Shown one piece after another: positions 1-64,000 of a stretch of DNA of 64,000 nucleotides. Positions within the stretch are counted from its first letter, which is position 1, and every line of letters starts with the position of its first letter. Below the pieces are notes generated by a model. It saw only the letters and a list, made by a program, of their open reading frames with translations. It was not told the origin of the DNA and made no database searches. The DNA lies in assembly GCF_014873755.1 (NCBI RefSeq), contig NZ_JADBEG010000001.1:6422501-6486500 (forward strand). The letters are read 5' to 3'. The stretch comes from Amycolatopsis lexingtonensis (GTDB lineage Bacteria > Actinomycetota > Actinomycetes > Mycobacteriales > Pseudonocardiaceae). Both the position numbers and the translations under genes were made by a program.

Positions 1-36
1 TGGCACCCACCACCGACAAAACCAGGGCCGAAGGAC

Positions 37-696
37 TCAGTGCCCGACGAGCTTCGCGTAGACGACGATGTTGTCGACGTAGTTGCGCGCGGTCCGGTCG
101 AAGACGCCGCCGCAGGTGATGAGGCGCAGTTCGGGACCGGGGGTGTCGTCGTAGACGCCTTCGGCCTCGAAGTCCTTCTTCGGCACCTGGTGCACCTTCG
201 TCACCTCGAAGACCGCCGTCGTGCCGTCCTCGCGGGCGATCGACACGCGGTCGCCGGCGGCGAGCTCCTTGAGCCGGAAGAAGATCCCCTTCTGGTGGTT
301 CCCGTCGACGTGCCCGAGCACGACGGCCGGGCCGGTCTCGCCCGGCGTCGGCGCGTAGGTGTACCAGCCGGCCTGCAGCGGGGTGGTCACCGGCGGCACC
401 TCGACGGTGTTGTCGGCGTTGAGCCCGAGCGGGACCAGCGACGAGTGCGCGGCGATCTTCGGGATGTCGATCGAGACGGGGGCGGACTTGGGCAGCGCCG
501 CGACGGCGTTCTGCCCGGCGACGGCGGGTTCGGGGTCGGGTTCGGGCTGCACGGCGACCGGGCGCGCGGGCGGCGGCTGGGCGGTCGGCGGCTCGGACCC
601 GCCGCTGAACACCAGCGCCACGACGACCAGCGCGGCCAGCAACGCGAGGACGAGGGCGATCAGGTAGCCCCGTCTGCTCGTGATCCTCGTCGGCAT
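37..696 (-). CDS. class F sortase
   Basis: Membrane-anchored transpeptidase expected to cleave a C-terminal sorting signal of secreted proteins and attach them to the cell envelope. In the 219-residue protein a short cytoplasmic N-terminus is followed by a transmembrane segment (about 10-30), a Pro-rich linker and a sortase domain from about 73. The catalytic triad is visible: His129 in LGHVDG, Cys195 in LITCGG and Arg204 in ARNYVDN, the class F pattern. I chose the ATG at 696; the frame stays open to 834 only because it crosses an intergenic inverted repeat. The gene lies downstream of a surface protein with an APQTG signal (889-1401), its probable substrate. Confidence 0.88.
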   Translation of the reverse strand: MPTRITSRRGYLIALVLALLAALVVVALVFSGGSEPPTAQPPPARPVAVQPEPDPEPAVAGQNAVAALPKSAPVSIDIPKIAAHSSLVPLGLNADNTVEVPPVTTPLQAGWYTYAPTPGETGPAVVLGHVDGNHQKGIFFRLKELAAGDRVSIAREDGTTAVFEVTKVHQVPKKDFEAEGVYDDTPGPELRLITCGGVFDRTARNYVDNIVVYAKLVGH

Positions 697-784
697 GTTC
701 TCCCCCGTCGTTCCTCGCCCGCCGTTCACACGTCCGGGTGGTCTCTTCGGTTGAGTCCCGACGGTACCCGGCCGCCCCGCCGAC

Positions 785-837
785 GTCTTGAATGACTCAT
801 TCAGGACCTCCGGGAACCTGAATGAGTCATTCAAGAC
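785..837. repeat. intergenic inverted repeat, copy 1
   Basis: Two perfectly complementary 21-base arms (785-805 and 817-837) flank an 11-base loop. Each arm contains a 15-base near-palindrome, TGAATGACTCATTCA or its complement. An element with identical arms lies at 61325-61377. It sits just 3' of the minus-strand gene at 889-1401 and could end its transcript. Confidence 0.85.
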
Positions 838-888
838 AACCGCGAGCGCCGCCCGGCGCCACTTTGCCGAGGTGCGCGGGCCACGCCG

Positions 889-1401
889 TCAGCGTTGGCG
901 AGACCGGCGGGCGAGCACGAGACCGGTGCCGCCGAGGGCGAGCGCGCCCATGGCGGCCGCCGCCGCGAGCGGGGAGCCCTCGGCCGGGGCGTCAGTGCCG
1001 CCCGTCTGCGGTGCGCCCGCGGGCACCTTGACGACCTGCTTCCGCACCGGCAGGACTTCCAGGGTCGCGGTCGAGGTCTCCGGGCCGCAGTGCAGCGTGA
1101 CGGCGTACTTGCCGGGCTTCACGTCCTTCACGGTGCCGGTGGCCCACATCCCCTTGCCGAACACGAGCGCGGCCGACCGCACGGCGACCTTTTCGGCGGG
1201 CTCACGGGTCTGGCAGGCGAAGTCCAGCTTCACGCGCGCGCCCGGCTGCGCCTGGGCGGGGGACACAGTCAGCAGCCGGGTGATCCGCGAGAACGGGCCG
1301 TCCGGCGCCGGGCCGGTGGCCGGCGTCGCCGCCAGCGCCGCGCCTGGTGCGAGAACCAGGAAAACGGCGGCGAAACCCGTGGCGACGGCAGTCTTCTTCA
1401 T
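889..1401 (-). CDS. sortase-anchored surface protein
   Basis: Small secreted protein of 170 residues, unknown function. It has a signal peptide (MKKTAVATG..., cleavage probably after ALA near residue 24) and a soluble domain with two cysteines (63 and 105) that could form a disulfide. A C-terminal sorting module follows: APQTG at about 130-134, a hydrophobic stretch (about 144-164) and a basic RRSRQR tail. It is the only protein here with such a signal and precedes the class F sortase on the same strand, so it is the likely substrate. It resembles the next secreted protein (1544-2005), sharing the two cysteines and a KVPAGA segment. A terminator at 1496-1527 separates the two genes, so it probably has its own promoter. 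Confidence 0.75.
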   Translation of the reverse strand: MKKTAVATGFAAVFLVLAPGAALAATPATGPAPDGPFSRITRLLTVSPAQAQPGARVKLDFACQTREPAEKVAVRSAALVFGKGMWATGTVKDVKPGKYAVTLHCGPETSTATLEVLPVRKQVVKVPAGAPQTGGTDAPAEGSPLAAAAAMGALALGGTGLVLARRSRQR

Positions 1402-1495
1402 TCTTTCTCCCCTGTCGAATGAACGCGCTCGTTACCTCCAAAGACGTCCCCACCTGCGATCGGTTGCACCGGAAGGTCACGAACGCGTCATGAAA

Positions 1496-1527
1496 AAACC
1501 GCCCCGGAGCGCACTCCGGGGCGGTTT
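1496..1527 (-). terminator. intrinsic terminator
   Basis: Arms 1496-1509 and 1514-1527 are complementary (core CCGCCCCGGAG / CTCCGGGGCGG) with a 4-base loop. Read on the minus strand, the hairpin is followed by a run of six T. It lies directly after the stop of the gene at 1544-2005. Confidence 0.88.
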
Positions 1528-1543
1528 CGGAAAAAAGAAAGAA

Positions 1544-2005
1544 TCAGCCTGCCATGCTGCCGTCGCCAGCTTTCGCGGCACCGGCCGGCACCTTCGCCAC
1601 CTGAGCGGCCGGCACCGTGAACTTCGTGGTGTACGTCTGGCCGCCGCAGGTGACGGTCAGCGGGTACTCCCCCGCGGCCGTGCCCGGCTTGAGGGTGGCG
1701 TCCGCGCTGATGTTCGCGTCCGCGCCCATGAACGGGCCCGGGGTGTAGTTGGCGAAGTCCAGCACCGGCGAGGCGAACTTCGGCGAAGCGCCTTCGCACT
1801 TGGCCAGCGCGACGTTCGGCGCGTCGCGCACGTACTTGTCCACGAGCGATTGGTTGATCGCGGTGTTCACGTTGAGCTGGACGCTGCCGGCCGGCGCGGG
1901 CGCCGTGGGACTGCCGCTCTGCGCCGTCGCGGGCGCCGCCAGCGCCGCCAGCGCCGTCGCCCCGAACACCGCTGCCGCAACGAAAACCACCGTCTTGCGC
2001 ACCAT
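1544..2005 (-). CDS. secreted protein, paralogue without sorting signal
   Basis: Protein of 153 residues with a signal peptide (MVRKTVVFVA..., cleavage probably after ATA near 28) and a small domain with two cysteines (70 and 120). I started it at the ATG at 2005; upstream in-frame codons give a non-signal-like N-terminus. Its end (VAKVPAGAAKAG) matches the region just before the sorting motif of the neighbouring surface protein (VVKVPAGAPQTGG), but it stops about ten residues later with no membrane segment. It therefore looks like a secreted, unanchored paralogue. Function unknown. Confidence 0.7.
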   Translation of the reverse strand: MVRKTVVFVAAAVFGATALAALAAPATAQSGSPTAPAPAGSVQLNVNTAINQSLVDKYVRDAPNVALAKCEGASPKFASPVLDFANYTPGPFMGADANISADATLKPGTAAGEYPLTVTCGGQTYTTKFTVPAAQVAKVPAGAAKAGDGSMAG

Positions 2006-2084
2006 CGCACCCTTCGCGTCCTTCAGCCTTACCACCGACAAGACGCGACAGGGCGCGACGGGTTGCCTACCGGACCGGCCGTAT

Positions 2085-3485
2085 TCAGTCGAGATCGTCG
2101 TGGCGCATGAGCTGGCGCCCGGCCTCGGTGATCGACCCCGACAGCGACGGGTAGACCGAAAATGTCAGTGCCAGGTGGTCCACTGTCAGCTGGTTCTGGA
2201 CGGCGAGCGCGATGGGGAGGATGAGCTCGCTCGCCTGCGGCGCCACGACGACTCCACCGACGACCACGCCGGTGGCGGGGCGGCAGAACAGCTTCACGAA
2301 GCCTCGGCGGAGGCCCTCCATCTTCGCGCGCGCGTTGGTGGCCAGGGGCAGCATGATGGTGCGCGCGGGCACCTCGCCGGAGTCGATCGCCTGCTGGCTG
2401 ATGCCGACGGTGGCGATCTCCGGGTGGGTGAACACGTTGGCGGCGACGGTCTTGAGCTTGATCGGCGCGACGCCCTCGCCCAGCGCGTGCCACATCGCGA
2501 TGCGGCCCTGCATGCTCGCCACCGAGGCCAGCATGAGCACGCCGGTGCAGTCGCCGGCGGCGTAGATCCCGGGAACGGAGGTGCGCGAAACGCGGTCGAC
2601 GGTGATGAACCCGCCGGGGCCGGGCGCGATGCCGACCTTGTCGAGGCCGATGTCCTGGGTGTTCGGGATCGACCCGACGGTCATCAGCGCGTGGCTGGCT
2701 TCGATCACGCGGCCGTCGGCGAGGTGGATCTCGACGCCCTTGTCGGTGCGCTCGACGCGGTCGGCGCGCGCCTGCTTCGCCACGGTCGTGCCGCGCTGCG
2801 AGAAGACCTCTTCGAGCACCGCGGCGGCGTCGGCGTCCTCGTGCGGGAGGACGCGGTCGCGGCTGGAGACGACGGTGACCTTGACGCCCATCTCGGTGTA
2901 GGCGGACGCGAATTCGGCGCCGGTGACGCCCGAGCCGATCACGGCGAGGTGCTCCGGCAGTTCCTGGAGCTCGTAGAGCTGGCGCCAGTCGAGGATGCGC
3001 TCGCCGTCCGGCACCGCGCCCGGGAGGACGCGCGGGGTGGCGCCGGTCGCGATCAGGACGACGTCGGCGGGCAGGGCCTCGGTGCCGTCCTTCGTCGTCA
3101 CGGCGACCTTGTGGGTGGCGAGGCCGGTTTCCTCGTCGCAGAAGCGGGCTTCGCCGATGACGACGCGGACGCCTTCGCGCTGGACGCGGGCGCGGATGTC
3201 GGCGGACTGCGCGAGCGCGAGGCCCTTCACGCGGCCGTGCACGGTCGGGAGGTCGACGCTGGTGTCGGCCAGGTCGGTGTTGATGCCCAGCTCGCCGAGG
3301 TCGTGCATCTTCGCCAGCGCGCCGGAGCTCGCGATGAACGTCTTCGACGGGACGCAGTCGTAGAGCACGCAGGCGCCGCCCAGGCCGTCCCGTTCGACGA
3401 TCGTGACGTCGGCGCCGTGCTGGGCCGCGACGAGCGCGGCTTCGTAGCCGGCCGGGCCCCCGCCCATGATCACGATCCTGGTCAC
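2085..3485 (-). CDS. lpdA: LpdA-type flavoprotein disulfide reductase family, NAD(P)H quinone reductase
   Basis: FAD/NAD(P)-dependent oxidoreductase of 466 residues. The N-terminal FAD site GGGPAG (8-13) is followed by a CX4C pair (Cys39 and Cys44 in CVLYDC), then the NAD(P) domain with GSGVTG and the C-terminal dimerisation domain. The GTG at 3485 is preceded by a clear GGAGGA ribosome site. The C-terminal HPT..SE catalytic dyad of true dihydrolipoamide dehydrogenases is replaced by VYPSLSGS (Tyr near 445), so lipoamide turnover is doubtful. Mycobacterial LpdA, also an atypical member, reduces quinones with NAD(P)H. The family and position next to the M20 gene fit M. tuberculosis lpdA. Confidence 0.85.
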   Translation of the reverse strand: MTRIVIMGGGPAGYEAALVAAQHGADVTIVERDGLGGACVLYDCVPSKTFIASSGALAKMHDLGELGINTDLADTSVDLPTVHGRVKGLALAQSADIRARVQREGVRVVIGEARFCDEETGLATHKVAVTTKDGTEALPADVVLIATGATPRVLPGAVPDGERILDWRQLYELQELPEHLAVIGSGVTGAEFASAYTEMGVKVTVVSSRDRVLPHEDADAAAVLEEVFSQRGTTVAKQARADRVERTDKGVEIHLADGRVIEASHALMTVGSIPNTQDIGLDKVGIAPGPGGFITVDRVSRTSVPGIYAAGDCTGVLMLASVASMQGRIAMWHALGEGVAPIKLKTVAANVFTHPEIATVGISQQAIDSGEVPARTIMLPLATNARAKMEGLRRGFVKLFCRPATGVVVGGVVVAPQASELILPIALAVQNQLTVDHLALTFSVYPSLSGSITEAGRQLMRHDDLD

Positions 3486-3613
3486 CTGAGTCCTCCTCGA
3501 TGTGCTCGTGTGCGGTGCTCTCACCGTACGCGGCGCAGGTGTCCGGACACTGAAGTGGGCGAACACGGCGAGTGCGTCCACTCGGGAGAGGGAGAGGTCG
3601 CTAGGCTGTCGTC

Positions 3614-4066
3614 GTGCCGTTGTATGCCGCGTACGGATCGAACATGGAGCCCGCCCAGATGCTGGAGCGCGCGCCGCACTCTCCGATGGCCGGCACCGGC
3701 TGGCTGGAGGGGTGGCGCCTGACCTTCGGCGGCGAGGACCTCGGCTGGGAAGGTGCCCTGGCCACGATCGTCGAAGACCCGGGATCCCGGGTCTTCGTCG
3801 TTCTCTACGACGTGACCCCGCTGGACGAGGACGGGCTGGACCGCTGGGAAGGCGGCGAGCTCGGGATGCACACCAAGATCCGGCTCCGGGTCCAGACCAT
3901 GGACGGCTCGGCGCTGGCCTGGCTGTACGTCCTGGACGCCTACGAGGGCGGCCTGCCCTCGGCGCGGTACCTGGGCGTGCTGGCCGATGCCGCGGAGGCG
4001 GCCGGGGCGCCGGCGGACTACGTCGACGACCTGCGGACCCGGCCCTGTTCGGGCATCAGCGGCTGA
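3614..4066 (+). CDS. gamma-glutamylcyclotransferase-like (AIG2/GGCT fold) protein
   Basis: Protein of 150 residues beginning with the GGCT signature YAAYGSNM (4-11), which forms the gamma-glutamyl binding loop. An acidic Glu in WEGG (about 78-81) is a candidate catalytic residue. The family releases 5-oxoproline from gamma-glutamyl amines or peptides; the substrate here is unknown. The GTG at 3614 has no ribosome site, but TAGGCT at 3602-3607 lies exactly six bases upstream, consistent with a leaderless transcript. It is divergent from lpdA and convergent with the M20 gene. Confidence 0.75.
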   Translation: MPLYAAYGSNMEPAQMLERAPHSPMAGTGWLEGWRLTFGGEDLGWEGALATIVEDPGSRVFVVLYDVTPLDEDGLDRWEGGELGMHTKIRLRVQTMDGSALAWLYVLDAYEGGLPSARYLGVLADAAEAAGAPADYVDDLRTRPCSGISG

Positions 4067-4074
4067 CTCCACAC

Positions 4075-4357
4075 CCTGTGGACAACTCGGTGGCCTGAGC
4101 GCTACCACGAGCCCGCGTGAGATCTCGCGGGCACCCCGTCGAGCGCGCCGGAGGGCGTGTGCGTGTCGCCTCCGGCCCCGGTCCGGGCGAACGCGAATTT
4201 CCTTGCGGTACAACGAAAACACCAGGTCGGCGAGCCGGGCACCACGGGCCGTCGACCAGTCTGCCCGCCGGTGCGCGGGCGCGCAAAACGGCCCTTCCCC
4301 CGATCGAGGGAAGGGCCGGTTCACGGCCTGTGGACAACTCGGTGAAGCTGTGGACAA
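4075..4357. repeat. DnaA-box-like direct repeats
   Basis: An 18-base sequence, CCTGTGGACAACTCGGTG, occurs at 4075-4092 and again at 4327-4344. A third TGTGGACAAC lies at 4349-4358. TGTGGACAA is the complement of TTGTCCACA, the preferred actinobacterial DnaA box. The rest of the 298-base gap between the convergent genes holds the terminator at 4289-4318 and no gene that I can support. Confidence 0.5.
4289..4318 (-). terminator. intrinsic terminator of the M20 gene
   Basis: Arms CGGCCCTTCCC (4289-4299) and GGGAAGGGCCG (4308-4318) pair around an 8-base loop. On the minus strand the hairpin is followed by TTTT. It lies 46 bases past the end of the amidohydrolase gene. Confidence 0.75.
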
Positions 4358-4364
4358 CTCCCGC

Positions 4365-5666
4365 TCAGGCGAGCGCCGCCAAAGCGGTGTGGACCAGTGT
4401 GCGGACCCCGCAGAGCAGGGCACGCTCGTCGAGGACGAACGTCGGGCGGTGGATGTCCGACTGCGGCGCCGGCGGGCCGGACCAGACACCCAGGCGGGCG
4501 AACGCGCCCTGGATGTGCTCGAGGTACCAGCCGAAGTCTTCCCCGCCGGAGGACTGCTCGGTGCCGGCCACCGCGCGCTCGCCGAGGGCCGCTTCGACGC
4601 CCGCGCGCATCAGCGCCGTCGAGTCCGCGTCCGAGACCACCGGCGGGACGCCGCGGCGGTAGTCCAGCGAGAAGCCGACGCCGGTCGGGGCCAGCAGGGA
4701 CTCCACAGAGGACGCCACCAGCGGCTCCAGCGAAGTCCAGACCTCGTGGTCGGCCGTGCGGAGCGTGCCGCGCAGGACGCCGTCCTGGGGCACCGCGTTG
4801 GCCGCTTGGCCCGCGTGGACCGCGCCCCACACCAGGACGGTGCCGGAGCGCGGGTCGACCCGGCGCGAGAGCACCGCGGGCAGCGACGTGATCACCGTGC
4901 CCAGCGCGTGGACCAGGTCGGCCGTCAGGTGCGGCCGGGACGTGTGGCCGCCCGGCGAGGTGAGCCGCAGCTCGATCAGGTCCGCCGCGGACGTCAGCGC
5001 GCCCACGCGCATGCCCACCGAACCCACTTCGAGCCGCGGGTCGACGTGCAGGCCGTAGATCCGCTCGACACCGTCGAGCGCGCCGGCCGCGATCATGTCC
5101 AGCGCGCCGCCGGGCATGACCTCCTCGGCCGGCTGGAAGATCAGCCGGACGCGGCCGGGCAGCTCCGGCGCGCCGGCCAGCGCGCGGGCCGCGCCGAGCA
5201 GGATCGCCGTGTGGGCGTCGTGGCCGCACATGTGGGCCGCGCCCTCGACCGTCGACGCGTAGGGCAGGTCGGTCGCCTCGGTGAGCGGCAGCGCGTCCAT
5301 GTCCGCGCGCAGCGCCACGCACCGCTCGCCGCTGCCGATGTCGCAGACGACGCCGGTGCCGCCGGGGAGCACCCACGGCTTGAGCCCGACGGTGCGCAGC
5401 AGCGTGACGACCAGCTCCGTGGTCGCGAACTCGTGCCGCGACAGCTCCGGGTGCGCGTGGATGTGCCGGCGCCAGGCGAGCACGTCGGTCGCGTTGGCGC
5501 GCAGCCAGTCGTCGAGCCAGAACGGGCCGCGGCCCGCGCCAAGGTCCTCCACGGGAGCCATGCTTACGCCGGCTTCGGAAATGAGCGCCTCAGGCCCCTC
5601 CATAGGGGTCATCATGCGCCCATGGGGGTCACCTGGAACGTCCGGCCGTGAGTCCAGCACCGTCAC
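4365..5666 (-). CDS. M20 family metallopeptidase/amidohydrolase (AmiA/HipO type)
   Basis: Cytoplasmic zinc-dependent hydrolase of 433 residues, of the family that removes acyl groups from N-acyl amino acids or splits related amides. Metal ligands are visible in MCGHDAHTAIL and in the adjacent acidic pair QPAEEVMPGG; a further His lies in the HTSRPH segment of the dimerisation domain. The GTG at 5666 follows a strong GGGAGGAGG ribosome site, which decides the start over internal ATGs. It corresponds in position to M. tuberculosis amiA1/amiB1 between lpdA and the nucleoside phosphorylase gene. Substrate unknown. Confidence 0.82.
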   Translation of the reverse strand: MTVLDSRPDVPGDPHGRMMTPMEGPEALISEAGVSMAPVEDLGAGRGPFWLDDWLRANATDVLAWRRHIHAHPELSRHEFATTELVVTLLRTVGLKPWVLPGGTGVVCDIGSGERCVALRADMDALPLTEATDLPYASTVEGAAHMCGHDAHTAILLGAARALAGAPELPGRVRLIFQPAEEVMPGGALDMIAAGALDGVERIYGLHVDPRLEVGSVGMRVGALTSAADLIELRLTSPGGHTSRPHLTADLVHALGTVITSLPAVLSRRVDPRSGTVLVWGAVHAGQAANAVPQDGVLRGTLRTADHEVWTSLEPLVASSVESLLAPTGVGFSLDYRRGVPPVVSDADSTALMRAGVEAALGERAVAGTEQSSGGEDFGWYLEHIQGAFARLGVWSGPPAPQSDIHRPTFVLDERALLCGVRTLVHTALAALA

Positions 5667-5863
5667 GCCGCACCTCCTCCCGCAACACGGGTAACCCGCG
5701 CAGCGGCTGGGGTCACGCTTCGTGCCGATCGATCTGTTGTACGCATTTGCAGACGATCGTGCACCATGCAGGCGGCAAGCCGCGCCTCGAAAAGGGCCGT
5801 CCTAGATGGCCGGTAGCGGATCTGCGTTGAACGGCGTGCAGTAGTTCGGCAAAGCCGAAGGCG

Positions 5864-6169
5864 TCAGGATCCCTTGGTCTTCTTCGAACGGACCCGCCTG
5901 CCCCAGATGACGATGCCGAGCAGCACGACCGCGATCAGGCCGGCGACCAGCTTGTTCTTCGTCTTCTGGGTGTTCGCCTTGTCGGTCTGGGCCGGATCCA
6001 GCACCGGGCCCGGTGGCTGGGTCTGCGCCGGGGCCGGCGCCACCGCGACGCGCGCCGCGGTCACCGATGCCGTGGTGTGCACCCGCACCGGCCCGGCCAG
6101 CGCGGGCGACGCGGTGAACAGCACCGCACCGAGCACCCCGACCAGGACCAGAAGCCGCAGTTTCGCCAT
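5864..6169 (-). CDS. small secreted/membrane protein
   Basis: Protein of 101 residues, not recognised. It begins with a signal peptide (MAKLRLLVLVGVLG..., cleavage probably after ALA near 24), continues with an Ala/Pro/Gln-rich linker and ends with one membrane segment (about 75-92) and a strongly basic tail (RRVRSKKTKGS). A Gln/Thr-rich stretch precedes the membrane segment, but no LPxTG motif is present. The ATG at 6169 follows GAAGGGATGAC. It lies just downstream of meaB on the same strand. Confidence 0.6.
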   Translation of the reverse strand: MAKLRLLVLVGVLGAVLFTASPALAGPVRVHTTASVTAARVAVAPAPAQTQPPGPVLDPAQTDKANTQKTKNKLVAGLIAVVLLGIVIWGRRVRSKKTKGS

Positions 6170-6218
6170 GTCATCCCTTCGCCACGACCAGGCATTCTCC
6201 CCGCGGAACGCCCGCGCG

Positions 6219-7214
6219 TCAGCCACCACGCGGTGGACCGAACGCGTCGAGGATCCGCTGTGCACCGAGGGTAGCCGTCAGCTCACCGGCGCGCACCGCC
6301 CGTTCGACGTCGGGAACGACCGTTCGCACGGCCGGATGCGCCGCCAGGCGACTGAGCAACTGCTCGCGCACCATCGCCCAGGTCCAGTCGACCTGCTGCC
6401 GGCGGCGGCGCGCTTCCAGCTCGCCGGATGCCGAAAGCGTCTCGCGGTGCTTCTCGATCGCGGCCCAGACTTCGTCCAGGCGCAGGTTGTGCAGCCCGCT
6501 GCAGGTGAGCACCGGCGGGGTCCACGCGGCCTCGGGGCCGTAGATCATCCGCAGCGCGCCCGCAAGCTCGCGGGCGGCGCGCTTGGCGTCCCGCTCGTGG
6601 TCGCCGTCGGCCTTGTTGACGGCGATGACGTCGGCGAGTTCCAGCACGCCCTTCTTGATGCCCTGCAACTGGTCGCCGGTGCGCGCGAGCGTCAGGAACA
6701 GGAAGCAGTCCACCATGTTGGCGACGGTCACTTCGGACTGTCCCACCCCGACGGTCTCGACCAGGACGGTGTCGTAGCCGGCGGCCTCCATCAGCACGAT
6801 CGTCTCGCGCGTCGCCCGCGCCACGCCGCCGAGCGTCCCCGACGTCGGCGACGGCCGGATGAACGCCCGCTCGTCGACCGCCAGGCGCGCCATCCGGGTC
6901 TTGTCGCCGAGGATCGACCCGCCGGTCCGCGTGGACGACGGGTCGACCGCGAGCACGGCGACCTTGTGCCCGGCCGCCGTCAGGTCGCTGCCCAGCTGGT
7001 CGATGAACGTCGACTTGCCGACACCGGGGACGCCGGTGATGCCGACGCGCCGCCCGCCGCCCGAGTGCGGCAGCAGCTCGATCAGCAGTTCCTGCGCCCG
7101 CGCCCGGTGGTCCTCCCGCTGCGACTCGACGAGCGTGATGGCCTTCGACAGCGTCCCGCGGTCCCCCGCGAGGACCCCTTTGGCGTAGGCGCCGACGTCG
7201 ATCTTGCGCGGCAA
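6219..7214 (-). CDS. meaB: MeaB/ArgK GTPase, methylmalonyl-CoA mutase chaperone
   Basis: G3E-type GTPase of 331 residues that loads and protects adenosylcobalamin in methylmalonyl-CoA mutase. The P-loop GITGVPGVGKST is near residues 58-69. The following segments VDPSS and VETVGVGQSE are the switch and Walker B regions, and NKAD is the guanine-specificity motif. It starts at a TTG (7214) only three bases after the mutB stop, with GGAG of the mutB end as ribosome site, so it is the third gene of a mutA-mutB-meaB operon. Confidence 0.93.
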   Translation of the reverse strand: MPRKIDVGAYAKGVLAGDRGTLSKAITLVESQREDHRARAQELLIELLPHSGGGRRVGITGVPGVGKSTFIDQLGSDLTAAGHKVAVLAVDPSSTRTGGSILGDKTRMARLAVDERAFIRPSPTSGTLGGVARATRETIVLMEAAGYDTVLVETVGVGQSEVTVANMVDCFLFLTLARTGDQLQGIKKGVLELADVIAVNKADGDHERDAKRAARELAGALRMIYGPEAAWTPPVLTCSGLHNLRLDEVWAAIEKHRETLSASGELEARRRRQQVDWTWAMVREQLLSRLAAHPAVRTVVPDVERAVRAGELTATLGAQRILDAFGPPRGG

Positions 7215-7217
7215 GGG

Positions 7218-9386
7218 TCAGGACTCCTGCGCCGACAGCTGGCCGAGCAGGTCGATGGCCGCGTCCGCGAGCACCGTGCCCGGGCCGAAGATCGCCGCCG
7301 CGCCGGCTTCGCGCAGCGCCGGGTAGTCCTGCGGCGGGATGACGCCGCCCACGACCACCATGATGTCTTCGCGGCCCAGCTCGGCGAGCTCGTGGCGCAG
7401 CGCCGGCACCAGCGAAAGGTGCCCGGCGGCCAGCGACGAGACGCCGACGACGTGCACGTCCGCCTCGATCGCCTGGCGGGCGACCTCGGCCGGGGTGGAG
7501 AACAGCGGGCCGACGTCGACGTCGAAGCCGATGTCGGCGAAGCCGGTGGCGATCACCTTCTGGCCGCGGTCGTGGCCGTCCTGGCCCATCTTCGCGACGA
7601 GGATGCGGGGACGGCGGCCCTCCTCCTCGGCGAACTTCTCGACCAGCTCACGGGCCTGCTCGACGTTCTGCGACTTACCCACCTCTTCGCGGTAGACGCC
7701 CGAAATCGTCCGGATCTGCCCGGAGTGGCGGCCCCAGAGCTTCTCGAGCGCGTCGGAGATCTCGCCGACGGTGGCCTTCGCGCGGGCGGCGCCGATCGCC
7801 AGCTCCAGCAGGTTGCCGCCGTTGCCGGCGCCCTCGGTGAGGCGCCGCAACGCGTCTTCGGTGGCCGAAGAGTCGCGCTCTTCGCGCAGCCGCCGCAGCT
7901 TCTCCAGCTGCTGCGTGCGGACGCCGGCGTTGTCGACCTTGAGGACTTCGATGTCCTCATCGCCGGTGACCTGGTACTTGTTCACGCCGATGACGGGCTG
8001 GCGACCGGAGTCGATCCGGGCCTGCGTGCGCGCGGCGGCTTCTTCGATGCGCAGCTTGGGGATGCCCGCGTCGATCGCCTTGGCCATGCCGCCGGCCTGC
8101 TCGACCTCGCTGATGTGGCCCCACGCCTTGCGCGCGAGGTCGTAGGTCAGCTTCTCGACGAACGCGGACCCGCCCCACGGGTCGATCACGCGCGTGGTGC
8201 CGGATTCCTGCTGCAGCAGCAGCTGCGTGTTGCGGGCGATCCGCGCAGAGAAGTCCGTCGGCAGCGCGAGGGCCTCGTCGAGGGCGTTGGTGTGCAGCGA
8301 CTGCGTGTGCCCCTGGGTCGCGGCCATCGCCTCGACGCACGTGCGGACGACGTTGTTGTAGACGTCCTGCGCGGTCAGCGACCAGCCCGACGTCTGGGAG
8401 TGCGTGCGCAGCGAGAGCGACTTCTGCGACTTCGGGTCGAAGCCCTTCACCAGCTTCGCCCACAGCAGCCGCGCGGCGCGCAGCTTCGCGACCTCCATGA
8501 AGAAGTTCATGCCGATCGCCCAGAAGAACGACAGGCGCGGCGCGAACTTGTCGACGCTGAGCCCGGCGGCGACGCCGGAGCGGATGTACTCGACGCCGTC
8601 GGCGAGGGTGTAGGCCAGCTCCAGGTCGGCGGTCGCCCCGGCTTCCTGCATGTGGTAGCCGGAGATGGAGATCGAGTTGTACTTCGGCATGTGCTGCGAA
8701 GTGAAGGAGAAGATGTCGGAGATGATCCGCATCGACGGCTGCGGCGGGTAGATGTAGGTGTTGCGGACCATGAACTCCTTGAGGATGTCGTTCTGGATGG
8801 TCCCCGCGAGCTGCTCCGGCTTCACCCCCTGCTCCTCGGCCGCGACGACGTAGAGCGCCAGCACCGGCAGCACCGCGCCGTTCATCGTCATGGACACCGA
8901 CATCTTGTCGAGCGGGATCCCGTCGAAGAGCTGGCGCATGTCGTAGATCGAGTCGATCGCCACGCCCGCCATGCCGACGTCGCCCGAGACGCGCGGGTGG
9001 TCGGAGTCGTAGCCGCGGTGGGTGGCCAGGTCGAAGGCGACCGACAGGCCCTTCTGGCCGGCGGCGAGGTTGCGCCGGTAGAAGGCGTTGGACTCCTCGG
9101 CGGTGGAGAACCCGGCGTACTGGCGGATGGTCCAGGGCTGGTTGACGTACATCGTCGGGTACGGCCCGCGCAGGAACGGCGCGATGCCGGGGTACGTGCC
9201 CAGGAAGTCCACATCGGACAGGTCGTCGGCGGTGTAGACCGGCTTGACGCCGATGCCCTCCGGCGTCTCCCAGGCCAGGGCGTCCGGGCCCTTGCCGGTG
9301 GCGTCCTGCACTGCCTTGGCCCAGGCGTCGCGGTCGCCCGGCGACGGCGTGCCGAGGTCGAGACCGGCGAAGTTCGGGATGCTCAT
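7218..9386 (-). CDS. mutB: methylmalonyl-CoA mutase large subunit
   Basis: Catalytic alpha subunit (722 residues) of the adenosylcobalamin enzyme that interconverts succinyl-CoA and (R)-methylmalonyl-CoA, linking propionate metabolism and the TCA cycle. The N-terminal TIM-barrel domain carries the substrate-binding region ([20 protein letters not shown] area, about 70-90). The C-terminal B12 domain has the axial ligand motif DGHDRG near residue 605, then VGVSSL and VVVGG. The ATG at 9386 overlaps the mutA stop by four bases. Length and motifs are complete. Confidence 0.96.
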
Positions 9387-11227
9387 CGGGTGACTCCCAG
9401 CTTGGCGTGCAGGCCGTTGAGGACGTCGAGGGCGTCGCAGCCGGCGAAGACGTTGCCGTCCACGCCGTCGAAGGAGCCCTTGCCCGCCAGTAGGACGTGG
9501 TCGGCGCCGAGCGACTTGGCGACGTCGGCCGCCTGCGCCGCGTAGGCGTCGTCGGTGCCGCAGAGGCAGGCGATCTTCGCGCCGGACGCGCGGAACGCGC
9601 CGGGCAGGTCGTCGGTCGCGCCCGGGTTGACGGCTTCGATCCCGCCGGCCTGGAACAGGTTGGCGGCGAACCCGGCCCGCGCGGTGTGCGCGGCGACCGG
9701 GCCGAGGGTGGCGAGGAAGACCTTGGGCCGCTCGCCGTGCGAAGCGAGGTACGCGTCCGAAGCGTCCCGCAGGGCTTCGAAGCCTTCGGCGTACCGGTGC
9801 CGCGGCAGCCCGCCTTCTTCCGCGGTGGCCAGGGGTTCCCGGGTCACCGGCTTCTCGGCCAGGTTCGGGAACTCGCTGACGCCGGTGAGCGGGTCGCGGC
9901 GGGTGGCGATCCGCTTCGACCGCTTCTCCCACGTCTCGGCCAGCCGCCCGGCCAGCGCACCGGACTCGAGTTCGGTGACCAGGCCGCCCGCGCCTTCGAT
10001 GGCGGTGAACTCGGCCCAGGCCGCGTGCGCGAGGTCGTCGGTCAGCTTCTCGACGTACCAGGAGCCGCCCGCCGGGTCGACCACGCCGGCCAGCTTGGAC
10101 TCCTCCAGCAGCACGGCGTGGGTGTTGCGGGCGATCCGCGCGGAGAACGCGTCGGGCTTGCCGATCGCGGCGTCGAACGGCAGCACCGTGACCGCGTCCG
10201 CGCCGCCGACGCCGGCCCCGAAGCAGGCGACGGTCGTGCGCAGCATGTTCACCCACGGGTCGCGCCTGGTCAGCATGGCCGGCGACGTCACGGCGTGCTG
10301 GCGCATCGGCGAGGAGAAGCCGCAGACCTCGGCGACGCGCGCCCACAGGCGGCGGGCCGCGCGCAGCTTCGCGATGGTGGAGAACTGGTCGGCGGTGGCG
10401 GCGATCCGGAACTCGAGCTGGGCGGCCGCGGCTTCGGCGTCGAGGCCCGCGTCGGTGAGCGCGCGCAGGTAGGAGACGCCGGCGGCGACCAGCGCGCCCA
10501 GCTCCTGGGCGTCCGACCCGCCCGCTTCGTGGAACGGCAGGCCGTCGGCGACGATCGTGCGCACCTTCGGGTACTTCGCGGCGACACGCGCGGCGAGCGC
10601 GGCGGCCGGTCCGAGGTCGGCGGCCGCGCCGGACCGGGCGGCCAGCCCGATCGGGTCGGCGCCCAGCACGGCGGTGGCCTCGCTGGCTGGGATCTCGCGC
10701 TCGTCGAACAGCTCGAACAGCGCGTCCGCGGCGGCTTCGAAGTCGGCACCGGCGTCGAGGACGACCGGGGCGAGGTCGAGGTAGACCTCGTTGAGCGCGT
10801 CGGCCAGCGCCGCGGGCGGCACGGTCAGCCAGATCGACGTCACGCCGCCTTCGAGGTCGGCGAGAATGGCCTTGTTGACCGCGCGGCCGTCGTCGCCGGC
10901 GAACCGGGCCCGGACGTCCCAGCCGGTGCTGACCTGGCCTTCCGGCCGCGCGCCGCGCACGTAGGGCGGCAGGCCCGGGAAGCCGGTTTCGCCGGGGACG
11001 TCGTCCGCGGTGTACAGCGGCTGGATCTCGATCCCGTCGTAGGTCCGCGTGACGAGCTTGCTCTCCGGGGCACCCGTGAAGTCTGCGGGGTTTTCGGGGA
11101 GCTTGCCGCTCTTGCGCAGGACACCCGCGACGAGCTCCTGCCACTGCTCGCGCGTCGCCTGGGGGAACTCGGCCGCCAGGTCGAGTTCGGAGATCGGCAC
11201 TGACTCCGGACCGGCCACTTCAGTCAT
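9383..11227 (-). CDS. mutA: methylmalonyl-CoA mutase small subunit
   Basis: Non-catalytic beta subunit (614 residues) of the heterodimeric mutase. It has the same barrel plus B12-like domain layout as MutB, but the cobalamin motif is degenerate ([13 protein letters not shown] instead of DxHxxG), as expected for the small subunit. The ATG at 11227 has no ribosome site. TACCAT on the minus strand (11236-11241) is a candidate -10 eight bases upstream, so the operon may start leaderless. First gene of mutA-mutB-meaB. Confidence 0.93.
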
Positions 11228-11339
11228 ACCCAGTGATGGTAGAGGCACTCGCCGCGCTCGCCCTGTGAGTCTGGTCGCGCTAGGGGGACGGCCCGGGCAG
11301 GTTAGGGGCCGGTGGCGCGGGTACGACACAATTGGGTGC

Positions 11340-13106
11340 GTGCCCCCCTCCAGCGAAGAGACACGAGTGGTCGCCGGTCGCTACCGGCTGCGTTCGGTGC
11401 TCGGCTCCGGGTCGATGGGCACGGTCTGGTCGGCCTACGACGAGTTCCTGCACCGCCAGGTGGCCGTCAAGGAGATGAAGGTGCCGCCGGGCATCCCGGC
11501 GTCGCAGGCGGACGAGCTGCGGGAGCGGACGCTGCGCGAGGCCCGCGCGATCGCCGTCCTGTCCCACCCGAACGTGATCATCCTGCACGACGTCGCCCGC
11601 GAGGACGACCAGCCGTTCGTGGTCATGGAGCTGCTGCCCTCGCGCAGCCTGGCGCACATCCTGCGCGACCACGGGCCGCTGACCGTCGGGCAGGCCGCCG
11701 CGGTCGGCATCGCCGTGGCGTCCGCGCTGGAGGCCGCGCACGCCGCCGGGATCACGCACCGCGACGTCAAGCCGGGCAACGTCCTGGTCGCCAGCGACGG
11801 CCGGATCAAGCTGACCGACTTCGGCATCGCCCGCAACGTCTCCGAGGCGACCATGACCCGCACCGGGATCATGCTCGGCTCCCCCGCCTACATCGCGCCG
11901 GAGGTCGCTTCCGGCGGCGCGGTCGTCCCGGCCGCCGACCTCTGGGGCCTCGGCGCCACCCTGTTCGCCGCGGTCGAGGGCGCGCCGCCGTACGACGCCG
12001 ACGGCGACCCGCTGGAGACCGTCGGCAAGGTCGTCAACGGCAAGGTCCCCAAGCCGAAGGCCGGCCCGCTCGCCGAGGTCATCTCCGCGCTGATGAAGAA
12101 GGAGCCCGGCGACCGGATCACCCTGCGCGAGGTCCGGCACCGGCTCTACCCGCTGCAGTCGAAGACGCCGCTCGACCTGTTCGGGCCTGAGCTGTTCCGC
12201 ACCCCGGACGGCAAGAAGACGTCCGCGCAGCCGGACGCGACGGACACGCAGGTGATCAAGACCGTCCTGCCCGAGAAGGACAAGGACAAGGCCGAGAAGA
12301 GGGCCGAGGGGTCGAGCAGCGAGCTCGCCACCGACCCGGGCCCGCTGCCGTTCCTGCGCCCGCCCACCCCGGCCGCCCCGAACGCGGGCCCGGCGCCGAC
12401 GGTGTTCGTCGCCCCGCCCCGGCCCGCCCGCCGCGGGGCACGGGCCACCGCCGTGCTCATCGCGCTGGCGATCCTGCTCTTCCTCATCGCCGCGGGCGGC
12501 GGGTTCGCGCTGGCCAGGGCGGTCGGCGGCCAGTCGCTGCTGCCACCGGCGGCCGAGCCGCGCGGCACATCGAACGGGCTCACCGACGTCCCGCCGCCGT
12601 CGCTGGTCCGCCAGTCCGGCGACGCGAGCTACGCGACCGGCGAGGGCGGCCAGTTCGGCCTCGACGTCCCGCAGGGCTGGCAGAAGTTCGTCGCGCCCCA
12701 CAACACGACGAAGTTCGGGGCGAGCACCGCCGTCCAGTACGTCTCACCGGACGGCCGCCGCTCGATCCGCGTCGAACGGCTGGCGAACTACTACGGCAAG
12801 TTCCCGGACGACGCCGAGTACGTCAACTGGCTGAAGCAGACGTACTCCGGCGACGGGTTCGAGCTGTTCGGCCCGTCTCCGGGCCCGGGCGGCAAGGGCA
12901 CCGCGTTCACCTACCGCACGCTGGAGAGCGGCCTGCTCCCGGGCAACTCCGACGACGGCCGCGTCACGCGGGTGACGTTCATGGACCTGGTCCAGGCGGG
13001 CGACAGCCTGTGGGTGCTGTCGGTGACGGCCCCGGTCGAGCAGGAGGACGCGACGCGGCGGGATGTTTTCGACCGCGTCTCGCCCACGTTGAGCGTTTCG
13101 GACTAA
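11340..13106 (+). CDS. receptor-type serine/threonine protein kinase
   Basis: Membrane kinase of 588 residues. The Hanks-type domain (about 14-270) has the Gly loop GSGSMGTV (22-29), the ATP lysine in VAVK (Lys44), catalytic HRDVKPGN (140-147) and DFG (160-162). A charged, Pro-rich juxtamembrane linker leads to one membrane segment (about 370-392) and an extracytoplasmic domain of about 195 residues without PASTA repeats, so the sensed signal is unknown. I start it at the GTG at 11340, eight residues before the kinase fold; longer versions would run into the mutA promoter. Its end overlaps the MerR gene end by four bases. Confidence 0.9.
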   Translation: MPPSSEETRVVAGRYRLRSVLGSGSMGTVWSAYDEFLHRQVAVKEMKVPPGIPASQADELRERTLREARAIAVLSHPNVIILHDVAREDDQPFVVMELLPSRSLAHILRDHGPLTVGQAAAVGIAVASALEAAHAAGITHRDVKPGNVLVASDGRIKLTDFGIARNVSEATMTRTGIMLGSPAYIAPEVASGGAVVPAADLWGLGATLFAAVEGAPPYDADGDPLETVGKVVNGKVPKPKAGPLAEVISALMKKEPGDRITLREVRHRLYPLQSKTPLDLFGPELFRTPDGKKTSAQPDATDTQVIKTVLPEKDKDKAEKRAEGSSSELATDPGPLPFLRPPTPAAPNAGPAPTVFVAPPRPARRGARATAVLIALAILLFLIAAGGGFALARAVGGQSLLPPAAEPRGTSNGLTDVPPPSLVRQSGDASYATGEGGQFGLDVPQGWQKFVAPHNTTKFGASTAVQYVSPDGRRSIRVERLANYYGKFPDDAEYVNWLKQTYSGDGFELFGPSPGPGGKGTAFTYRTLESGLLPGNSDDGRVTRVTFMDLVQAGDSLWVLSVTAPVEQEDATRRDVFDRVSPTLSVSD

Positions 13107-13741
13107 GGCGCCCGGCCCAGCACCTCCCGGGAAACCGACTCCTGCGCGAGGTGGCGCAGCCCGGTGAAGATCCGGTCGCCCAGGACGGTCGCGATCAACC
13201 CGGCCTCGATGATCTTGTCGAACGACGTCAGCCCGGTCACCACCTCGACGTCCAGCTCCGCCACACGCAGTGCCAGCTCGAAGTACTCGTCGAGGCGGTC
13301 GGCGAGCTTCCCGTGCCCGAGTTCCTTCGCCGTGGCCAGCGCCGCGATCAGGTTGGCGACCGTGCGGTCCTCGGCGCCGTGCCACTTCCAGCCGTGGCGG
13401 CGGGCGAGTTCCTGGAGCCGCTCCGACGCCCACGCCGCGGCCTCCTCCGACACCTTCGGCGGCTCGCCGGCCAGCTCCTCCTGGACGACGCCCATCGTCT
13501 CGTGCGGGGTCCGGTCTTCGTCGATCGCGCTCAGCACCGCGCCGACCGAGGCCAGCGGGAGGCCGCCGACGTCGGTGAGCGCCTTGATCAGCCGCAGGCG
13601 CTGGACGTGCGCCGGGGAGTAGCGGGCCTGGTTCGGGCTGGTGCGCTCCCCCGCCGGGAGCAGGCCTTCGCGCAGGTAGTACTTGACGGTCGCGACCGGC
13701 ACCCCCGACTCGGCGCTCAGTTCGGCCATCCGCATGCGCAT
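13103..13741 (-). CDS. MerR family transcriptional regulator
   Basis: DNA-binding regulator of 212 residues. The N-terminal winged helix (ELSAESGVPVATVKYYLREG) is the MerR type. It is followed by a helical C-terminal region of about 130 residues with no Cys-rich metal site, so the effector is probably organic or absent. Alternative starts are a TTG at 13774 and ATGs at 13735 and 13729; I prefer 13741, which has GGAG just upstream. It is divergent from the two membrane protein genes starting at 13850, whose upstream region carries two direct repeats, and is probably their regulator. Confidence 0.85.
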   Translation of the reverse strand: MRMRMAELSAESGVPVATVKYYLREGLLPAGERTSPNQARYSPAHVQRLRLIKALTDVGGLPLASVGAVLSAIDEDRTPHETMGVVQEELAGEPPKVSEEAAAWASERLQELARRHGWKWHGAEDRTVANLIAALATAKELGHGKLADRLDEYFELALRVAELDVEVVTGLTSFDKIIEAGLIATVLGDRIFTGLRHLAQESVSREVLGRAP

Positions 13742-13794
13742 CCGCTCCGATCCCAGGGTCGGCCTCCGGGGCAACCCTGAAGACTTCTCAGCAT

Positions 13795-13835
13795 GGAGAG
13801 TTTAACTTCCCATAACGGAGAGCTTGACTATCCAT
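13795..13835 (+). promoter_or_regulatory. tandem direct repeats, candidate MerR operator and promoter
   Basis: Two similar 19-base units, GGAGAGTTTAACTTCCCAT (13795-13813) and GGAGAGCTTGACTATCCAT (13817-13835), repeat with a 22-base period, about two helical turns. TTTAAC (13801-13806) and GACTAT (13826-13831) could be -35 and -10 elements with a 19-base spacer, the unusual spacing typical of MerR-controlled promoters. Confidence 0.5.
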
Positions 13836-13849
13836 TCTGGGAGGGAACC

Positions 13850-14791
13850 ATGACCATCCTCGCCGACGTCCGGAGCAGAACGCGCGGGTGGCACCGGCCG
13901 GCCGCGGTCTTCGCCGCCGTGCTCGGGGCCATCGCCGTGCTGTGCGTCGCCGCGATGCTCGTCGACCAGCGAACTCTCGCCGGGGCGCCGATCTGGGCCA
14001 AGCCGTTCAAGTTCGCCGTGTCCGGCGCGCTCTACTTCGCCACCTGGAGCTGGCTCGTCTCGCTGCTGCCGCGGTTCCGGCGCACGGCGGGGTGGCTGAC
14101 GAACTTCCTGGTGCTGATCTTCGCCGCCGAGTACGTCCTGCTCACGTTCCAGGCCGCGCGCGGCCGCGCGAGCCACTTCAACATCGCGACCCCGCAGGAC
14201 GAGCTGATCTACAACGTCATGGGCAAGATGATCATCGGGCTGCAGGCCGCCACGCTGGTGCTGACCGTGCTCGTGATGTTCACGAAGCTCGAAGACCGGG
14301 CGAGCTTCTGGGCCGTGCGCGCCGGCGCTCTGCTGTCGCTGGTCGGCATTTCGCTGGGCATCCTGATGACGAACCCGACCGCGCGGCAGCTCGCGCAGTG
14401 GCGGACCGGCGGACACCCGGACATGGTCGGCGCGCACACCGTCGGGCTCGACGACGGCGGGCCCGGCCTGCCCGTCCTCGGCTGGAGCACGGTGGGCGGC
14501 GACCTGCGGATCCCGCACTTCGTCGGGATGCACGCGCTGCAGGCGCTGCCGCTGCTGGCCATCGGGCTCCTGGCGCTGGCCGCCCGCTTCCCGCGGCTGC
14601 GCGACGACGTCGTCCGCGCGCGGCTCGTCCTGATCGGGGCCGCCGCGTACGCGGGGCTGATCGCGCTGGTGACGTGGCAGGCGCTGCGGGCGCAGTCGAT
14701 CGTGCACCCGGACGCGACGACGTTGGCCGCGGCCGCGGCGCTGGTCGGGGCGGCCGGGCTGGGCTCGTGGGCGGCGGTGCGTGCCCGATGA
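13850..14791 (+). CDS. multi-pass membrane protein
   Basis: Protein of 313 residues with about seven hydrophobic helices separated by short loops and no recognised catalytic motif. The ATG at 13850 has a GGGAGGGAACC ribosome site. It overlaps the next gene by four bases (ATGA), so the two membrane proteins are translationally coupled, and it is divergent from a MerR regulator that probably controls it. I do not recognise the family. Confidence 0.7.
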
Positions 14792-15207
14792 TCCCCTTCG
14801 ACCTGGCGTTCCCGCTGGCGGCGCCGTTCTGGGCGCTGCTGATCCTGGCGCCGAAGTGGCGGTGGACGGCCCGGATCATGGCGTCGCCGTGGGTGCCGCT
14901 GCTGCCGCTGGCCTGCTACTTCGCGCTCGAACTGCCGCACTTCGGCGAGTGGGGCCGGGCGATGCTCCGGCCCGACCTCGGCGTGCTCCAGACGCTGTTG
15001 GCGACGCCGTGGGGCGCCGGGCTGGTCTGGGCGCACCTGATCGCGTTCGACCTGTTCATCGCGCGGTGGATGTACTTCGAGGCGCGGTCGCGGGACATCT
15101 CGCCGTGGCTCGTCAGCCCGATCCTGGTGGTGACGATCTTCCTGTCGCCGTTCGGGCTGGTGGCGTTCCTGGTGGTCCGGAGCGTCCGGATACGCTCGCG
15201 GGCATGA
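14788..15207 (+). CDS. ABA4-like (DUF4281) membrane protein
   Basis: Small integral membrane protein of 139 residues with four hydrophobic helices. Conserved-looking features are [10 protein letters not shown] near the start, the [14 protein letters not shown] segment (about 92-105) and the C-terminal [12 protein letters not shown]. This pattern matches the ABA4-like/DUF4281 family, named after a plant neoxanthin-synthesis protein; the bacterial role is unknown. It is coupled by ATGA overlaps both to the membrane protein before it and to punA after it. Confidence 0.65.
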
Positions 15208-15983
15208 GTGAACACGAAGCCGCGAGCGCCATCGCCAAGCGCACCGGTGTGGACGCGCACGACATCGCGGTGGTCCTGGGGTCGGGCTGGCGCCCGGCGG
15301 CGGACGTCATCGGGGAGTGCGAGACGGAGATCCCGTTCGCCGAACTGCCCGGCTTCACCACGCCCGGCGCGGTGGGCCACGGCGGCACCATCCGCTCGCT
15401 GAAGATCGGCGGCAAGAACGTCCTGGTCATGCTGGGGCGGACGCACTTCTACGAGGGCAAGGGCATCGACCCGGTGGTGCACAACGTGCGCACCGCCGCG
15501 GCGGCCGGCGTCCGGACGGTGCTGCTGACGAACGCGGCGGGCGGCCTGCGCGAGGGCTTCCAGGTGGGGCAGCCGGTGCTGATCGCCGACCACCTGAACC
15601 TGACCGCGCGCTCGCCGATCGTCGGCGCGAACTTCGTCGACCTGACGGACCTGTACTCGGCGCGGCTGCGAAAGATCGCGCGGGAGATCGACCCGGCGCT
15701 CGAAGAAGGCGTCTACGCGGGCCTGACCGGGCCGCACTTCGAGACGCCGGCGGAGATCCGGATGCTGCGCACGCTGGGCGCGGACCTGGTCGGCATGTCG
15801 ACGGTGCTGGAAGCCATCGCCGCCCGCGCGGCCGGCGTCGAGGTCTTCGGCCTCTCCTTGGTGACGAACCTCGCGGCCGGCATGACCGGCGAACCGCTCA
15901 ACCACCAGGAAGTCCTCGAAGCGGGCCGCGCCGCGGCCACGAAGATGGGCTCCCTGCTGCGGGACCTCATCACCCGCGCTTGA
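15204..15983 (+). CDS. punA: purine nucleoside phosphorylase (trimeric type)
   Basis: Cytosolic enzyme of 259 residues that splits inosine and guanosine with phosphate into base and ribose-1-phosphate. Family features are the phosphate-binding GSGW (29-32), GRTHFYEG (about 76-83), the purine-site [11 protein letters not shown] and the late LVTNLAAG segment. The ATG overlaps the previous stop by four bases. TACGCT at 15191-15196, seven bases before the ATG, suggests an additional leaderless promoter inside the preceding gene. It corresponds to M. tuberculosis deoD/punA (Rv3307), next to pmmB as there. Confidence 0.93.
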
Positions 15984-15989
15984 CGAAAT

Positions 15990-16040
15990 CCGTGAAGGCC
16001 TCCTTCCCGGTCATAAAAGCCGGTAAGGAGGCCTTCACGG
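15990..16040. repeat. intergenic inverted repeat, probable bidirectional terminator
   Basis: Perfect arms at 15990-16005 and 16025-16040 (CCGTGAAGGCCTCCTT and its complement), extended by an inner CCGG pair. It fills the gap between convergent punA and glycosyltransferase genes. The arm resembles those at 48939-48963 (CCGTGAATGCCACATT) and 785-805. Confidence 0.8.
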
Positions 16041-16042
16041 CT

Positions 16043-17203
16043 TTAGACGAAAGTGGGGAGCTGGGCGGCGACGTCGGCTGGGGAGGGCATGGCCGCGACT
16101 TCGGTGGCCAGGGCGCGGGTCGCGTCGGCGACGGCGGAGTCCGTGAGCAGGTGACGGGCCTTCGCGGCCACGGCTTCGGCGGTGACGTCGGGGCCGAGCA
16201 GGCGGTCGCCGACGCCGGCCGCGAGGACCGCGTCCGCGTTGCTGAACTGGTCCGCGCCCTGCGGCAGCAGCAGCTGCGGGAGACCCGCGCCGAACGCGCC
16301 GAGCGTCGTGCCGCTGCCGCCGTGGTGGACCACCAGGTCGACGTGCGGGAGCAGCTCCGACTGCGGCACCCAGGCCTCGAGCCGGACGTTGTCCGGGACT
16401 TCGCCGAGCACGGCCGGGTCGACCGTCGGGCCGGTGGCGACCAGGACGTCGACGTCCAAACCGGACAGACCGGCGATCGCCGCGCCCAGCACGCCCGCGT
16501 GGCCCATCGCCGTGCCGAGGGTCAGGTAGACCAGCGGCCGCCGCTTGTCCAGCACGCCCGCGGGCAGGTCACCCGGCTCGCTCCAGCCGACCGGCCGCAG
16601 CGGCACGCGGTGCGCCCGCGCCAGGAAACCGGGCTCCTGCACGGACTCCGGGCAGATGTCGACGAACGGCCCGCTGAACGCCAGGTCCTCGCCGACCTCG
16701 ATCCCGAGCGTCGCGCCGTGCGCGCGGATGGCGTCGCGGATCCGCGTCACCATCGGGTCTTCGCTCGACACTCGGCCGAACCCGTGCGCCACCACCGGGA
16801 TCCCGGCCTTCAGCGCGGCGAACGCGCCGCCGGAGTTGCCGGCTTCGCTCACCACCAGGTCCGGCCGGACGTGCCCGAACAACGGCAGCAGGTCGGCGAC
16901 GAACCGCTTCGGCATGACCTCGCCGAACACCTTCGCCACGATCGGCCCGAGCACCTCGGGCGGGATCTCGCCGGGCGGCCGCCGCGGGCCGGGCGGCCCG
17001 GACTCGGCGAAGGCCTGCGCGAACGCGTCCTTGATGGCGAGCCCGGCGGCGGCCGTCTCGAGCCCGGCTTTCGTCAGCTGTGGCAGGAAGTCTTCCGAGG
17101 TGGCGAAGACGACGTCGTGGCCCGCGTCGCGCGCGGCGACCGCCAGCGGCACCAGCGGGAACGTGTGACCGAAGGACCCCAGTGAGGTGAAGAGCAAGCG
17201 CAC
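16043..17203 (-). CDS. GT1-family (MGT-like) glycosyltransferase
   Basis: Nucleotide-sugar-dependent glycosyltransferase of 386 residues with the GT-B fold. The N-terminal acceptor half starts with LLFTSLGSFGHTFPLVPLA. The C-terminal donor half has the family signature VVHHGGSGTT (about 296-305) and PQGADQFSNA. Such enzymes glycosylate macrolides, polyenes or other small molecules, often for self-resistance; the acceptor is unknown. The GTG at 17203 has no ribosome site, but TAGGGT on the minus strand (17211-17216) lies seven bases upstream, suggesting a leaderless transcript. Confidence 0.85.
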   Translation of the reverse strand: MRLLFTSLGSFGHTFPLVPLAVAARDAGHDVVFATSEDFLPQLTKAGLETAAAGLAIKDAFAQAFAESGPPGPRRPPGEIPPEVLGPIVAKVFGEVMPKRFVADLLPLFGHVRPDLVVSEAGNSGGAFAALKAGIPVVAHGFGRVSSEDPMVTRIRDAIRAHGATLGIEVGEDLAFSGPFVDICPESVQEPGFLARAHRVPLRPVGWSEPGDLPAGVLDKRRPLVYLTLGTAMGHAGVLGAAIAGLSGLDVDVLVATGPTVDPAVLGEVPDNVRLEAWVPQSELLPHVDLVVHHGGSGTTLGAFGAGLPQLLLPQGADQFSNADAVLAAGVGDRLLGPDVTAEAVAAKARHLLTDSAVADATRALATEVAAMPSPADVAAQLPTFV

Positions 17204-17210
17204 TCACCCG

Positions 17211-17227
17211 ACCCTAGCCCGTAGGCT
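17211..17227. promoter_or_regulatory. back-to-back -10 elements of divergent leaderless genes
   Basis: The intergenic space is only 30 bases. TAGGGT (minus strand, 17211-17216) serves the glycosyltransferase and TAGGCT (plus strand, 17222-17227) serves pmmB. Each lies six to seven bases before its GTG. The -35 region of each promoter must lie inside the other gene's first codons, so the two promoters overlap. Confidence 0.6.
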
Positions 17228-17233
17228 GGCGCG

Positions 17234-18868
17234 GTGACAGTGAATTCCACCCTGCGTGACGCCGCCTTCCGCTGGATTGCCGACGACCCGGACGACGGCT
17301 CGCGCGCCGAGTTGCAGGGCGTCCTCGCGAAGGCGATGGGCGGTGACACCGGTGCCGCCGCCGAGCTGGCCGACCGGATGGCCGGACCGCTCGAGTTCGG
17401 CACCGCCGGCCTGCGCGGGCCGGTGCGCGCCGGGCCGAACGGGATGAACGTCGCCGTCGTCACCCGCACGACGGCCGGGGTGGCCGAATGGCTGAAGGCG
17501 CAGGGGCACGCGGGCGCGCTGGTCGTCGTCGGCCGTGACGCGCGCCACGGCTCGGAGGCGTTCGCGACCGCGGCCGCCGAGGTGCTCACCGCGGCGGGCT
17601 TCGACGTCAAGGTGTTCCCCCGTCCGCTGCCGACGCCGGTGCTCGCGTTCGCCGTCGGGCGGCTCGGCGCGGTGGCCGGGATCCAGATCACCGCGTCGCA
17701 CAACCCCCCGGCGGACAACGGGTACAAGCTCTACGACGCCACCGGCGGCCAGATCGTGCCGCCGTCCGACGGCGAGATCGAGCACGCCATCCAGGCCGCG
17801 CCCGCCGCCGTCAACGTGGCTCGGGCCGCCGGTGCCGAGGTCGTCGACGTCGTCGACCGCTACCTCGACGAGGTCGCGACGCTGCCGCTCGGCGCGGGGC
17901 GCGCGGTGCGGGTGGCCGCGACGGCGTTGCACGGCGTCGGCGCCGAGACGCTGCGCGCGGCGTTCGAGCGGGCCGGGTTCACCGACCTGCACCTGGTCAC
18001 CGCCCAGTCCACCCCGGACCCGGACTTCCCCACGGTTTCCTTCCCGAACCCGGAGGAACCGGGCGCGACGGACCTGCTGCTGGCGCTGGCGTCCGATGTG
18101 GACGCCGACCTGGCGATCGCGCTCGACCCCGACGCCGATCGCTGCGCCCTCGGCGTGCGCGAGCGCGACGGGTCGTGGCGGATGCTGCGCGGCGACGAAA
18201 CCGGCGTCCTGCTCGGCTCGTACGTGCTGTCCACAGTGGACCGCACCCAGCTGCCGGACCCGCTGGTGGCCACGACGATCGTGTCGTCGTCGATGCTCGG
18301 CGAGATCGCGAAGGCCGAAGGCGCCCGCTACGCCGAGACGCTGACCGGGTTCAAGTGGCTGGTGCGCGCCGGCGAAGGCCTGGTGTTCGCCTACGAAGAG
18401 GCGCTCGGCCTGTGCGTGAACCCGGGCTTCGTGCGCGACAAGGACGGCATCGCCGCCGCGACGCTGGCCGCCGGGCTCGCCGCGCAGCTCAAGGCGCAGG
18501 GCCGCACGCCGCTGGACGTGCTCGACGAGCTGGCGCAGCGCCACGGCGTCCACCTGACCGACCAGGTTTCCCTGCGCGTCACCGACCTCGCCGTCCGCGG
18601 GCAGCTGATGGCGAAGGTGCGGAAGGCACCGCCGTCGCGGCTCGGCGGTGCCGAGGTCGGTATCGAGGACCTGCTGCCGGACGCGGACGTCGTGCGCCTG
18701 GCCGGCGACGGCGTGCGCGTGGTGATCCGACCGTCGGGGACCGAGCCGAAGCTGAAGGCGTACCTGCAGGTGGTGGCCCCGGTCACCGGCTCGCTCGCGG
18801 ACGCGCGCGCGGCGGCGCAGGAGCGGCTGGCGGCGGTGCGGGCCGACGTCGAGGAGCTGCTCGCCTGA
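17234..18868 (+). CDS. pmmB: phosphomannomutase/phosphoglucomutase
   Basis: Alpha-D-phosphohexomutase of 544 residues that moves phosphate between C1 and C6 of mannose or glucose, feeding envelope polysaccharide and glycogen synthesis. The phosphoserine loop TASHNPP (about 154-160), the metal loop DPDADR (about 298-303) and the C-terminal phosphate-binding RPSGTEPK (about 499-506) are all present. The GTG at 17234 lies six bases after TAGGCT, with no ribosome site. It matches M. tuberculosis pmmB (Rv3308) in position next to punA. The next gene starts at the last base of its stop. Confidence 0.93.
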   Translation: MTVNSTLRDAAFRWIADDPDDGSRAELQGVLAKAMGGDTGAAAELADRMAGPLEFGTAGLRGPVRAGPNGMNVAVVTRTTAGVAEWLKAQGHAGALVVVGRDARHGSEAFATAAAEVLTAAGFDVKVFPRPLPTPVLAFAVGRLGAVAGIQITASHNPPADNGYKLYDATGGQIVPPSDGEIEHAIQAAPAAVNVARAAGAEVVDVVDRYLDEVATLPLGAGRAVRVAATALHGVGAETLRAAFERAGFTDLHLVTAQSTPDPDFPTVSFPNPEEPGATDLLLALASDVDADLAIALDPDADRCALGVRERDGSWRMLRGDETGVLLGSYVLSTVDRTQLPDPLVATTIVSSSMLGEIAKAEGARYAETLTGFKWLVRAGEGLVFAYEEALGLCVNPGFVRDKDGIAAATLAAGLAAQLKAQGRTPLDVLDELAQRHGVHLTDQVSLRVTDLAVRGQLMAKVRKAPPSRLGGAEVGIEDLLPDADVVRLAGDGVRVVIRPSGTEPKLKAYLQVVAPVTGSLADARAAAQERLAAVRADVEELLA

Positions 18869-19320
18869 TGCCGCGGCTGCTGATCGTGCACCACACGCCG
18901 TCGCCGTCGACGCAGGCGCTGTTCGAGGCCGTGCTCGCCGGGGCGACGCACCCGGACATCGAAGGGGTGGAGGTCGTCCGCCGCGCGGCACTGGCGGCGA
19001 CCGTCCCCGACGTCCTCGAGGCGGACGGCTACCTGCTGGGCACGCCGGCGAACCTCGGCAGCATGAGCGGCGCGCTGAAGCACTTCTTCGACACCGTCTA
19101 CTACCCCTGCCTGGACGCGACGCGGGGTCGCCCGTTCGGGTACTGGATCCACGGCGGCAGCGACACGTCGGGGACGGAACGGCAGCTGCGGGCCATCACC
19201 ACGGGCCTGGCGTGGACCCAGGCGGCGGCGCCGGTGATTAGCACGGGCGAGCCGGGCAAGAAGACCCTGGACGCGTGCGCGGAACTGGGCGGCACGCTGG
19301 CCGCGACCCTGCTGAGCTGA
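18868..19320 (+). CDS. flavodoxin-like NAD(P)H-dependent FMN reductase
   Basis: Cytosolic flavoprotein of 150 residues with the flavodoxin-like fold. The N-terminal phosphate loop HHTPSPSTQALFE (8-20) binds FMN phosphate, and GTPANLGSMSGALKHFFD (about 58-75) is the second flavin loop seen in NAD(P)H:quinone/FMN reductases. Its start overlaps the pmmB stop by one base (TGATG), so the two are coupled. Electron acceptor unknown. Confidence 0.78.
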   Translation: MPRLLIVHHTPSPSTQALFEAVLAGATHPDIEGVEVVRRAALAATVPDVLEADGYLLGTPANLGSMSGALKHFFDTVYYPCLDATRGRPFGYWIHGGSDTSGTERQLRAITTGLAWTQAAAPVISTGEPGKKTLDACAELGGTLAATLLS

Positions 19321-19624
19321 GGGAACGGAAAATAAGAGGGCCTGTCACCGGAAGCCCTGGGGGTCGACCTCCGGCAACAGGCCGTGGCCAAGGGATCCTC
19401 CCGAGGGCGATCGACCTTGGCCTGTGCAGCGTACTACAGACCGCCGATCATGACGAGCCGGAGGCGCGACAAGCCCCTCGCCCGGCCGTTCCGTACACCC
19501 CCAGGGCACGGACCGCCAGGCGAGAGGCGTGCCAACTGTAAACCACTGCATACGATAGCTGTCAACGTGTGCGTACAGTGGTTTCCCGGCTAGAATTTTC
19601 ACGGCGGAAACCTAGGGGGCGGGG
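19321..19624. other. structured intergenic region without a gene
   Basis: This 304-base region contains no convincing coding frame but three consecutive hairpins. Hairpin 1 pairs GGCCTGT (19339-19345) with ACAGGCC (19377-19383), with inner CCGGA/TCCGG. Hairpin 2 pairs GGCCAAGG (19386-19393) with CCTTGGCC (19415-19422). Hairpin 3 pairs CTCGCC (19477-19482) with GGCGAG (19519-19524), with inner TCCGT/ACGGA. Read on the minus strand, hairpin 1 is followed by a TTATTTT tract, as a terminator would be. It could be a small RNA on the minus strand, a terminator for the flavodoxin gene, or a leader of the XRE gene. Confidence 0.45.
19540..19596 (+). promoter_or_regulatory. candidate operator and -10 of the XRE cassette
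   Basis: AAACCACTG (19540-19548) and CAGTGGTTT (19576-19584) are perfect inverted half-sites, extended by TAC/GTA two bases further in. TAGAAT (19591-19596) directly after them is a good -10 element. Transcription would start near 19603, about 20 bases before the XRE ATG. The layout fits autorepression by the XRE protein. Confidence 0.55.
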
Positions 19625-20029
19625 ATGGCACGGGAACGCACCTTCGCGGAACGGCTGAGTGCCCTGATCGACGCGGCCCGGCTGGACGGCCGCGCGCCGC
19701 ACAGCTACCGGGAGATCTCCGCGGCCGTCGAGCGTGCGGGCGGGCCGGCGATGTCGCCCGCCTACCTGCAGCAGCTGGCGACCGGGAAGCGGGTCAACCC
19801 GAAGATCCACTACGTCGAAGCGCTGGCGCGGCTGTTCGGCGTGCCGGTCACGTACTTCTTCGACGAAGAGGCGGCCGCGCCCCCGGCGGGCGAGGCCCAG
19901 CTGATGGCGATGCGGGCGCAGGAGCTGTCGCCGCAGGGCCGCCGTCAGGTGATGGACCTCCTCGACCTCGTCGAACGCTACGAGCGGGCCGAGCGCGAAG
20001 GCCGGAATCCCGAGGACACCGCGCGATGA
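19625..20029 (+). CDS. XRE-family helix-turn-helix regulator
   Basis: Cytosolic DNA-binding protein of 134 residues. The helix-turn-helix lies within about 8-70 (SYREISAAVERAGGPAMSPA then YLQQLATGKR), followed by the LARLFGVPVTYFF segment typical of XRE regulators and a helical tail. The ATG at 19625 follows GGGGGCGGGG. Its stop overlaps the ImmA/IrrE start by four bases. XRE and ImmA/IrrE pairs usually act together, the peptidase cutting the repressor or a partner in response to a signal. The palindrome at 19540-19584 is its likely operator. Confidence 0.85.
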   Translation: MARERTFAERLSALIDAARLDGRAPHSYREISAAVERAGGPAMSPAYLQQLATGKRVNPKIHYVEALARLFGVPVTYFFDEEAAAPPAGEAQLMAMRAQELSPQGRRQVMDLLDLVERYERAEREGRNPEDTAR

Positions 20030-20547
20030 AGGAGCGCGAGCTGCGCCGCCGGTGCCGGAAACTGCTGAAAGACCTCGACATCGGCCCGCCGCTCGACGTC
20101 GAGGTGCTGTGCGCGCGGCTGGGCGAACAGCGCGGCAAGCCGATCCGGCTGATGGCGTACCCGCTCGAAGTGCCGGGCCCGTTCGGCTGCTGGATCGCGA
20201 CGTCGGCCGCGGACTACATCTTCTACCAGGCCGAAACGACGAAATCGCACCAGGACCACATCATCCTGCACGAGCTCGGCCACATGCTGGCCGACCACCA
20301 CCCGCACGGCGACGCCGAGCCGGCGGACTTCCTGCGCGGCCCCGCTCCGGATCTTGACCCGGATGCCGTACACCGCGCGCTGCGCCGGTCGTCCTACGAT
20401 GACGCGCACGAGTGGGAAGCCGAAACGGTCGCGACGATCATCCTCGAATGGGCGTCGGTCCTGAACTACACGATCCCCCGGCGCGCCGCGGACCGGGATC
20501 TTCGCCGGATCCAGGGGGCGCTCGGCGATCACCAAGGGTGGTTGTGA
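20026..20547 (+). CDS. ImmA/IrrE family metallopeptidase
   Basis: Predicted cytosolic zinc peptidase of 173 residues. The HEXXH motif is HELGH (82-86), and the downstream acidic EWEAE (129-133) supplies the third ligand. Family members cleave XRE-type repressors (ImmA on ImmR, IrrE/PprI on DdrO) and derepress their targets. The start overlaps the XRE stop and the end overlaps the next gene (GTGA), so XRE, peptidase and membrane protein are translated as a unit. Its substrate is probably the adjacent XRE protein; this is inference. Confidence 0.85.
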   Translation: MKERELRRRCRKLLKDLDIGPPLDVEVLCARLGEQRGKPIRLMAYPLEVPGPFGCWIATSAADYIFYQAETTKSHQDHIILHELGHMLADHHPHGDAEPADFLRGPAPDLDPDAVHRALRRSSYDDAHEWEAETVATIILEWASVLNYTIPRRAADRDLRRIQGALGDHQGWL

Positions 20548-21659
20548 GCACACTGTTCAGCCCCGTGAACTTGATCGCTATGGTGCTGTTCGCCGCCGCG
20601 CTCGCGTGGCGGATCTACCAGGTGCAGCGCGCGCCGACGGTGCCGAACTGGGCCGTGACGGCGTGCGTGGCCGGCTTCGCCGCGGCGTTCCTGCTGCAGC
20701 AGACGGCGATTTCCGACGAGGTTGACGCCCTCCTCGGCCGCGGTGCGGCGCGGGTGGCGAACAACGCGCTGCTGGCGTGCGGCATCTGCGCGCTGGTGAT
20801 CTTCTTCCTCGGCTCCGCGCTGGGCCCCCGCCGGTACCGCCGGGTGGCGGCCGAGCTGGCGCCGCTGGTGGCGGCGATCGCGCTGATGATCGTCGCGATG
20901 GCCGTGACGCCGCCCGAGCTGCGCGGCCTCCCGCTGGGGCCCTCGACGGTGCACGACAGCGGGGTCGCGCTGTTCTACCTGGGCGCCGGGCTGTACCTGA
21001 TCTACGGCCTGATCGCGTGCTCGGCGTGGATCGTGCGGTACCTGCGGGTGGCCGACCGGAACCTGCGGATCGGGCTCAAGCTGAGCGCGATCGGCATGGG
21101 CCTCGCGGCCGTGGGCAGCATCTTCCGCGCGCTGTACATCGTGGTGGCGTGGGCGTTCGGGCCGGTGGTGAAGCTCCTGTTGCTGCTCGGCGTGCCGTTC
21201 GTGATCATCGGCGGCATGCTGTTCCTGGCCGGCGTCACCTACCCGGGCGTGCGGGCGCGGCTTTCGGCGTTGCGCCGGCGGCGGCAGCACCGGCGCGAGC
21301 ACCAGGCTCTCGCTCCACTGTGGACGGCGCTGGTCCACACGTTCCCCAGCATCGTCCTGCGCACGCCGCCGCGGCGCGACCGGTTCTCGCCGCGCAGCAT
21401 CCACCGCGTGCACTACCGGCGGGTGATCGAGATCCGGGACGGGCTGGTCCAGCTGTCGCCGTACCTGGCGGCGGACTTCGGCGAGACCGTGGCGACCGAC
21501 CCGGGCGCCGCGGCGGCCGCGTTGAAGGCGGCGCTGGCGCGGCACGCGGCGGGCGAGGAGAACGACGGCCGCGCCAAGCAGGTCCTGCCCGCCCACGCGG
21601 ACGACATCGAATCCGACGTCCGGCCGCTGCTCGCGCTGTCGGCCGCATTGGAGTCGTGA
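20544..21659 (+). CDS. MAB_1171c-family membrane protein
   Basis: Protein of 371 residues. The N-terminal 225 or so residues form about seven membrane helices. The rest is a basic linker (LRRRRQHRREHQAL) and a cytoplasmic domain with HRVHYRRVIEIRDGLVQLSPYL. This architecture matches the actinobacterial MAB_1171c family, often labelled putative transporter although no transport has been shown to my knowledge. The GTG at 20544 overlaps the peptidase stop by four bases; longer starts would lie inside the peptidase gene. The coupling suggests a membrane sensor or target for the XRE/ImmA pair. Confidence 0.75.
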   Translation: MSTLFSPVNLIAMVLFAAALAWRIYQVQRAPTVPNWAVTACVAGFAAAFLLQQTAISDEVDALLGRGAARVANNALLACGICALVIFFLGSALGPRRYRRVAAELAPLVAAIALMIVAMAVTPPELRGLPLGPSTVHDSGVALFYLGAGLYLIYGLIACSAWIVRYLRVADRNLRIGLKLSAIGMGLAAVGSIFRALYIVVAWAFGPVVKLLLLLGVPFVIIGGMLFLAGVTYPGVRARLSALRRRRQHRREHQALAPLWTALVHTFPSIVLRTPPRRDRFSPRSIHRVHYRRVIEIRDGLVQLSPYLAADFGETVATDPGAAAAALKAALARHAAGEENDGRAKQVLPAHADDIESDVRPLLALSAALES

Positions 21660-21660
21660 C

Positions 21661-22830
21661 GTGGACACGCTGATCACGGCAGGCCGGGTCCTGCCCCGGC
21701 CGTCGGCCCCGGTGCTCGACGGCGCCGTCCTGATCCGCGACGGCGTGATCGTGGCGGCGGGCGCGCGGGCGGACGTCGTCGCGCAGGCGGCCCCGGACGC
21801 GGCTCGGCACGACTTCCCGACCGGGACCGCGCTGGCCGGGTTGTTCAACGTCCACGTGCACCTGGCTTTCGATGCTTCGCGGGAGATGCTGGCGCATTTT
21901 TCTTCTGCCTCGGATCCGCTGGAAGACGCGCGTTCGCGGCTGACGTCGATGCTGCGCAGCGGCGTGACCACGGTCCGGGACCTCGGCGACCGCGGTCACC
22001 TGGGTGCGGCCGTCAGGTCGTCGTTCTCGGGTTCGGTGGCTCCGCGGCTGCTGGTGTCGGGCCCGCCGATCACGGTGCCGGACGGCCATTGCCACTTCTT
22101 CGGCGGCGCGGTCTCGTCGGATGCGGCGATCCGCGCGCTGATCGACGAGAACGCGGCGGCGGGCGCGGACGTGATCAAGGTGATGGCGAGCGGCGGCCAG
22201 ATCACCGAGGGCGGCGCGGACATGTGGGAGTCGCAGTTCTCCGCGCGGGAGCTTTCGGTGGTGGTCTCGCACGCGGCTTCGCACGGGTTGCCGGTGGCGG
22301 CCCACGCACACGGCGCGGACGCGATCGCTGCGGCGGTTTCGGCCGGGGTGTCGACGGTGGAGCACTGCAGTTTCCTGACCGGGCCGCGGACGTTCGACCG
22401 GCGTGACTCGGTGGCCGCGCAGATGGCTCTTGCCGGGATATCGGCGTGCTCGACGAGCAGCCGGAACTGGCGGGTGATCGTCGAGAAGCTGGGCGAGACC
22501 GCGGCGGAGGCGATGTACGGGCGGTTGCCGTGGCTGGAGGAGCACGGGGTCCGGTTGCTGGCCGGGACGGACGCGGGGCTGCCGGGGTCGGTGTTCGACG
22601 ATCCGGTGGGGGCGTTGGAGTTGTACGAGTGGCTGGGGTTTTCGCGGCGGCGGATCCTGGAGATCGCGACTTGTGATTCCGCGGATGGGCTCGGGCTGTC
22701 GGCGGTGACCGGGCGGCTTGAGGCGGGGCTGGAGGCGGACGTGCTCGTGGTCGAGGGGGATCCGCTGGCGTCGCTCTCCGCGCTTCGCAACCCGCTGCTG
22801 GTGCTGGCTCGGGGGCGCGCCGCCGCGTAG
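21661..22830 (+). CDS. metal-dependent amidohydrolase (imidazolonepropionase-like)
   Basis: Cytosolic hydrolase of 389 residues with the full amidohydrolase ligand set. NVHVHLAFD (about 62-70) gives the HxH pair, VIKVMASGG the bridging-lysine strand, AAHAHG and STVEHCSF two more His, and AGTDAGLPG the catalytic Asp. The family opens cyclic amides, lactams or imino rings, or releases Xaa-Pro dipeptides; the substrate is unknown. It starts at a GTG one base after the membrane protein stop, so it is the fourth cistron of the XRE cassette. Confidence 0.82.
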   Translation: MDTLITAGRVLPRPSAPVLDGAVLIRDGVIVAAGARADVVAQAAPDAARHDFPTGTALAGLFNVHVHLAFDASREMLAHFSSASDPLEDARSRLTSMLRSGVTTVRDLGDRGHLGAAVRSSFSGSVAPRLLVSGPPITVPDGHCHFFGGAVSSDAAIRALIDENAAAGADVIKVMASGGQITEGGADMWESQFSARELSVVVSHAASHGLPVAAHAHGADAIAAAVSAGVSTVEHCSFLTGPRTFDRRDSVAAQMALAGISACSTSSRNWRVIVEKLGETAAEAMYGRLPWLEEHGVRLLAGTDAGLPGSVFDDPVGALELYEWLGFSRRRILEIATCDSADGLGLSAVTGRLEAGLEADVLVVEGDPLASLSALRNPLLVLARGRAAA

Positions 22831-22847
22831 GTCGGGGCGGGTGGGGC

Positions 22848-22911
22848 GACCGATCGTTCTGCGCTCGGCATGACCGGTCGTTCTCCCGGCACGGCACGAA
22901 CGGACCGTTCG
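22848..22911. repeat. degenerate intergenic repeat cluster
   Basis: GACCGATCGTTCT (22848-22860) is repeated as GACCGGTCGTTCT (22872-22884), and an inverted relative (ACGAACGGACCGTTCG) follows at 22896-22911. The pattern resembles the TGAACGNNTCGTTCA units at 61244-61499. It lies just after the amidohydrolase gene. Confidence 0.4.
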
Positions 22912-22946
22912 CGCCACCTCATCTCCCCGATCGGGGAATGCCCAGT

Positions 22947-22975
22947 TTGGTGACAGCGTTTTAAAACAGTGTTAC
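22947..22975 (+). promoter_or_regulatory. promoter with embedded palindrome
   Basis: TTGGTG (22947-22952) and TGTTAC (22970-22975) are spaced by 17 bases as -35 and -10. The spacer contains the perfect palindrome GTTTTAAAAC (22958-22967), extended by GTGACAG/CAGTGTTAC-like flanks, a layout common for TetR-type operators. It serves the gene at 23009. Confidence 0.55.
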
Positions 22976-23008
22976 AGTCAGCGCCACCCCAACCCGAGGA
23001 GTCCCCCG

Positions 23009-23398
23009 ATGCACGGACCCACCCAGCTCTTCACGGTGATCGCCCTGATCTCGCTCCCGACCGTCATGTACGGCGGCTACGCCCTCATGGGCGTCATGAG
23101 AGACCGCAAACTCACCGAACACCAGCGAGCGATGTTCCGCGCAGGCCACGCCCACGCCGGCGTCCTCCTGATCCTCGCCCTGGTCGCCCTGCAGATCCTG
23201 AGCCGCACGACACTGTCCGACACCACGGTCTGGATCACGTGCTTCCTGCTCCTCTTCGGCATCCTCGCCCAGTCCGGCGGCTTCTTCCTCCACCTCCTGC
23301 CCAACCGCGGCAAGCTCCCCGGCCGGGTCACGAGCGTCGGCGCGGTCCTCCTCGCCGCCGCGGTGCTGCTCACCGCCTATGGGGTCGCCTTCGCCTGA
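23009..23398 (+). CDS. small four-helix membrane protein
   Basis: Protein of 129 residues with four predicted membrane helices (about 7-28, 50-66, 73-92, 108-127). Histidines lie at the second helix (RAGHAHAGVL) and third loop (FFLHLLP). I do not recognise the family. The ATG at 23009 is preceded by CCGAGGAGTCCCCCG with a good GAGGAG site. The promoter contains a palindrome, so expression is probably repressor controlled. It ends 26 bases before the hisS start but that gene has its own -10. Confidence 0.6.
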   Translation: MHGPTQLFTVIALISLPTVMYGGYALMGVMRDRKLTEHQRAMFRAGHAHAGVLLILALVALQILSRTTLSDTTVWITCFLLLFGILAQSGGFFLHLLPNRGKLPGRVTSVGAVLLAAAVLLTAYGVAFA

Positions 23399-23424
23399 CG
23401 AAGCCGGTCGTTAAGCTTGAGGAC

Positions 23425-24714
23425 GTGCCTGAATACCTGCCGACCGCGCCCTACAAGGGGACCCGGGACTTCCTGCCCGCCGAAATGTCCGTGCGGACCC
23501 AGGTGTTCGGTCATCTCTACGACGTCCTCGAGCGCCGCGGCTTCCTCCGCTACGACGGCCCGATCCTCGAGTCGGCCGAGATCTACGAGCGGAAGTCCGG
23601 GCAGGAGATCGCGGACAAGCAGCTCTACACCCTCACCGACAAGGGCGGGCGGCGGCTGGCGCTGCGGCCGGAGATGACGCCGTCGGTGGCGCGGATGATC
23701 GCCGGGAGCGCCAAGTCGCTCTCCTTCCCCGTGCGCTGGTACAGCCACCCGAACTGCCACCGGTACGAGGCGCCGCAGCGCGGCCGCGTGCGGGAGCACT
23801 GGCAGATCAACGCCGACATCTTCGGGTCGGACAGCGCCAACTGCGAGATCGAGATCTTCGAGCTGGTGCACGACCTGATGGCCGCGGTCGGGGCGACGCC
23901 GGACATGTTCGTGCTGCGCGTCAACGACCGGAACCTGCTGACGTCGGCGCTCACCGACGTCGCCGGGGTGTCCGAGGACCACCTCTCGCAGGTGTTCGCG
24001 CTGGTCGACCGGTGGGAGAAGTATCCGCGCGAAAAGCTCGCCGAGAGCGCCGGCGAGATCGGGTTGTCGGACAAGCAGTTCGAGAAGCTGGCCGAGACGC
24101 TCGACATGGGCGAGGCGCTGCTCGACGAGCTGCCCGCCGAGGTGCGGGAGCAGTCGAACCTCGTGAAGGTGCTCAACAGCGGCGCCAAGGACCTGGTGAA
24201 GTACGAGCCGATGATCGTGCGCGGGCTGGCGTACTACACGTCGACCGTGTTCGAGGTCTTCGACACCTCGCCGGAGAACCGGCGCGCGCTGTTCGGCGGC
24301 GGGCGGTACAGCGACCTCGCGTCGATGTTCACGCCGCAGCAGATCCCGGGCATCGGTTTCGGCATGGGCGACGTCACGCTGATCGACTTCCTCGCCACCC
24401 ACGGCCTGACCCCGGCGCCGCGCAGCGAGGTCGACGTCATGGTCATCCCGGTGACGGAGGACCTCGCGGACGAGGCTCGGACGGTCGCGCGCTCGCTGCG
24501 CGCGGCAGGCCTGCGGACGTCGACGCCGATCGAGCACCGCAAGCTCGGCAAGGAGCTGACCCGCGCGGACAAGGCGGGCGCGGCCGCGGTCGTGATCGTC
24601 GGCCAGGAGGACTGGGCAGCCGGCAACGTGACGGTCCGCAGCCTGGCCACGCGCGAGCAGAACCCGGTCGCGATCGCGGACGCCCCCGCGGCGGTCCAGG
24701 CGCTGCTGGCCTGA
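23425..24714 (+). CDS. hisS: histidyl-tRNA synthetase, divergent form
   Basis: Class II aminoacyl-tRNA synthetase of 429 residues that charges tRNA-His. Motif 1 is in GTRDFLPAEM, motif 2 in the RVREHWQINADIFG region, and the histidine-A motif is RGLAYYTSTVFEV. The anticodon-binding domain follows. Two signatures depart from the common bacterial form: RPEMTP instead of RPEGT, and RGLAYY instead of GLDYY. Both belong to a known divergent subgroup as I recall, so the enzyme is probably active. The GTG at 23425 lies seven bases after TAAGCT (23412-23417) with no clear ribosome site. Its location away from relA, where actinobacterial hisS usually lies, suggests a second copy. Confidence 0.88.
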   Translation: MPEYLPTAPYKGTRDFLPAEMSVRTQVFGHLYDVLERRGFLRYDGPILESAEIYERKSGQEIADKQLYTLTDKGGRRLALRPEMTPSVARMIAGSAKSLSFPVRWYSHPNCHRYEAPQRGRVREHWQINADIFGSDSANCEIEIFELVHDLMAAVGATPDMFVLRVNDRNLLTSALTDVAGVSEDHLSQVFALVDRWEKYPREKLAESAGEIGLSDKQFEKLAETLDMGEALLDELPAEVREQSNLVKVLNSGAKDLVKYEPMIVRGLAYYTSTVFEVFDTSPENRRALFGGGRYSDLASMFTPQQIPGIGFGMGDVTLIDFLATHGLTPAPRSEVDVMVIPVTEDLADEARTVARSLRAAGLRTSTPIEHRKLGKELTRADKAGAAAVVIVGQEDWAAGNVTVRSLATREQNPVAIADAPAAVQALLA

Positions 24715-24746
24715 AACCCGCTCGACACCCCTGTCACGCTGAGGGG

Positions 24747-26051
24747 GTGTTCGATACGCCGCTTTCGTTCCAGGAACTGGAGTCGCTCGCCGGGGGTGAC
24801 GTCCGCCGGTGGGTGGACTTCGACCTCGCCGTGCGGCGCTGGTGGCGGCCGAACCTCGCCTTCCGCACGGCCGGCCTCGGCCGCCGGCCGCCGCGCGAGG
24901 TGCTGGCGGAAGCCGCCTGCTACGCCGACGGGCGGGTGCGGGAGGCCGCGGTCGAGCGGCTGGCGGCCGGCGACGACCCGGAAGCGCTGCCGCTGCTGCT
25001 GATCCGCTGCGTCGACTGGGTGGCGCCGGTCCGGGAGGCGGCGCGGAAAGCCGCACTGTCCAAACTGGACGAACCCGCCCTCCGCGCGATGCTGCCGCTC
25101 ATCGCCGTCCTGGGGCGGCGGCAGGTCGACGCCTGGATGCCCACGCTCTTCCGCGACAACCTGCCCCGCGTGCTCGACACCGCACTGGCGCTGGAAGATC
25201 GCGCGAGCCGCCGCTGGGCGCATACGGAAGCACTCGACCTGCTCCCCCGCGAGCGGCTGCTGGACATCGCCCGGCGGGACCACGACCTCGTCGTCCGGAC
25301 GCTGTGCGGCACCGCACTGCTCGACCGCGGTGAGTTCGTCGGCGAACTCCTCGCCGCCGGGTCGCCGAAGATCCGCATGCGCGCGCTGACGCTCGTCGAC
25401 GAGGCCACCGTCGAAGCCCACCTGGCGGACCGCTCGTCCCTGGTCCGCTCGATGGCCCAGGCCCTCGTCCTCAAGGCGGGTGGTGACCCCGCCGCGCACT
25501 ACCGGACGCTGCCCGCCTCCCCCGGCGCGATCGCCGGGCTCGGCGAGACCGGCACCGCCGAAGACGCGTGGCGGCTCGAACAACACCTCGCGGACGAACG
25601 GCCCCGGGTCCGCGCGCTCGCGGTCCGCGGCCTGCGCCGGATCGCGCCGGAATCGGCGGCGGTGCGGCCGTTGCTGACCGACCCGTCGCCCGCGGTCGCC
25701 CGCCAGGCGGTGGCGTTCCTGCGCGGCAAGCCCGCGCTCGTCGGCGTGCCCGCGCTGCGAGCGCTGCTGGCACCGGGGCTCCCGCGCCACACCCGGCGGA
25801 CCGGCGCGAACTTGCTCCGCGACCGCGACACCTGGCTGCGCTTGCACACGAACCTGACGCTGCTGCCCGACGCGGACCTGGGCGCCGACGCCGAGCAGGA
25901 CCTGCGGTCGTGTCACCAGCACCTGGCCGGTGTCTACACCAGACCGCCGGCCGGGCTCAGAACCGAGATCGAGGCCGCCTGCACCGGCCTCGACCCGGCC
26001 ACGGCCCGCTGGATCCGCTCGATACTCGGCTCCGCCCGGTTCCGCCCCTGA
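24747..26051 (+). CDS. HEAT-like repeat protein
   Basis: Protein of 434 residues made of short alpha-helical pairs, for example REAAVERLAAGDDPEALPLL, VREAARKAALSKLDEPALRA and RVRALAVRGLRRIAPESAAV, typical of HEAT/PBS-lyase-like scaffolds. No catalytic motif is seen; a protein-binding role is likely. The GTG at 24747 directly follows GAGGGG. The stop abuts the stop of the convergent sensor kinase gene (TGATCA at 26049-26054). Confidence 0.65.
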   Translation: MFDTPLSFQELESLAGGDVRRWVDFDLAVRRWWRPNLAFRTAGLGRRPPREVLAEAACYADGRVREAAVERLAAGDDPEALPLLLIRCVDWVAPVREAARKAALSKLDEPALRAMLPLIAVLGRRQVDAWMPTLFRDNLPRVLDTALALEDRASRRWAHTEALDLLPRERLLDIARRDHDLVVRTLCGTALLDRGEFVGELLAAGSPKIRMRALTLVDEATVEAHLADRSSLVRSMAQALVLKAGGDPAAHYRTLPASPGAIAGLGETGTAEDAWRLEQHLADERPRVRALAVRGLRRIAPESAAVRPLLTDPSPAVARQAVAFLRGKPALVGVPALRALLAPGLPRHTRRTGANLLRDRDTWLRLHTNLTLLPDADLGADAEQDLRSCHQHLAGVYTRPPAGLRTEIEAACTGLDPATARWIRSILGSARFRP

Positions 26052-27251
26052 TCACGTGGCCGCGTCGGCGCGGAGCAACGTCAAGGTGAACGTCGCTCCC
26101 GCGCCCGGCCGGCCCACCGCCGCGATGGTGCCGCCGTGGCCCGTCACCACTTCGCGCACCAACGCCAGTCCCAACCCGAAGCGGCGGCCGTCGCCGTCGG
26201 AGCCGCGGGCGAAGCGCTCGAAGATGCGGTCCGCGTCGGCCGCCGGGAAGCCGACGCCGGTGTCGTGGACGCGCAGCTCCACGTGCCGTTCGTCCGGGAC
26301 GCCCAGCCGCACCTCGATCGAGCCGCCCGGTGGGGTGTGGCCGAGTGCGTTGTCCAGCAACGCCGACAGCACCCGCCGCAACGCCGTCGGCACGCCCTGG
26401 ACCACGTACGGCCGCCGCTCGCGGGTCACCGCCAGGCGGACCTGGCCCTGTCCCGCGCGGACCGTCTCCGCCGCGACCGCCTCCTCCGCGAGCGATCCCA
26501 GGTCCACCAGCTCCAGCGACGGCCGGTCGCCCGCCTGCGCCGACAGCAGCAGGTCTTCGACGACTTCGCCGAGCTCCCGGGTGCCGCGGACCAGCTGGCC
26601 GAGGTCCTCCGCGTCCCGGCCCGACGCGCGCCGGGCCAGCAGCTGCGCGCGGGTGTGCAGGCGGGTCAGCGGGGCCCGGAGTTCGTGGGACGCGTCCGCG
26701 ACGAACGTCCGCTGCCGCCGCAGGGCGTCGGCCAGGGGACGGATCGCCCGGCCGGCCAGCACCCGGCCGCACAGCACCGCCGCGAGCAGCGCGAGCACCT
26801 CCGCGACGCCGAGGCCGAACACCAGCGACGAGCGGTCCTGGATCTGGTAGACCTCCTCGAAGTACGCCTGCGACACGACACCGCCGCGGTTCTCGACGCG
26901 GATCGTGTACGTCATGCCGCCGATCGGGCGCCGTTCCGTGTGGACGTCGCCGGGCGCGGGCACGGTCGAGGCCAGTGAAGCCACCGGCATCCCGGCCGGC
27001 GGCGGTCCCGCGGGCGCGTGCAGCACCGGCGTGAACAGCCAGACGCAGCCCGGCGGGGTCGCCGTGGGGCCGAGCTGGATCGTGCGGGCCAGCACCCGAT
27101 CGGCGTCGGCGTGCTGCCCGGACAGCATGATCCCGTACGCGATCGCGCCCGCGACCGCCACGAGCAGCGACACCACCACGGAGATCTGCGCGGTGATCGC
27201 CCACCGCGCCCGCCGCAGGGCCCCGTCCTCGGGGTCGCCGCGGGGGCTCAC
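26052..27251 (-). CDS. two-component sensor histidine kinase
   Basis: Membrane kinase of 399 residues with two membrane segments (about 20-43 and 142-165) enclosing a roughly 100-residue extracytoplasmic domain. A HAMP-like region is followed by the H-box DASHELRAPLTR (phospho-accepting His189) and the ATPase domain with LLDNALGH (N box), HDTGVGFP (G1) and FGLGLALVREVV (G2). The GTG start overlaps the response regulator stop by four bases. It closes a long minus-strand locus of redox genes and an antiporter; the sensed signal is unknown. Confidence 0.9.
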   Translation of the reverse strand: MSPRGDPEDGALRRARWAITAQISVVVSLLVAVAGAIAYGIMLSGQHADADRVLARTIQLGPTATPPGCVWLFTPVLHAPAGPPPAGMPVASLASTVPAPGDVHTERRPIGGMTYTIRVENRGGVVSQAYFEEVYQIQDRSSLVFGLGVAEVLALLAAVLCGRVLAGRAIRPLADALRRQRTFVADASHELRAPLTRLHTRAQLLARRASGRDAEDLGQLVRGTRELGEVVEDLLLSAQAGDRPSLELVDLGSLAEEAVAAETVRAGQGQVRLAVTRERRPYVVQGVPTALRRVLSALLDNALGHTPPGGSIEVRLGVPDERHVELRVHDTGVGFPAADADRIFERFARGSDGDGRRFGLGLALVREVVTGHGGTIAAVGRPGAGATFTLTLLRADAAT

Positions 27252-27922
27252 ACCGCGCCGATCTGGTAGCCGAGGCCGTGCACGGTCCGCACGACGTCCC
27301 GGCCGAGCTTGCGCCGCAGGTAGTACACATACGTGTCCACAATGGACTCCCCGGTCGAGTCGGCGAAGACGGCTCCCCGCAGCGACGCCCGCGGGTGGAT
27401 CGCCTTCGGCCGCTGCGCCAGCGTCCGCAGCAGCTCGAACTCCCGCCCGGACAGCGTGATCCGCTCGCCGCGCGGCAGCACGACCTCGTGCCGCCGCAGG
27501 TCGAGGGCCGCGGTGCCGAGCGGGAGGCACTCCGCGCCTTCGAGGTCACGCCGTCCCAGCGCGCGCAAGCGGGCCAGCAGCTCCTCGGCCTCGAACGGCT
27601 TGACGAGGTAGTCGTCGGAGCCGGCGTCGAGCCCGCCGACGCGGTCGGCCAGCTCGCCGAGCGCCGAAAGCACCAGGACCCGCGTGGTCACCGCCCTGGC
27701 CCGCAGCTGCCGCACCAGCTCCAGGCCGTCGAGCACCGGGAGGCGGCGATCGATGATCATCACGTCGTACCGCCCGGTGAGCCCGAGGTGCAGGCCGCGC
27801 TGACCGTCGTGCGCGGCCTCGGTTTCGTAGCCTTCGTCGGTGAGCAGCTCCGCGAGCATGCCCGCGAGCTCGCGGTCGTCCTCGACCACGAGCACCCGCG
27901 GTTTCGTCGCCCCATCGTGCAC
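27248..27922 (-). CDS. OmpR-family response regulator
   Basis: Protein of 224 residues: receiver domain with acidic pocket EDD (14-16), phospho-acceptor Asp58 (MIIDRRLP) and conserved Lys in LVKPFEA, then a winged-helix DNA-binding domain ending in SIVDTYVYYLRRKLGRDVVRT-type recognition and wing segments. It starts at a GTG (27922), 38 bases after the antiporter stop, and is coupled to the kinase that follows. Its likely targets include the upstream redox and antiporter genes. Confidence 0.92.
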   Translation of the reverse strand: MHDGATKPRVLVVEDDRELAGMLAELLTDEGYETEAAHDGQRGLHLGLTGRYDVMIIDRRLPVLDGLELVRQLRARAVTTRVLVLSALGELADRVGGLDAGSDDYLVKPFEAEELLARLRALGRRDLEGAECLPLGTAALDLRRHEVVLPRGERITLSGREFELLRTLAQRPKAIHPRASLRGAVFADSTGESIVDTYVYYLRRKLGRDVVRTVHGLGYQIGAV

Positions 27923-27959
27923 GAGTCCATACTGGCAGTGATTTTCTAAGTTTGAACTA

Positions 27960-29240
27960 TCAACTTTTCCCGGTCACCGGGACCGGTTCCGCCGTCAGGA
28001 GCACTTCACTGCTCCCCTTGCGGGCATCGCGCCGGTCGAGCCACGCGAGCACCGGCGCGGTCATGATCGTGGTGACGAGTGCGACGAGCACCAGCACCGT
28101 GAACAACGCCGGCGAGACGATGCCGGCGGCGAGCCCGACGTTGAGCGCGATCAGCTGCATCAGCCCGCGGGCGTTGATCAGCGTGCCGACGCGCAACGCG
28201 ATCGGCTGCGGCTCCCCCACCAGCCGCGCCGCTCCCCAGCAGGCTCCGAGCTTGCCGACGATCGCGACGACCACGCAGAGCACCGCGAACAGCAGCAGCT
28301 TCGGATCGGCGAGCAGCGCGAACCGCGTGTTCAGGCCGGAATAGGTGAAGAACAGCGGGAGGAACACGATCCGCCCGATCGGCATGATCTTCGCGAGCAC
28401 GGCGTCCGCGGCGGGCACGCGGGGGAACACGATGCCGACGCAGAAGGCGCCGAACACCGCGTACAGCCCGATGATGTCGGTGAACCAGGCGGCCGCGAAC
28501 AGCGTCAACGCCGTGATCAGCATCTTCTGGTCGGCGGAGACCCGTTCGCTGCCCATCGCCTTCGCGAGCACCCGGCGTCCGACGAGCACCAGCAGCAACG
28601 CGAACAGCAGGCCGCCGCCCACGGCCAGCGCGACCGGCCCGGCCGAGTCGCCGTGCATGCCCAGCACAACGGCCAGCAGGACCCACGCCAGGACGTCGTC
28701 GAGGGCGCCGCAGGCCAGTGCGAGCGAGCCGAACCGGGTGCCGCCGAGACCGCGTTCGGTGATGATCCGGGCGAGCATCGGGAACGCGGTGATGGCCAGC
28801 GCGACCCCGACGAACGCCGCCGACGTCGCGAGCGAGACGCCGTCCTTGGCGATGCCGGCCCAGCTCGTGCCGAACACGGCGACGCCGACACCGAGCGCGA
28901 GCGGCACCACCGTGCCCGCGGCCGAGATCACGCCGACCGACTTCGCCGAGCCGCGGATGCTGCGGAGGCTGAACTCGTACCCCGCGCCGAACATGTAGAT
29001 GACCAGGCCGATCTGCCCGCCGACGTAGAGCAGCGGGCGGATGCCGTCCGGGAACAGCGCCGTCTGCACGTCGGGGAGGACCAGCCCCAGCAGTGACGGG
29101 CCGAGCAGCACGCCGGAGATCATCTCGCCGACCACCGGCGGCTGACCCAGCCGCACCGCGACCAGGCAGACCAGCCGGCACACGACGAGGATCGCCGCGA
29201 CGGCGAGGAAGAAAGCCGGTGCCGCTTCGGTGGGGCTCAC
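27960..29240 (-). CDS. CPA2-type cation/proton antiporter
   Basis: Integral membrane protein of 426 residues with about twelve helices, of the KefB/Na+:H+ exchanger superfamily. Recognisable parts are GEMISGVLLGPSLLG (about 37-51) and the helix 5-6 region with an acidic pair ALACGALDDVLAWVLL that holds the ion-binding Asp. No TrkA-N nucleotide domain follows. The GTG start overlaps the P450 stop by four bases, so it belongs to the operon of oxidative enzymes, perhaps to handle pH, ions or a toxic product. Confidence 0.88.
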   Translation of the reverse strand: MSPTEAAPAFFLAVAAILVVCRLVCLVAVRLGQPPVVGEMISGVLLGPSLLGLVLPDVQTALFPDGIRPLLYVGGQIGLVIYMFGAGYEFSLRSIRGSAKSVGVISAAGTVVPLALGVGVAVFGTSWAGIAKDGVSLATSAAFVGVALAITAFPMLARIITERGLGGTRFGSLALACGALDDVLAWVLLAVVLGMHGDSAGPVALAVGGGLLFALLLVLVGRRVLAKAMGSERVSADQKMLITALTLFAAAWFTDIIGLYAVFGAFCVGIVFPRVPAADAVLAKIMPIGRIVFLPLFFTYSGLNTRFALLADPKLLLFAVLCVVVAIVGKLGACWGAARLVGEPQPIALRVGTLINARGLMQLIALNVGLAAGIVSPALFTVLVLVALVTTIMTAPVLAWLDRRDARKGSSEVLLTAEPVPVTGKS

Positions 29241-30502
29241 GAGTTACCTCCGGCGAAGTAGGTGGTGCACAAGGCTTGGCGACGGGCGTCGAGGACCATG
29301 TACGTGCCGAACACGAGCTGGGCGAAGCTGCGCCAGACGTCTTCCCAGCGGTCGCGCACCGCGAGCCACAGCAGCGGCAAGCGCTTTCGCCGGGCCCCGT
29401 GCGGGGTGAGCAGCGCCGGGCCGCGGTTGGGGATCGACCGCGTGTGCCCGGCCGTGGAGGCGAGGCTGAACCGGCGCAGCACCTCGCGCGTCACCACGCG
29501 CATCGTCGGCGGGGCCAGCCCACGGGCCGGGCAGGCGCGGTTCTGCGTGACGCCGAACGGGATGAAAGCGTCCTTTTCGGACTGGGCGGCGAACTCCGGG
29601 TAGCTGAAGCACAGCACCGTGCCCGCCGGGATGGTCAGGTCCGCCAGCTCGATGTCGGCGGTCGAGATCCGGTGCGCGATGCCGAACAGCGGGTACCGGC
29701 GCAGGCCGTCGTCGATGACTCGGTCGAGGTAGGCGTCGTCGTCCGGGTGCTCGGCGAGGCGCCGCTGGGTGTCCGGGGACTTCGCGATGATCATCAGCAG
29801 GTGCGCCATCGCCTCCGACATCTGCACGACGGCCGTGTTGAAGAACGTGCCCTGCAGGTAGTAGGCCTGCTCCTCGGGGGTCAGGGACGCCGGCAGCGGG
29901 TGCGGGACGTCGGCGAGGCGCCGCCGCAGGTACTTCGTCAGCCGGGCCCGGCGGCGCATGTTCCGCGGCCGCACGCACTTCAGCGCCGAGACGACGTCGT
30001 CGGCGTGCGCCACGATGAGGTCCCGCGCCTCGGGCGGGCACGGCTCCTCGAAGACCAGCTCGTAGTACAGCTCGGCCCAGATCGGCATCATCTCGTCACG
30101 CAGCCGGACGAGCCCGGGCTCGACGCCGTCGAGGACGTGCGCGGCCACCCGCCGGGCCAGCTCCTCGGAGTCCTTTTTGGACCGGATCAGGATGTGCCGG
30201 GTGCACTTGGCGACTTCGTCGTAGCGCGGCCCGGGTTCCAGGTGCTCCTGGTGCACCTCGGGGCCGGGCGCGAGCCAGTACCAGAACAGGTCGGACAGCG
30301 CGGCCCCGCGGCTGCGGCCGTTCGCCGCCGGGTCGGCGTAGACGCGCCGGAAGTCCTCGACGCCGACCCGCTCGCCGGGGATGGTCACCGCTTCCTGGCC
30401 GTTGACCAGCGCGAAGATCTTCATCCGCAGCGCCACGACCCGGCTGGGCAGCCACACGGGCGCGGTCAGCGCGGCGCCCGCCGCCAGCACCTTGCCGATC
30501 AT
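29237..30502 (-). CDS. divergent cytochrome P450
   Basis: Protein of 421 residues with the P450 outline but unusual motifs. The haem loop is FIPFGVTQNRACPARG with the ligand at Cys324; Arg at -2 is kept, while the usual Gly at -4 is Gln. The K-helix ExxR is DGLR (265-268). The I-helix AGxxT is replaced by GTFFNTA (218-224), so the usual oxygen-activating acid/alcohol pair is missing. This suggests a peroxide-using, isomerising or otherwise atypical P450. It is coupled on both sides: ATGA overlap with the hydroxyacid oxidase gene before it and GTGA with the antiporter gene after it. Confidence 0.7.
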   Translation of the reverse strand: MIGKVLAAGAALTAPVWLPSRVVALRMKIFALVNGQEAVTIPGERVGVEDFRRVYADPAANGRSRGAALSDLFWYWLAPGPEVHQEHLEPGPRYDEVAKCTRHILIRSKKDSEELARRVAAHVLDGVEPGLVRLRDEMMPIWAELYYELVFEEPCPPEARDLIVAHADDVVSALKCVRPRNMRRRARLTKYLRRRLADVPHPLPASLTPEEQAYYLQGTFFNTAVVQMSEAMAHLLMIIAKSPDTQRRLAEHPDDDAYLDRVIDDGLRRYPLFGIAHRISTADIELADLTIPAGTVLCFSYPEFAAQSEKDAFIPFGVTQNRACPARGLAPPTMRVVTREVLRRFSLASTAGHTRSIPNRGPALLTPHGARRKRLPLLWLAVRDRWEDVWRSFAQLVFGTYMVLDARRQALCTTYFAGGNS

Positions 30503-31569
30503 CGCCGCACCTGGTCCGGGGTCAGGTCGGCCGGGTGCCGGCCGCCGCAAAGGGCGAGCGCCTGGTCGAAGTCCTCCCGCAGCAGCTCCAGGACCTCCGT
30601 GACGCCTTCGCGCCCGCCCGCGGCGAGGCCCCAGACGATCGGGCGGCCGACCGCGACCGCGTCCGCACCCAGCGCCAGCGCCTTGACGACGTCGGTGCCG
30701 CGGCGGATCCCGCCGTCCACCAGCACCGGGATCGCCCCGCCGACAGCGGTCGCGATGTCGGGCAGTACGTCGATGGTGGCGGGCACGGTGTCGAGCTGGC
30801 GGCCGCCGTGGTTGGACACGACGATCCCGGCGACGCCGTGGTGCACGGCCAGCCGCGCGTCCTCGGCGTGCAGCACGCCCTTGATCAGCACCGGCAGCTT
30901 CGTCTTGCCCCGCAGCCACGCGATGTGGTCCCAGTTCAGCCCGGCCGACATGACGATCTCGCGGACATGGCTGGCGTTGCCGCCGCTGCGGTTCTCGCCG
31001 ATGTTCCGGAGGTTCTCCACGACCAGCCCCGGCGGCAGGTCGTGGAAGTCGTTGCGGTCGTCGCGTTCGCGGCGGCCGAGCACCGGCGAGTCGACGGTGA
31101 CGACGAACGCCTTCACCCCGGCCGCTTCCGCCCGGCGCACGATCGCTTCGGTGAACTCCAGATCCGGTTGCAGGTAGAGCTGGAACCACAGGCCCGGATC
31201 CGGCGCGACCTCGCGGGCCGCCGCGGCGACGTCCTCGATCGCCGTGGTGGCGGCCATGCTGACGACCATGATCGTGCCCGCCCGCGCCGCCGCCCGCGCC
31301 GTGGCGAGTTCGCCGTCGGCGTGCGCGAGCCGGTGGAACGCCGTGGGCGCGACCAGGATCGGCATCGACGACGACGTCCCGAGCAGCTCGATGCTCAGGT
31401 CCCGCTTGTCGCTGCCGCGCAGGACCCGCGGCAGCAGCCGCAGCTTCTTGAACGCGGTTTCGTTCTCCCGCACGGTGATCTCGTCCTGCGCGCCGCCCGC
31501 GAAGTAGTCGTAGTGCGCCGGGTCGAGGCGCTCGCGGGCCGCGGCCTCGAACTCCGCGATCGTGCGCAT
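30499..31569 (-). CDS. FMN-dependent alpha-hydroxy-acid oxidase
   Basis: Enzyme of 356 residues with the FMN-binding TIM barrel of the glycolate oxidase, lactate oxidase and hydroxymandelate oxidase family. It oxidises a 2-hydroxy acid to the 2-keto acid, with oxygen or another acceptor. Visible are the N-terminal YDYFAGGAQDE (19-29), APTAFHRLAH, the catalytic SNHGGRQLD (His base and substrate Arg) and the FMN phosphate site DGGIRRGTD. The ATG overlaps the monooxygenase stop by one base and its end overlaps the P450 start. A hydroxymandelate-type substrate is possible in this genus but unproven. Confidence 0.85.
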   Translation of the reverse strand: MRTIAEFEAAARERLDPAHYDYFAGGAQDEITVRENETAFKKLRLLPRVLRGSDKRDLSIELLGTSSSMPILVAPTAFHRLAHADGELATARAAARAGTIMVVSMAATTAIEDVAAAAREVAPDPGLWFQLYLQPDLEFTEAIVRRAEAAGVKAFVVTVDSPVLGRRERDDRNDFHDLPPGLVVENLRNIGENRSGGNASHVREIVMSAGLNWDHIAWLRGKTKLPVLIKGVLHAEDARLAVHHGVAGIVVSNHGGRQLDTVPATIDVLPDIATAVGGAIPVLVDGGIRRGTDVVKALALGADAVAVGRPIVWGLAAGGREGVTEVLELLREDFDQALALCGGRHPADLTPDQVRR

Positions 31570-33110
31570 CAGAGCTCCCGCGAGAAGAACGCGGTCAGCG
31601 GTTCGACGTGCACCTCTTTGTCCCACTCGTTCTCGAGGTTCTCGGTGACGTGGTGGGTGGCGACCAGCTCGCCGCGGCGGTAGTGCCGGACGATCGGGTG
31701 CAGGTAGTGGCCCTCGCCGTGGTCGTTCGCCTTGTCCTGCGCGGCCCGCGCGACGAAGTCGAACGGGTCGATCTTGTCGTGGTCGGGGCCGTAGTCGAGG
31801 GTGACGACGTAAGCGTCCTCGGGCGGGTCGGCCAGCACGCGGTCCACCGGCACCTCCTCGAGGTAGCGTGCGGTGTCGCCGTCGACGACCACGACGTCGC
31901 CGAGGAAGCCGAACTGCTGGTACAGCGCGGAAGTCCGGTTGATCCGGGTGATCACGGCGTCGGTCAGCGTGTCCGGTTTGGCGGGCAGTTCGGTGCTCGG
32001 CCACGGTGTGCCGTGGTAGCGCTCGTTCAGCACCTTGGCCAGCGCGCGGGCGCCGTAGCGGAAGCCGTGGATGAACGCGCTGGTGGCCTTCTTGAAGTCG
32101 CGGACCTGCGTGATCGTGCCGGCGAAGTAGAGGTCCGGCACGTTCACCGACTCCCAGCTCGGCGTCTGCGCCGGGAAGCGGTCGTTGATCGTGAGCTCCG
32201 GGCGGCAGTCCTCGTCGAAGAGTTCCGCGTCGAAGCGGAAGCCGGTGCAGCAGATCACGCGGTCGTAGCGGACCTCCTTGATCACCTCGTCGGCGCGGGC
32301 GAAGGCGAACTTGACGTGGTAGCCGTCGGCGTCCTTGCGGACCTCGCGCACGTCGCCGTCGAGGATCGCGTGCTGCAGCTTCAGCTGGTACATGTCGAGG
32401 ATGCCCGCGTTGTAGGCACGCAGGTGGCCGACGAAGTGCGTGCGCCAGGCCAGTTTCACCGGCCGCGGGCCGCCGACGTGCACAACAGCGGCCTTCTCGA
32501 TGAGGTTGTCCGCGGTCTCGAACGCGGAGTTCCCCTTGCCGAGCACCAGGACGCGCTGGTCGGTGAACTCGTCCGGGTCGACGCTGACGTCGACGTACTG
32601 GTCGATCAGCTCGACGCCGGGGAACCGCGGGATGTACGGCTTCGTGACGCCGGTGGCCATGATCAGCCGCTTCGCGCGGAACTCGTCGTCACCCGCGGTG
32701 AGAACGAAGAGAGCGCTTTCCGGATCGCGGTGGATGCGCGTCACCCGGGTGTCGTAGCGGATGTTCACCCGGTACTTCGCCGCGTAATCGGCGAGATAGC
32801 GCAGCAGGTCCGGAGCGTCCGGGAAGAGCAGTTCGCTGTAGTTCGTGAACAGCACCGGGTCGTCGTCGCCGTCGGCGAGGATCGAGTTCCAGTCCATCCG
32901 GAGGTTGAGCTCCGGGTCGGTGTAGCCGGTGTGCTTCTTGTTGATGGAGATGAGGGTCCGGTGCCGCGGGAAGGTCTCGAAGAAGTGGCCGGGCGCGGAG
33001 CCGGCCTCCAGCACCAGGTACCGGTGCCCGGCGCGGCCGAGGAACTGCCCCAGCTGCAACCCGGCCGGCCCGGCCCCGACCACCAGATAATCGAGCACTT
33101 CCTCCGCCAC
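31569..33110 (-). CDS. FAD-dependent NAD(P)-binding monooxygenase-like oxidoreductase
   Basis: Flavoprotein of 513 residues with two Rossmann sites: FAD site VVGAGPAG (about 9-16) and NAD(P) site VLGKGNSAFETA in the middle. The PGHFFETFPRHRTLISINK stretch and TGYTDPELNLR lie between them, as in flavin-containing monooxygenases. The last 100 residues form an extra domain. The GTG at 33110 is chosen because GGAGG lies five bases upstream; the hairpin at 33124-33157 immediately precedes it. First gene of the coupled operon running to the antiporter. Confidence 0.75.
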   Translation of the reverse strand: MAEEVLDYLVVGAGPAGLQLGQFLGRAGHRYLVLEAGSAPGHFFETFPRHRTLISINKKHTGYTDPELNLRMDWNSILADGDDDPVLFTNYSELLFPDAPDLLRYLADYAAKYRVNIRYDTRVTRIHRDPESALFVLTAGDDEFRAKRLIMATGVTKPYIPRFPGVELIDQYVDVSVDPDEFTDQRVLVLGKGNSAFETADNLIEKAAVVHVGGPRPVKLAWRTHFVGHLRAYNAGILDMYQLKLQHAILDGDVREVRKDADGYHVKFAFARADEVIKEVRYDRVICCTGFRFDAELFDEDCRPELTINDRFPAQTPSWESVNVPDLYFAGTITQVRDFKKATSAFIHGFRYGARALAKVLNERYHGTPWPSTELPAKPDTLTDAVITRINRTSALYQQFGFLGDVVVVDGDTARYLEEVPVDRVLADPPEDAYVVTLDYGPDHDKIDPFDFVARAAQDKANDHGEGHYLHPIVRHYRRGELVATHHVTENLENEWDKEVHVEPLTAFFSREL

Positions 33111-33123
33111 GACGACCTCCTGA

Positions 33124-33157
33124 GGCTCGGCACCGACCACTTGATCGGCGCCGAGCC
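33124..33157 (-). promoter_or_regulatory. leader hairpin before the monooxygenase ribosome site
   Basis: GGCTCGGC (33124-33131) pairs with GCCGAGCC (33150-33157), and the stem extends to 13 pairs with one G-U. It ends a few bases before the GGAGG site of the 33110 gene. There is no T-tract, so it may be an attenuator or processing site rather than a simple terminator of the aldo/keto reductase gene. Confidence 0.5.
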
Positions 33158-33189
33158 TGCTCCGGAGATCTCAGAAAAGCCTCAGAAGA

Positions 33190-34167
33190 TCAGCGGCCGG
33201 CGGCGCGGGCGAGGCGTTCGGGGTAGCGCTCCCCGGCGATCGCGTCCGCGGGGGCGGCCGCCTCGATCGCGGCCAGGTCGCCGTCCGTCAGCTCCAGCGA
33301 AGCTGCCGCCACGTTCTCCTCGAGGTACTTGCGGCGCTTGGTGCCCGGGATCGGCACGACGTCCTCGCCGTGCGACTGCACCCAGGCGAGCGCGAGCTGC
33401 CCGGCGGTGACGCCCTTCTCCTCCGCCAGCTTCCGCAGCGCGTCGACGATCGCCATGTTGCGCTCGAAGTTGCCCTCGGCGAAGCGCGGCAGGCCGCGGC
33501 GCATGTCGTCGTCCGGCAGGTCCTGCACCGACTTCACCGCACCGGTCAGGAAACCCCGGCCCAGCGGCGAGAACGGCACCACGCCGACGCCGAGCTCCCG
33601 GCACGTGTCCAGGATTTCGCCCTCGATCCCCCGGGTCCACAGCGACCATTCGCTCTGCAGCGCCGTCACCGGGTGCACGGCGTGGGCGGCGCGGATCGTC
33701 GCGGCGCTCGCCTCGGAAATCCCGGCGTACCGGATCTTCCCGGCGGCCACCAGTTCGCCCAGCGCGCCCCAGGTCTCCTCGATCGGGGTGTCCGGGTCGA
33801 CGCGGTGCTGGTAGTAGAGGTCGATGTGGTCGACGCCCAGCCGCCGCAGCGACTCGTCGCAGCTCTGCTTGACGTACGCCGCGTCGCCGCGGGCCCCCAT
33901 CACGCCGTCGGTCCACACGATGCCGAACTTCGTCGCCAGCACGACCTCGTCGCGGCGGCCGGCGATGGCGCGGCCGACCAGTTCTTCGTTGTCGCCGTTC
34001 GCGTAGACGTTCGCCGTGTCCAGCAGCGTCACGCCGAGGTCGAGCGCCCGGTGGATCGTCGCGATCGACTCCTCGTCGTTGTCGCGGACGCCGTAGGCGT
34101 GGCTCATCCCCATGCAGCCCAGCCCCTGGGCACCGACTTCCAGTCCGCCGAGCTTCCTGGTCTTCAC
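33190..34167 (-). CDS. aldo/keto reductase
   Basis: NADPH-dependent carbonyl reductase of 325 residues with the AKR barrel. The catalytic Asp ([16 protein letters not shown]), Tyr (NVY), Lys (VLATKFG) and His (LYYQHRVD) are all present, as is the C-terminal cofactor segment [14 protein letters not shown]. Close to the YajO/AKR13-like group. It starts at a GTG that overlaps the MerR stop by four bases and is thus under the MerR promoter at 34573-34603. It probably detoxifies an aldehyde or ketone sensed by that regulator. Confidence 0.9.
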
Positions 34168-34565
34168 GCGGAAATTTCCTCCCTGCCGGGTTCGATGCCG
34201 AGCACGCTGCGCTCGACCTGTGCGTAGTTGTCGATCTTGTAGTCGAGGACGTCGAGACAGCCCTGCAGCTCGGCGATCCGCTCGGCGACCGACCGCCGCT
34301 GCTCCACCAGCAGAGCCTTGCGGCGGCCCGCGCTGGCGACGCCGTGGCGGCGCAGCGACGCGTACTCGCGCATGCTCTTGATGGGCATCCCCGTGGTGCG
34401 CAGCTTGGTCAGGAAACCGAGCCAGTTCAGGTCTTCGTCCGAGTAGGCCCGGCGGCCCGCGGTGTCACGGGCGGGCGGGTCGAGCAGTTTGATGCGCTCG
34501 TAGTACCGGAGGGTGTCGATGGACAGTCCGCTACGTCGAGCGGCTTCCGCTATCGAGTAGCTCAT
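34164..34565 (-). CDS. MerR family regulator of the aldo/keto reductase
   Basis: Regulator of 133 residues with the MerR winged helix ([20 protein letters not shown], 3-22), the wing with [13 protein letters not shown] and a long dimerisation helix (about 80-115). It lacks the metal-binding cysteines of CueR/ZntR, as organic-compound and stress-responsive members do. Its own promoter carries a 22-base perfect palindrome inside a 19-base spacer, so autoregulation is nearly certain. Divergent from the TetR gene at 34650. Confidence 0.88.
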
Positions 34566-34572
34566 GACCTCG

Positions 34573-34603
34573 ACACTACGACCTGGAGTGCACTCCAGGT
34601 CAA
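34573..34603 (-). promoter_or_regulatory. MerR-type promoter with 19-base spacer and perfect palindrome
   Basis: On the minus strand TTGACC (34598-34603) and TAGTGT (34573-34578) are separated by 19 bases. The spacer is filled by a palindrome covering 34580-34601 with core CCTGGAGTGCACTCCAGG, perfect over 22 bases. This is the classic MerR operator geometry. Confidence 0.85.
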
Positions 34604-34649
34604 CTCTTCACCCTGGTCTTTCATAACACCGTTCCGATACGCTGCGTAC

Positions 34650-35267
34650 ATGGCTCGACCCCGTACGCACGACGAAGCGCTCCGGCTGAAGCTCCTCGAC
34701 CGCGCCGGTGAGCTCATCGCCGCCGACGGGCCGAAGGCGCTTTCCCTGCGAAAGCTCGCCGCCGACGCCGGGACGTCGACCACCGCCGTGTACTCCCTCT
34801 TCGGCAGCAAACCCGATCTGGTGAACGCCCTCTACACCGAGGGCTTCCGCCGCTTCGGCGCCCGGATGGCGGGTACCGCGCTGACCGGCGACGCCGTCGA
34901 CGACCTGGTCGCGCTCGGCAGCGCCTACCGCGCCAGCGCGCTCGCCGACCCGAACCTGTACGGGATCATGTTCAGCCGGTCCGTGCCGGGGTTCGAACCC
35001 AACGAAGACGCCGAAAAACTGGCCCGCAAGACGCTGGAGCCCCTGGAGGCGGTCATCCGCCGGGCGATCGCCGACGGCGTCTTCGTCGACGTCCCGCCCG
35101 AGACGATCGCGGTCGGCTGCTGGGCCATCGTGCACGGGCTGGTGTCGCTGGAGCTGACCGGCAACCTGCCGGAGGAGTTCGACGTGACCGGCTCGTACGA
35201 GCGGGCCCTGCGCGCGAACGCCTCCGGCTGGCTGCGGCCTCAGAACAGCGGCAACGACCCCTCGTAG
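34650..35267 (+). CDS. TetR family regulator
   Basis: Regulator of 205 residues with the TetR helix-turn-helix (LSLRKLAADAGTSTTAVYSL, about 31-50) and a C-terminal domain of the TetR_C_33-like type (FGARMAG... NLYGIMFSR). The ATG at 34650 lies six bases after TACGCT (34638-34643), indicating a leaderless transcript. It shares an 84-base divergent region with the MerR gene. Its 3' end overlaps the convergent gene at 35240 by 28 bases. Target unknown. Confidence 0.85.
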   Translation: MARPRTHDEALRLKLLDRAGELIAADGPKALSLRKLAADAGTSTTAVYSLFGSKPDLVNALYTEGFRRFGARMAGTALTGDAVDDLVALGSAYRASALADPNLYGIMFSRSVPGFEPNEDAEKLARKTLEPLEAVIRRAIADGVFVDVPPETIAVGCWAIVHGLVSLELTGNLPEEFDVTGSYERALRANASGWLRPQNSGNDPS

Positions 35268-36493
35268 ACGAGCTCGTTCTTCGCGTTCCACGCCCGCACG
35301 CGCACCTTCGTCTCCGGCGTCAAGGCGATCTTCCGCGGCAGCCAGGCCAGCGCCATGCCGTCGGTGACCACCAGGTCGGCGCCGTTGGCGGCGTCGAATT
35401 CGAAGCCCGCCGAGGTCGCCGTGGCCGGCAGCGCCACCGCGACCGGCTGACGGGCTTCGCCTGCCGGGGCGCCCGACTCGGCGCCGCCGAGCGTGTTCAC
35501 CTCGAGGAGCCGCGCCGGGACTCCCCGGGCCGCCACCAGATCGGGGTACGCGCGGGCCTGCGTCTTCCCCGGCCGCCGGTAGTCCGGCTCGCGCGTGCAG
35601 ACGATCACGCGGTCGCCGCGGCGGCCCATGACCACCTGCTTGTCGCCCTCGCTCAGCAGCGGTCCCGGCCGGTAGGCGGCGGCGTCCGGGATCACCTCTT
35701 CGGCGTCGGCGAGGCAGTCGCCGAGAGCACGGCCCGCCGCCGACGTCCGGTTGGCGGGCTCCGGGCGGTCGGTCACCGCGAGCAGGGGCGCCGGGGCGGC
35801 CGGGAGGTCCACCTTCCGGGGTTGTCCCGGGCCGCCGTCGATGAGCGCGACCGCCGTCCGGTCCGGCGCGGTCCGGGTGTGGGCCACGAACTGGCGGCTG
35901 ACCGGCGAGAACTCGACGTCGCTCCCGCTGGACCCGCCGGGGGTCGACGTCGCGAGGGTCGCCTTCGGCCACGCCGGGTCCAGCACCCCGCCGACCAGCC
36001 CGGTCGCGCTGTGCAGCAGCAGCCCGGACCGGCTGCCCGGCGCGTACGCGGGCGTGGCGCCCGGGTCCGACAGCGTCACGGTGGTCGCGGTCGTCTCGCA
36101 GAACATCGGCTTGCCCGCGGCGGTGGCCGCGACCACGGCGTCCCCTTCGAGCTCCTCGGTGAGCAGCGGGACCCACTCCGCGCGCGTCGGCACCCGGTCG
36201 GTCTTGCCGGCCGCCGCTACCGCGGCCCAGCACCGGTCGAGCGCCGTCGTCGCGAGCTTGCCGTCGAGCGTCGGGCCACCGGTCACCGCGGGCGCCACTT
36301 CGGCGGGCTGCCGCAGCTGCCGCGTCACGACGACCGCGCCGGCGGCCAGGACGAGCACCGCGGCCGCGGCGGCGTACCAGACGTGCTTGGACCGCGCGGG
36401 TTTCCCGGTGCCCGCGCGGACTTCCGCACGCAGCCGGTCGCGGACGTCGGCGGGCAGCGCGCGCCGCGGCGGCAGGCCGAGGTCGTCGCTCAT
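35240..36493 (-). CDS. membrane-anchored partner of an ECF sigma factor
   Basis: Protein of 417 residues with a short basic cytoplasmic N-terminus (about 1-37), one membrane helix (about 38-57) and a large extracytoplasmic domain of about 360 residues containing at least three cysteines. It overlaps the upstream sigma factor gene by four bases (ATGA). Such pairs often are sigma and anti-sigma, but no zinc-binding HxxxCxxC motif is seen and the cytoplasmic part is small, so this role is inferred from context only. Confidence 0.6.
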   Translation of the reverse strand: MSDDLGLPPRRALPADVRDRLRAEVRAGTGKPARSKHVWYAAAAAVLVLAAGAVVVTRQLRQPAEVAPAVTGGPTLDGKLATTALDRCWAAVAAAGKTDRVPTRAEWVPLLTEELEGDAVVAATAAGKPMFCETTATTVTLSDPGATPAYAPGSRSGLLLHSATGLVGGVLDPAWPKATLATSTPGGSSGSDVEFSPVSRQFVAHTRTAPDRTAVALIDGGPGQPRKVDLPAAPAPLLAVTDRPEPANRTSAAGRALGDCLADAEEVIPDAAAYRPGPLLSEGDKQVVMGRRGDRVIVCTREPDYRRPGKTQARAYPDLVAARGVPARLLEVNTLGGAESGAPAGEARQPVAVALPATATSAGFEFDAANGADLVVTDGMALAWLPRKIALTPETKVRVRAWNAKNELVYEGSLPLF

Positions 36494-37059
36494 TTCTCCT
36501 CCAGCAGGGTGCGCAGCCGGGCACGGGCCCGGGACAGGTGGGCGCGGACGGTCACTTCCGCGACGGCGAGCAACGCGGCGGCGTCGGCGGTGCCGAGGTC
36601 GCCGAGCAGGCACAGCTCGACGACCGTGCGCTGCGCCTTCGGCAGCGTCCGCACGGCTTCGACGACCTCGCGCAGCCGCCGCTCGCCGTCGAGCCGCTCG
36701 GCCACGGCGTCGGCGTGGTCGGACACCACCGGCGGGTCCGGGATCTTCCGGAGCAGCAGCCGCCGCCGTCTCGCGCCGCGGTACTCGTCGCGGGCGGCGT
36801 TGCCGGCCACCGTGTAGAGCCAGGGCAAGGCGCTGTCCCGCACGAGCGTGACGTCGGCACGGCGGCGCCACGCGGTCAGGAACGTGTTCGAGGTCAGGTC
36901 TTCGGCGGCGGCCCAGGAGCCGGTCAGCCGGTAGGCGTGGTTCCAGACGGCTTCCGCGTGCCGCTCGAAGAGCTCGCCGAAAGCCGTTTCGTCGCCGTCG
37001 GCCGCCCGGCCCCACAGGGCCCGATCACCCACCGGTACCCCCGTCGTATGGCTGGTCAC
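36490..37059 (-). CDS. ECF-type RNA polymerase sigma factor
   Basis: Sigma factor of 189 residues. Region 2 (about 20-95) contains FGELFERHAEAVWNHAYRLTG and the -10-recognition LPWLYTVAGNAARDEYRGARRRR. Region 4 (about 125-185) has LRTLPKAQRTVVELCLLGDLGTADAA with the helix-turn-helix. It starts at a GTG (37059) and is coupled to a membrane protein that may control it. No target promoter could be assigned. Confidence 0.88.
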   Translation of the reverse strand: MTSHTTGVPVGDRALWGRAADGDETAFGELFERHAEAVWNHAYRLTGSWAAAEDLTSNTFLTAWRRRADVTLVRDSALPWLYTVAGNAARDEYRGARRRRLLLRKIPDPPVVSDHADAVAERLDGERRLREVVEAVRTLPKAQRTVVELCLLGDLGTADAAALLAVAEVTVRAHLSRARARLRTLLEEK

Positions 37060-37092
37060 ACCCTTCAGTGGCCGGCACCGGACGGGACGTTG

Positions 37093-38061
37093 CTATTCGT
37101 TCTCCGGGAACCGGGCATCCGTCAGGTCGATGTCCTGGTGTTCGCCGCCCTCGAAGTCGGTTTCGCCCTCGAACCGCGCGCGGGTCAGCTCGAACCGGCC
37201 GCCCGAGCGGACCCGGGTGAACCGGGCGAACGCGCCGAAGCGCGCCCAGGTGAAGAACGCGCCCTCCGCGAAAACCGACTGGTCGAAGTTCACCGCCGAG
37301 GTGAACTCCGCGCCGAAGAACCCCGCCCGGCGGGTGAAGGTCGTGCCGCGGATGTGCACCGCGCCGACGAACCTGGCCCGGCTGAAGTCCGCGGCGGCCA
37401 GCGTGCAGCCGCTGAGCCGGAAGTCGACGAGGGTGGCCCGCTGCAGGTCGATCGCCATCCCGGCCCAGTAGGCGGGTTCGTCGTGGGTCAGGTGGGTCTT
37501 GAGCAGTTCCTGCGCGGCCAGGCGGACCTGCAGCTCGCTCTCGTCGTAGTCGGCCGGCCCGAGGTCGGCGGTGCCCTTCAGGCCTCTTTCCGGGCTGTCG
37601 AACGGCATCCGCAGGTAGGCGCACAGGACGTTGACGATCGTCTGGCGCTGCCTCGGGTTGTCCTGCCCCAGCCGCTCCAGCGCGTACAGCCCGCCGAGCC
37701 GGACCGGCGCCTTGTCGCTGCCGAGCTGTTCGACGGCCTTCGTGTACAGCTCGGTGACCCGCCGCTCCTCGAGGTCCCGCTCGGTCACGGCGGCGACGCG
37801 GGTGGTCTCGGCCAGCTGCAGTTCCAGGGTGCGCTGGCGGCGCGTCGCGAGCCACAGCGCGAACACGCCGCCCGCGCCCGCGCCGACGCCGAACGCCGTC
37901 TTGACCGCGTCGATGCGCACCGGCGCGGTCGGCTCCCCGGACCAGGCTAGGAACAGCCACAGCAGCCCGGCGGTGACGGCCGCGACCGCGACCGCGGTCA
38001 CGGCGATCCACCGCCACTTCAGGACCGGCAACGGCTCAGACGGCGCCGTACTGGCGGTCAC
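37093..38061 (-). CDS. pentapeptide-repeat membrane protein
   Basis: Protein of 322 residues. Two membrane helices (about 17-40 and 54-69) precede a charged coiled-coil-like segment ([20 protein letters not shown]). A helical region follows, then a C-terminal series of pentapeptide repeats with Phe or Leu every fifth residue ([11 protein letters not shown]..., FFGAEF, FDQSVF, FTWARF; about 225-310). Such proteins fold as right-handed beta helices; function unknown. The GTG start lies 26 bases inside the 3' end of upp. Confidence 0.75.
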
Positions 38062-38659
38062 CGGCGTCGCCGAGACCCGGCACGATGAAGCCCGAGTCGT
38101 TGAGGCGCTCGTCGATGCTGGCGGTGACGACGCGGACCGGCAGGCCGGTCTTTTCCAGGTGCGCCAGGCCTTCCGGCGCGGCGAGCGCGCAGATGGCCGT
38201 GACGTCGTCGGCGCCGCGGTCGGTGAGCAGCCGGATCGTGTACTCCATCGAGCCGCCGGTGGCGAGCATCGGGTCGAGCACCAGGACCGGCCGGTCGGCG
38301 AGCGACTCCGGCAGCGACTCGAGGTACGGCGTCGGCTTGAGCGTCTCCTCGTCGCGCGCGAGGCCGACGAAGCCCATCTGCGCGTCCGGGATCAGCTTGT
38401 GCGCCTGGTCGGCCATGCCCAGCCCGGCCCGCAGCACCGGCACCAGCAGCGGCGGCTTCGCCAGCTTGAAGCCGTCGGTGCGCGCGACCGGCGTGTGGAT
38501 CCGCTCGGTCTTCACCGGGACGTCGCGCGTGGCTTCGTAGACCAGCATGACGGTCAGCTCGTGCAGCGCGGCCCGGAACGCGGCGCTGTCGGTGCGCGCG
38601 TCGCGCATCGTGGAGAGCCGGGCCTTCGCGAGGGGGTGGTCGACGACGTGCACATCCAT
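38036..38659 (-). CDS. upp: uracil phosphoribosyltransferase
   Basis: Salvage enzyme of 207 residues making UMP from uracil and PRPP. It has the substrate segment [10 protein letters not shown], the PRPP loop [11 protein letters not shown] (about 123-133) and the C-terminal uracil-binding [12 protein letters not shown]. The start could be an ATG at 38668, but I prefer 38659, because TAGATT on the minus strand (38667-38672) lies seven bases upstream as in other leaderless genes here. Position after pmmB agrees with M. tuberculosis upp (Rv3309c). Confidence 0.94.
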
Positions 38660-38664
38660 GCGGG

Positions 38665-39087
38665 TCAATCTAGCCGTTTCGCGAAGCTCTTCACCCAGCC
38701 GCGCTGCCAGGGAGTTTCGACGGCTCGTTCGTTGTAGTGCTCACGCACCCAGGCGACGGCTTCGCCGGCGGGGACGCCGGAGAGGATCGCCAGGCAGGCC
38801 ATCACGGTGCCGGTGCGGCCCGCGCCGCCGTAACAGGCAACCTCGACGGTTTCGGTCTTGGCTCGTTCGTGGAGGGCCTTGATCTTTTCGCGGGCGTCCT
38901 GTGGGTTCGCCGGCAGCAGGAAGTCGGGCCAGGTGACCCATTCGTGCGGCCAGGTGATGCCCCCGCCGTACTTGCGCCGCAGCCGGCTCGTCCCCAGGTA
39001 GAGACCGAAATCCGGGTCGGGCCCGTCGGGTTTCGGGCGGCCGAGCCCGCGGCCGCGGACCTCGACGCCGTCGGGAAAACGCACCAT
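38665..39087 (-). CDS. dual-specificity protein tyrosine phosphatase-like protein
   Basis: Cytosolic phosphatase-fold protein of 140 residues. The catalytic loop CX5R is CYGGAGRTG (Cys85 to Arg91) and a WPD loop (Trp53, Pro54, Asp55) supplies the general acid, so it should be active. The substrate may be a phosphoprotein or small phosphate ester. It ends six bases before the upp start on the same strand and the upp promoter lies in its last codons. Confidence 0.82.
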
Positions 39088-39148
39088 CGGAGCAGTGTCC
39101 TCCAGAAGGTGGACACGGAGGGTGGTTTTCGCCGATAAGCTGCGCCGG

Positions 39149-39787
39149 GTGAGCGAACTGACGCCCGACCAGATGCGGGCCTCCGACGCCGACCGCGAGC
39201 GCGTCGCCCAGGTGCTGCACAACGCCCTCGCGGAAGGGCGGATCACGGTGAACGAACTCGAAGAACGCCTGTCGACGGTCTACGCGGCGAAGACCGTCGG
39301 CGACCTCAAACCGGTGACGGTGGACCTGCCCACGTCGTCGGGCGTCATCGAGCCGGCCACTTCCCGCGCGCTGGGCTTCCCGGACCAGCGCATCGGCGGC
39401 TACGCGGGCTCCCCGGTGTCGATCGGCGTGATGTCGGGAGCGGTCCGCAAGGGCAGCTGGGTCCTGCCCCCGCAGCACACGAGCTTCGCCTTCTGGGGCG
39501 GCGCGGAGATCGACCTGCGCCAGGCGAGGTTCGCGGACAAGCACTGCACGATCACGGCGATCGCGATCATGGGCGGCATCCAGATCACGGTCCCGGACGA
39601 CATCAACGTCGACGTGACGGGCATCGGCTTCATGGGCGGGTTCGTGCTGGAGGACAAGTCGGGCGCGCCACCGGCACCCCCGACGGCACCTACGGTGAAG
39701 ATCAACGGGCTGGGGTTCTGGGGCGGGGTCGTGGTGTACCGGCGGCCGGCCCAGCGGGTGGACCCACCGCGGATCGAGCAGGGCTGA
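39149..39787 (+). CDS. DUF1707 domain protein
   Basis: Protein of 212 residues. The N-terminal DUF1707 domain (about 5-57; MRASDADRERVAQVLHNALAEGRI... ERLSTVYAAKT) is common in actinobacteria. The C-terminal part (about 90-200) is a beta-rich domain with repeated GG turns (FWGGAEIDLR, IMGGIQITVP, FMGGFVL, FWGGVVVY) like the LiaF/toastrack domain. No membrane segment is seen. The GTG at 39149 follows TAAGCT (39136-39141) by seven bases, so it is probably leaderless. Confidence 0.82.
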   Translation: MSELTPDQMRASDADRERVAQVLHNALAEGRITVNELEERLSTVYAAKTVGDLKPVTVDLPTSSGVIEPATSRALGFPDQRIGGYAGSPVSIGVMSGAVRKGSWVLPPQHTSFAFWGGAEIDLRQARFADKHCTITAIAIMGGIQITVPDDINVDVTGIGFMGGFVLEDKSGAPPAPPTAPTVKINGLGFWGGVVVYRRPAQRVDPPRIEQG

Positions 39788-39790
39788 CGT

Positions 39791-40363
39791 TCAGAGCAGC
39801 TTGGCGAGGTCGACGTTCACCGTGAAGGGATCGGTCACGGTGAACGGCCCGTCGTGCACGGCCGCGGACGCGTAGGTCTTAGTGGTGGGGTCGAGCTGGT
39901 AGCGGAAGACGCGGAGCTTGTCCGGGTCGTCGGTGTTTTCGACGCGCCAGAAGTGCTGGATGCCGCCGGCCGCGTACTCGCCGGGCTTGTCGATCTGGTC
40001 AGCGGTGACCGAGCCGGGTGACATGACCTCGACCACGAGGGCACAGTGTTCGGACTTGAGCACCGCGTCGCTCGGCAAAGCCGAGCTGTAGACCACAACG
40101 TCCGGGCGGCGGTTCAGCAAAGGCACGTCACGTAGCCGGAGATCGACGTCGGTGGCCACTTCCAGGCCGGGCCCGCATGCCGCCTCGAGCACGTTCGCCA
40201 GCCTCCTGGCGAAGATCTGGTGCGGGCGGCGAGGTGCCGGGTTCACGACGATTGCTCCATCAACGATCTCGATACGACGACAGACTTCTTCTGGCAACGC
40301 ATCGTAATCATCAGCGCTCAACCCTGCGGACGGCAAGTCCATCCAGTCCGGCAGAGCGGTCAT
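39791..40363 (-). CDS. Uma2/DUF820 family PD-(D/E)XK-like protein
   Basis: Protein of 190 residues of the Uma2 family, an expanded restriction-endonuclease-like fold. The PD-(D/E)XK core is visible as RRPDVVVYSS (about 99-108) and LVVEVMSPGS (about 123-132), preceded by the conserved VDGAIVVNPAP. The family is frequent in actinobacteria and cyanobacteria; its biological role is unclear. The ATG at 40363 is preceded by AGGAGTTGGG. Confidence 0.82.
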   Translation of the reverse strand: MTALPDWMDLPSAGLSADDYDALPEEVCRRIEIVDGAIVVNPAPRRPHQIFARRLANVLEAACGPGLEVATDVDLRLRDVPLLNRRPDVVVYSSALPSDAVLKSEHCALVVEVMSPGSVTADQIDKPGEYAAGGIQHFWRVENTDDPDKLRVFRYQLDPTTKTYASAAVHDGPFTVTDPFTVNVDLAKLL

Positions 40364-40538
40364 CCCAACTCCTCTGTGAGTACCTCTAATCGTCCGCCGA
40401 ATTGTGCCACAAATACCGCCACACTTGTTGCGTTTCACCCTCGCCACCTCACATGAGCTGGGGTTTCGCGACACTCACCCGGTGGCCGTCCAACGACAGA
40501 CATGATGCCGGGCCACTCCCCCGATCGACTTTGAAATC

Positions 40539-40585
40539 GTCACGCCTGCGTGACACAGCCGACCAATTACGTCACACCGGGTGAC
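40539..40585 (+). promoter_or_regulatory. paired GTCAC/GTGAC inverted repeats upstream of deoC
   Basis: GTCACGC (40539-40545) is inverted as GCGTGAC (40548-40554), and GTCAC (40571-40575) as GTGAC (40581-40585). The two dyads are centred 31-32 bases apart, about three helical turns, so one regulator could occupy both. They lie upstream of the deoC -10 element. Confidence 0.5.
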
Positions 40586-40622
40586 CGTCAGTCGGGCGCC
40601 GCGCGCTGTCGTACCCGCCGCC

Positions 40623-40628
40623 TAGACT
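40623..40628 (+). promoter_or_regulatory. deoC -10 element
   Basis: TAGACT lies seven bases before the deoC ATG with no ribosome site in between, indicating a leaderless transcript. Confidence 0.5.
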
Positions 40629-40635
40629 CAGGCGC

Positions 40636-41609
40636 ATGACAGCCACGACCAGCACGTCAGCGGCGCCGGCCACCCCGGCACCGCTGGCGGACGCGACTCG
40701 CGACGACGCGAGCCTGCGCCGCTTCCTGCTCGGGCTGCCCGGTGTCGACCAGGTCGGCGTCGAGCAGCGCGCGGCGGGCCTCGGCACGCGCAGCATCAAG
40801 AAGGACGCCAAGCGGTGGGCCATCGACACCGCCATCTCCATGGTCGACCTGACCACGCTGGAGGGCGCCGACACCCGCGGCAAGGTCCGGGCGCTGGCCG
40901 CGAAGGCCGTCCGCCCCGACCCGGAACGCCAGGACACCCCGCGCGTCGCCGCCGTCTGCGTGTACCCGGACATGGTCGCCACCGCCGTCGAGGCGCTCCA
41001 GGGCAGCGGCGTGCACGTCGCGAGCGTCGCCACCGGCTTCCCCGCCGGGCGCACCAGCCGCGAGATCAAGCTGGCCGACACCAAGATCGCCGTCGACGCG
41101 GGCGCGCACGAGGTCGACATGGTGATCGACCGCGGCGCCTTCCTCGAAGGCCGCTACATGGCCGTCTTCGAAGAGATCCAGGCCATCAAACAGGCCTGCG
41201 GCGACGCCCACCTCAAGGTCATCCTCGAGACCGGCGAGCTGGCGACCTACGACAACGTGCGGCGCGCGTCGTGGCTGGCGCTGCTGGCCGGCGGCGACTT
41301 CATCAAGACCTCCACCGGCAAGGTCTCCCCCGCGGCGACGCTGCCGGTCACCCACATCATGCTGCAGGCCGTCCACGACTGGCACGCGCAGACCGGCGAG
41401 CTGCGCGGCGTCAAGCCCGCCGGCGGCATCCGGACCACGAAGGACGCGATCAAGTACCTCGTCGCCGTGCACGAGGTCGCCGGCGAGCAGTGGCTGGTCC
41501 CGGACCTGTTCCGCTTCGGCGCGTCCAGCCTGCTCAACGACCTGCTGCTGCAGCGCCGCACCCAGGTGGACGGCCACTACAGCGGCCCCGACTACGTGAC
41601 GGTGGACTG

Positions 41610-41610
<1 letters not shown>
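40636..41610 (+). CDS. deoC: deoxyribose-phosphate aldolase
   Basis: Class I aldolase of 324 residues cleaving 2-deoxyribose-5-phosphate to glyceraldehyde-3-phosphate and acetaldehyde, the last step of deoxynucleoside breakdown. The Schiff-base lysine is in FIKTSTGK (about 217-224), with VCVYPDM and EVDMVIDRGA earlier. It has an N-terminal extension of about 60 residues relative to the E. coli enzyme. It is followed at one-base overlap by two aldehyde dehydrogenase genes, which would oxidise the acetaldehyde. Confidence 0.94.
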
Positions 41611-43035
<1,425 letters not shown>

Positions 43036-43043
<8 letters not shown>

Positions 43044-43902
43044 CCGGATTTCCGTCGCGAAGACGTACAAGCTCTACATCGGCGGCAAGTTCCCGCGTTC
43101 GGAGTCCGGCCGGGTGTACCCGGTGACGGACACCAAGGGCAAGTTCCTGGCGAACGCGGCACACGCGTCCCGCAAGGACGTCCGCGACGCGGTGGTGGCG
43201 GCCCGCAAGGCGTTCCCGGGCTGGTCTGCGGCGACGGCGTACAACCGCGGCCAGGTGCTCTACCGGGTGGCCGAGGTCCTGGAGGGCCGCCGCGACCAGT
43301 TCGTCGCGGAGGTCTCGGCGTCCGAAGGCCTGGCAGCGAAGAAGGCGGAGTCCATTGTGGACGCGGCCATCGACCGCTGGGTCTGGTACGCGGGCTGGAC
43401 GGACAAGATCGCGACGGTCCTCGGTGCGGCGAACCCGGTGGCGGGCCCGTACTTCTCGTTCACCGTCCCGGAGCCGACCGGCGTGGTGGGCATCCTGGCC
43501 CCGCAGGGCTCGTCCCTGCTGGGCCTGGTGGAGGTCCTGGCCCCGGTCCTGGCCACCGGCTCGACGGCGGTGGTGGTCTCCAGCGCGGAGCGGCCGTTGC
43601 CGGCGATCACGCTGTCGGAGGTCCTGGCAACCTCGGACGTCCCGGGCGGCGTGGCGAACATCCTGACGGGCCACGCGTCGGAGCTGGGCCCGTGGCTGGC
43701 TTCGCACGGCGACGTGAACGCCCTGGACCCGACGGGTGCGGCCCCGGCGGACCGCCCGGGCCTGGCCCGCGAAGCGGCGAACACGGTGAAGCGGGTCCTG
43801 ACGGTCCCGGAGGCCGAGCCGGACTGGACGGCGGCGCCGGACCTGACCCGGCTGCGGCGGTACTTGGAGGCGAAGACGGTCTGGCACACGCTGGGCGTCT
43901 GA
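43036..43902 (+). CDS. aldehyde dehydrogenase-like protein lacking the catalytic domain
   Basis: Protein of 288 residues that matches the first half of the aldehyde dehydrogenase fold (YIGGKFPRSESG near the start, VPEPTGVVGILAPQGSS in the cofactor region) but ends before any catalytic Cys segment. The oxyanion PWNF motif is replaced by APQG. The gene shows no frameshift remains, is codon-biased like its neighbours and is coupled to the complete enzyme gene, so it is probably a conserved non-catalytic partner rather than a pseudogene. I recall deoC followed by a full and a short dehydrogenase in other actinobacteria. Confidence 0.75.
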
Positions 43903-43915
43903 GTTCCCACAGGGA

Positions 43916-43942
43916 GGCCACCACCCGGTCCGGGTGGTGGCC
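43916..43942 (+). terminator. terminator of the deoC operon
   Basis: GGCCACCACC and GGTGGTGGCC pair around a CGGTCCG loop, 14 bases after the last stop codon. The hairpin is very stable; only TTCC follows it. Confidence 0.65.
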
Positions 43943-43988
43943 TTCCGACGCTATGCTCCCGAGCGAGTACTCAGAGTAGGGGGAGCGC

Positions 43989-44525
43989 GTGAACGGCCCG
44001 ATCCTGATTCCCCCGCGGATGGCCGCGCGCTTCCGCGGCCGTTGCCTGGTCTTGGGCGCGGTCACGGTGGCCGCGGGCGTGCTGGTCGGGCTCGGGATCG
44101 CGGTCGGCGGCCTCCTGCTGCCGGGCGGCTCCGGCCCGATGTTCGCGATGACGGCCGCCACGGGCGTCTTCCTCGGCCTGTTCCTGCTGGTCTCCGGCGT
44201 GACGATGACCCTGGCCCGGCAGTGGGTGACGACGATCCCCCAGGGCCACGTCCTGGACCGGCAGAAGTCGGGCTTGGCCCTCTACCCGCTCGCCGTACCG
44301 GCCGGCGCCGGCCTCTTCACGTCGCTCTTCTTCTACGTGACCTTCATGGGCCGCTTCACGTGGTCAGCCGAGAACGTGACCCGCACCGTCCACCTCGTGA
44401 CGCCGGGAGTCGTGGCCTATCTGGCGCTCCCGGCCGTCGCGGTCGCGCTGTGCGTGGTCAACCTGCTGGTCGGCCAGCCACTCTTCCGCCCGTCCCAGCG
44501 GACCATCCAGCGCTACGCCCGCTAG
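43989..44525 (+). CDS. four-helix membrane protein
   Basis: Protein of 178 residues with four hydrophobic segments (about 20-43, 52-74, 96-116, 133-157), unknown family. The GTG at 43989 follows GGGGGAGC. Its TAG stop shares the CTAG tetranucleotide with the stop of the convergent lipoprotein gene (44522-44525). Confidence 0.6.
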   Translation: MNGPILIPPRMAARFRGRCLVLGAVTVAAGVLVGLGIAVGGLLLPGGSGPMFAMTAATGVFLGLFLLVSGVTMTLARQWVTTIPQGHVLDRQKSGLALYPLAVPAGAGLFTSLFFYVTFMGRFTWSAENVTRTVHLVTPGVVAYLALPAVAVALCVVNLLVGQPLFRPSQRTIQRYAR

Positions 44526-45382
44526 CTCATCGACACCGAGAAGTCCGTCAGCGTGAACCGCGCCTTACCCCCACCCGTCGAGCAGAACTCGATCCCGTAC
44601 CCGATCTGGTTCACCGTCGGGTTGGGCGGGATCAAGCCCTTCCCGATCGCCCACGCGATCATCGCCTTCAGGTCCGCCGTGCCCGAGTACTGCGTCGTCC
44701 GCGAAACGAACGCCACGTAGCCCTCGTCCTCCGCCCAGACGTCGTACGTGAAGCCGCCCGCGGTGTACGTCGTCAGCTTGTCGCCCGCCGGGACCTGTTT
44801 GCGGTTCTCCGTCCAGACCATCAGCTCGCTGACGCCCTTGCCGTCGCCCACGCCGTTCAGCCACAGGTCGTACGCCACGTCGTAGACGCCGATGCCCGGG
44901 CCGCGGCCCCCGAACGACGACCTGATCACCGAGTAGTCGTTGAACGGTTTCCCGTTCTGGTCGTTGATGTCCTTGTGCACATTCGGATAGGTTTTCACCG
45001 ACGTGGAATCGGGCTGGACGGAATCGACGTACCAGTTGTCGTACGCGCAGGCGCGCAGCGTTTCCGGGCCCGCTTCGCCCGCGTTCCACATGTTGTTGTG
45101 CACGTAGTACCCGCCGTCGGACCAGCCGCCGTCCGGGTCGCTCGTCGTGAACTCCGGGGAGCCGCAGTTCCGGGCCGGGGTCACCGACGGCGCGGTCGGC
45201 GTCGGCGCAGGTGGCGGCACGGATCGGGACGTACTCAAAGGCACCGAAGTCGCGGGCGCGAGCGACGCGCTGGAGGTCGACGGCACCGATGGAAGCGGCC
45301 CGGCGACCGGCGCCGCGCCGTCGCGACCGCACCCGGCGAGCAGCAGCAAGGGAATGACCAACAACGCGGATCTTCGACGCAT
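44522..45382 (-). CDS. secreted lipoprotein with GH12-like fold
   Basis: Protein of 286 residues. A lipoprotein signal peptide ends in LLLLAGC (Cys18), followed by a Ser/Thr/Pro-rich linker (about 20-70) and a beta-sandwich-like domain. Segments SELMVWTENRK (about 187-197) and QIGYGIEFCSTGGGKARF near the C-terminus resemble the two strands carrying the catalytic glutamates in glycoside hydrolase family 12, here the Glu of SELM and the Glu of GIEF. A role in binding or cutting beta-glucans outside the cell is likely but unproven. Confidence 0.6.
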   Translation of the reverse strand: MRRRSALLVIPLLLLAGCGRDGAAPVAGPLPSVPSTSSASLAPATSVPLSTSRSVPPPAPTPTAPSVTPARNCGSPEFTTSDPDGGWSDGGYYVHNNMWNAGEAGPETLRACAYDNWYVDSVQPDSTSVKTYPNVHKDINDQNGKPFNDYSVIRSSFGGRGPGIGVYDVAYDLWLNGVGDGKGVSELMVWTENRKQVPAGDKLTTYTAGGFTYDVWAEDEGYVAFVSRTTQYSGTADLKAMIAWAIGKGLIPPNPTVNQIGYGIEFCSTGGGKARFTLTDFSVSMS

Positions 45383-45446
45383 TTTCCCGCCTCACGGCCA
45401 GAATCAGGCAGAACGAGGCGGAACATTAACACGGAAATCCGGGAAA

Positions 45447-46085
45447 TCAGCCGGGGTCGAGGTCACGGGATGTGATCGGACGGCCGGGGAGCTCGGTTCC
45501 CGGCCGCGCGCTGAGGCCGTCGATCATGATGCCCACGCAGCGGCGCGCCGCCATCTCCGCGACGTCCGGGGACTTCGCGCGCATCTGGCGCAGCAGCGTC
45601 GCGAACAGGATCGCGATGTCGCCGGCGGCGACGTCCTGGCGGAGCTTGCCCTCGGCCTGCGCGCCGTCGACGAAGCCGTCGAGGACGGCGAGGATCTCGT
45701 CGCGCAGGCGGCGGACCTCCGGGTCGCTCTTCAGGATCACCAGCGCCCGCGGCGACACCATCGCCAGCTGGACGCTCAGCTGCAGCTCCACCGACTGCCG
45801 CAGCAGGCGCTCCAGCGCGCGCCACGACGACGTCTCCTCGGCCGCGATCACCTTGGCGTCGATCAGCACGCGCTCGAAGTTGTCCATCGCGACGGCGCGG
45901 ATCAGCGCGTCCCGGTCCGGGAAGCGGCGGTAGAGCGTGCCGACGCCGACGCCGGCCGCCCGGGCGATCTCCTCCATCGGCACCTCGGCACCGGACGTGG
46001 CGAAGATGCTCTTCGCCGCCGCGAGGATCTGGTCGCGGTTGCGCCGCGCGTCCGCTCGCAGGGTGGTCTCGGGGTCTGCCGTCAT
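45447..46085 (-). CDS. TetR family regulator of the P450 operon
   Basis: Regulator of 212 residues with the TetR helix-turn-helix (PMEEIARAAGVGVGTLYRRF, about 36-55) and a C-terminal domain of the solute-binding TetR_C type. It is divergent from the P450-P450-ferredoxin genes across 180 bases and is their probable repressor. Confidence 0.85.
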   Translation of the reverse strand: MTADPETTLRADARRNRDQILAAAKSIFATSGAEVPMEEIARAAGVGVGTLYRRFPDRDALIRAVAMDNFERVLIDAKVIAAEETSSWRALERLLRQSVELQLSVQLAMVSPRALVILKSDPEVRRLRDEILAVLDGFVDGAQAEGKLRQDVAAGDIAILFATLLRQMRAKSPDVAEMAARRCVGIMIDGLSARPGTELPGRPITSRDLDPG

Positions 46086-46188
46086 GCCGTTTCGCTCCTC
46101 GCTGAATCGCGCGGGGTGATTCTCGCATGGTCAGGCGGCCACACAATGGATCCGCACCGAGTCACCCGTTAGCTAGTGGACGACTTCC

Positions 46189-46222
46189 TTCCGCTTCGGT
46201 ACCTTGGGTCGAAGAACCGGAA
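46189..46222. promoter_or_regulatory. imperfect inverted repeat between TetR and P450 genes
   Basis: TTCCGCTTCG (46189-46198) and CGAAGAACCGGAA (46210-46222) contain complementary TTCCG/CGGAA and TTCG/CGAA blocks with unequal spacing. It is a possible TetR site in the 180-base divergent region, which holds no gene. Weak evidence. Confidence 0.3.
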
Positions 46223-46265
46223 TGTAATCCTCCGCATACTGTACGTCCGATTTAGGGGGCCCGAA

Positions 46266-47489
46266 ATGACCGAAGTCGCCGAACCCACCACGAGGGGCGA
46301 CGTGTTCCCGATGGTGCGGAGCTGTCCGTTCGCCCCGCCGCCGGCCTACGAGAAGCTCCGCGAGGCCGGCCCCGTGCACCGCGTCGAGCTGCAGTCCGGC
46401 CAGGAGGCGTGGGCGATCACCCGGCTCGAGGACGTCCGGCAGATGCTCACCGACCCGCGGTTCAGCTCCGACCGGTTCAACCCCGGCTTCCCGTTCCTGA
46501 CCAAGCAGGGCCGGCCGGTCCGGCGGACCAACTTCACCGCGTCGCTGATCAACATGGACCCGCCGCGGCACGGCGCGGCCCGCCGTGAGGTCGTCGGCGA
46601 ATTCACCGTCCGCCGGATGAAGGCGCTGGAGCCGCGCATCCAGCAGATCGTCGACGAGCACATCGACGCGATCCTGGCCGGGCCGAAGCCCGCCGACCTG
46701 GTCTCGGCGCTGTCGCTGCCGGTGCCGTCGCTGGTCATCTGCGAGCTGCTCGGCGTGCCCTACGAGGACCACGAGTTCTTCCAGGTCCGCAGCTCGACGC
46801 TGCTCAACCGGGACGTCGACCAGGAAGTCCGGGTCAAGGCCGTCGACGAGCTGCAGGAGTACCTCGACCGGCTGGTCGCGAAGAAGGAAGCCGACCCGAC
46901 CGACGACCTGCTCGGCCGCCAGATCCTCAAGCAGCGCGAAGAACACGGCGACGTCGACCACGACTCGCTGGTTTCGCTCGCGTTCCTGCTGCTCATCGCC
47001 GGGCACGAGACGACGGCGAACATGATCTCGCTGGGTACGGTCGCCCTGCTGGAGAACCCGGACCAGCTCGCCATCATCAAGAACGACCCGGGCAAGACGC
47101 TCGACGCCGTCGAGGAGCTGCTGCGGTACTTCACCATCGCGGAGTTCGCGACCTCGCGCGTCGCCACCGAAGACGTCGAGATCGGCGGGCAGCTGATCCG
47201 CGCGGGCGAAGGCGTGCTCGGCCTCAGCTACTCCGGCAACCGCGACGACGCCGCGTTCGAAAACCCCGACGAGCTCGACCTCGAGCGCGGTGCCCGCCAC
47301 CACGTCGCGTTCGGCTTCGGGCCGCACCAGTGCCTCGGCCAGAACCTCGCCCGGATGGAGCTGCAGATCGTCTTCGACACGCTCTTCCGGCGCATCCCGG
47401 AGCTCAAGCTGGCCGCGCCCGTCGACCAGCTGCCGTTCAAGCACGACTCGTCGATCTTCGGTCTCTACTGCCTGCCCGTGACCTGGTGA
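46266..47489 (+). CDS. cytochrome P450 (CYP105/107-like), first of a tandem pair
   Basis: Soluble class I P450 of 407 residues. Canonical motifs: I-helix AGHETTAN (oxygen activation), K-helix ELLR, and haem loop FGFGPHQCLGQ with the Cys ligand. The ATG at 46266 follows TTAGGGGGCCCG. It is ten bases from a second, clearly homologous P450 gene, with a ferredoxin after that, giving a likely co-expressed oxygenase and electron donor. Substrate unknown; the group hydroxylates xenobiotics and secondary metabolites. Confidence 0.94.
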   Translation: MTEVAEPTTRGDVFPMVRSCPFAPPPAYEKLREAGPVHRVELQSGQEAWAITRLEDVRQMLTDPRFSSDRFNPGFPFLTKQGRPVRRTNFTASLINMDPPRHGAARREVVGEFTVRRMKALEPRIQQIVDEHIDAILAGPKPADLVSALSLPVPSLVICELLGVPYEDHEFFQVRSSTLLNRDVDQEVRVKAVDELQEYLDRLVAKKEADPTDDLLGRQILKQREEHGDVDHDSLVSLAFLLLIAGHETTANMISLGTVALLENPDQLAIIKNDPGKTLDAVEELLRYFTIAEFATSRVATEDVEIGGQLIRAGEGVLGLSYSGNRDDAAFENPDELDLERGARHHVAFGFGPHQCLGQNLARMELQIVFDTLFRRIPELKLAAPVDQLPFKHDSSIFGLYCLPVTW

Positions 47490-47499
47490 GGGGGACGCC

Positions 47500-48699
47500 A
47501 TGACCACCGTCGAGAAGCACGAGTTCCCGATGACCCGCACGTGCCCGTTCGCGCCGCCGCCGGCGTACGAGGAGATCCGCGAGGAGTCCGCCGTCGAGCG
47601 GGTCCGGCTGCCCGACGGCGGCACGGCCTGGGTGGTCACCCGGCTCGAGGACGTCCGCACCGTGCTGAACGACCGGCGCTTCAGCGCCGACCGGCAGCAC
47701 CCGGACTTCCCGCAGCTGGTCAAGGGCGGGTTCCGGCGCCAGGGCGACGAGCGCACCATGATCACCATGGACGCGCCCGAGCACGGGCCGGCCCGCAAGG
47801 CCGTGCTCGGCGAGTTCACCGTGCGCCGGATGGAGGCGCTGCGGCCGCGGATCCAGCAGATCGTCGACGAGCGGATCGACGCGCTGCTGGCCGGGCCGAA
47901 GCCGGGCGACCTGGTAGAGGCGCTGTCGCTGCCGGTGCCGTCGCTGGTGATCTGCGAGATGCTCGGCGTCCCCTACGGCGACCACGACTTCTTCCAGACC
48001 CACACGGCGAAGCTGATCAAGCGCGCGACACCGGCCGAAGAGCGGCGGGCGGCGTTCGACACCATCCGCGGCTACATGGCCGACCTCATCGCCACGAAGG
48101 AGGCGAACCCGCCGGACGACCTGCTCGGGCGGCAGATCGCCAAGCTCCGCGAAGACGGCACGTACCGGCGGGAGCAGCTGGCCGCGACCGGGTTCCTGCT
48201 GCTGGTGGCCGGGCACGAGACGACGGCGAACATGATCTCGCTGTCCACCGTGGCGTTCCTGCGCAACCCCGAGCAGCTCGCGCTGATCAAGGCCGACCCG
48301 GGCAAGACGCTCGACGCGGTCGAGGAGATGCTGCGCTACTGGACGATCGTCGACGCGGCCACGGCCCGCCTGTGCGTCGAGGACGTCGAGATCGGCGGAC
48401 AGCTGATCCGGGCGGGCGAAGGCGTGCTGGCGCTGGGTTACTCGGCCAACCGCGACCCGCGGGCGTTCGAAAACGCCGACGAGCTCGACATCGAGCGCGG
48501 CGCCCGCCACCACGTCGCGTTCGGCTTCGGGCCGCACCAGTGCCTCGGGCAGAACCTGGCGCGCATGGAGCTGCAGATCGTGTTCGACACGCTGTTCCGC
48601 CGCGTGCCTTCGCTGGCGCTGGGCGCCCCGGTGGACGATCTGCCGTTCAAGGACGACGCGAACATCTACGGCCTGTACCGGCTGCCGGTGACCTGGTAG
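47500..48699 (+). CDS. cytochrome P450 (CYP105/107-like), second of a tandem pair
   Basis: P450 of 399 residues with the same motifs as its neighbour: AGHETTAN, EMLR, and FGFGPHQCLGQ haem loop. The two proteins align along their whole length (for example IQQIVDERIDALLAGPKP against IQQIVDEHIDAILAGPKP), so they arose by tandem duplication. The ATG at 47500 is preceded by GTGAGGGGGACGCC. The N-terminal third differs most, as expected for altered substrate access. Confidence 0.94.
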   Translation: MTTVEKHEFPMTRTCPFAPPPAYEEIREESAVERVRLPDGGTAWVVTRLEDVRTVLNDRRFSADRQHPDFPQLVKGGFRRQGDERTMITMDAPEHGPARKAVLGEFTVRRMEALRPRIQQIVDERIDALLAGPKPGDLVEALSLPVPSLVICEMLGVPYGDHDFFQTHTAKLIKRATPAEERRAAFDTIRGYMADLIATKEANPPDDLLGRQIAKLREDGTYRREQLAATGFLLLVAGHETTANMISLSTVAFLRNPEQLALIKADPGKTLDAVEEMLRYWTIVDAATARLCVEDVEIGGQLIRAGEGVLALGYSANRDPRAFENADELDIERGARHHVAFGFGPHQCLGQNLARMELQIVFDTLFRRVPSLALGAPVDDLPFKDDANIYGLYRLPVTW

Positions 48700-48737
48700 A
48701 GATCGAACCTGCCATCCCACCACAGGAAAGAAGGACC

Positions 48738-48932
48738 ATGAAGATCATCGCGGACACCGGCAAGTGCGTCGGCGCCGGCCAGTGCGTGCTGACCGAGCCC
48801 GAGCTGTTCGACCAGAGCGAGGACGACGGCACGGTCATCGTGCTGAACGAGACGCCGGAGGGCGAGCTGGTCGAGAAGGCCCGCGAAGCGGTGCACGTCT
48901 GCCCCAGCCAGGCCCTCTCCCTGCAGGAGTAG
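48738..48932 (+). CDS. 3Fe-4S ferredoxin
   Basis: Small electron carrier of 64 residues with three cluster cysteines: Cys10 and Cys16 (CVGAGQC) and Cys55 (VCPSQAL). The position normally held by a fourth Cys is occupied by Ala/Gly (VGAG), the mark of 3Fe-4S P450 ferredoxins. The ATG follows AGGAAAGAAGGACC. As third gene after two P450s it is their likely redox partner; no ferredoxin reductase gene is nearby. Confidence 0.92.
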   Translation: MKIIADTGKCVGAGQCVLTEPELFDQSEDDGTVIVLNETPEGELVEKAREAVHVCPSQALSLQE

Positions 48933-48938
48933 CCCGAA

Positions 48939-48993
48939 GTCCGTGAATGCCACATTGAGGGACACTTGGTCCCTCAATGTGGCATTCACGGAC
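48939..48993. repeat. intergenic inverted repeat, bidirectional terminator
   Basis: Perfect 25-base arms (48939-48963 and 48969-48993) with a 5-base loop. The arm begins GTCCGTGAATGCCACATTGA. It fills the gap between the convergent ferredoxin and permease genes and reaches the permease stop codon. It is related to the repeats at 785-837 and 15990-16040. Confidence 0.88.
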
Positions 48994-49820
48994 TACTTGA
49001 CCGCGCCCATCGACAGGCCGCGGACGAGGTGGTTCTGCGCGATCCAGCCGACGATCATCACCGGCAGCGAAGCCAGCAGCGCCGCGGCGGACAGCTGGGC
49101 CCAGTACAGGCCCTCGCTGGTGATGAACCCGACGAGGAACACCGGCACCGTGCCGGCCCGCGCCGCCGTCAGGTTGACCGCGTAGAAGAACTCGGTCCAG
49201 GAGAAGATCACGCAGATCAGCGCGGTCGCCGCGATCCCGGGCGCGACCACCGGCATGATGATCTTGCGCAGCAGCGTCGGCAGGTTGGCGCCGTCGATCC
49301 GGCCCGCTTCGATCATCTCGTGCGGCACCTCCAGGAAGAACGACCGCATCATCCAGATGGCCAGCGGAAGGTTCATCGACGTGTAGAGGATGACCAGCGC
49401 CCACACCGTGTCCAGCAGCTCGGTGTTCTGGGAAATGATGTACAGCGGGATGATCGCCGCCACGATCGGCAGCATCTTCGTCGAGAGGAAGAAGCCGAGC
49501 GCGTTCGACGTCTTCTTCACCGGCGCCAGCGAAAGCGCGTACGCCGCCGGGATGCCGAGGACGAGCACCAGCAGCGTCGAGAGCACCGTGACGAACGCCG
49601 AGTTCGACAGGTAGGGCAGGAACCCGCCCTTCAGCACGTTGGCGATCTGGTCGAACGTCGGGCTGAAGAACAGCCTGGGCGGGTCGGTGTAGGCGTCGGC
49701 CTCCTGCTTGAACGCCGTGAGGATGAGCCACAGCAACGGGAAGACGAAGAGGATCGCGACGACCCACGTGACGGCGGTGAGCGAGCGGGCGCCGGCTTTG
49801 CGGCGAGCGAGCGTGGTCAC
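48993..49820 (-). CDS. carbohydrate ABC transporter permease (MalG type)
   Basis: Inner membrane permease of 275 residues with six helices. The EAA loop EAGRIDGANLPTLLRKIIMP (about 186-205) contacts the ATPase. The GTG start overlaps the preceding permease stop by four bases. Last gene of a dehydrogenase, binding protein and two-permease operon; no ATPase gene is present, so a shared ATPase such as MsiK is expected. Confidence 0.92.
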   Translation of the reverse strand: MTTLARRKAGARSLTAVTWVVAILFVFPLLWLILTAFKQEADAYTDPPRLFFSPTFDQIANVLKGGFLPYLSNSAFVTVLSTLLVLVLGIPAAYALSLAPVKKTSNALGFFLSTKMLPIVAAIIPLYIISQNTELLDTVWALVILYTSMNLPLAIWMMRSFFLEVPHEMIEAGRIDGANLPTLLRKIIMPVVAPGIAATALICVIFSWTEFFYAVNLTAARAGTVPVFLVGFITSEGLYWAQLSAAALLASLPVMIVGWIAQNHLVRGLSMGAVK

Positions 49821-50749
49821 TTGACGCCTCCGTCCACCGAGAACGTGCGGAACATCAAGCGCAGCGCGAAGGTCGCGACGATCATCGTCAGGATCACCAC
49901 GACCACGCCCATCGCCGACGACTGGCCGACGTCGAAGCCTTCGAACGCGCGCTGGTAGATGTAGTACGGCAGGTTGGTGCTCGCGGTTCCCGGCCCGCCC
50001 TGGGTCATCAGGAAGATCGCGTCGAAGCTGTTCACGATGTAGATCGCGCCCAGCAGCGTCGCCAGCTGCAGGAACCGGGACAGGTGCGGCAGGGTGATGG
50101 AGACGAACGTCCGCCAGCGGCCGGCACCGTCCACATTGGCCGCTTCGAGGACGTCCTTGGGCTGGCTCTGCAGGCCCGCGAGGATGAGCAGCATCATGAA
50201 CGGCGTCCACTGCCACACGATCTGCGCCATCACCGACGCCAGCGGGAACTCCGAGAGCCAGTCGACGTCGGTGCCGAAGACGAAGTGCAGCAGCCCGTAG
50301 GTCGGGTCGAACATCGTCGTCTTCCACAGCAGCGCGCCGGCCGCCGGCAGGATGAGGAACGGCGTGATCAGCAGCGTCCGGACGACGCCGCGGCCGAAGA
50401 ACTTCCGGTCGAGCAGGATCGCCAGGCCGAGGCCCAGCAGCAGCGCGACCAGCACGCACACCACCGTCAGCAGCACGGTGTTGAGCAGCGCGACGAGGAA
50501 CGTCGTGTCGCTGAAGACGTCGATGTAGTTGTCGAGCCCGACGAAGTGCCGCGAACCCGGCCGGACCAGGTTCCACGACTGGAACGAGTAGAACACGGTG
50601 AGCAGGAACGGCAGCTGAGTCACCGCGATGACGAAGACGAGCGCGGGCAGCAGCGGCAGCCGTCGCTTGGCCGCGGTGCTCAGGCCGCGTTTCTCCACGG
50701 CCTTGGCGCGTGCCTGGGGCTTGGGCGTGTCGACCGAGAGCGTGGACAT
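49817..50749 (-). CDS. carbohydrate ABC transporter permease (MalF type)
   Basis: Inner membrane permease of 310 residues with six or seven helices and the EAA loop EAANVDGAGRWRTFVSITLP (about 211-230). A basic N-terminus precedes the first helix. The ATG overlaps the binding-protein stop by one base and the end is coupled to the MalG-type gene. The pair resembles polyol and sugar importers. Confidence 0.92.
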   Translation of the reverse strand: MSTLSVDTPKPQARAKAVEKRGLSTAAKRRLPLLPALVFVIAVTQLPFLLTVFYSFQSWNLVRPGSRHFVGLDNYIDVFSDTTFLVALLNTVLLTVVCVLVALLLGLGLAILLDRKFFGRGVVRTLLITPFLILPAAGALLWKTTMFDPTYGLLHFVFGTDVDWLSEFPLASVMAQIVWQWTPFMMLLILAGLQSQPKDVLEAANVDGAGRWRTFVSITLPHLSRFLQLATLLGAIYIVNSFDAIFLMTQGGPGTASTNLPYYIYQRAFEGFDVGQSSAMGVVVVILTMIVATFALRLMFRTFSVDGGVK

Positions 50750-52083
50750 CACTGCACCGCCTTGTAGGAGTCGCCCACCGTCTGGGCGTAGTCCTGGGAC
50801 TGCTTCAGTGCGTCGTCGACGGACTCGCGCCCGGCGATCGCCGCCGACAGCTGCTGGCTCACCCGGGTGCCGAGGTCCTGGAACTCGGGGATGCCGACGA
50901 ACTGGATGCCGGGGTAGGGCACCGGGTTCGCCATGGCCTTCTGCTGGTTCGCGTCCGCGATCCCGGCCAGCGTGGGCTTCGCGTAGGCCGCCGCGGCCTT
51001 GGCGTAGTCGGGAATGTCGTAAGTGGACTGCCGCACGCCCGGCGGGACTCGGTTCCAGCCGTAGGTCGCCCCGACCTTCCGCACGTACGCCTTGTCGGTC
51101 ATCCAGGCCATGAACTTCCAGGCCGCGTCCTTGTCCTTGGTGACCTTCGGGATGCCCAGCGCCCAGGTGTAGAGCCAGCCGCTGGCCTGCGTCCTGACGA
51201 CCGGCGCCGGCGCGTACCCGGACTTGCCGACGATCTTGCTGCTCGACGGGTCCTCGTTGGTGCCCGCCATGACCGTGGCGTCGTACCACATCGCGGCCTG
51301 GCCCTGGGTGTAGCGCGTGCCGCACTCGGAGAACCCGGCGCTGGAGGCGCCGACCTCGCCGTGTTCGCGGATCAGGTTCACGTAGAAGTCCGCGGCCGCC
51401 TTGAACTCCGGCGACGTCAGCTTGGCGTTCCAGTCCTTGTCGAAGTACTGGGCACCGAAGGTGTTGGCGACCGTGCTGAACGGCGCGAGGCTCTCGCCCC
51501 AGCCCGGCTTGCCGCGCAGGCAGATGCCCGCGACGCCGTTCGCCTTGTCGTCGAGCTTCGCGGCGAACTCGGCGACCTGCTGCCACGTCGGCTTGGCCGG
51601 CATGGTGAGCCCGGCCTTGTCGAAGAGGTCCTTGCGGTAGGCCAGGAACGACGATTCGCCGTAGAACGGCACCGCGTACATCTGGTTCTGGTACGACAGC
51701 GACTGCTTGATGCTGGGGATGAAGTCGCCTTCGTCGTAGCCCGGGGTGGCCGCCATGTGCGGCTCGAGGTTTTCGAGCCAGCCGTTGGCGGCCCACTGCG
51801 GGGCCTCGTAGTTGCTGATCATGACGACGTCGAACTCGCCACCCTCGGTGGCGGTCGACGCGGTGATCTTCGCGCGGGCCTGGTTTTCCGGCAGCGACAC
51901 GAACTTCAGGGTGATGCCGGTGGCTTTCTCGAACTCCGGGGCGAGGGAGATCGCGTCCTTCATCTGCGGGTTGGACACGATCGCGATGACGAGCGTCGAG
52001 CCACCCTGGCCGACCGAGCCGGCGCCCGCGCACCCCGTGGCCACCAGCGACGTCGCGGCGAGGAGGCTGAGCAGCTTACGCAC
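50749..52083 (-). CDS. ABC transporter extracellular solute-binding lipoprotein
   Basis: Family 1 solute-binding protein of 444 residues, anchored by a lipobox (LVATGC, Cys18). The mature domain has the segments typical of sugar/polyol-binding proteins: FDVVMISNYEAPQWAANGWL, PFYGESSFLAYRKDLFDKAG and AMWYDATVMAG. The GTG start lies eight bases inside the end of the dehydrogenase gene. Together with the polyol-type dehydrogenase and SorC regulator the substrate is probably a sugar alcohol such as sorbitol, mannitol or xylitol. Confidence 0.92.
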   Translation of the reverse strand: MRKLLSLLAATSLVATGCAGAGSVGQGGSTLVIAIVSNPQMKDAISLAPEFEKATGITLKFVSLPENQARAKITASTATEGGEFDVVMISNYEAPQWAANGWLENLEPHMAATPGYDEGDFIPSIKQSLSYQNQMYAVPFYGESSFLAYRKDLFDKAGLTMPAKPTWQQVAEFAAKLDDKANGVAGICLRGKPGWGESLAPFSTVANTFGAQYFDKDWNAKLTSPEFKAAADFYVNLIREHGEVGASSAGFSECGTRYTQGQAAMWYDATVMAGTNEDPSSSKIVGKSGYAPAPVVRTQASGWLYTWALGIPKVTKDKDAAWKFMAWMTDKAYVRKVGATYGWNRVPPGVRQSTYDIPDYAKAAAAYAKPTLAGIADANQQKAMANPVPYPGIQFVGIPEFQDLGTRVSQQLSAAIAGRESVDDALKQSQDYAQTVGDSYKAVQ

Positions 52084-53080
52084 GGCCGCCTCCCGGGAGC
52101 ACCTGCACCTTGAGGCCCGCGCCGCTGCGCATCTTGGCCAGCGCGTCGGGGTACTGCTCCAGCGGCAGCCGGTCGGTGAGCAGCTCTTCGGTGTCGATGG
52201 CACCGCTGCCGACCAGGTCGAGCGCGGCGCCGTAGCTGTTCAGCACGGCCATCGAGCCGACGACGGTGATCTCGTCGTTGTAGATGCGGAACGGCGAGAG
52301 CGCGACGCGGGCTTCGGCCGGCGCGACGCCGAAGACGAGCAGCCGGCCACCGCGGCGGGTGGCGTCGAAGGCCGCTTCGATGGCGGGCGCGGCGCCGGTG
52401 CAGTCGACGGCGGCGTCGAACTTCTCGTCGTTCAGCTCGGCGGCGTCCGCCGCGGTGGCGACGGCGCCGAGCCGGGCCGCCCGGGGCAGCCGGTCGGCGT
52501 TCCGGTCGACGACGGTGACGTGCGCGCCGGCCCGCTGCAGCAACTGCTGCATGATCAGGCCCATCGTGCCGGCGCCGACGACGAGGAAGCGCTCTCCCGC
52601 CTCGACCCCGACGCGGCGCACGCCGTGCACCGCGCAGGAGACGGGTTCGACCAGCGCCCCTTGTTCCCAGGTCATCGAGTCGGGCATGCGGTAGCAGTTC
52701 GCCGACGGGACGGCGACGTACTCGGCGAAGGCGCCGTCGACCGTGTCGCCGGTGGCGTTCCAGTTGGCGCAGAGGTTGCCGTGGCCGGAGCGGCACGGAC
52801 CGCAGTAGCCGCAGAACAGGGACGGGTCGACGGCGACGCGGTCGCCGACCTGCCAGCCGCCCGGCACGTCGGAGCCGAGCTCGACGATCTCCCCGGCGAA
52901 CTCGTGGCCCGGGACGATCGGGTACGGGGTGGGCGGGAAGTGCCCGTCCGCGATGTGCAGATCGGTCCCGCAGATCCCGCAGGCGCCGACCTCGACAACC
53001 ACCTCGCGTTCCCGCGGCTTCGGATCGGGCACGTCACCCACCCTGATCTCGCCGGGCCGGTCGATGATGGCGGCACGCAT
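52076..53080 (-). CDS. zinc-dependent medium-chain dehydrogenase (polyol/alcohol)
   Basis: NAD(P)-dependent oxidoreductase of 334 residues. Catalytic zinc ligands lie in ACGICGTDLH (Cys near 35) and GHEFAG (about 59-64). The structural zinc lobe has four cysteines in CGYCGPCRSGHGNLC, and the cofactor site is VVGAGTMG. It resembles sorbitol, xylitol and threonine dehydrogenases. The ATG at 53080 follows AGGAAAGGGG. It is the first gene of the importer operon, divergent from the SorC-type regulator. Confidence 0.88.
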   Translation of the reverse strand: MRAAIIDRPGEIRVGDVPDPKPREREVVVEVGACGICGTDLHIADGHFPPTPYPIVPGHEFAGEIVELGSDVPGGWQVGDRVAVDPSLFCGYCGPCRSGHGNLCANWNATGDTVDGAFAEYVAVPSANCYRMPDSMTWEQGALVEPVSCAVHGVRRVGVEAGERFLVVGAGTMGLIMQQLLQRAGAHVTVVDRNADRLPRAARLGAVATAADAAELNDEKFDAAVDCTGAAPAIEAAFDATRRGGRLLVFGVAPAEARVALSPFRIYNDEITVVGSMAVLNSYGAALDLVGSGAIDTEELLTDRLPLEQYPDALAKMRSGAGLKVQVLPGGGRA

Positions 53081-53098
53081 GCCTAGCCCCTTTCCTCG

Positions 53099-53112
53099 CG
53101 CTCATATGAGCG
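53099..53112 (-). promoter_or_regulatory. SorC-type operator, copy 1
   Basis: Perfect palindrome CGCTCATATGAGCG, 18 bases upstream of the dehydrogenase ATG. Its 12-base core GCTCATATGAGC is identical to the core at 53204-53215 on the regulator side. Likely binding site of the adjacent regulator. Confidence 0.8.
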
Positions 53113-53197
53113 GCATTGGCCATTGGCGTCGAGAACATGTGCAGGCATTACAGGTCTGACGTGTGTGATTCGTCAACCTTTCGCCGGTATTTTTGGT

Positions 53198-53217
53198 TAT
53201 AGTGCTCATATGAGCAC
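53198..53217 (+). promoter_or_regulatory. regulator promoter overlapped by operator copy 2
   Basis: TATAGT (53198-53203) is a -10 six bases before the ATG at 53210. The perfect palindrome GTGCTCATATGAGCAC (53202-53217) covers the predicted transcription start and the start codon itself. A protein bound here would block its own leaderless transcript. Confidence 0.75.
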
Positions 53218-54196
53218 GTCGAAAAAGGCGGCTTCACTGACCGAAGCCATGCTGCTCGCGACCGTCGCCCGGCGCTTCTACGTGCAGGGACGCTCCAAGC
53301 TGGAGATCGCCGACGAGTTCGGCGTCAGCCGGTTCAAGGTCGCGCGGATGCTCGACACCGCGATGGAGTCCGGGCTCGTCCGAGTGGAGTTCGCGCTGCC
53401 CGCGCCGGTCGACCTCGCGCTGTCCGACGAGGTGCGGTCGGCGTACGGCCTGCAGCGGGCCCTCGTGCTCGAACGCTCAACCGAGCGAGAACCCCGGGAA
53501 GTCGTCCGGGCGAAGATCGGGGCGCTGGCCGCCCGGCTGCTGGAGGAGATCGCGACCCCGTCGGACGTCATCGGGCTGTCGTGGGCGCGCTCGGTGAACG
53601 CGATGACCGAGGCGATCCGGACGCTGCCGCGCTGCCCGGTCGTCCAGCTGTGCGGGGTGCAGGCGGGGATGGACATGCGCGGGCGCTCGGTGGAGACGGT
53701 CAGCCGAGTGACGGCGGTGTCCGGCGGCGACGCCTACCCGATCTTCGGCCCGCTGGTGCTGCCCGACCGCCGCACGACCGAGACGCTGCGACGGCAGCCG
53801 GGGATCGCGGAAACGTTCGGGCAGTTCAAGAACCTGACCAAGGCGGTGGTCAGCATCGGCGCGTGGCAGCCGGGCGAGTCGACGGTGTACGACGCGCTGG
53901 ACGAAGCCGAGCGCGCGGCGATCGCGGCCCGCGGGGCGACCGCGGAGGTGGCGGCGCGACTGTTCGACGCGGCCGGGAACGCGCTGTCGACCGGGCTCGC
54001 GCACCACGTGCTGGCGATCAGCCACGAAGAGCTCATGGCGGTGCCGGAGGTGATCGCGCTGGGCTACAGCAAGCCGAAGGCGGCGGCGGTGGACGCGGTG
54101 CTGCGTTCGGGCATGGTCTCGACGCTGATCACCGACGCGTCCGCCGCGGTCCCCCTCCTGGCCCTGGCCGCGAAGAACCCGGTCGCGACCACCTGA
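53210..54196 (+). CDS. SorC/DeoR-type sugar-binding transcriptional regulator
   Basis: Regulator of 328 residues. The N-terminal helix-turn-helix (KLEIADEFGVSRFKVARMLD, about 30-49) is followed by a SorC sugar-phosphate-binding domain (PSDVIGLSWARSVNAMTEAI, later VVSIGAW). The ATG at 53210 lies within the operator palindrome. It most likely represses the divergent importer and dehydrogenase operon and itself through the two identical GCTCATATGAGC sites, and releases them on binding a phosphorylated sugar or polyol. Confidence 0.9.
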   Translation: MSTSKKAASLTEAMLLATVARRFYVQGRSKLEIADEFGVSRFKVARMLDTAMESGLVRVEFALPAPVDLALSDEVRSAYGLQRALVLERSTEREPREVVRAKIGALAARLLEEIATPSDVIGLSWARSVNAMTEAIRTLPRCPVVQLCGVQAGMDMRGRSVETVSRVTAVSGGDAYPIFGPLVLPDRRTTETLRRQPGIAETFGQFKNLTKAVVSIGAWQPGESTVYDALDEAERAAIAARGATAEVAARLFDAAGNALSTGLAHHVLAISHEELMAVPEVIALGYSKPKAAAVDAVLRSGMVSTLITDASAAVPLLALAAKNPVATT

Positions 54197-54217
54197 GGCG
54201 TACGGCCGCCGCGGGTT

Positions 54218-54237
54218 CGTACTCCGCCGGGAGTACG
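54218..54237. promoter_or_regulatory. inverted repeat CGTACTCC / GGAGTACG
   Basis: Eight-base arms separated by four bases, 22 bases after the regulator stop and 80 bases before the membrane protein start. It may be a terminator or an operator of the downstream gene. Confidence 0.45.
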
Positions 54238-54316
54238 CGCGGCCTCCCGGGCTCCGGGGCGAAACCCGGGTCGCGCCCGATGTGCCGTGGTCGCCGGTTC
54301 GGCGAGCCTGAACGGC

Positions 54317-54967
54317 GTGAAGACTTCTCCCCGCTGGCGCCAGGCCGTCGTCTGGCTGCACGTCGTGTCGTCCGTCGCCTGGATGAGCCAGGCCCTCGCC
54401 TTGGTCGTGCTGACCGCCACGGGCGCGCCCGCGATGGCCGAGCGGCTCGACACCGTGCTGCTCGCGCCGATGGCGAACGTCTCCGCGTTCACCGGCCTCC
54501 TGCTCGCCGGCGCGACCGCGTGGGGCTACTTCCGGCACTGGTGGGTGCTCACGAAGTTCGTCCTGACACTGGTGCAGCTCTACGCCGGGATCTTCCTGCT
54601 CTCCCCCGCGCTGCACGAATCCGCGGACACCGGCGCGGTCGCCTGGCCGCAGATCGCGGGGGCAGCTTCGATGGCGAGCGCGCTGGCGTTCCAGGCGTGG
54701 CTCTCGGTCGCGAAGCCGGGCCGCAAGACGCCGTGGTCGCCGGCCGCGAAACCGCCGACCGCGCCGACGTGGGTGTTCGTGGCCGGGGTCGCCGCGCCGG
54801 TTTTCGATGTCGTCGCGGGGCTCTTGCTCGGCTACCCGTTGCCTGCGTTGTCCCTGGTCACGCTGATCGTGCTCGGTTTTGAGCGGCGACGACGGCGTCG
54901 CCGTGCTCGGCGGCCCACCGCCCGAAGCCCTCGATCGGCTCCAGGAAGCTTGAACCCAACGGCGTGA
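54317..54967 (+). CDS. membrane protein with Arg-rich tail
   Basis: Protein of 216 residues with four to five membrane helices (about 9-30, 48-66, 74-92, 104-122, 147-180), resembling DUF2269-type small membrane proteins, family assignment uncertain. The last 27 residues are Arg-rich and low complexity, and are encoded by the 110 bases that overlap the convergent HxlR gene. This suggests that the original stop was lost and the tail read through. GTG start at 54317. Confidence 0.6.
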   Translation: MKTSPRWRQAVVWLHVVSSVAWMSQALALVVLTATGAPAMAERLDTVLLAPMANVSAFTGLLLAGATAWGYFRHWWVLTKFVLTLVQLYAGIFLLSPALHESADTGAVAWPQIAGAASMASALAFQAWLSVAKPGRKTPWSPAAKPPTAPTWVFVAGVAAPVFDVVAGLLLGYPLPALSLVTLIVLGFERRRRRRRARRPTARSPRSAPGSLNPTA

Positions 54968-55181
54968 GCGCGTACGCGCCTTCGCGGCGCTCGAGGAGCC
55001 CGTCGGACTCCAGGCGCCGCACGGTTTCCGTGAGCACCTTGGCGCTGATCCCGCCGATCTCGCGCCGCAGGTCGACGTGGCGCCGCGGGCCGTGGCGCAG
55101 GGCCCAGAGCACCACCGGGTTCCAGGTGTTGGCGACCAGGTCGAACGCGAGCCGCGTCCGGCAGTCGGCGAGGAAGTCCAT
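54858..55181 (-). CDS. HxlR family winged-helix regulator
   Basis: Regulator of 107 residues. The HxlR core (about 15-95) has LVANTWNPVVLWALRHGPRR and HVDLRREIGGISAKVLTETVRRLE with the winged helix and ALTPLG in the wing. It lacks the usual N-terminal Cys pair but has Cys6. I use the ATG at 55181. It is divergent from the NAD(P)-binding reductase gene at 55250, its likely target. Confidence 0.85.
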   Translation of the reverse strand: MDFLADCRTRLAFDLVANTWNPVVLWALRHGPRRHVDLRREIGGISAKVLTETVRRLESDGLLERREGAYALTPLGSSFLEPIEGFGRWAAEHGDAVVAAQNRARSA

Positions 55182-55249
55182 GGTTACCGTTCGGTTCCTT
55201 CCCGGGTTCCTACCGTCGTAGCTGGTACAGCCAAGCACAAGGAGGACGT

Positions 55250-55831
55250 ATGCGGATCGGGATCTTCGGCACGGGCGGGATGGCGGACGCGCTCGGCACG
55301 CAGTGGGCGCGGGCGGGTCACGAGCTTCGAGTGAGCGGCCGGTCCGACCCCGCGGCTTTGGCCGCCCGGCTCGGCGCTTCGCACGGATCTTGGCGCTCGA
55401 CGGCGGAGTTCGCGGACGTGCTGCTCCTGGCGGTGCCGTCGTCCGCGATCGCCGAGGTCGTCGCGGCGGCGGGACCGCTCGCGGGGAAGGTGCTGGTGGA
55501 CTGCACCAACGACCCGGCGCTCACCGGCGCGCCGGTGGCGTCGCGGATCGCCACGGACGCCCACGTGGTCAAGGCGTTCAACCTCGCCCACGTCGACGTC
55601 TGGCGGCTGCGGCCCCCGGTGTTCGGCGGCCGCCCGTTGTCGGTCCCGCTGTGCGGCGACGACCCGGCGGCGCTGGCCGCGGTGAGCACGCTGGTGCGGG
55701 ACATCGGCGCGAAGCCGGTCCTCGCGGGCGGCCTGGACCGCGCGGCCCTGCTGGAGGCCACGGCGGCGTTCGTCATCGGGCTGTGGTTCGCGGGCGAAGA
55801 CGCCCAGGCGATCCTGACCCCGGCGGGCTGA
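55250..55831 (+). CDS. NADPH-dependent F420 reductase-like dinucleotide-binding protein
   Basis: Protein of 193 residues with an N-terminal Rossmann site GIFGTGGMADAL (4-15), then NADP-selective SGRSDP and LAVPSSAIAEVV, as in the F420H2:NADP oxidoreductase and ketopantoate-reductase-like family. The ATG at 55250 has a perfect AAGGAGGACGT ribosome site. It is induced or repressed with HxlR, which is divergent across 68 bases. Confidence 0.78.
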   Translation: MRIGIFGTGGMADALGTQWARAGHELRVSGRSDPAALAARLGASHGSWRSTAEFADVLLLAVPSSAIAEVVAAAGPLAGKVLVDCTNDPALTGAPVASRIATDAHVVKAFNLAHVDVWRLRPPVFGGRPLSVPLCGDDPAALAAVSTLVRDIGAKPVLAGGLDRAALLEATAAFVIGLWFAGEDAQAILTPAG

Positions 55832-55834
55832 GCG

Positions 55835-55981
55835 TCAGACGCCGTATTCGATGGCGGTGGCGTCGGGGCTCGCCAGCAGCGCGTACTCCACCATCGATGC
55901 GGCCGACGCCGCCGGGGCGAGTGCCATCGCCATCGCCGCGGCGACGAAGATCCCGGCCAGCAAGCGCTTCACGTTCCCCAT
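55835..55981 (-). CDS. 48-residue secreted peptide
   Basis: Small gene on the minus strand with a strong GGAGGG ribosome site before the ATG at 55981. The peptide has a good signal sequence (MGNVKRLLAGIFVAAAMAMA, cleavage probably after SA near 27) and a mature part of about 21 residues, ASMVEYALL followed by ATAIEYGV. Both resemble the conserved -EY- segment of Flp type IVb pilins (GATxxEYxLL), here twice in tandem and without the following hydrophobic helix. Could be a decayed pilin, a signalling peptide or an envelope peptide. Unknown function. Confidence 0.65.
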   Translation of the reverse strand: MGNVKRLLAGIFVAAAMAMALAPAASAASMVEYALLASPDATAIEYGV

Positions 55982-56050
55982 GGTCCCTCCCAGGCTCGGA
56001 GCGTTCCACGCTACCGCCGCAACCGCGCCCGCCGAAGCAGGTTGCGCCGT

Positions 56051-57094
56051 TCAGCCCACCGCGTCGACGTTCCCCGCGGCCAGGTCCACCGCCCGGGCGG
56101 TCAACGGTTCGCCGCCGCGGGGTACCAGCGTCACCTCGCCCGAACCGAGGTCCGTCACCAGCGTGCTCAACGTCATCAGCTCGTCGCCGCCGGTCGCGTC
56201 GCGGTGGACGTCGTTCGTCAACGTCGAAACCAGCCACTTCGCGTCCGGGGACGTCGGGGCCAGGTGCGCGCACACCTCCGCCCGGTCCAGGCTCTCCTCC
56301 GGCGCGACGTCCAGGTGCGGGGGCAGCTGGCGGAAGTGGTTGGTGTGCCAGGAAAGCCCACTGGCCACAGTGGACACCGCGGTCTCGTGCCCCGCCTTCT
56401 CGACCACCGTCACCGCCGGGGAACCGAGGGCGCCCATCGTGTACGCGAAGCCGCCCGCCGAAGCGTGGGAACGCAGCACGGACACCGCTTCGGCCACGGA
56501 AGTCGCGCGCTGGGCCGTGCGCGCCAGGAAGTGCCGCCCGGCGCACGGCGAAGGCGCCGCCACGCTCACGCTGTCGATCCCCCACACCAGACCGTGCGTC
56601 GTCAGCGTGAACGTGTTCGCGGGCAGGAAACCCGGGTACCACCAGACGCAGACGCCGGGTTCGCCGTCGATCAGCAACGTCAGCAGCCGCCCGATGCCGT
56701 CGAAGACCGGGGCGCCGTCCTCGTTGTGGCCGAGCAGCGAAGGCGAACCCGCCCACGCGAGGTCCGTGCAGCCGGTGCCGTCGCCCGCGCCGAGGTCGCC
56801 GCGCAGGTTGGCCAGCAGCAGGTCGTCGAACGGGACGCCGGCGCCCTCGGCCAGTGCCGTCAGCTCGGCGTAGGCGTCCGGGTGCTCGACCTGCGACGCC
56901 GATTCGACCGCCCGGAACCGCACCGGCGAGCGCCGGGCCCGCGCGGTGACCGGCCACGACGGCAAGCCCGCCAGCACGGTCCGGATGTCGGCGGCGGCGT
57001 ACGCCCCCAGCTCGCGGAAAGCGCCTTCCCGCGGCCCGCGGACGATCGTCCAGCGCACGTCGCCGATCCGGTGCTCCCGGACTGTCGCCACCAT
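56051..57094 (-). CDS. C45 family autoproteolytic acyltransferase/hydrolase
   Basis: N-terminal-nucleophile enzyme of 347 residues, related to penicillin acyl-CoA:6-APA acyltransferase. The self-processing site is Gly108-Cys109 (GTGCTDLA); cleavage would leave Cys109 as the free N-terminal nucleophile. The following LLGHNEDG, WWYPGFLPANTFT and GLSWHTNHF segments are typical of the family. Acyl transfer or amide hydrolysis of a small peptide or amino acid conjugate is expected. The palindrome TGACTGACCAGTCA sits just upstream. Confidence 0.8.
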   Translation of the reverse strand: MVATVREHRIGDVRWTIVRGPREGAFRELGAYAAADIRTVLAGLPSWPVTARARRSPVRFRAVESASQVEHPDAYAELTALAEGAGVPFDDLLLANLRGDLGAGDGTGCTDLAWAGSPSLLGHNEDGAPVFDGIGRLLTLLIDGEPGVCVWWYPGFLPANTFTLTTHGLVWGIDSVSVAAPSPCAGRHFLARTAQRATSVAEAVSVLRSHASAGGFAYTMGALGSPAVTVVEKAGHETAVSTVASGLSWHTNHFRQLPPHLDVAPEESLDRAEVCAHLAPTSPDAKWLVSTLTNDVHRDATGGDELMTLSTLVTDLGSGEVTLVPRGGEPLTARAVDLAAGNVDAVG

Positions 57095-57104
57095 GGGATC
57101 ACGA

Positions 57105-57118
57105 TGACTGACCAGTCA
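57105..57118 (-). promoter_or_regulatory. TetR-type operator upstream of the C45 gene
   Basis: TGACTG-AC-CAGTCA is a perfect inverted repeat ten bases upstream of the C45 start codon. Such 14-base dyads often bind TetR regulators. No TetR gene is adjacent. Confidence 0.5.
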
Positions 57119-57132
57119 GGAATCCGCAACGA

Positions 57133-59637
57133 TCAGTGCGCGCCGACCGCCGTCACCCGGATCACCGCGGCCCCCGCCTCGTCCGACGCGGCCAAGTCCA
57201 CTTCGGCGCTGATGCCCCAGTCGTGGTCGCCCGCGGGGTCGTCGAAGATCTGCCGCACCTTCCAGACGTCCGGCTGCTGGTCGATCATCAGCAGCGCCGG
57301 GCCGCGCGCGTCCGGGCCGGTGCCGAGCGAGTCGTACTCCTCGAAGTAGTCCTCGATGGCTTCCTGCCACGCGTCGGCGTCCCAGCCCGAGGCCGCGTCC
57401 AGCTCCCCGAGCGGGAACCACGCCCGCCGCGCGAACAGCTCGACCCGGCGGAACAGCTCGTTGCGCACCAGGACGCGGAACGCGCGCTCGTTGCGCGTGA
57501 CGGCCGGCGGCAGCTCCGGCGGCCGGTGCGACACCGGCCCTTCTTCCGAGGGGTGCCGCAGCGCCTCCCACTCGTCCAGGAGGCTGGAGTCGACCTGCCG
57601 GACCAGCTCGCCGAGCCACTCGATGAGGTCCTGCAGCGGTTCGGTCTTCGCCTCGTCCGGCACCGTGTGGCGCAGCGCGTCGTAGACGTCGGCGAGGTAG
57701 CGCAGCACCAGGCCTTCGGACCGGGCGAGCTGGTAGAAGCCGATGTACTCGACGAAGTTCATCGCGCGCTCGTACATGTCGCGCACCACGGACTTCGGCG
57801 AAAGCTCGTAGTCGTCGACCCACGGGTGACCCTGGCGGTAGCTGTGGAACGCGCCCTGCAGCAGCTCTTCGAGCGGCTTCGGGTAGGTGACGTTCTCGAG
57901 CAGCTCCATCCGCTCGTCGTACTCGATGCCCTCGGCCTTCATGGCGTTCACGGCCTCGCCGCGTGCCTTGAACTGCTGCTGCGACAGCACCGGCCGCGGG
58001 TTGTCCACCGTGGCTTCCACAGTGGACACGACGTCGAGCGCGTAACTCGGCGACTCGAGGTCGAACAGCTCGATCGCGGCCAGCGCGAACGGCGAAAGCG
58101 GCTGGTTGAGCGCGAAGTCGAACTGCAGGTCGACGGTCAGGCGGATGATCCGGCCCTGCTCGTCCGGTTCGGACAGTCGTTCGACGACGCCGGCGGCGAG
58201 CAGCGCGCGGTAGATCGCGATGGCGCGCAGAATGAGCTTGCGCTGCGACGCGCGGTCCTCGTGGTTGTCCTCCAGCAGGTGACGCATCGAGTCGAAGGCG
58301 TTGCCCGGCCGCGAGATCACGTTGAGCAGCATCGAGTGCGTGACCTTGAAGCTGGACGTCAGCGGCTCGGGGTCGGCCGCGATCAGCCGGTCGAACGTGC
58401 TCTCGGTCCAGTTGACGAACCCTTCCGGGGCCTTCTTCCGGACGATCTTCTTTTTCTTCTTCGGGTCGTCGCCCGCCTTCTCGAGCGCCTTGGCGTTCTC
58501 GACGACGTGGTCGGGCGCCTGCACGACGACGTAGCCGTCGGTGTCGTAGCCCGCGCGCCCGGCGCGGCCGGCGATCTGGTGGAACTCGCGCGCCTTGAGG
58601 TGGCGCTGGCGGACGCCGTCGTACTTGGTCAGCGCCGAGAAGACGACCGTCCGGATCGGCACGTTGATGCCGACGCCGAGGGTGTCGGTCCCGCAGATCA
58701 CCTTCAGCAGCCCCGACTGGGCCAAGGTCTCGACCAGTCGGCGGTACTTGGGCAGCATGCCGGCGTGGTGGACGCCGATGCCGTGGCGGACCAGCCGCGA
58801 GAGCGTCTTGCCGAAGCCGGCGGAGAACCGGAAGTCGCCGATCAGCTCGGCGATGGACTCCTTTTCGGCCTTGGTGGTGACGTTGATGCTCATCAGCGTC
58901 TGCGCCCGTTCGATGGCCGCGGCCTGCGAGAAGTGCACGACGTAGACCGGCGCCTGACCGCCGTTGAGCAGCTCCGACATGGTCTCGTGCAACGGCGTCA
59001 GCGCGTACCGGAAGGTCAGCGGCACCGGGCGCTGCGCCGACGTGACGACCGCGGTCGGCTTGCCGGTGCGGCGCGTCAGGTCCTTCTCGAAGAAGGACAC
59101 GTCGCCCAAGGTCGCCGACATCAGGACGAACTGGGCCTTCGGCAGTTCCAGCAGCGGCACCTGCCACGCCCAGCCGCGGTCGGGCTCGGAGTAGAAGTGG
59201 AACTCGTCGGCGACGACCTGCCCGACCGGCGCCTCGGCGCCGAACCGCAACGCGATGTTCGCCAGGATTTCGGCCGTGCAGCAGATGATCGGGGCGTCCG
59301 GGTTGACGCTGGAGTCACCCGTCATCATCCCGACGTTGTCGGCCCCGAAGATCTCGATGAGCTGGAAGAACTTCTCCGAGACGAGGGCTTTGATGGGCGC
59401 GGTGTAGTAGCTGCGGCGGCCCTGGGCGAGCGCGGTGAAGTGCGCGCCGACGGCGACGAGGCTCTTCCCGGAGCCGGTCGGCGTCGAGAGGATGACGTTC
59501 GATCCGGAGACGACCTCCATCACCGCCTCCTCCTGCGCCGGGTACAGCTCGATGCCCCGGTCGGCCGTCCAGGTCGTGAACGCTTCGAAGAGGGCGTCGG
59601 GGTCGGGATCCGCAGGCAGGAGGTCTGTGAGAGTCAT
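57133..59637 (-). CDS. DEAD/DEAH-box helicase with DUF3516 domain
   Basis: Superfamily 2 helicase of 834 residues. Walker A is STPTGSGKS (about 54-62), motif II is VADEFHF (a DEFH box), motif III SATLGD, and motif VI QIAGRAGRAGYDTDG. The C-terminal half is the DUF3516 region, common in actinobacteria. It probably unwinds RNA or structured nucleic acid. The ATG at 59637 has a weak upstream GGAGG. Confidence 0.88.
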   Translation of the reverse strand: MTLTDLLPADPDPDALFEAFTTWTADRGIELYPAQEEAVMEVVSGSNVILSTPTGSGKSLVAVGAHFTALAQGRRSYYTAPIKALVSEKFFQLIEIFGADNVGMMTGDSSVNPDAPIICCTAEILANIALRFGAEAPVGQVVADEFHFYSEPDRGWAWQVPLLELPKAQFVLMSATLGDVSFFEKDLTRRTGKPTAVVTSAQRPVPLTFRYALTPLHETMSELLNGGQAPVYVVHFSQAAAIERAQTLMSINVTTKAEKESIAELIGDFRFSAGFGKTLSRLVRHGIGVHHAGMLPKYRRLVETLAQSGLLKVICGTDTLGVGINVPIRTVVFSALTKYDGVRQRHLKAREFHQIAGRAGRAGYDTDGYVVVQAPDHVVENAKALEKAGDDPKKKKKIVRKKAPEGFVNWTESTFDRLIAADPEPLTSSFKVTHSMLLNVISRPGNAFDSMRHLLEDNHEDRASQRKLILRAIAIYRALLAAGVVERLSEPDEQGRIIRLTVDLQFDFALNQPLSPFALAAIELFDLESPSYALDVVSTVEATVDNPRPVLSQQQFKARGEAVNAMKAEGIEYDERMELLENVTYPKPLEELLQGAFHSYRQGHPWVDDYELSPKSVVRDMYERAMNFVEYIGFYQLARSEGLVLRYLADVYDALRHTVPDEAKTEPLQDLIEWLGELVRQVDSSLLDEWEALRHPSEEGPVSHRPPELPPAVTRNERAFRVLVRNELFRRVELFARRAWFPLGELDAASGWDADAWQEAIEDYFEEYDSLGTGPDARGPALLMIDQQPDVWKVRQIFDDPAGDHDWGISAEVDLAASDEAGAAVIRVTAVGAH

Positions 59638-59784
59638 CAGGCGTCCATCGTGCCATCCGCTCGTCGCAAAGTCGGCAGGGGCGATCGCATCGCGCGTGGT
59701 AAACCCGTAGGCTTCGCGTTACCGCGCATCGACCGGGAGATACGGTGTCGCGCGCACACGGGCGGTACTCCGGAGGGCTTAGGA

Positions 59785-61044
59785 ATGGCACAGGACATCA
59801 TCCCGATCGAACTCGGGCTGCCGCAGGGCGACGTCGTCACCCTGTGGGCCCCGCGCTGGCGGGAAGACGGCGAGGAGTGGGAAGCGTTCCTCGGCGACGA
59901 GGACGACCTGTACGCCTTCCCGGACGCCGCACACCTGGCCGCCTTCGTCCGCACGTCGGAGCGGCACGACCTGATCGACCACCCGGCGTGGGACGCGGTG
60001 CCGTCGCTGAACGTGCCCGAGCTGATCCCGGACGAGGACCACACGTACGACCTCGTCGGCGTGCCCGAGCTCGTCGCCGAGGAGCCGGACGTCTGGCACA
60101 TCGCCGAGCTGGCCGAGATCGTCGGCATCGTGCGCTCGCTCGCCGACGTCTGCGACCTCGAAGAGGTCCACGAGATCCTCGACTCGACCGAAGGCTTCTC
60201 GCTGCTCGACCAGGGCACCCTCCCGTTCACCGGGAGCGTCGGCGTCCAGGTCTGGAACGACCTGTCCGAGACGGTGTCGACGAAGTGGGACACCGTCCTG
60301 GACGCGATCGACGGCCTGGTGACGGTGCCGGACGTCGACGAGAAGGTCCTCGAGCAGACCGCCGAGGAGCTGGCGGCGTTCCACGAGGAGTCCGCCGAGG
60401 CCGAGGCCGGCGCGGAGGGTGAAGAGGACCTCGAGGCGATCTCCTCGGACGACGACGAGGACGACGAAGACGAGGAAGAGGGCCCGGTCGGCTTCTGGGC
60501 CGAGGTCGGCATCGACCCGATCAAGATCATCACGTCCGGCGCGGAGTACTACACGCTGCGCTGCTACCTCGACGACACCCCGGTGTTCCTCGGCAGCGAG
60601 GGCGAGATCGACGTGTTCACGTCGGAGAAGGCGCTGGCGCGGGCCCTGGCCGACGGCAAGGACCTGGCCGAGACCGACCTCGCCGACGTGTCCACGTGGG
60701 ACGAGGTGCTGGCGAAGGCCACCGCGGGCGAGCTCGAGATCGAGGTCGACGCGGAGAACACGTACGTGCTGACCGGCCTCGACGCGGACATCGCGGAGGG
60801 CCCGGAGGCGATCGACCCGACGCAGCTGGAGCTGGCGGTCGAGCTGATCACGGACGCGGCCGACTGGGCGGGCGACGAGAGCGTCGAAACGGCGCTGGCG
60901 TCGAACGAAAGCCTGGGCTGGCTGGTGTCGTTCGTGCTCCGCCCGGACCCGACGCGCCTCGAGCCGAGCGCGCCGTTCGACGCCGAGCAGAGCGCTTGGC
61001 GGAAGCTGGTGGAGACGTTCGAGAACCGCCTGACGGTGGCTTGA
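59785..61044 (+). CDS. acidic 'primosomal' protein of unknown function
   Basis: Very acidic protein of 419 residues, often annotated primosomal protein in actinobacteria without experimental support. The middle contains an Asp/Glu-rich stretch (about 212-232) that divides an N-terminal (about 1-200) and a C-terminal (about 235-415) globular part. Both halves have similar openings (LWAPRWREDG and FWAEVGIDP), hinting at internal relatedness. The ATG at 59785 follows GGAGGGCTTAGG. No catalytic motif is seen. Divergent from the helicase across 147 bases. Confidence 0.72.
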   Translation: MAQDIIPIELGLPQGDVVTLWAPRWREDGEEWEAFLGDEDDLYAFPDAAHLAAFVRTSERHDLIDHPAWDAVPSLNVPELIPDEDHTYDLVGVPELVAEEPDVWHIAELAEIVGIVRSLADVCDLEEVHEILDSTEGFSLLDQGTLPFTGSVGVQVWNDLSETVSTKWDTVLDAIDGLVTVPDVDEKVLEQTAEELAAFHEESAEAEAGAEGEEDLEAISSDDDEDDEDEEEGPVGFWAEVGIDPIKIITSGAEYYTLRCYLDDTPVFLGSEGEIDVFTSEKALARALADGKDLAETDLADVSTWDEVLAKATAGELEIEVDAENTYVLTGLDADIAEGPEAIDPTQLELAVELITDAADWAGDESVETALASNESLGWLVSFVLRPDPTRLEPSAPFDAEQSAWRKLVETFENRLTVA

Positions 61045-61137
61045 GTTTTTCGGAGGCCGCTGCCCCGCTGGTCGGGACAGCGGCCTTCGTCGTGTCCGGG
61101 GTCGCGGTGGTTCGCTCTCGATCGCCGTGGCTTCGGA

Positions 61138-61190
61138 GTCGCGAATGAGTCATTGGGGGCCTGGGAAGTCCCGAATGAGTCATTCGCGGC
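61138..61190. repeat. intergenic inverted repeat, variant
   Basis: GTCGCGAATGAGTCATT (61138-61154) and GAATGAGTCATTCGCGGC (61173-61190) form an imperfect inverted pair with one central mismatch, around a GGGGGCCTGGGAAGTCCC loop. Confidence 0.6.
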
Positions 61191-61243
61191 ACCACAGCGG
61201 CAGCCAGCACCACCCGACCCACCGGCGACACCGGCCCGAAAAC

Positions 61244-61263
61244 GTCATGAACGGGTCGTTCAC
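61244..61263. repeat. half-unit of the intergenic repeat
   Basis: GTCATGAACGGGTCGTTCAC contains the TGAACGGGTCGTTCA near-palindrome of the repeat family, without a second arm. Confidence 0.5.
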
Positions 61264-61324
61264 CGCACCCGACGTCAGGGCTCCGGCAAAGTCGCGTCGG
61301 TGCAGCCCGCAGCGGTGTGCCAGC

Positions 61325-61377
61325 GTCTTGAATGACTCATTCAGGACCTCCGAAGACCTGAATGAGTCATTCAAGAC
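61325..61377. repeat. intergenic inverted repeat, copy 2
   Basis: Arms 61325-61345 and 61357-61377 are identical base for base to those at 785-805 and 817-837, and only the loop differs by a few bases. The two copies are 60.5 kb apart. Confidence 0.85.
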
Positions 61378-61446
61378 GTCGGGCGAGCGGGTCACCGGCG
61401 GCAGAGCGGCCCAGCCGCGTGACTTTGCCGGGACCCCGGCCGTGAT

Positions 61447-61499
61447 GTCGTGAACGAGTCGTTCAGGTCGTCTGGTGAGGTGAACGACCTGTTCATGAC
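61447..61499. repeat. intergenic inverted repeat, diverged copy
   Basis: GTCGTGAACGAGTCGTTCA (61447-61465) pairs with TGAACGACCTGTTCATGAC (61481-61499) with three mismatches, around a 15-base loop. Confidence 0.65.
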
Positions 61500-61581
61500 G
61501 TGCGGGCAGCCGGATCGGCCGTGCTGAGCCGACTTTGCCGGGGCCCTGGGGTCGCCGCCCAGGCGTACGCAACAGTCCACA

Positions 61582-61609
61582 GGCCCGGCCGGTTGTGGAC
61601 AACCGGGCC
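61582..61609 (-). terminator. hairpin after the MFS gene containing a DnaA-box-like loop
   Basis: GGCCCGG (61582-61588) pairs with CCGGGCC (61603-61609); alternatively CCGGTTGT pairs with ACAACCGG. The loop includes TTGTGGACAA. It lies 80 bases after the MFS stop and may end its transcript. Confidence 0.5.
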
Positions 61610-61688
61610 GCCGGGGGCCGACGGCGGCCGGTTTCCGTCAGTGGCCGCCGATACGCTGGAGACGGGGGGCGCCCCCGCGGCCAGGTGC

Positions 61689-62897
61689 TCAGTCCCGCTC
61701 GTGCTCCGCGCGGACCGGGACCACCGCCACCGCCAGTGCCGGGAAGATCGCCGCCACGCAGAACGCCAGTGCGTAGCGGCTGTCGCCGATCACCAGGCCC
61801 AGCAGCGGCGGGGTCAGCGAGGCCGCGATGTTCTGGCCGGTGTTCTGCGTGCCCATCGCGCGGCCCGACCAGGCCAGGCCCGCCAGCTCCGCCGACGCCG
61901 TGAAGCCGAGGCCGTTGTCGGCCACCGTGATGATCCCCGCCAGCGCCAGTGCCAGCAGCACCAGCCATAGCCACGACACGTCCCCCAGCGCCACCAGCAG
62001 CATCACGAAGCAGCTCAGCACGGCCAGCTGCCGCATCGGGCGCAGGCGGCTGCCGACGCGGTCGGACCACCAGCCCGAGCCGAGGCGGCCCAGCGCGCCC
62101 AGCACCTGGACCACCGCCAGGTACCAGCCCGCCGACAGCGCGCTCCAGTGCTGCACCGACACCAGGTACACCGGCGCGAACGCCGACACCGCGAACTGCG
62201 GCACCACCAGCAGCGCGCTCGCCCCGTGCACCCGCCACAGCGCCGCGTGCCGGTACGGCGACGGCGGCTTCTCGCCCGACGGCGCCTGCGGCGGCCGGGG
62301 CGGGTCCGTCACCAGCCACGCCACCAGCAGCGCGACGGCGATCGCCAGCCCGGCCGGCAGCAGCACGGCCGCGCGGAACCCGAAGTGCGCGGCCAGCGGC
62401 GGCAGCCCCAGCGCCGCGACGCCGACGCCGAGCGGCTGGGCCGTCTGCCGGATCCCCATCGCGACGCCGCGCTCGGACTTCGCGAACCAGCCCATCACCA
62501 CGCGGCCGCTCGCCGCGTTCACCGAAGCCGTGCACGCACCGGCCGCCAGGAACACCCCAAAGAGGAGCCCGACCGAGTGATCACCGACTCCGGCGTACAC
62601 CAGGAGTAACCCCGAGGCCCCCAGTCCGAGGGCCATGATCAGGCGCTCTCCGTAACGGTCCGCAGCCGCGCCCCACACGATCAGGGTGAACAACAGCCCG
62701 ATGCTCGGCGCCGCGACGACCGTGCCGGCCTCGGCCAGCGTCAGCCCCTCCCCGGCCCGCATGGCCGGGACCAGGAACGGGAGCCCGTACAGGAACGAGC
62801 AGCTCGCGGTCTGCGCGGCGAGGCCGAGCGCGAGGATGAGCCACCGCCGTGAACTCGCCTGCACCCGCTCCACCGAGCCGTCCGCGACCTGCGCCAT
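61689..62897 (-). CDS. MFS transporter
   Basis: Major facilitator of 402 residues with twelve predicted helices and a central loop rich in Pro and basic residues (about 191-215). Motif A-like loops are VWGAAADRYGERL (between helices 2 and 3) and GRLGSGWWSDRVGSRL (between helices 8 and 9). I chose the ATG at 62897; earlier codons run into the promoter region. Substrate unknown. A near-palindrome lies 12 bases upstream. Confidence 0.88.
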   Translation of the reverse strand: MAQVADGSVERVQASSRRWLILALGLAAQTASCSFLYGLPFLVPAMRAGEGLTLAEAGTVVAAPSIGLLFTLIVWGAAADRYGERLIMALGLGASGLLLVYAGVGDHSVGLLFGVFLAAGACTASVNAASGRVVMGWFAKSERGVAMGIRQTAQPLGVGVAALGLPPLAAHFGFRAAVLLPAGLAIAVALLVAWLVTDPPRPPQAPSGEKPPSPYRHAALWRVHGASALLVVPQFAVSAFAPVYLVSVQHWSALSAGWYLAVVQVLGALGRLGSGWWSDRVGSRLRPMRQLAVLSCFVMLLVALGDVSWLWLVLLALALAGIITVADNGLGFTASAELAGLAWSGRAMGTQNTGQNIAASLTPPLLGLVIGDSRYALAFCVAAIFPALAVAVVPVRAEHERD

Positions 62898-62908
62898 CGT
62901 CGTCACCG

Positions 62909-62923
62909 TCTCAAATATTGAGA
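62909..62923 (-). promoter_or_regulatory. inverted repeat TCTCAA-ATA-TTGAGA
   Basis: Perfect six-base arms around ATA, unusually AT-rich for this genome, 12 bases upstream of the MFS start codon. A candidate operator. Confidence 0.5.
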
Positions 62924-63008
62924 AACAATTCCTACATGGTGAACGATAGTTGGCATGGCTAAGGACCGCAACCACCGTTCGGTGGCCGCGGTCCCCGTGC
63001 CGGCCGGC

Positions 63009-64000
63009 TCAGGCCAGTGCGGCGTACCCGGGCTTGATCACGTCGTCGATCAGCGCGATCCGCGCGTCGAAATCGAGGAACGCGGATTTCATCGCGTTGA
63101 TGGTGAACCAGCGGAAGTCGTCCAGGCCATAGCCGAAGGTCTCGTGCAGCGCGGCGAATTCGCTGGTCATCGTGCATCCGCTCATCAGGCGGTTGTCCGT
63201 GTTCACCGTCACGCGGAAGTGCAGCTTGGCGAGCAGGCCGATCGGGTGCTCGGCGATCGAGCGGACCGTGCCTGTTTGGACGTTCGACGTCGGGCAGATC
63301 TCCAGGGGGATGCGGCGGTCGCGGACATACGCGGCCAACCGTCCAAGGTGGACCGTGCCGTCCGCGTCGGTCTTGATGTCCTCGATGATGCGCACGCCGT
63401 GCCCGAGCCGCTCGGCGCCGCAGTGCTGAATCGCCTCCCAAATGGACGGCAAACCGAAGGCTTCGCCGGCGTGAATGGTGAAATGCGCATTGTTCTGCCG
63501 CAGGTATTCGAACGCGTCGAGATTGCGGGTCGGCGGAAATCCGTCCTCCGGGCCCGCGATGTCGAACCCGGCGACGCCGGCGTCGCGGTACCGGACGGCG
63601 AGGTCGGCGATCTCGAGGGCGCGGGCGTGCTGCCGCATCGCGCAGAGCAACGTCCCGACGCGGATGCTGCCGCCGTTCGCGGCCACGCGGCGAGTGCCCT
63701 CCGTGAACCCCGCTTGGACGGCCTCGACCACCGCATCGAGTGACAGACCGCGTTCGACGAACAACTCCGGTGCGTAGCGCACCTCGGCGTAGACGACGCC
63801 GTCGGCGGCCAGGTCCTCCACCGCTTCCGCGGCGACCCTGACCAGCGCATCCTCGGTCTGCATCACCCCGCAGGTGTGCGCGAAGGTCTCGAGGTAGGAC
63901 ACGAGCGAGCCGGAATCGGCCGCCCGGCGGAACCAACCGCCCAGCTCGGCCGGATCACTGGTGGGCAGTCCGCCGTAGCCGGTCTCCTCGGCGAGTTCGG
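63009..64000 (-). CDS. add: adenosine deaminase, 5' end beyond the window
   Basis: Zinc enzyme that deaminates adenosine and deoxyadenosine in purine salvage. About 330 C-terminal residues are present. Visible are [26 protein letters not shown], the metal/catalytic His of THIHAGEA-like TIHAGEAFG (with the catalytic Glu), [20 protein letters not shown] and the Asp pair of [12 protein letters not shown]. The frame continues upstream to the window edge with [20 protein letters not shown], typical of the family. Position after upp and deoC agrees with a nucleoside-salvage region. Confidence 0.93.

Follow-up and report, generated by a model that had tools for sequence, protein, structure and literature searches.

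The window analysed here, a stretch of 64,000 nucleotides from Amycolatopsis lexingtonensis, contains four coupled genes for an XRE repressor-like protein, a minimal zinc peptidase, a seven-helix membrane protein, and an amidohydrolase-superfamily enzyme, which are best explained, with a probability of roughly one half, as a switch in which a membrane protein gates proteolytic derepression and to which an enzyme is attached. In such a switch, the XRE protein would occupy both copies of a direct repeat before its own gene and keep the four-gene operon low, while the membrane protein, with its N-terminus outside and its helical DUF6545 domain in the cytoplasm, would recognise a small molecule. 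Through this domain it would then license cleavage of XRE by the small peptidase, itself devoid of a sensory half, and this cleavage would turn the operon on and yield more sensor and protease. The induced enzyme (here the metal amidohydrolase) would modify the sensed molecule, and the switch would either reset via destruction of the signal or complete a signal.

All four genes lie on the forward strand. The XRE gene (EspR/CapH-like by profile, PADLOC, and PDB matches, 134 aa; 19625..20029) overlaps the ImmA/IrrE/CapP-like peptidase gene (173 aa, HELGH with a downstream Glu; 20026..20547) by 4 bp (ATGA, 20026-20029), and the peptidase gene overlaps the gene for the MAB_1171c family membrane protein with its DUF6545 cytoplasmic domain (371 aa; 20544..21659) by a further 4 bp (GTGA, 20544-20547). 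A gap of 1 bp (21660) separates the latter from the amidohydrolase gene (389 aa; 21661..22830), which starts with GTG. The first-pass annotation had described this coupling with exact coordinates, and its four family assignments are borne out by profile scores and by comparison of the peptidase model with CapP and IrrE. A flavodoxin-like gene was found upstream of the cassette by profile search, and other genes flanking the cassette are presumably phosphohexomutase-like and HisRS-like. The setting is constant, as four neighbouring genes are present in all 25 Amycolatopsis loci examined.

Upstream of XRE, CTGTMAACNNNTGCRTAC is present twice as a direct repeat with a spacing of 23 bp (unit 1, CTGTAAACCACTGCATAC, 19536..19553; unit 2, CTGTCAACGTGTGCGTAC, 19559..19576; both on the forward strand). 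The units are invariant or nearly invariant across 22 upstream regions and a second clade, and exact matches in the 10.7-Mb genome are confined to these two units. The pattern was derived from the sites themselves and the two genome matches therefore arise partly by construction, which makes conservation across species the better evidence. Five paralogous loci (L015-L019) contain no copy of the repeat even when three mismatches are allowed, so that every cassette would carry an operator of its own. The conserved repeat overlaps a perfect 9-bp inverted repeat (19540..19584; arms 19540-19548 and 19576-19584), which had been placed with a single promoter in front of the four genes. The inverted repeat does exist, but a sigma-70 consensus scan found no promoter before XRE, including at the possible -10 element TAGAAT that was read from the sequence alone (19591..19596, forward strand). 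The palindrome was also dropped as a conserved operator because its right arm is altered in L043, L038, L046, and clade 2; the direct repeat takes its place as a putative operator-like element. If the candidate -10 element is used, repeat unit 2 would overlap the -35 region.

A hairpin at 19473..19528 also lies upstream (-34.8 kcal/mol, z -3.15), in which a variable, re-paired stem carries the invariant apical CACCCCCAGGG (19496-19506). Of the 26 named Amycolatopsis loci L162-L187, 25 contain the loop core and fold into a hairpin around it, and the exact pattern, derived from the window cassette, occurs in 34 of 60 genomes of the genus, each time 1.06-1.17 kb before a MAB_1171c match. The mean z is -4.99 versus -5.02 on the two strands (simple letter shuffles), and a search of Rfam gave no match at E 1. 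The hairpin might act as a terminator for the upstream gene. Of the 27 genomes that lack the exact pattern (26 from the same genus and one from the same family), 18 have the flavodoxin-like gene with no XRE called beside it; a looser hairpin core is present in 1 of the 18 versus 8 of the 9 with XRE, and the direct-repeat motifs in 0 of 18 versus 9 of 9. The hairpin thus co-occurs with the cassette, and its near absence where the flavodoxin-like gene stands without XRE makes the terminator explanation less favoured.

The gene order recurs in actinobacteria, as a search proposed in the first-pass annotation had anticipated, and other enzymes do replace the hydrolase. Across the actinobacterial family, the peptidase immediately precedes the membrane protein at 73 of 89 places, with XRE nearby at 68 of 89, and all four genes stand in order at 21 of 29 same-genus loci fetched by score. 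Gene calls in the surveyed loci come from a codon-score script, with starts and small genes approximate, and counts from the genome surveys, in which the best 4, 4, or 6 candidates per genome were scored, are to be read as "at least". The class survey covered 80 stretches around the strongest matches, leaving out 17 weaker matches over the cut-off, and in 3 of the 80 (L107, L111, and L151) no membrane-protein gene was called, as in 2 of the 80 named loci (L199 and L239). In the named loci, which were chosen by similarity, an amidohydrolase follows in 60 of 80, and XRE is convergent, after the enzyme rather than upstream, in 18 of 80. In 27 named loci no upstream XRE had been called, and among 26 of them (L239, which is cut short, was excluded) a hidden XRE before the peptidase was detected in 1, L217. 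The next enzyme may be PAP2-like (a label resting on one representative whose Pfam match is under the cut-off, 22.5 versus 27.2), an FAD monooxygenase, a P450, an amidase, an SDR, or an amidohydrolase. The label "ENC" given to some survey genes was wrong, and these genes are NsdA-family regulators.

The enzyme type tracks the membrane-protein clade in a tree of 116 rows, which includes 28 named loci and excludes proteins shorter than 300 aa. The 18 amidohydrolase rows need six changes, not one, and in 31 of the 116 rows the next gene lies on the opposite strand, so the enzyme is not obligatory. In L186 the hydrolase is missing, while XRE, the peptidase, the membrane protein, and most of the repeat are retained. 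Species descent accounts for part of the correlated distances, for which 20 of 60 rows, being near-duplicates or short, were left out. In the window, the enzyme scores 103.3 bits against Amidohydro_1, and H65, H67, K173, H215, H235, and D304 are invariant in 14 sequences; the HxH, Lys, His, His, and Asp are taken to be metal ligands. It matches the group of Zn-dependent Arg carboxypeptidase, Cc2672, and ochratoxinase (3be7, 3.6e-31; 3mtw, 3.2e-30; 4c5y, 7.9e-23), and judged from these nearest solved relatives it perhaps cuts a dipeptide or an N-acyl amino acid.

The membrane protein matches the MAB_1171c family NF042915 with 356.9 bits over positions 2-362 of 362 (curated cut-off 100) and also matches DUF6545; up to 11 MAB_1171c matches, some under the cut-off, occur per genome in 60 sampled genomes of the genus. 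The seven helices and cytoplasmic domain assigned previously are backed by hydropathy and an AlphaFold model (pLDDT 88.4), in which seven hydrophobic stretches precede a helical domain at the C-terminus; this domain lies on the side that carries positive charge, and the charge pattern is N-out/C-in. The protein is predicted to form a 7TM bundle, loosely GPCR-shaped, with 7TM receptors and rhodopsins as its best fold matches, although the match is not significant (best Foldseek E 0.069, TM ~0.4) and such Z values are common among helical bundles. The bacterial 7TM receptors 7TMR-DISM and LytS-type BtsS likewise link seven helices to an output inside the cell, a likeness of architecture; in the cassette this output would be a protein of its own, the peptidase. 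The NCBIfam name of the family is putative transporter, and an M. abscessus MAB_1171c mutant forms about half the biofilm, and the authors of that study read the protein as a transporter (PMC8707978). Together with the exchangeable enzymes, which are of types that also detoxify, these points favour a transporter and enzyme forming a detoxification or self-protection operon, in which the XRE-peptidase pair would be only local control sensing something else. This is the strongest competing explanation, yet an improbable one at perhaps one chance in five, because the helix number, charge pattern, cytoplasmic helical domain, and weak receptor-like folds, as well as the direct joining of the peptidase to the membrane protein at most places surveyed, argue against it.

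The XRE protein matches HTH_31 and HTH_3 just under their cut-offs, and its closest solved structure by sequence is the mycobacterial XRE-type regulator EspR (E 4.4e-13, residues 3-93), for which no companion gene for a peptidase or 7TM protein is known. The peptidase scores 16.3 bits against Pfam Peptidase_M78, under the cut-off of 22, with H82, E83, H86, E129, and E133 invariant in 19 sequences. Its model (pLDDT 70.7, poor past residue 90) has the protease-core fold, with CapP as top fold match, tied with IrrE, and aligns to residues 6-153 of the 278-residue CapP chain; the C-terminal half of CapP and IrrE beyond this core is absent from the 173-aa protein. For many small ImmA-type peptidases no activator is known. 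ImmA itself is similar in size to the window peptidase. In ImmR/ImmA of the Bacillus subtilis element ICEBs1, an XRE likewise adjoins a small zinc peptidase (PMC2701414), whereas the pair in the window is not tied to a mobile element and has genes for a 7TM protein and an enzyme attached. The IrrE/PprI-DdrO system of Deinococcus, a case of protease-triggered derepression (PMC10904395), shares the peptidase core fold but differs in the C-terminal half missing here, in the exact operator-like sites found only at the cassette's own promoter, and in the membrane partner. CapH/CapP, which controls CBASS and related operons, likewise places a HEXXH peptidase after an XRE repressor, and there the peptidase cuts the repressor (PMC13373217). 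In that system the next genes are immune ones, whereas here they encode a 7TM protein and, after it, a metabolic enzyme.

A CapH/CapP-like defence switch, with a peptidase that responds to ssDNA or to infection by phage and with the membrane protein and enzyme as effectors, would account for the CapP fold match and for the PADLOC assignments of XRE to capH (4.5e-9) and the peptidase to capP (1.2e-5), which came with two weaker HTH rows. Relatives on mobile elements point the same way. Mycobacterium phage Adler carries an XRE-peptidase-MAB_1171c-P450 cassette and related cassettes are also plasmid-borne, whereas the earlier statement that nothing here is a phage gene fits the window locus itself. 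The Adler copy was reached via its peptidase (31% identity over 69%), which has no Pfam match at 1e-3; phage records gave no match to the window membrane protein at E 1e-3, and IMG/VR viral contigs yielded three relatives only, all weak. A defence role is nevertheless unlikely, a little more than half as probable as the transporter explanation, given the missing half of CapP/IrrE, the ordinary small-molecule enzymes as variable partners, the constant chromosomal setting, and the PADLOC run on the four proteins, which gave regulator matches only and none for the membrane protein or hydrolase. The signalling part of the earlier "signalling or defence module", with its membrane sensor, survives as the best reading, and the defence part is the less likely one. 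Least probable is a toxin-antitoxin or selfish immunity module with XRE as antidote to the peptidase and the other genes as passengers, for which speak the prediction of XRE-COG2856 pairs as toxin-antitoxin systems by Makarova 2009 (PMC2701414) and six related peptidases plus a relic copy in one genome, and against which stand the setting aside of XRE pairs having a membrane protein in the same paper, the enzyme type following the membrane-protein clade, and a peptidase whose conservation, unlike that of a passenger toxin, exceeds that of the adjacent HisRS-like gene (identities to the window of 97.5 and 87.0% versus 95.8 and 82.2%).

No description of this four-gene cassette was found in a literature search on MAB_1171c, DUF6545, and XRE/ImmA-type pairs, which covered few subscription journals. 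The cassette looks like a portable switch in a soil-type actinobacterium, through which a receptor-shaped membrane protein probably directs a protease against a repressor, and the occurrence of the same arrangement on phage and plasmid suggests that it is both useful and portable. The peptidase does without the C-terminal half found in IrrE and CapP, and its gene mostly adjoins that of the seven-helix protein, which makes this protein a concrete candidate sensor. As different membrane-protein clades come with different enzymes, ligands might be guessed from the class of enzyme in a family now named putative transporter. More tentatively, and with the odds against it, the cassettes may constitute a new bacterial signalling family, in which a GPCR-shaped 7TM receptor gates a separate metalloprotease that destroys a repressor and a ligand-processing enzyme in the operon is swapped as receptor subfamilies diverge. 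If so, such a family would stand beside two-component and anti-sigma systems, and the type of enzyme would reveal the ligand class for each receptor clade.

The window (6422501-6486500 of a 10.74-Mb actinobacterial genome) carries plus-strand genes for an XRE regulator (19625-20029), a peptidase (20026-20547), a MAB_1171c/DUF6545 membrane protein (20544-21659) and an amidohydrolase (21661-22830), and the gene calls and coordinates bear out the four coupled genes of the first-pass annotation, with two 4-bp overlaps followed by a 1-bp gap. The closest named relatives of the genome in the scan belong to Amycolatopsis. The unit is flanked upstream by what we take to be a phosphohexomutase-like gene and by a flavodoxin-like gene (FMN_red match in the profile search), and downstream by a gene of 129 aa (promoter-like site, 22950-22978) and a presumably HisRS-like gene.

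All four genes recur in this order at 21 of 29 same-genus loci fetched by score; the other 8/29 have a different membrane-protein type and no window-like partners inside 1.5 kb. The XRE-peptidase overlap measures 4 bp at 26/26 named Amycolatopsis loci, and the peptidase is the most conserved of eight genes compared across 25 loci, exceeding the HisRS-like gene; at L226 and L232 its match is divided between two frames (frameshift or sequencing error). Among 80 named loci, a set biased towards close relatives because it was picked by similarity to the window membrane protein, the amidohydrolase follows the membrane protein in 60, including a 120-aa fragment at L241, a same-strand XRE lies upstream in 53, and a convergent XRE lies behind the enzyme in 18, all Streptomyces or Streptomycetaceae. 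The convergent type (L189, L194, L200 and 15 more named loci) is ∼230-300 aa and stands behind the amidohydrolase, not upstream.

The membrane-protein family occurs in at least 86 of 394 class genomes, at least 56 of them over the curated NF042915 score of 100 bits, and in at least 22/296 genomes of the phylum sample, where at least 9/296 exceed the cut-off, these nine all within the class of A. lexingtonensis. Every sampled genus genome has a match (60/60; 59/60 over cut-off; maximum 11 in one genome). The own genome has seven membrane-protein places, six with the peptidase immediately upstream; at the seventh, the relic of a second cassette, a fragment of DUF6545 continues into an amidohydrolase fragment lacking the HxH half (L020:4736-5638; G000:C1:1212253-1213161). 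Mobile elements also carry relatives. In Mycobacterium phage Adler, overlapping genes encode, in order, XRE, a relative of the peptidase, a member of the MAB_1171c family (110.2 bits) and P450 (L354:2465-6078; three of the four annotated hypothetical), and on a Tsukamurella plasmid the membrane protein is accompanied by an HTH gene and a hypothetical 170-aa gene. The order on a Streptomyces sp. NBC_00390 plasmid is HTH gene, IS5 transposase, small gene, membrane protein and amidohydrolase; L088, the stretch that matches this plasmid, has XRE and peptidase at these positions. The IS5-family transposase (L356:2211-3041) splits the HTH gene from the peptidase in this amidohydrolase-type cassette.

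The class-wide survey (80 stretches), six stretches of the own genome and the window together gave 89 membrane-protein places; the peptidase adjoins the membrane protein in 73 and is present up- or downstream in 79, and a same-strand gene lies within 100 bp in 48. The first-pass annotation had proposed counting replacements of the hydrolase; with partners counted out to 350 bp at 81 class-wide places, the amidohydrolase accounts for 3, PAP2-like proteins for 16, FAD monooxygenases for 13, P450 for 5, amidase and SDR for 4 each, NsdA-family regulators and XRE for 2 each, beta-lactamase-like, methyltransferase, alpha/beta hydrolase and second membrane proteins for 1 each, and others for 5, with no partner at 23. 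The NsdA-family proteins replace the enzyme at L083:2961-3947 and L089:2918-3901. On a quickly built tree of 116 membrane proteins, partner labels require 34 changes vs 76.2 when shuffled (as low in 0/200 shuffles); some branches are long, and near-copies cause label clustering. The counts for individual labels are 1 for amidase, 1 for SDR, 4 for PAP2, 6 for amidohydrolase and 7 for FAD.

Amidohydrolase relatives (E 1e-40) occur in at least 28/394 class genomes; among the matches listed, 3/5 with ≥45% identity outside the own genome adjoin the membrane protein and 2/5 lie elsewhere, and the own genome holds three copies (cassette, relic and one in a different setting). Another amidohydrolase paralogue, 50% identical (L270:1480-2673; G000:C1:9956487), has a 4-bp coupling with a gene of 406 aa, which matched no cassette profile. 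Membrane-protein and amidohydrolase distances correlate at 0.972 across 40 loci, a figure that includes species descent.

Upstream of XRE, 22 regions have two blocks in common, CAACTGTAAACCACTGCATAC and GCTGTCAAC..TGCG.ACAG, and the second clade and hydrolase-free L186 keep most of these blocks. When the repeat is expressed as CTGTMAACNNNTGCRTAC, the genome contains two exact matches, which lie at the window cassette (19536-19553 and 19559-19576), and one single-mismatch site elsewhere. The hairpin before this repeat (19473-19528), which has no Rfam match, retains its loop, CACCCCCAGGG, whose core is shared by the window and 25 of the 26 loci L162-L187, and its stem is altered on both sides between clades and re-paired. 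The hairpin occurs together with the cassette: its exact pattern is found once per genome in 34/60 genus genomes, each site 1.06-1.17 kb before a membrane-protein match (distances compared by hand). Of the cases in which the upstream gene lacks an accompanying XRE, 1/18 shows a looser core, vs 8/9 with XRE.

Published accounts report that ssDNA activates CapP and PprI and that these peptidases cut their repressors (PMC10904395, PMC13373217). The window peptidase retains the core without the remainder and adjoins a 7TM protein. The simplest inference is that sensing would have shifted from the peptidase to the membrane protein. Since the operator-like repeat is unique to the cassette, the operon would be the main target of its own switch, and the output of that switch would thus be the enzyme.
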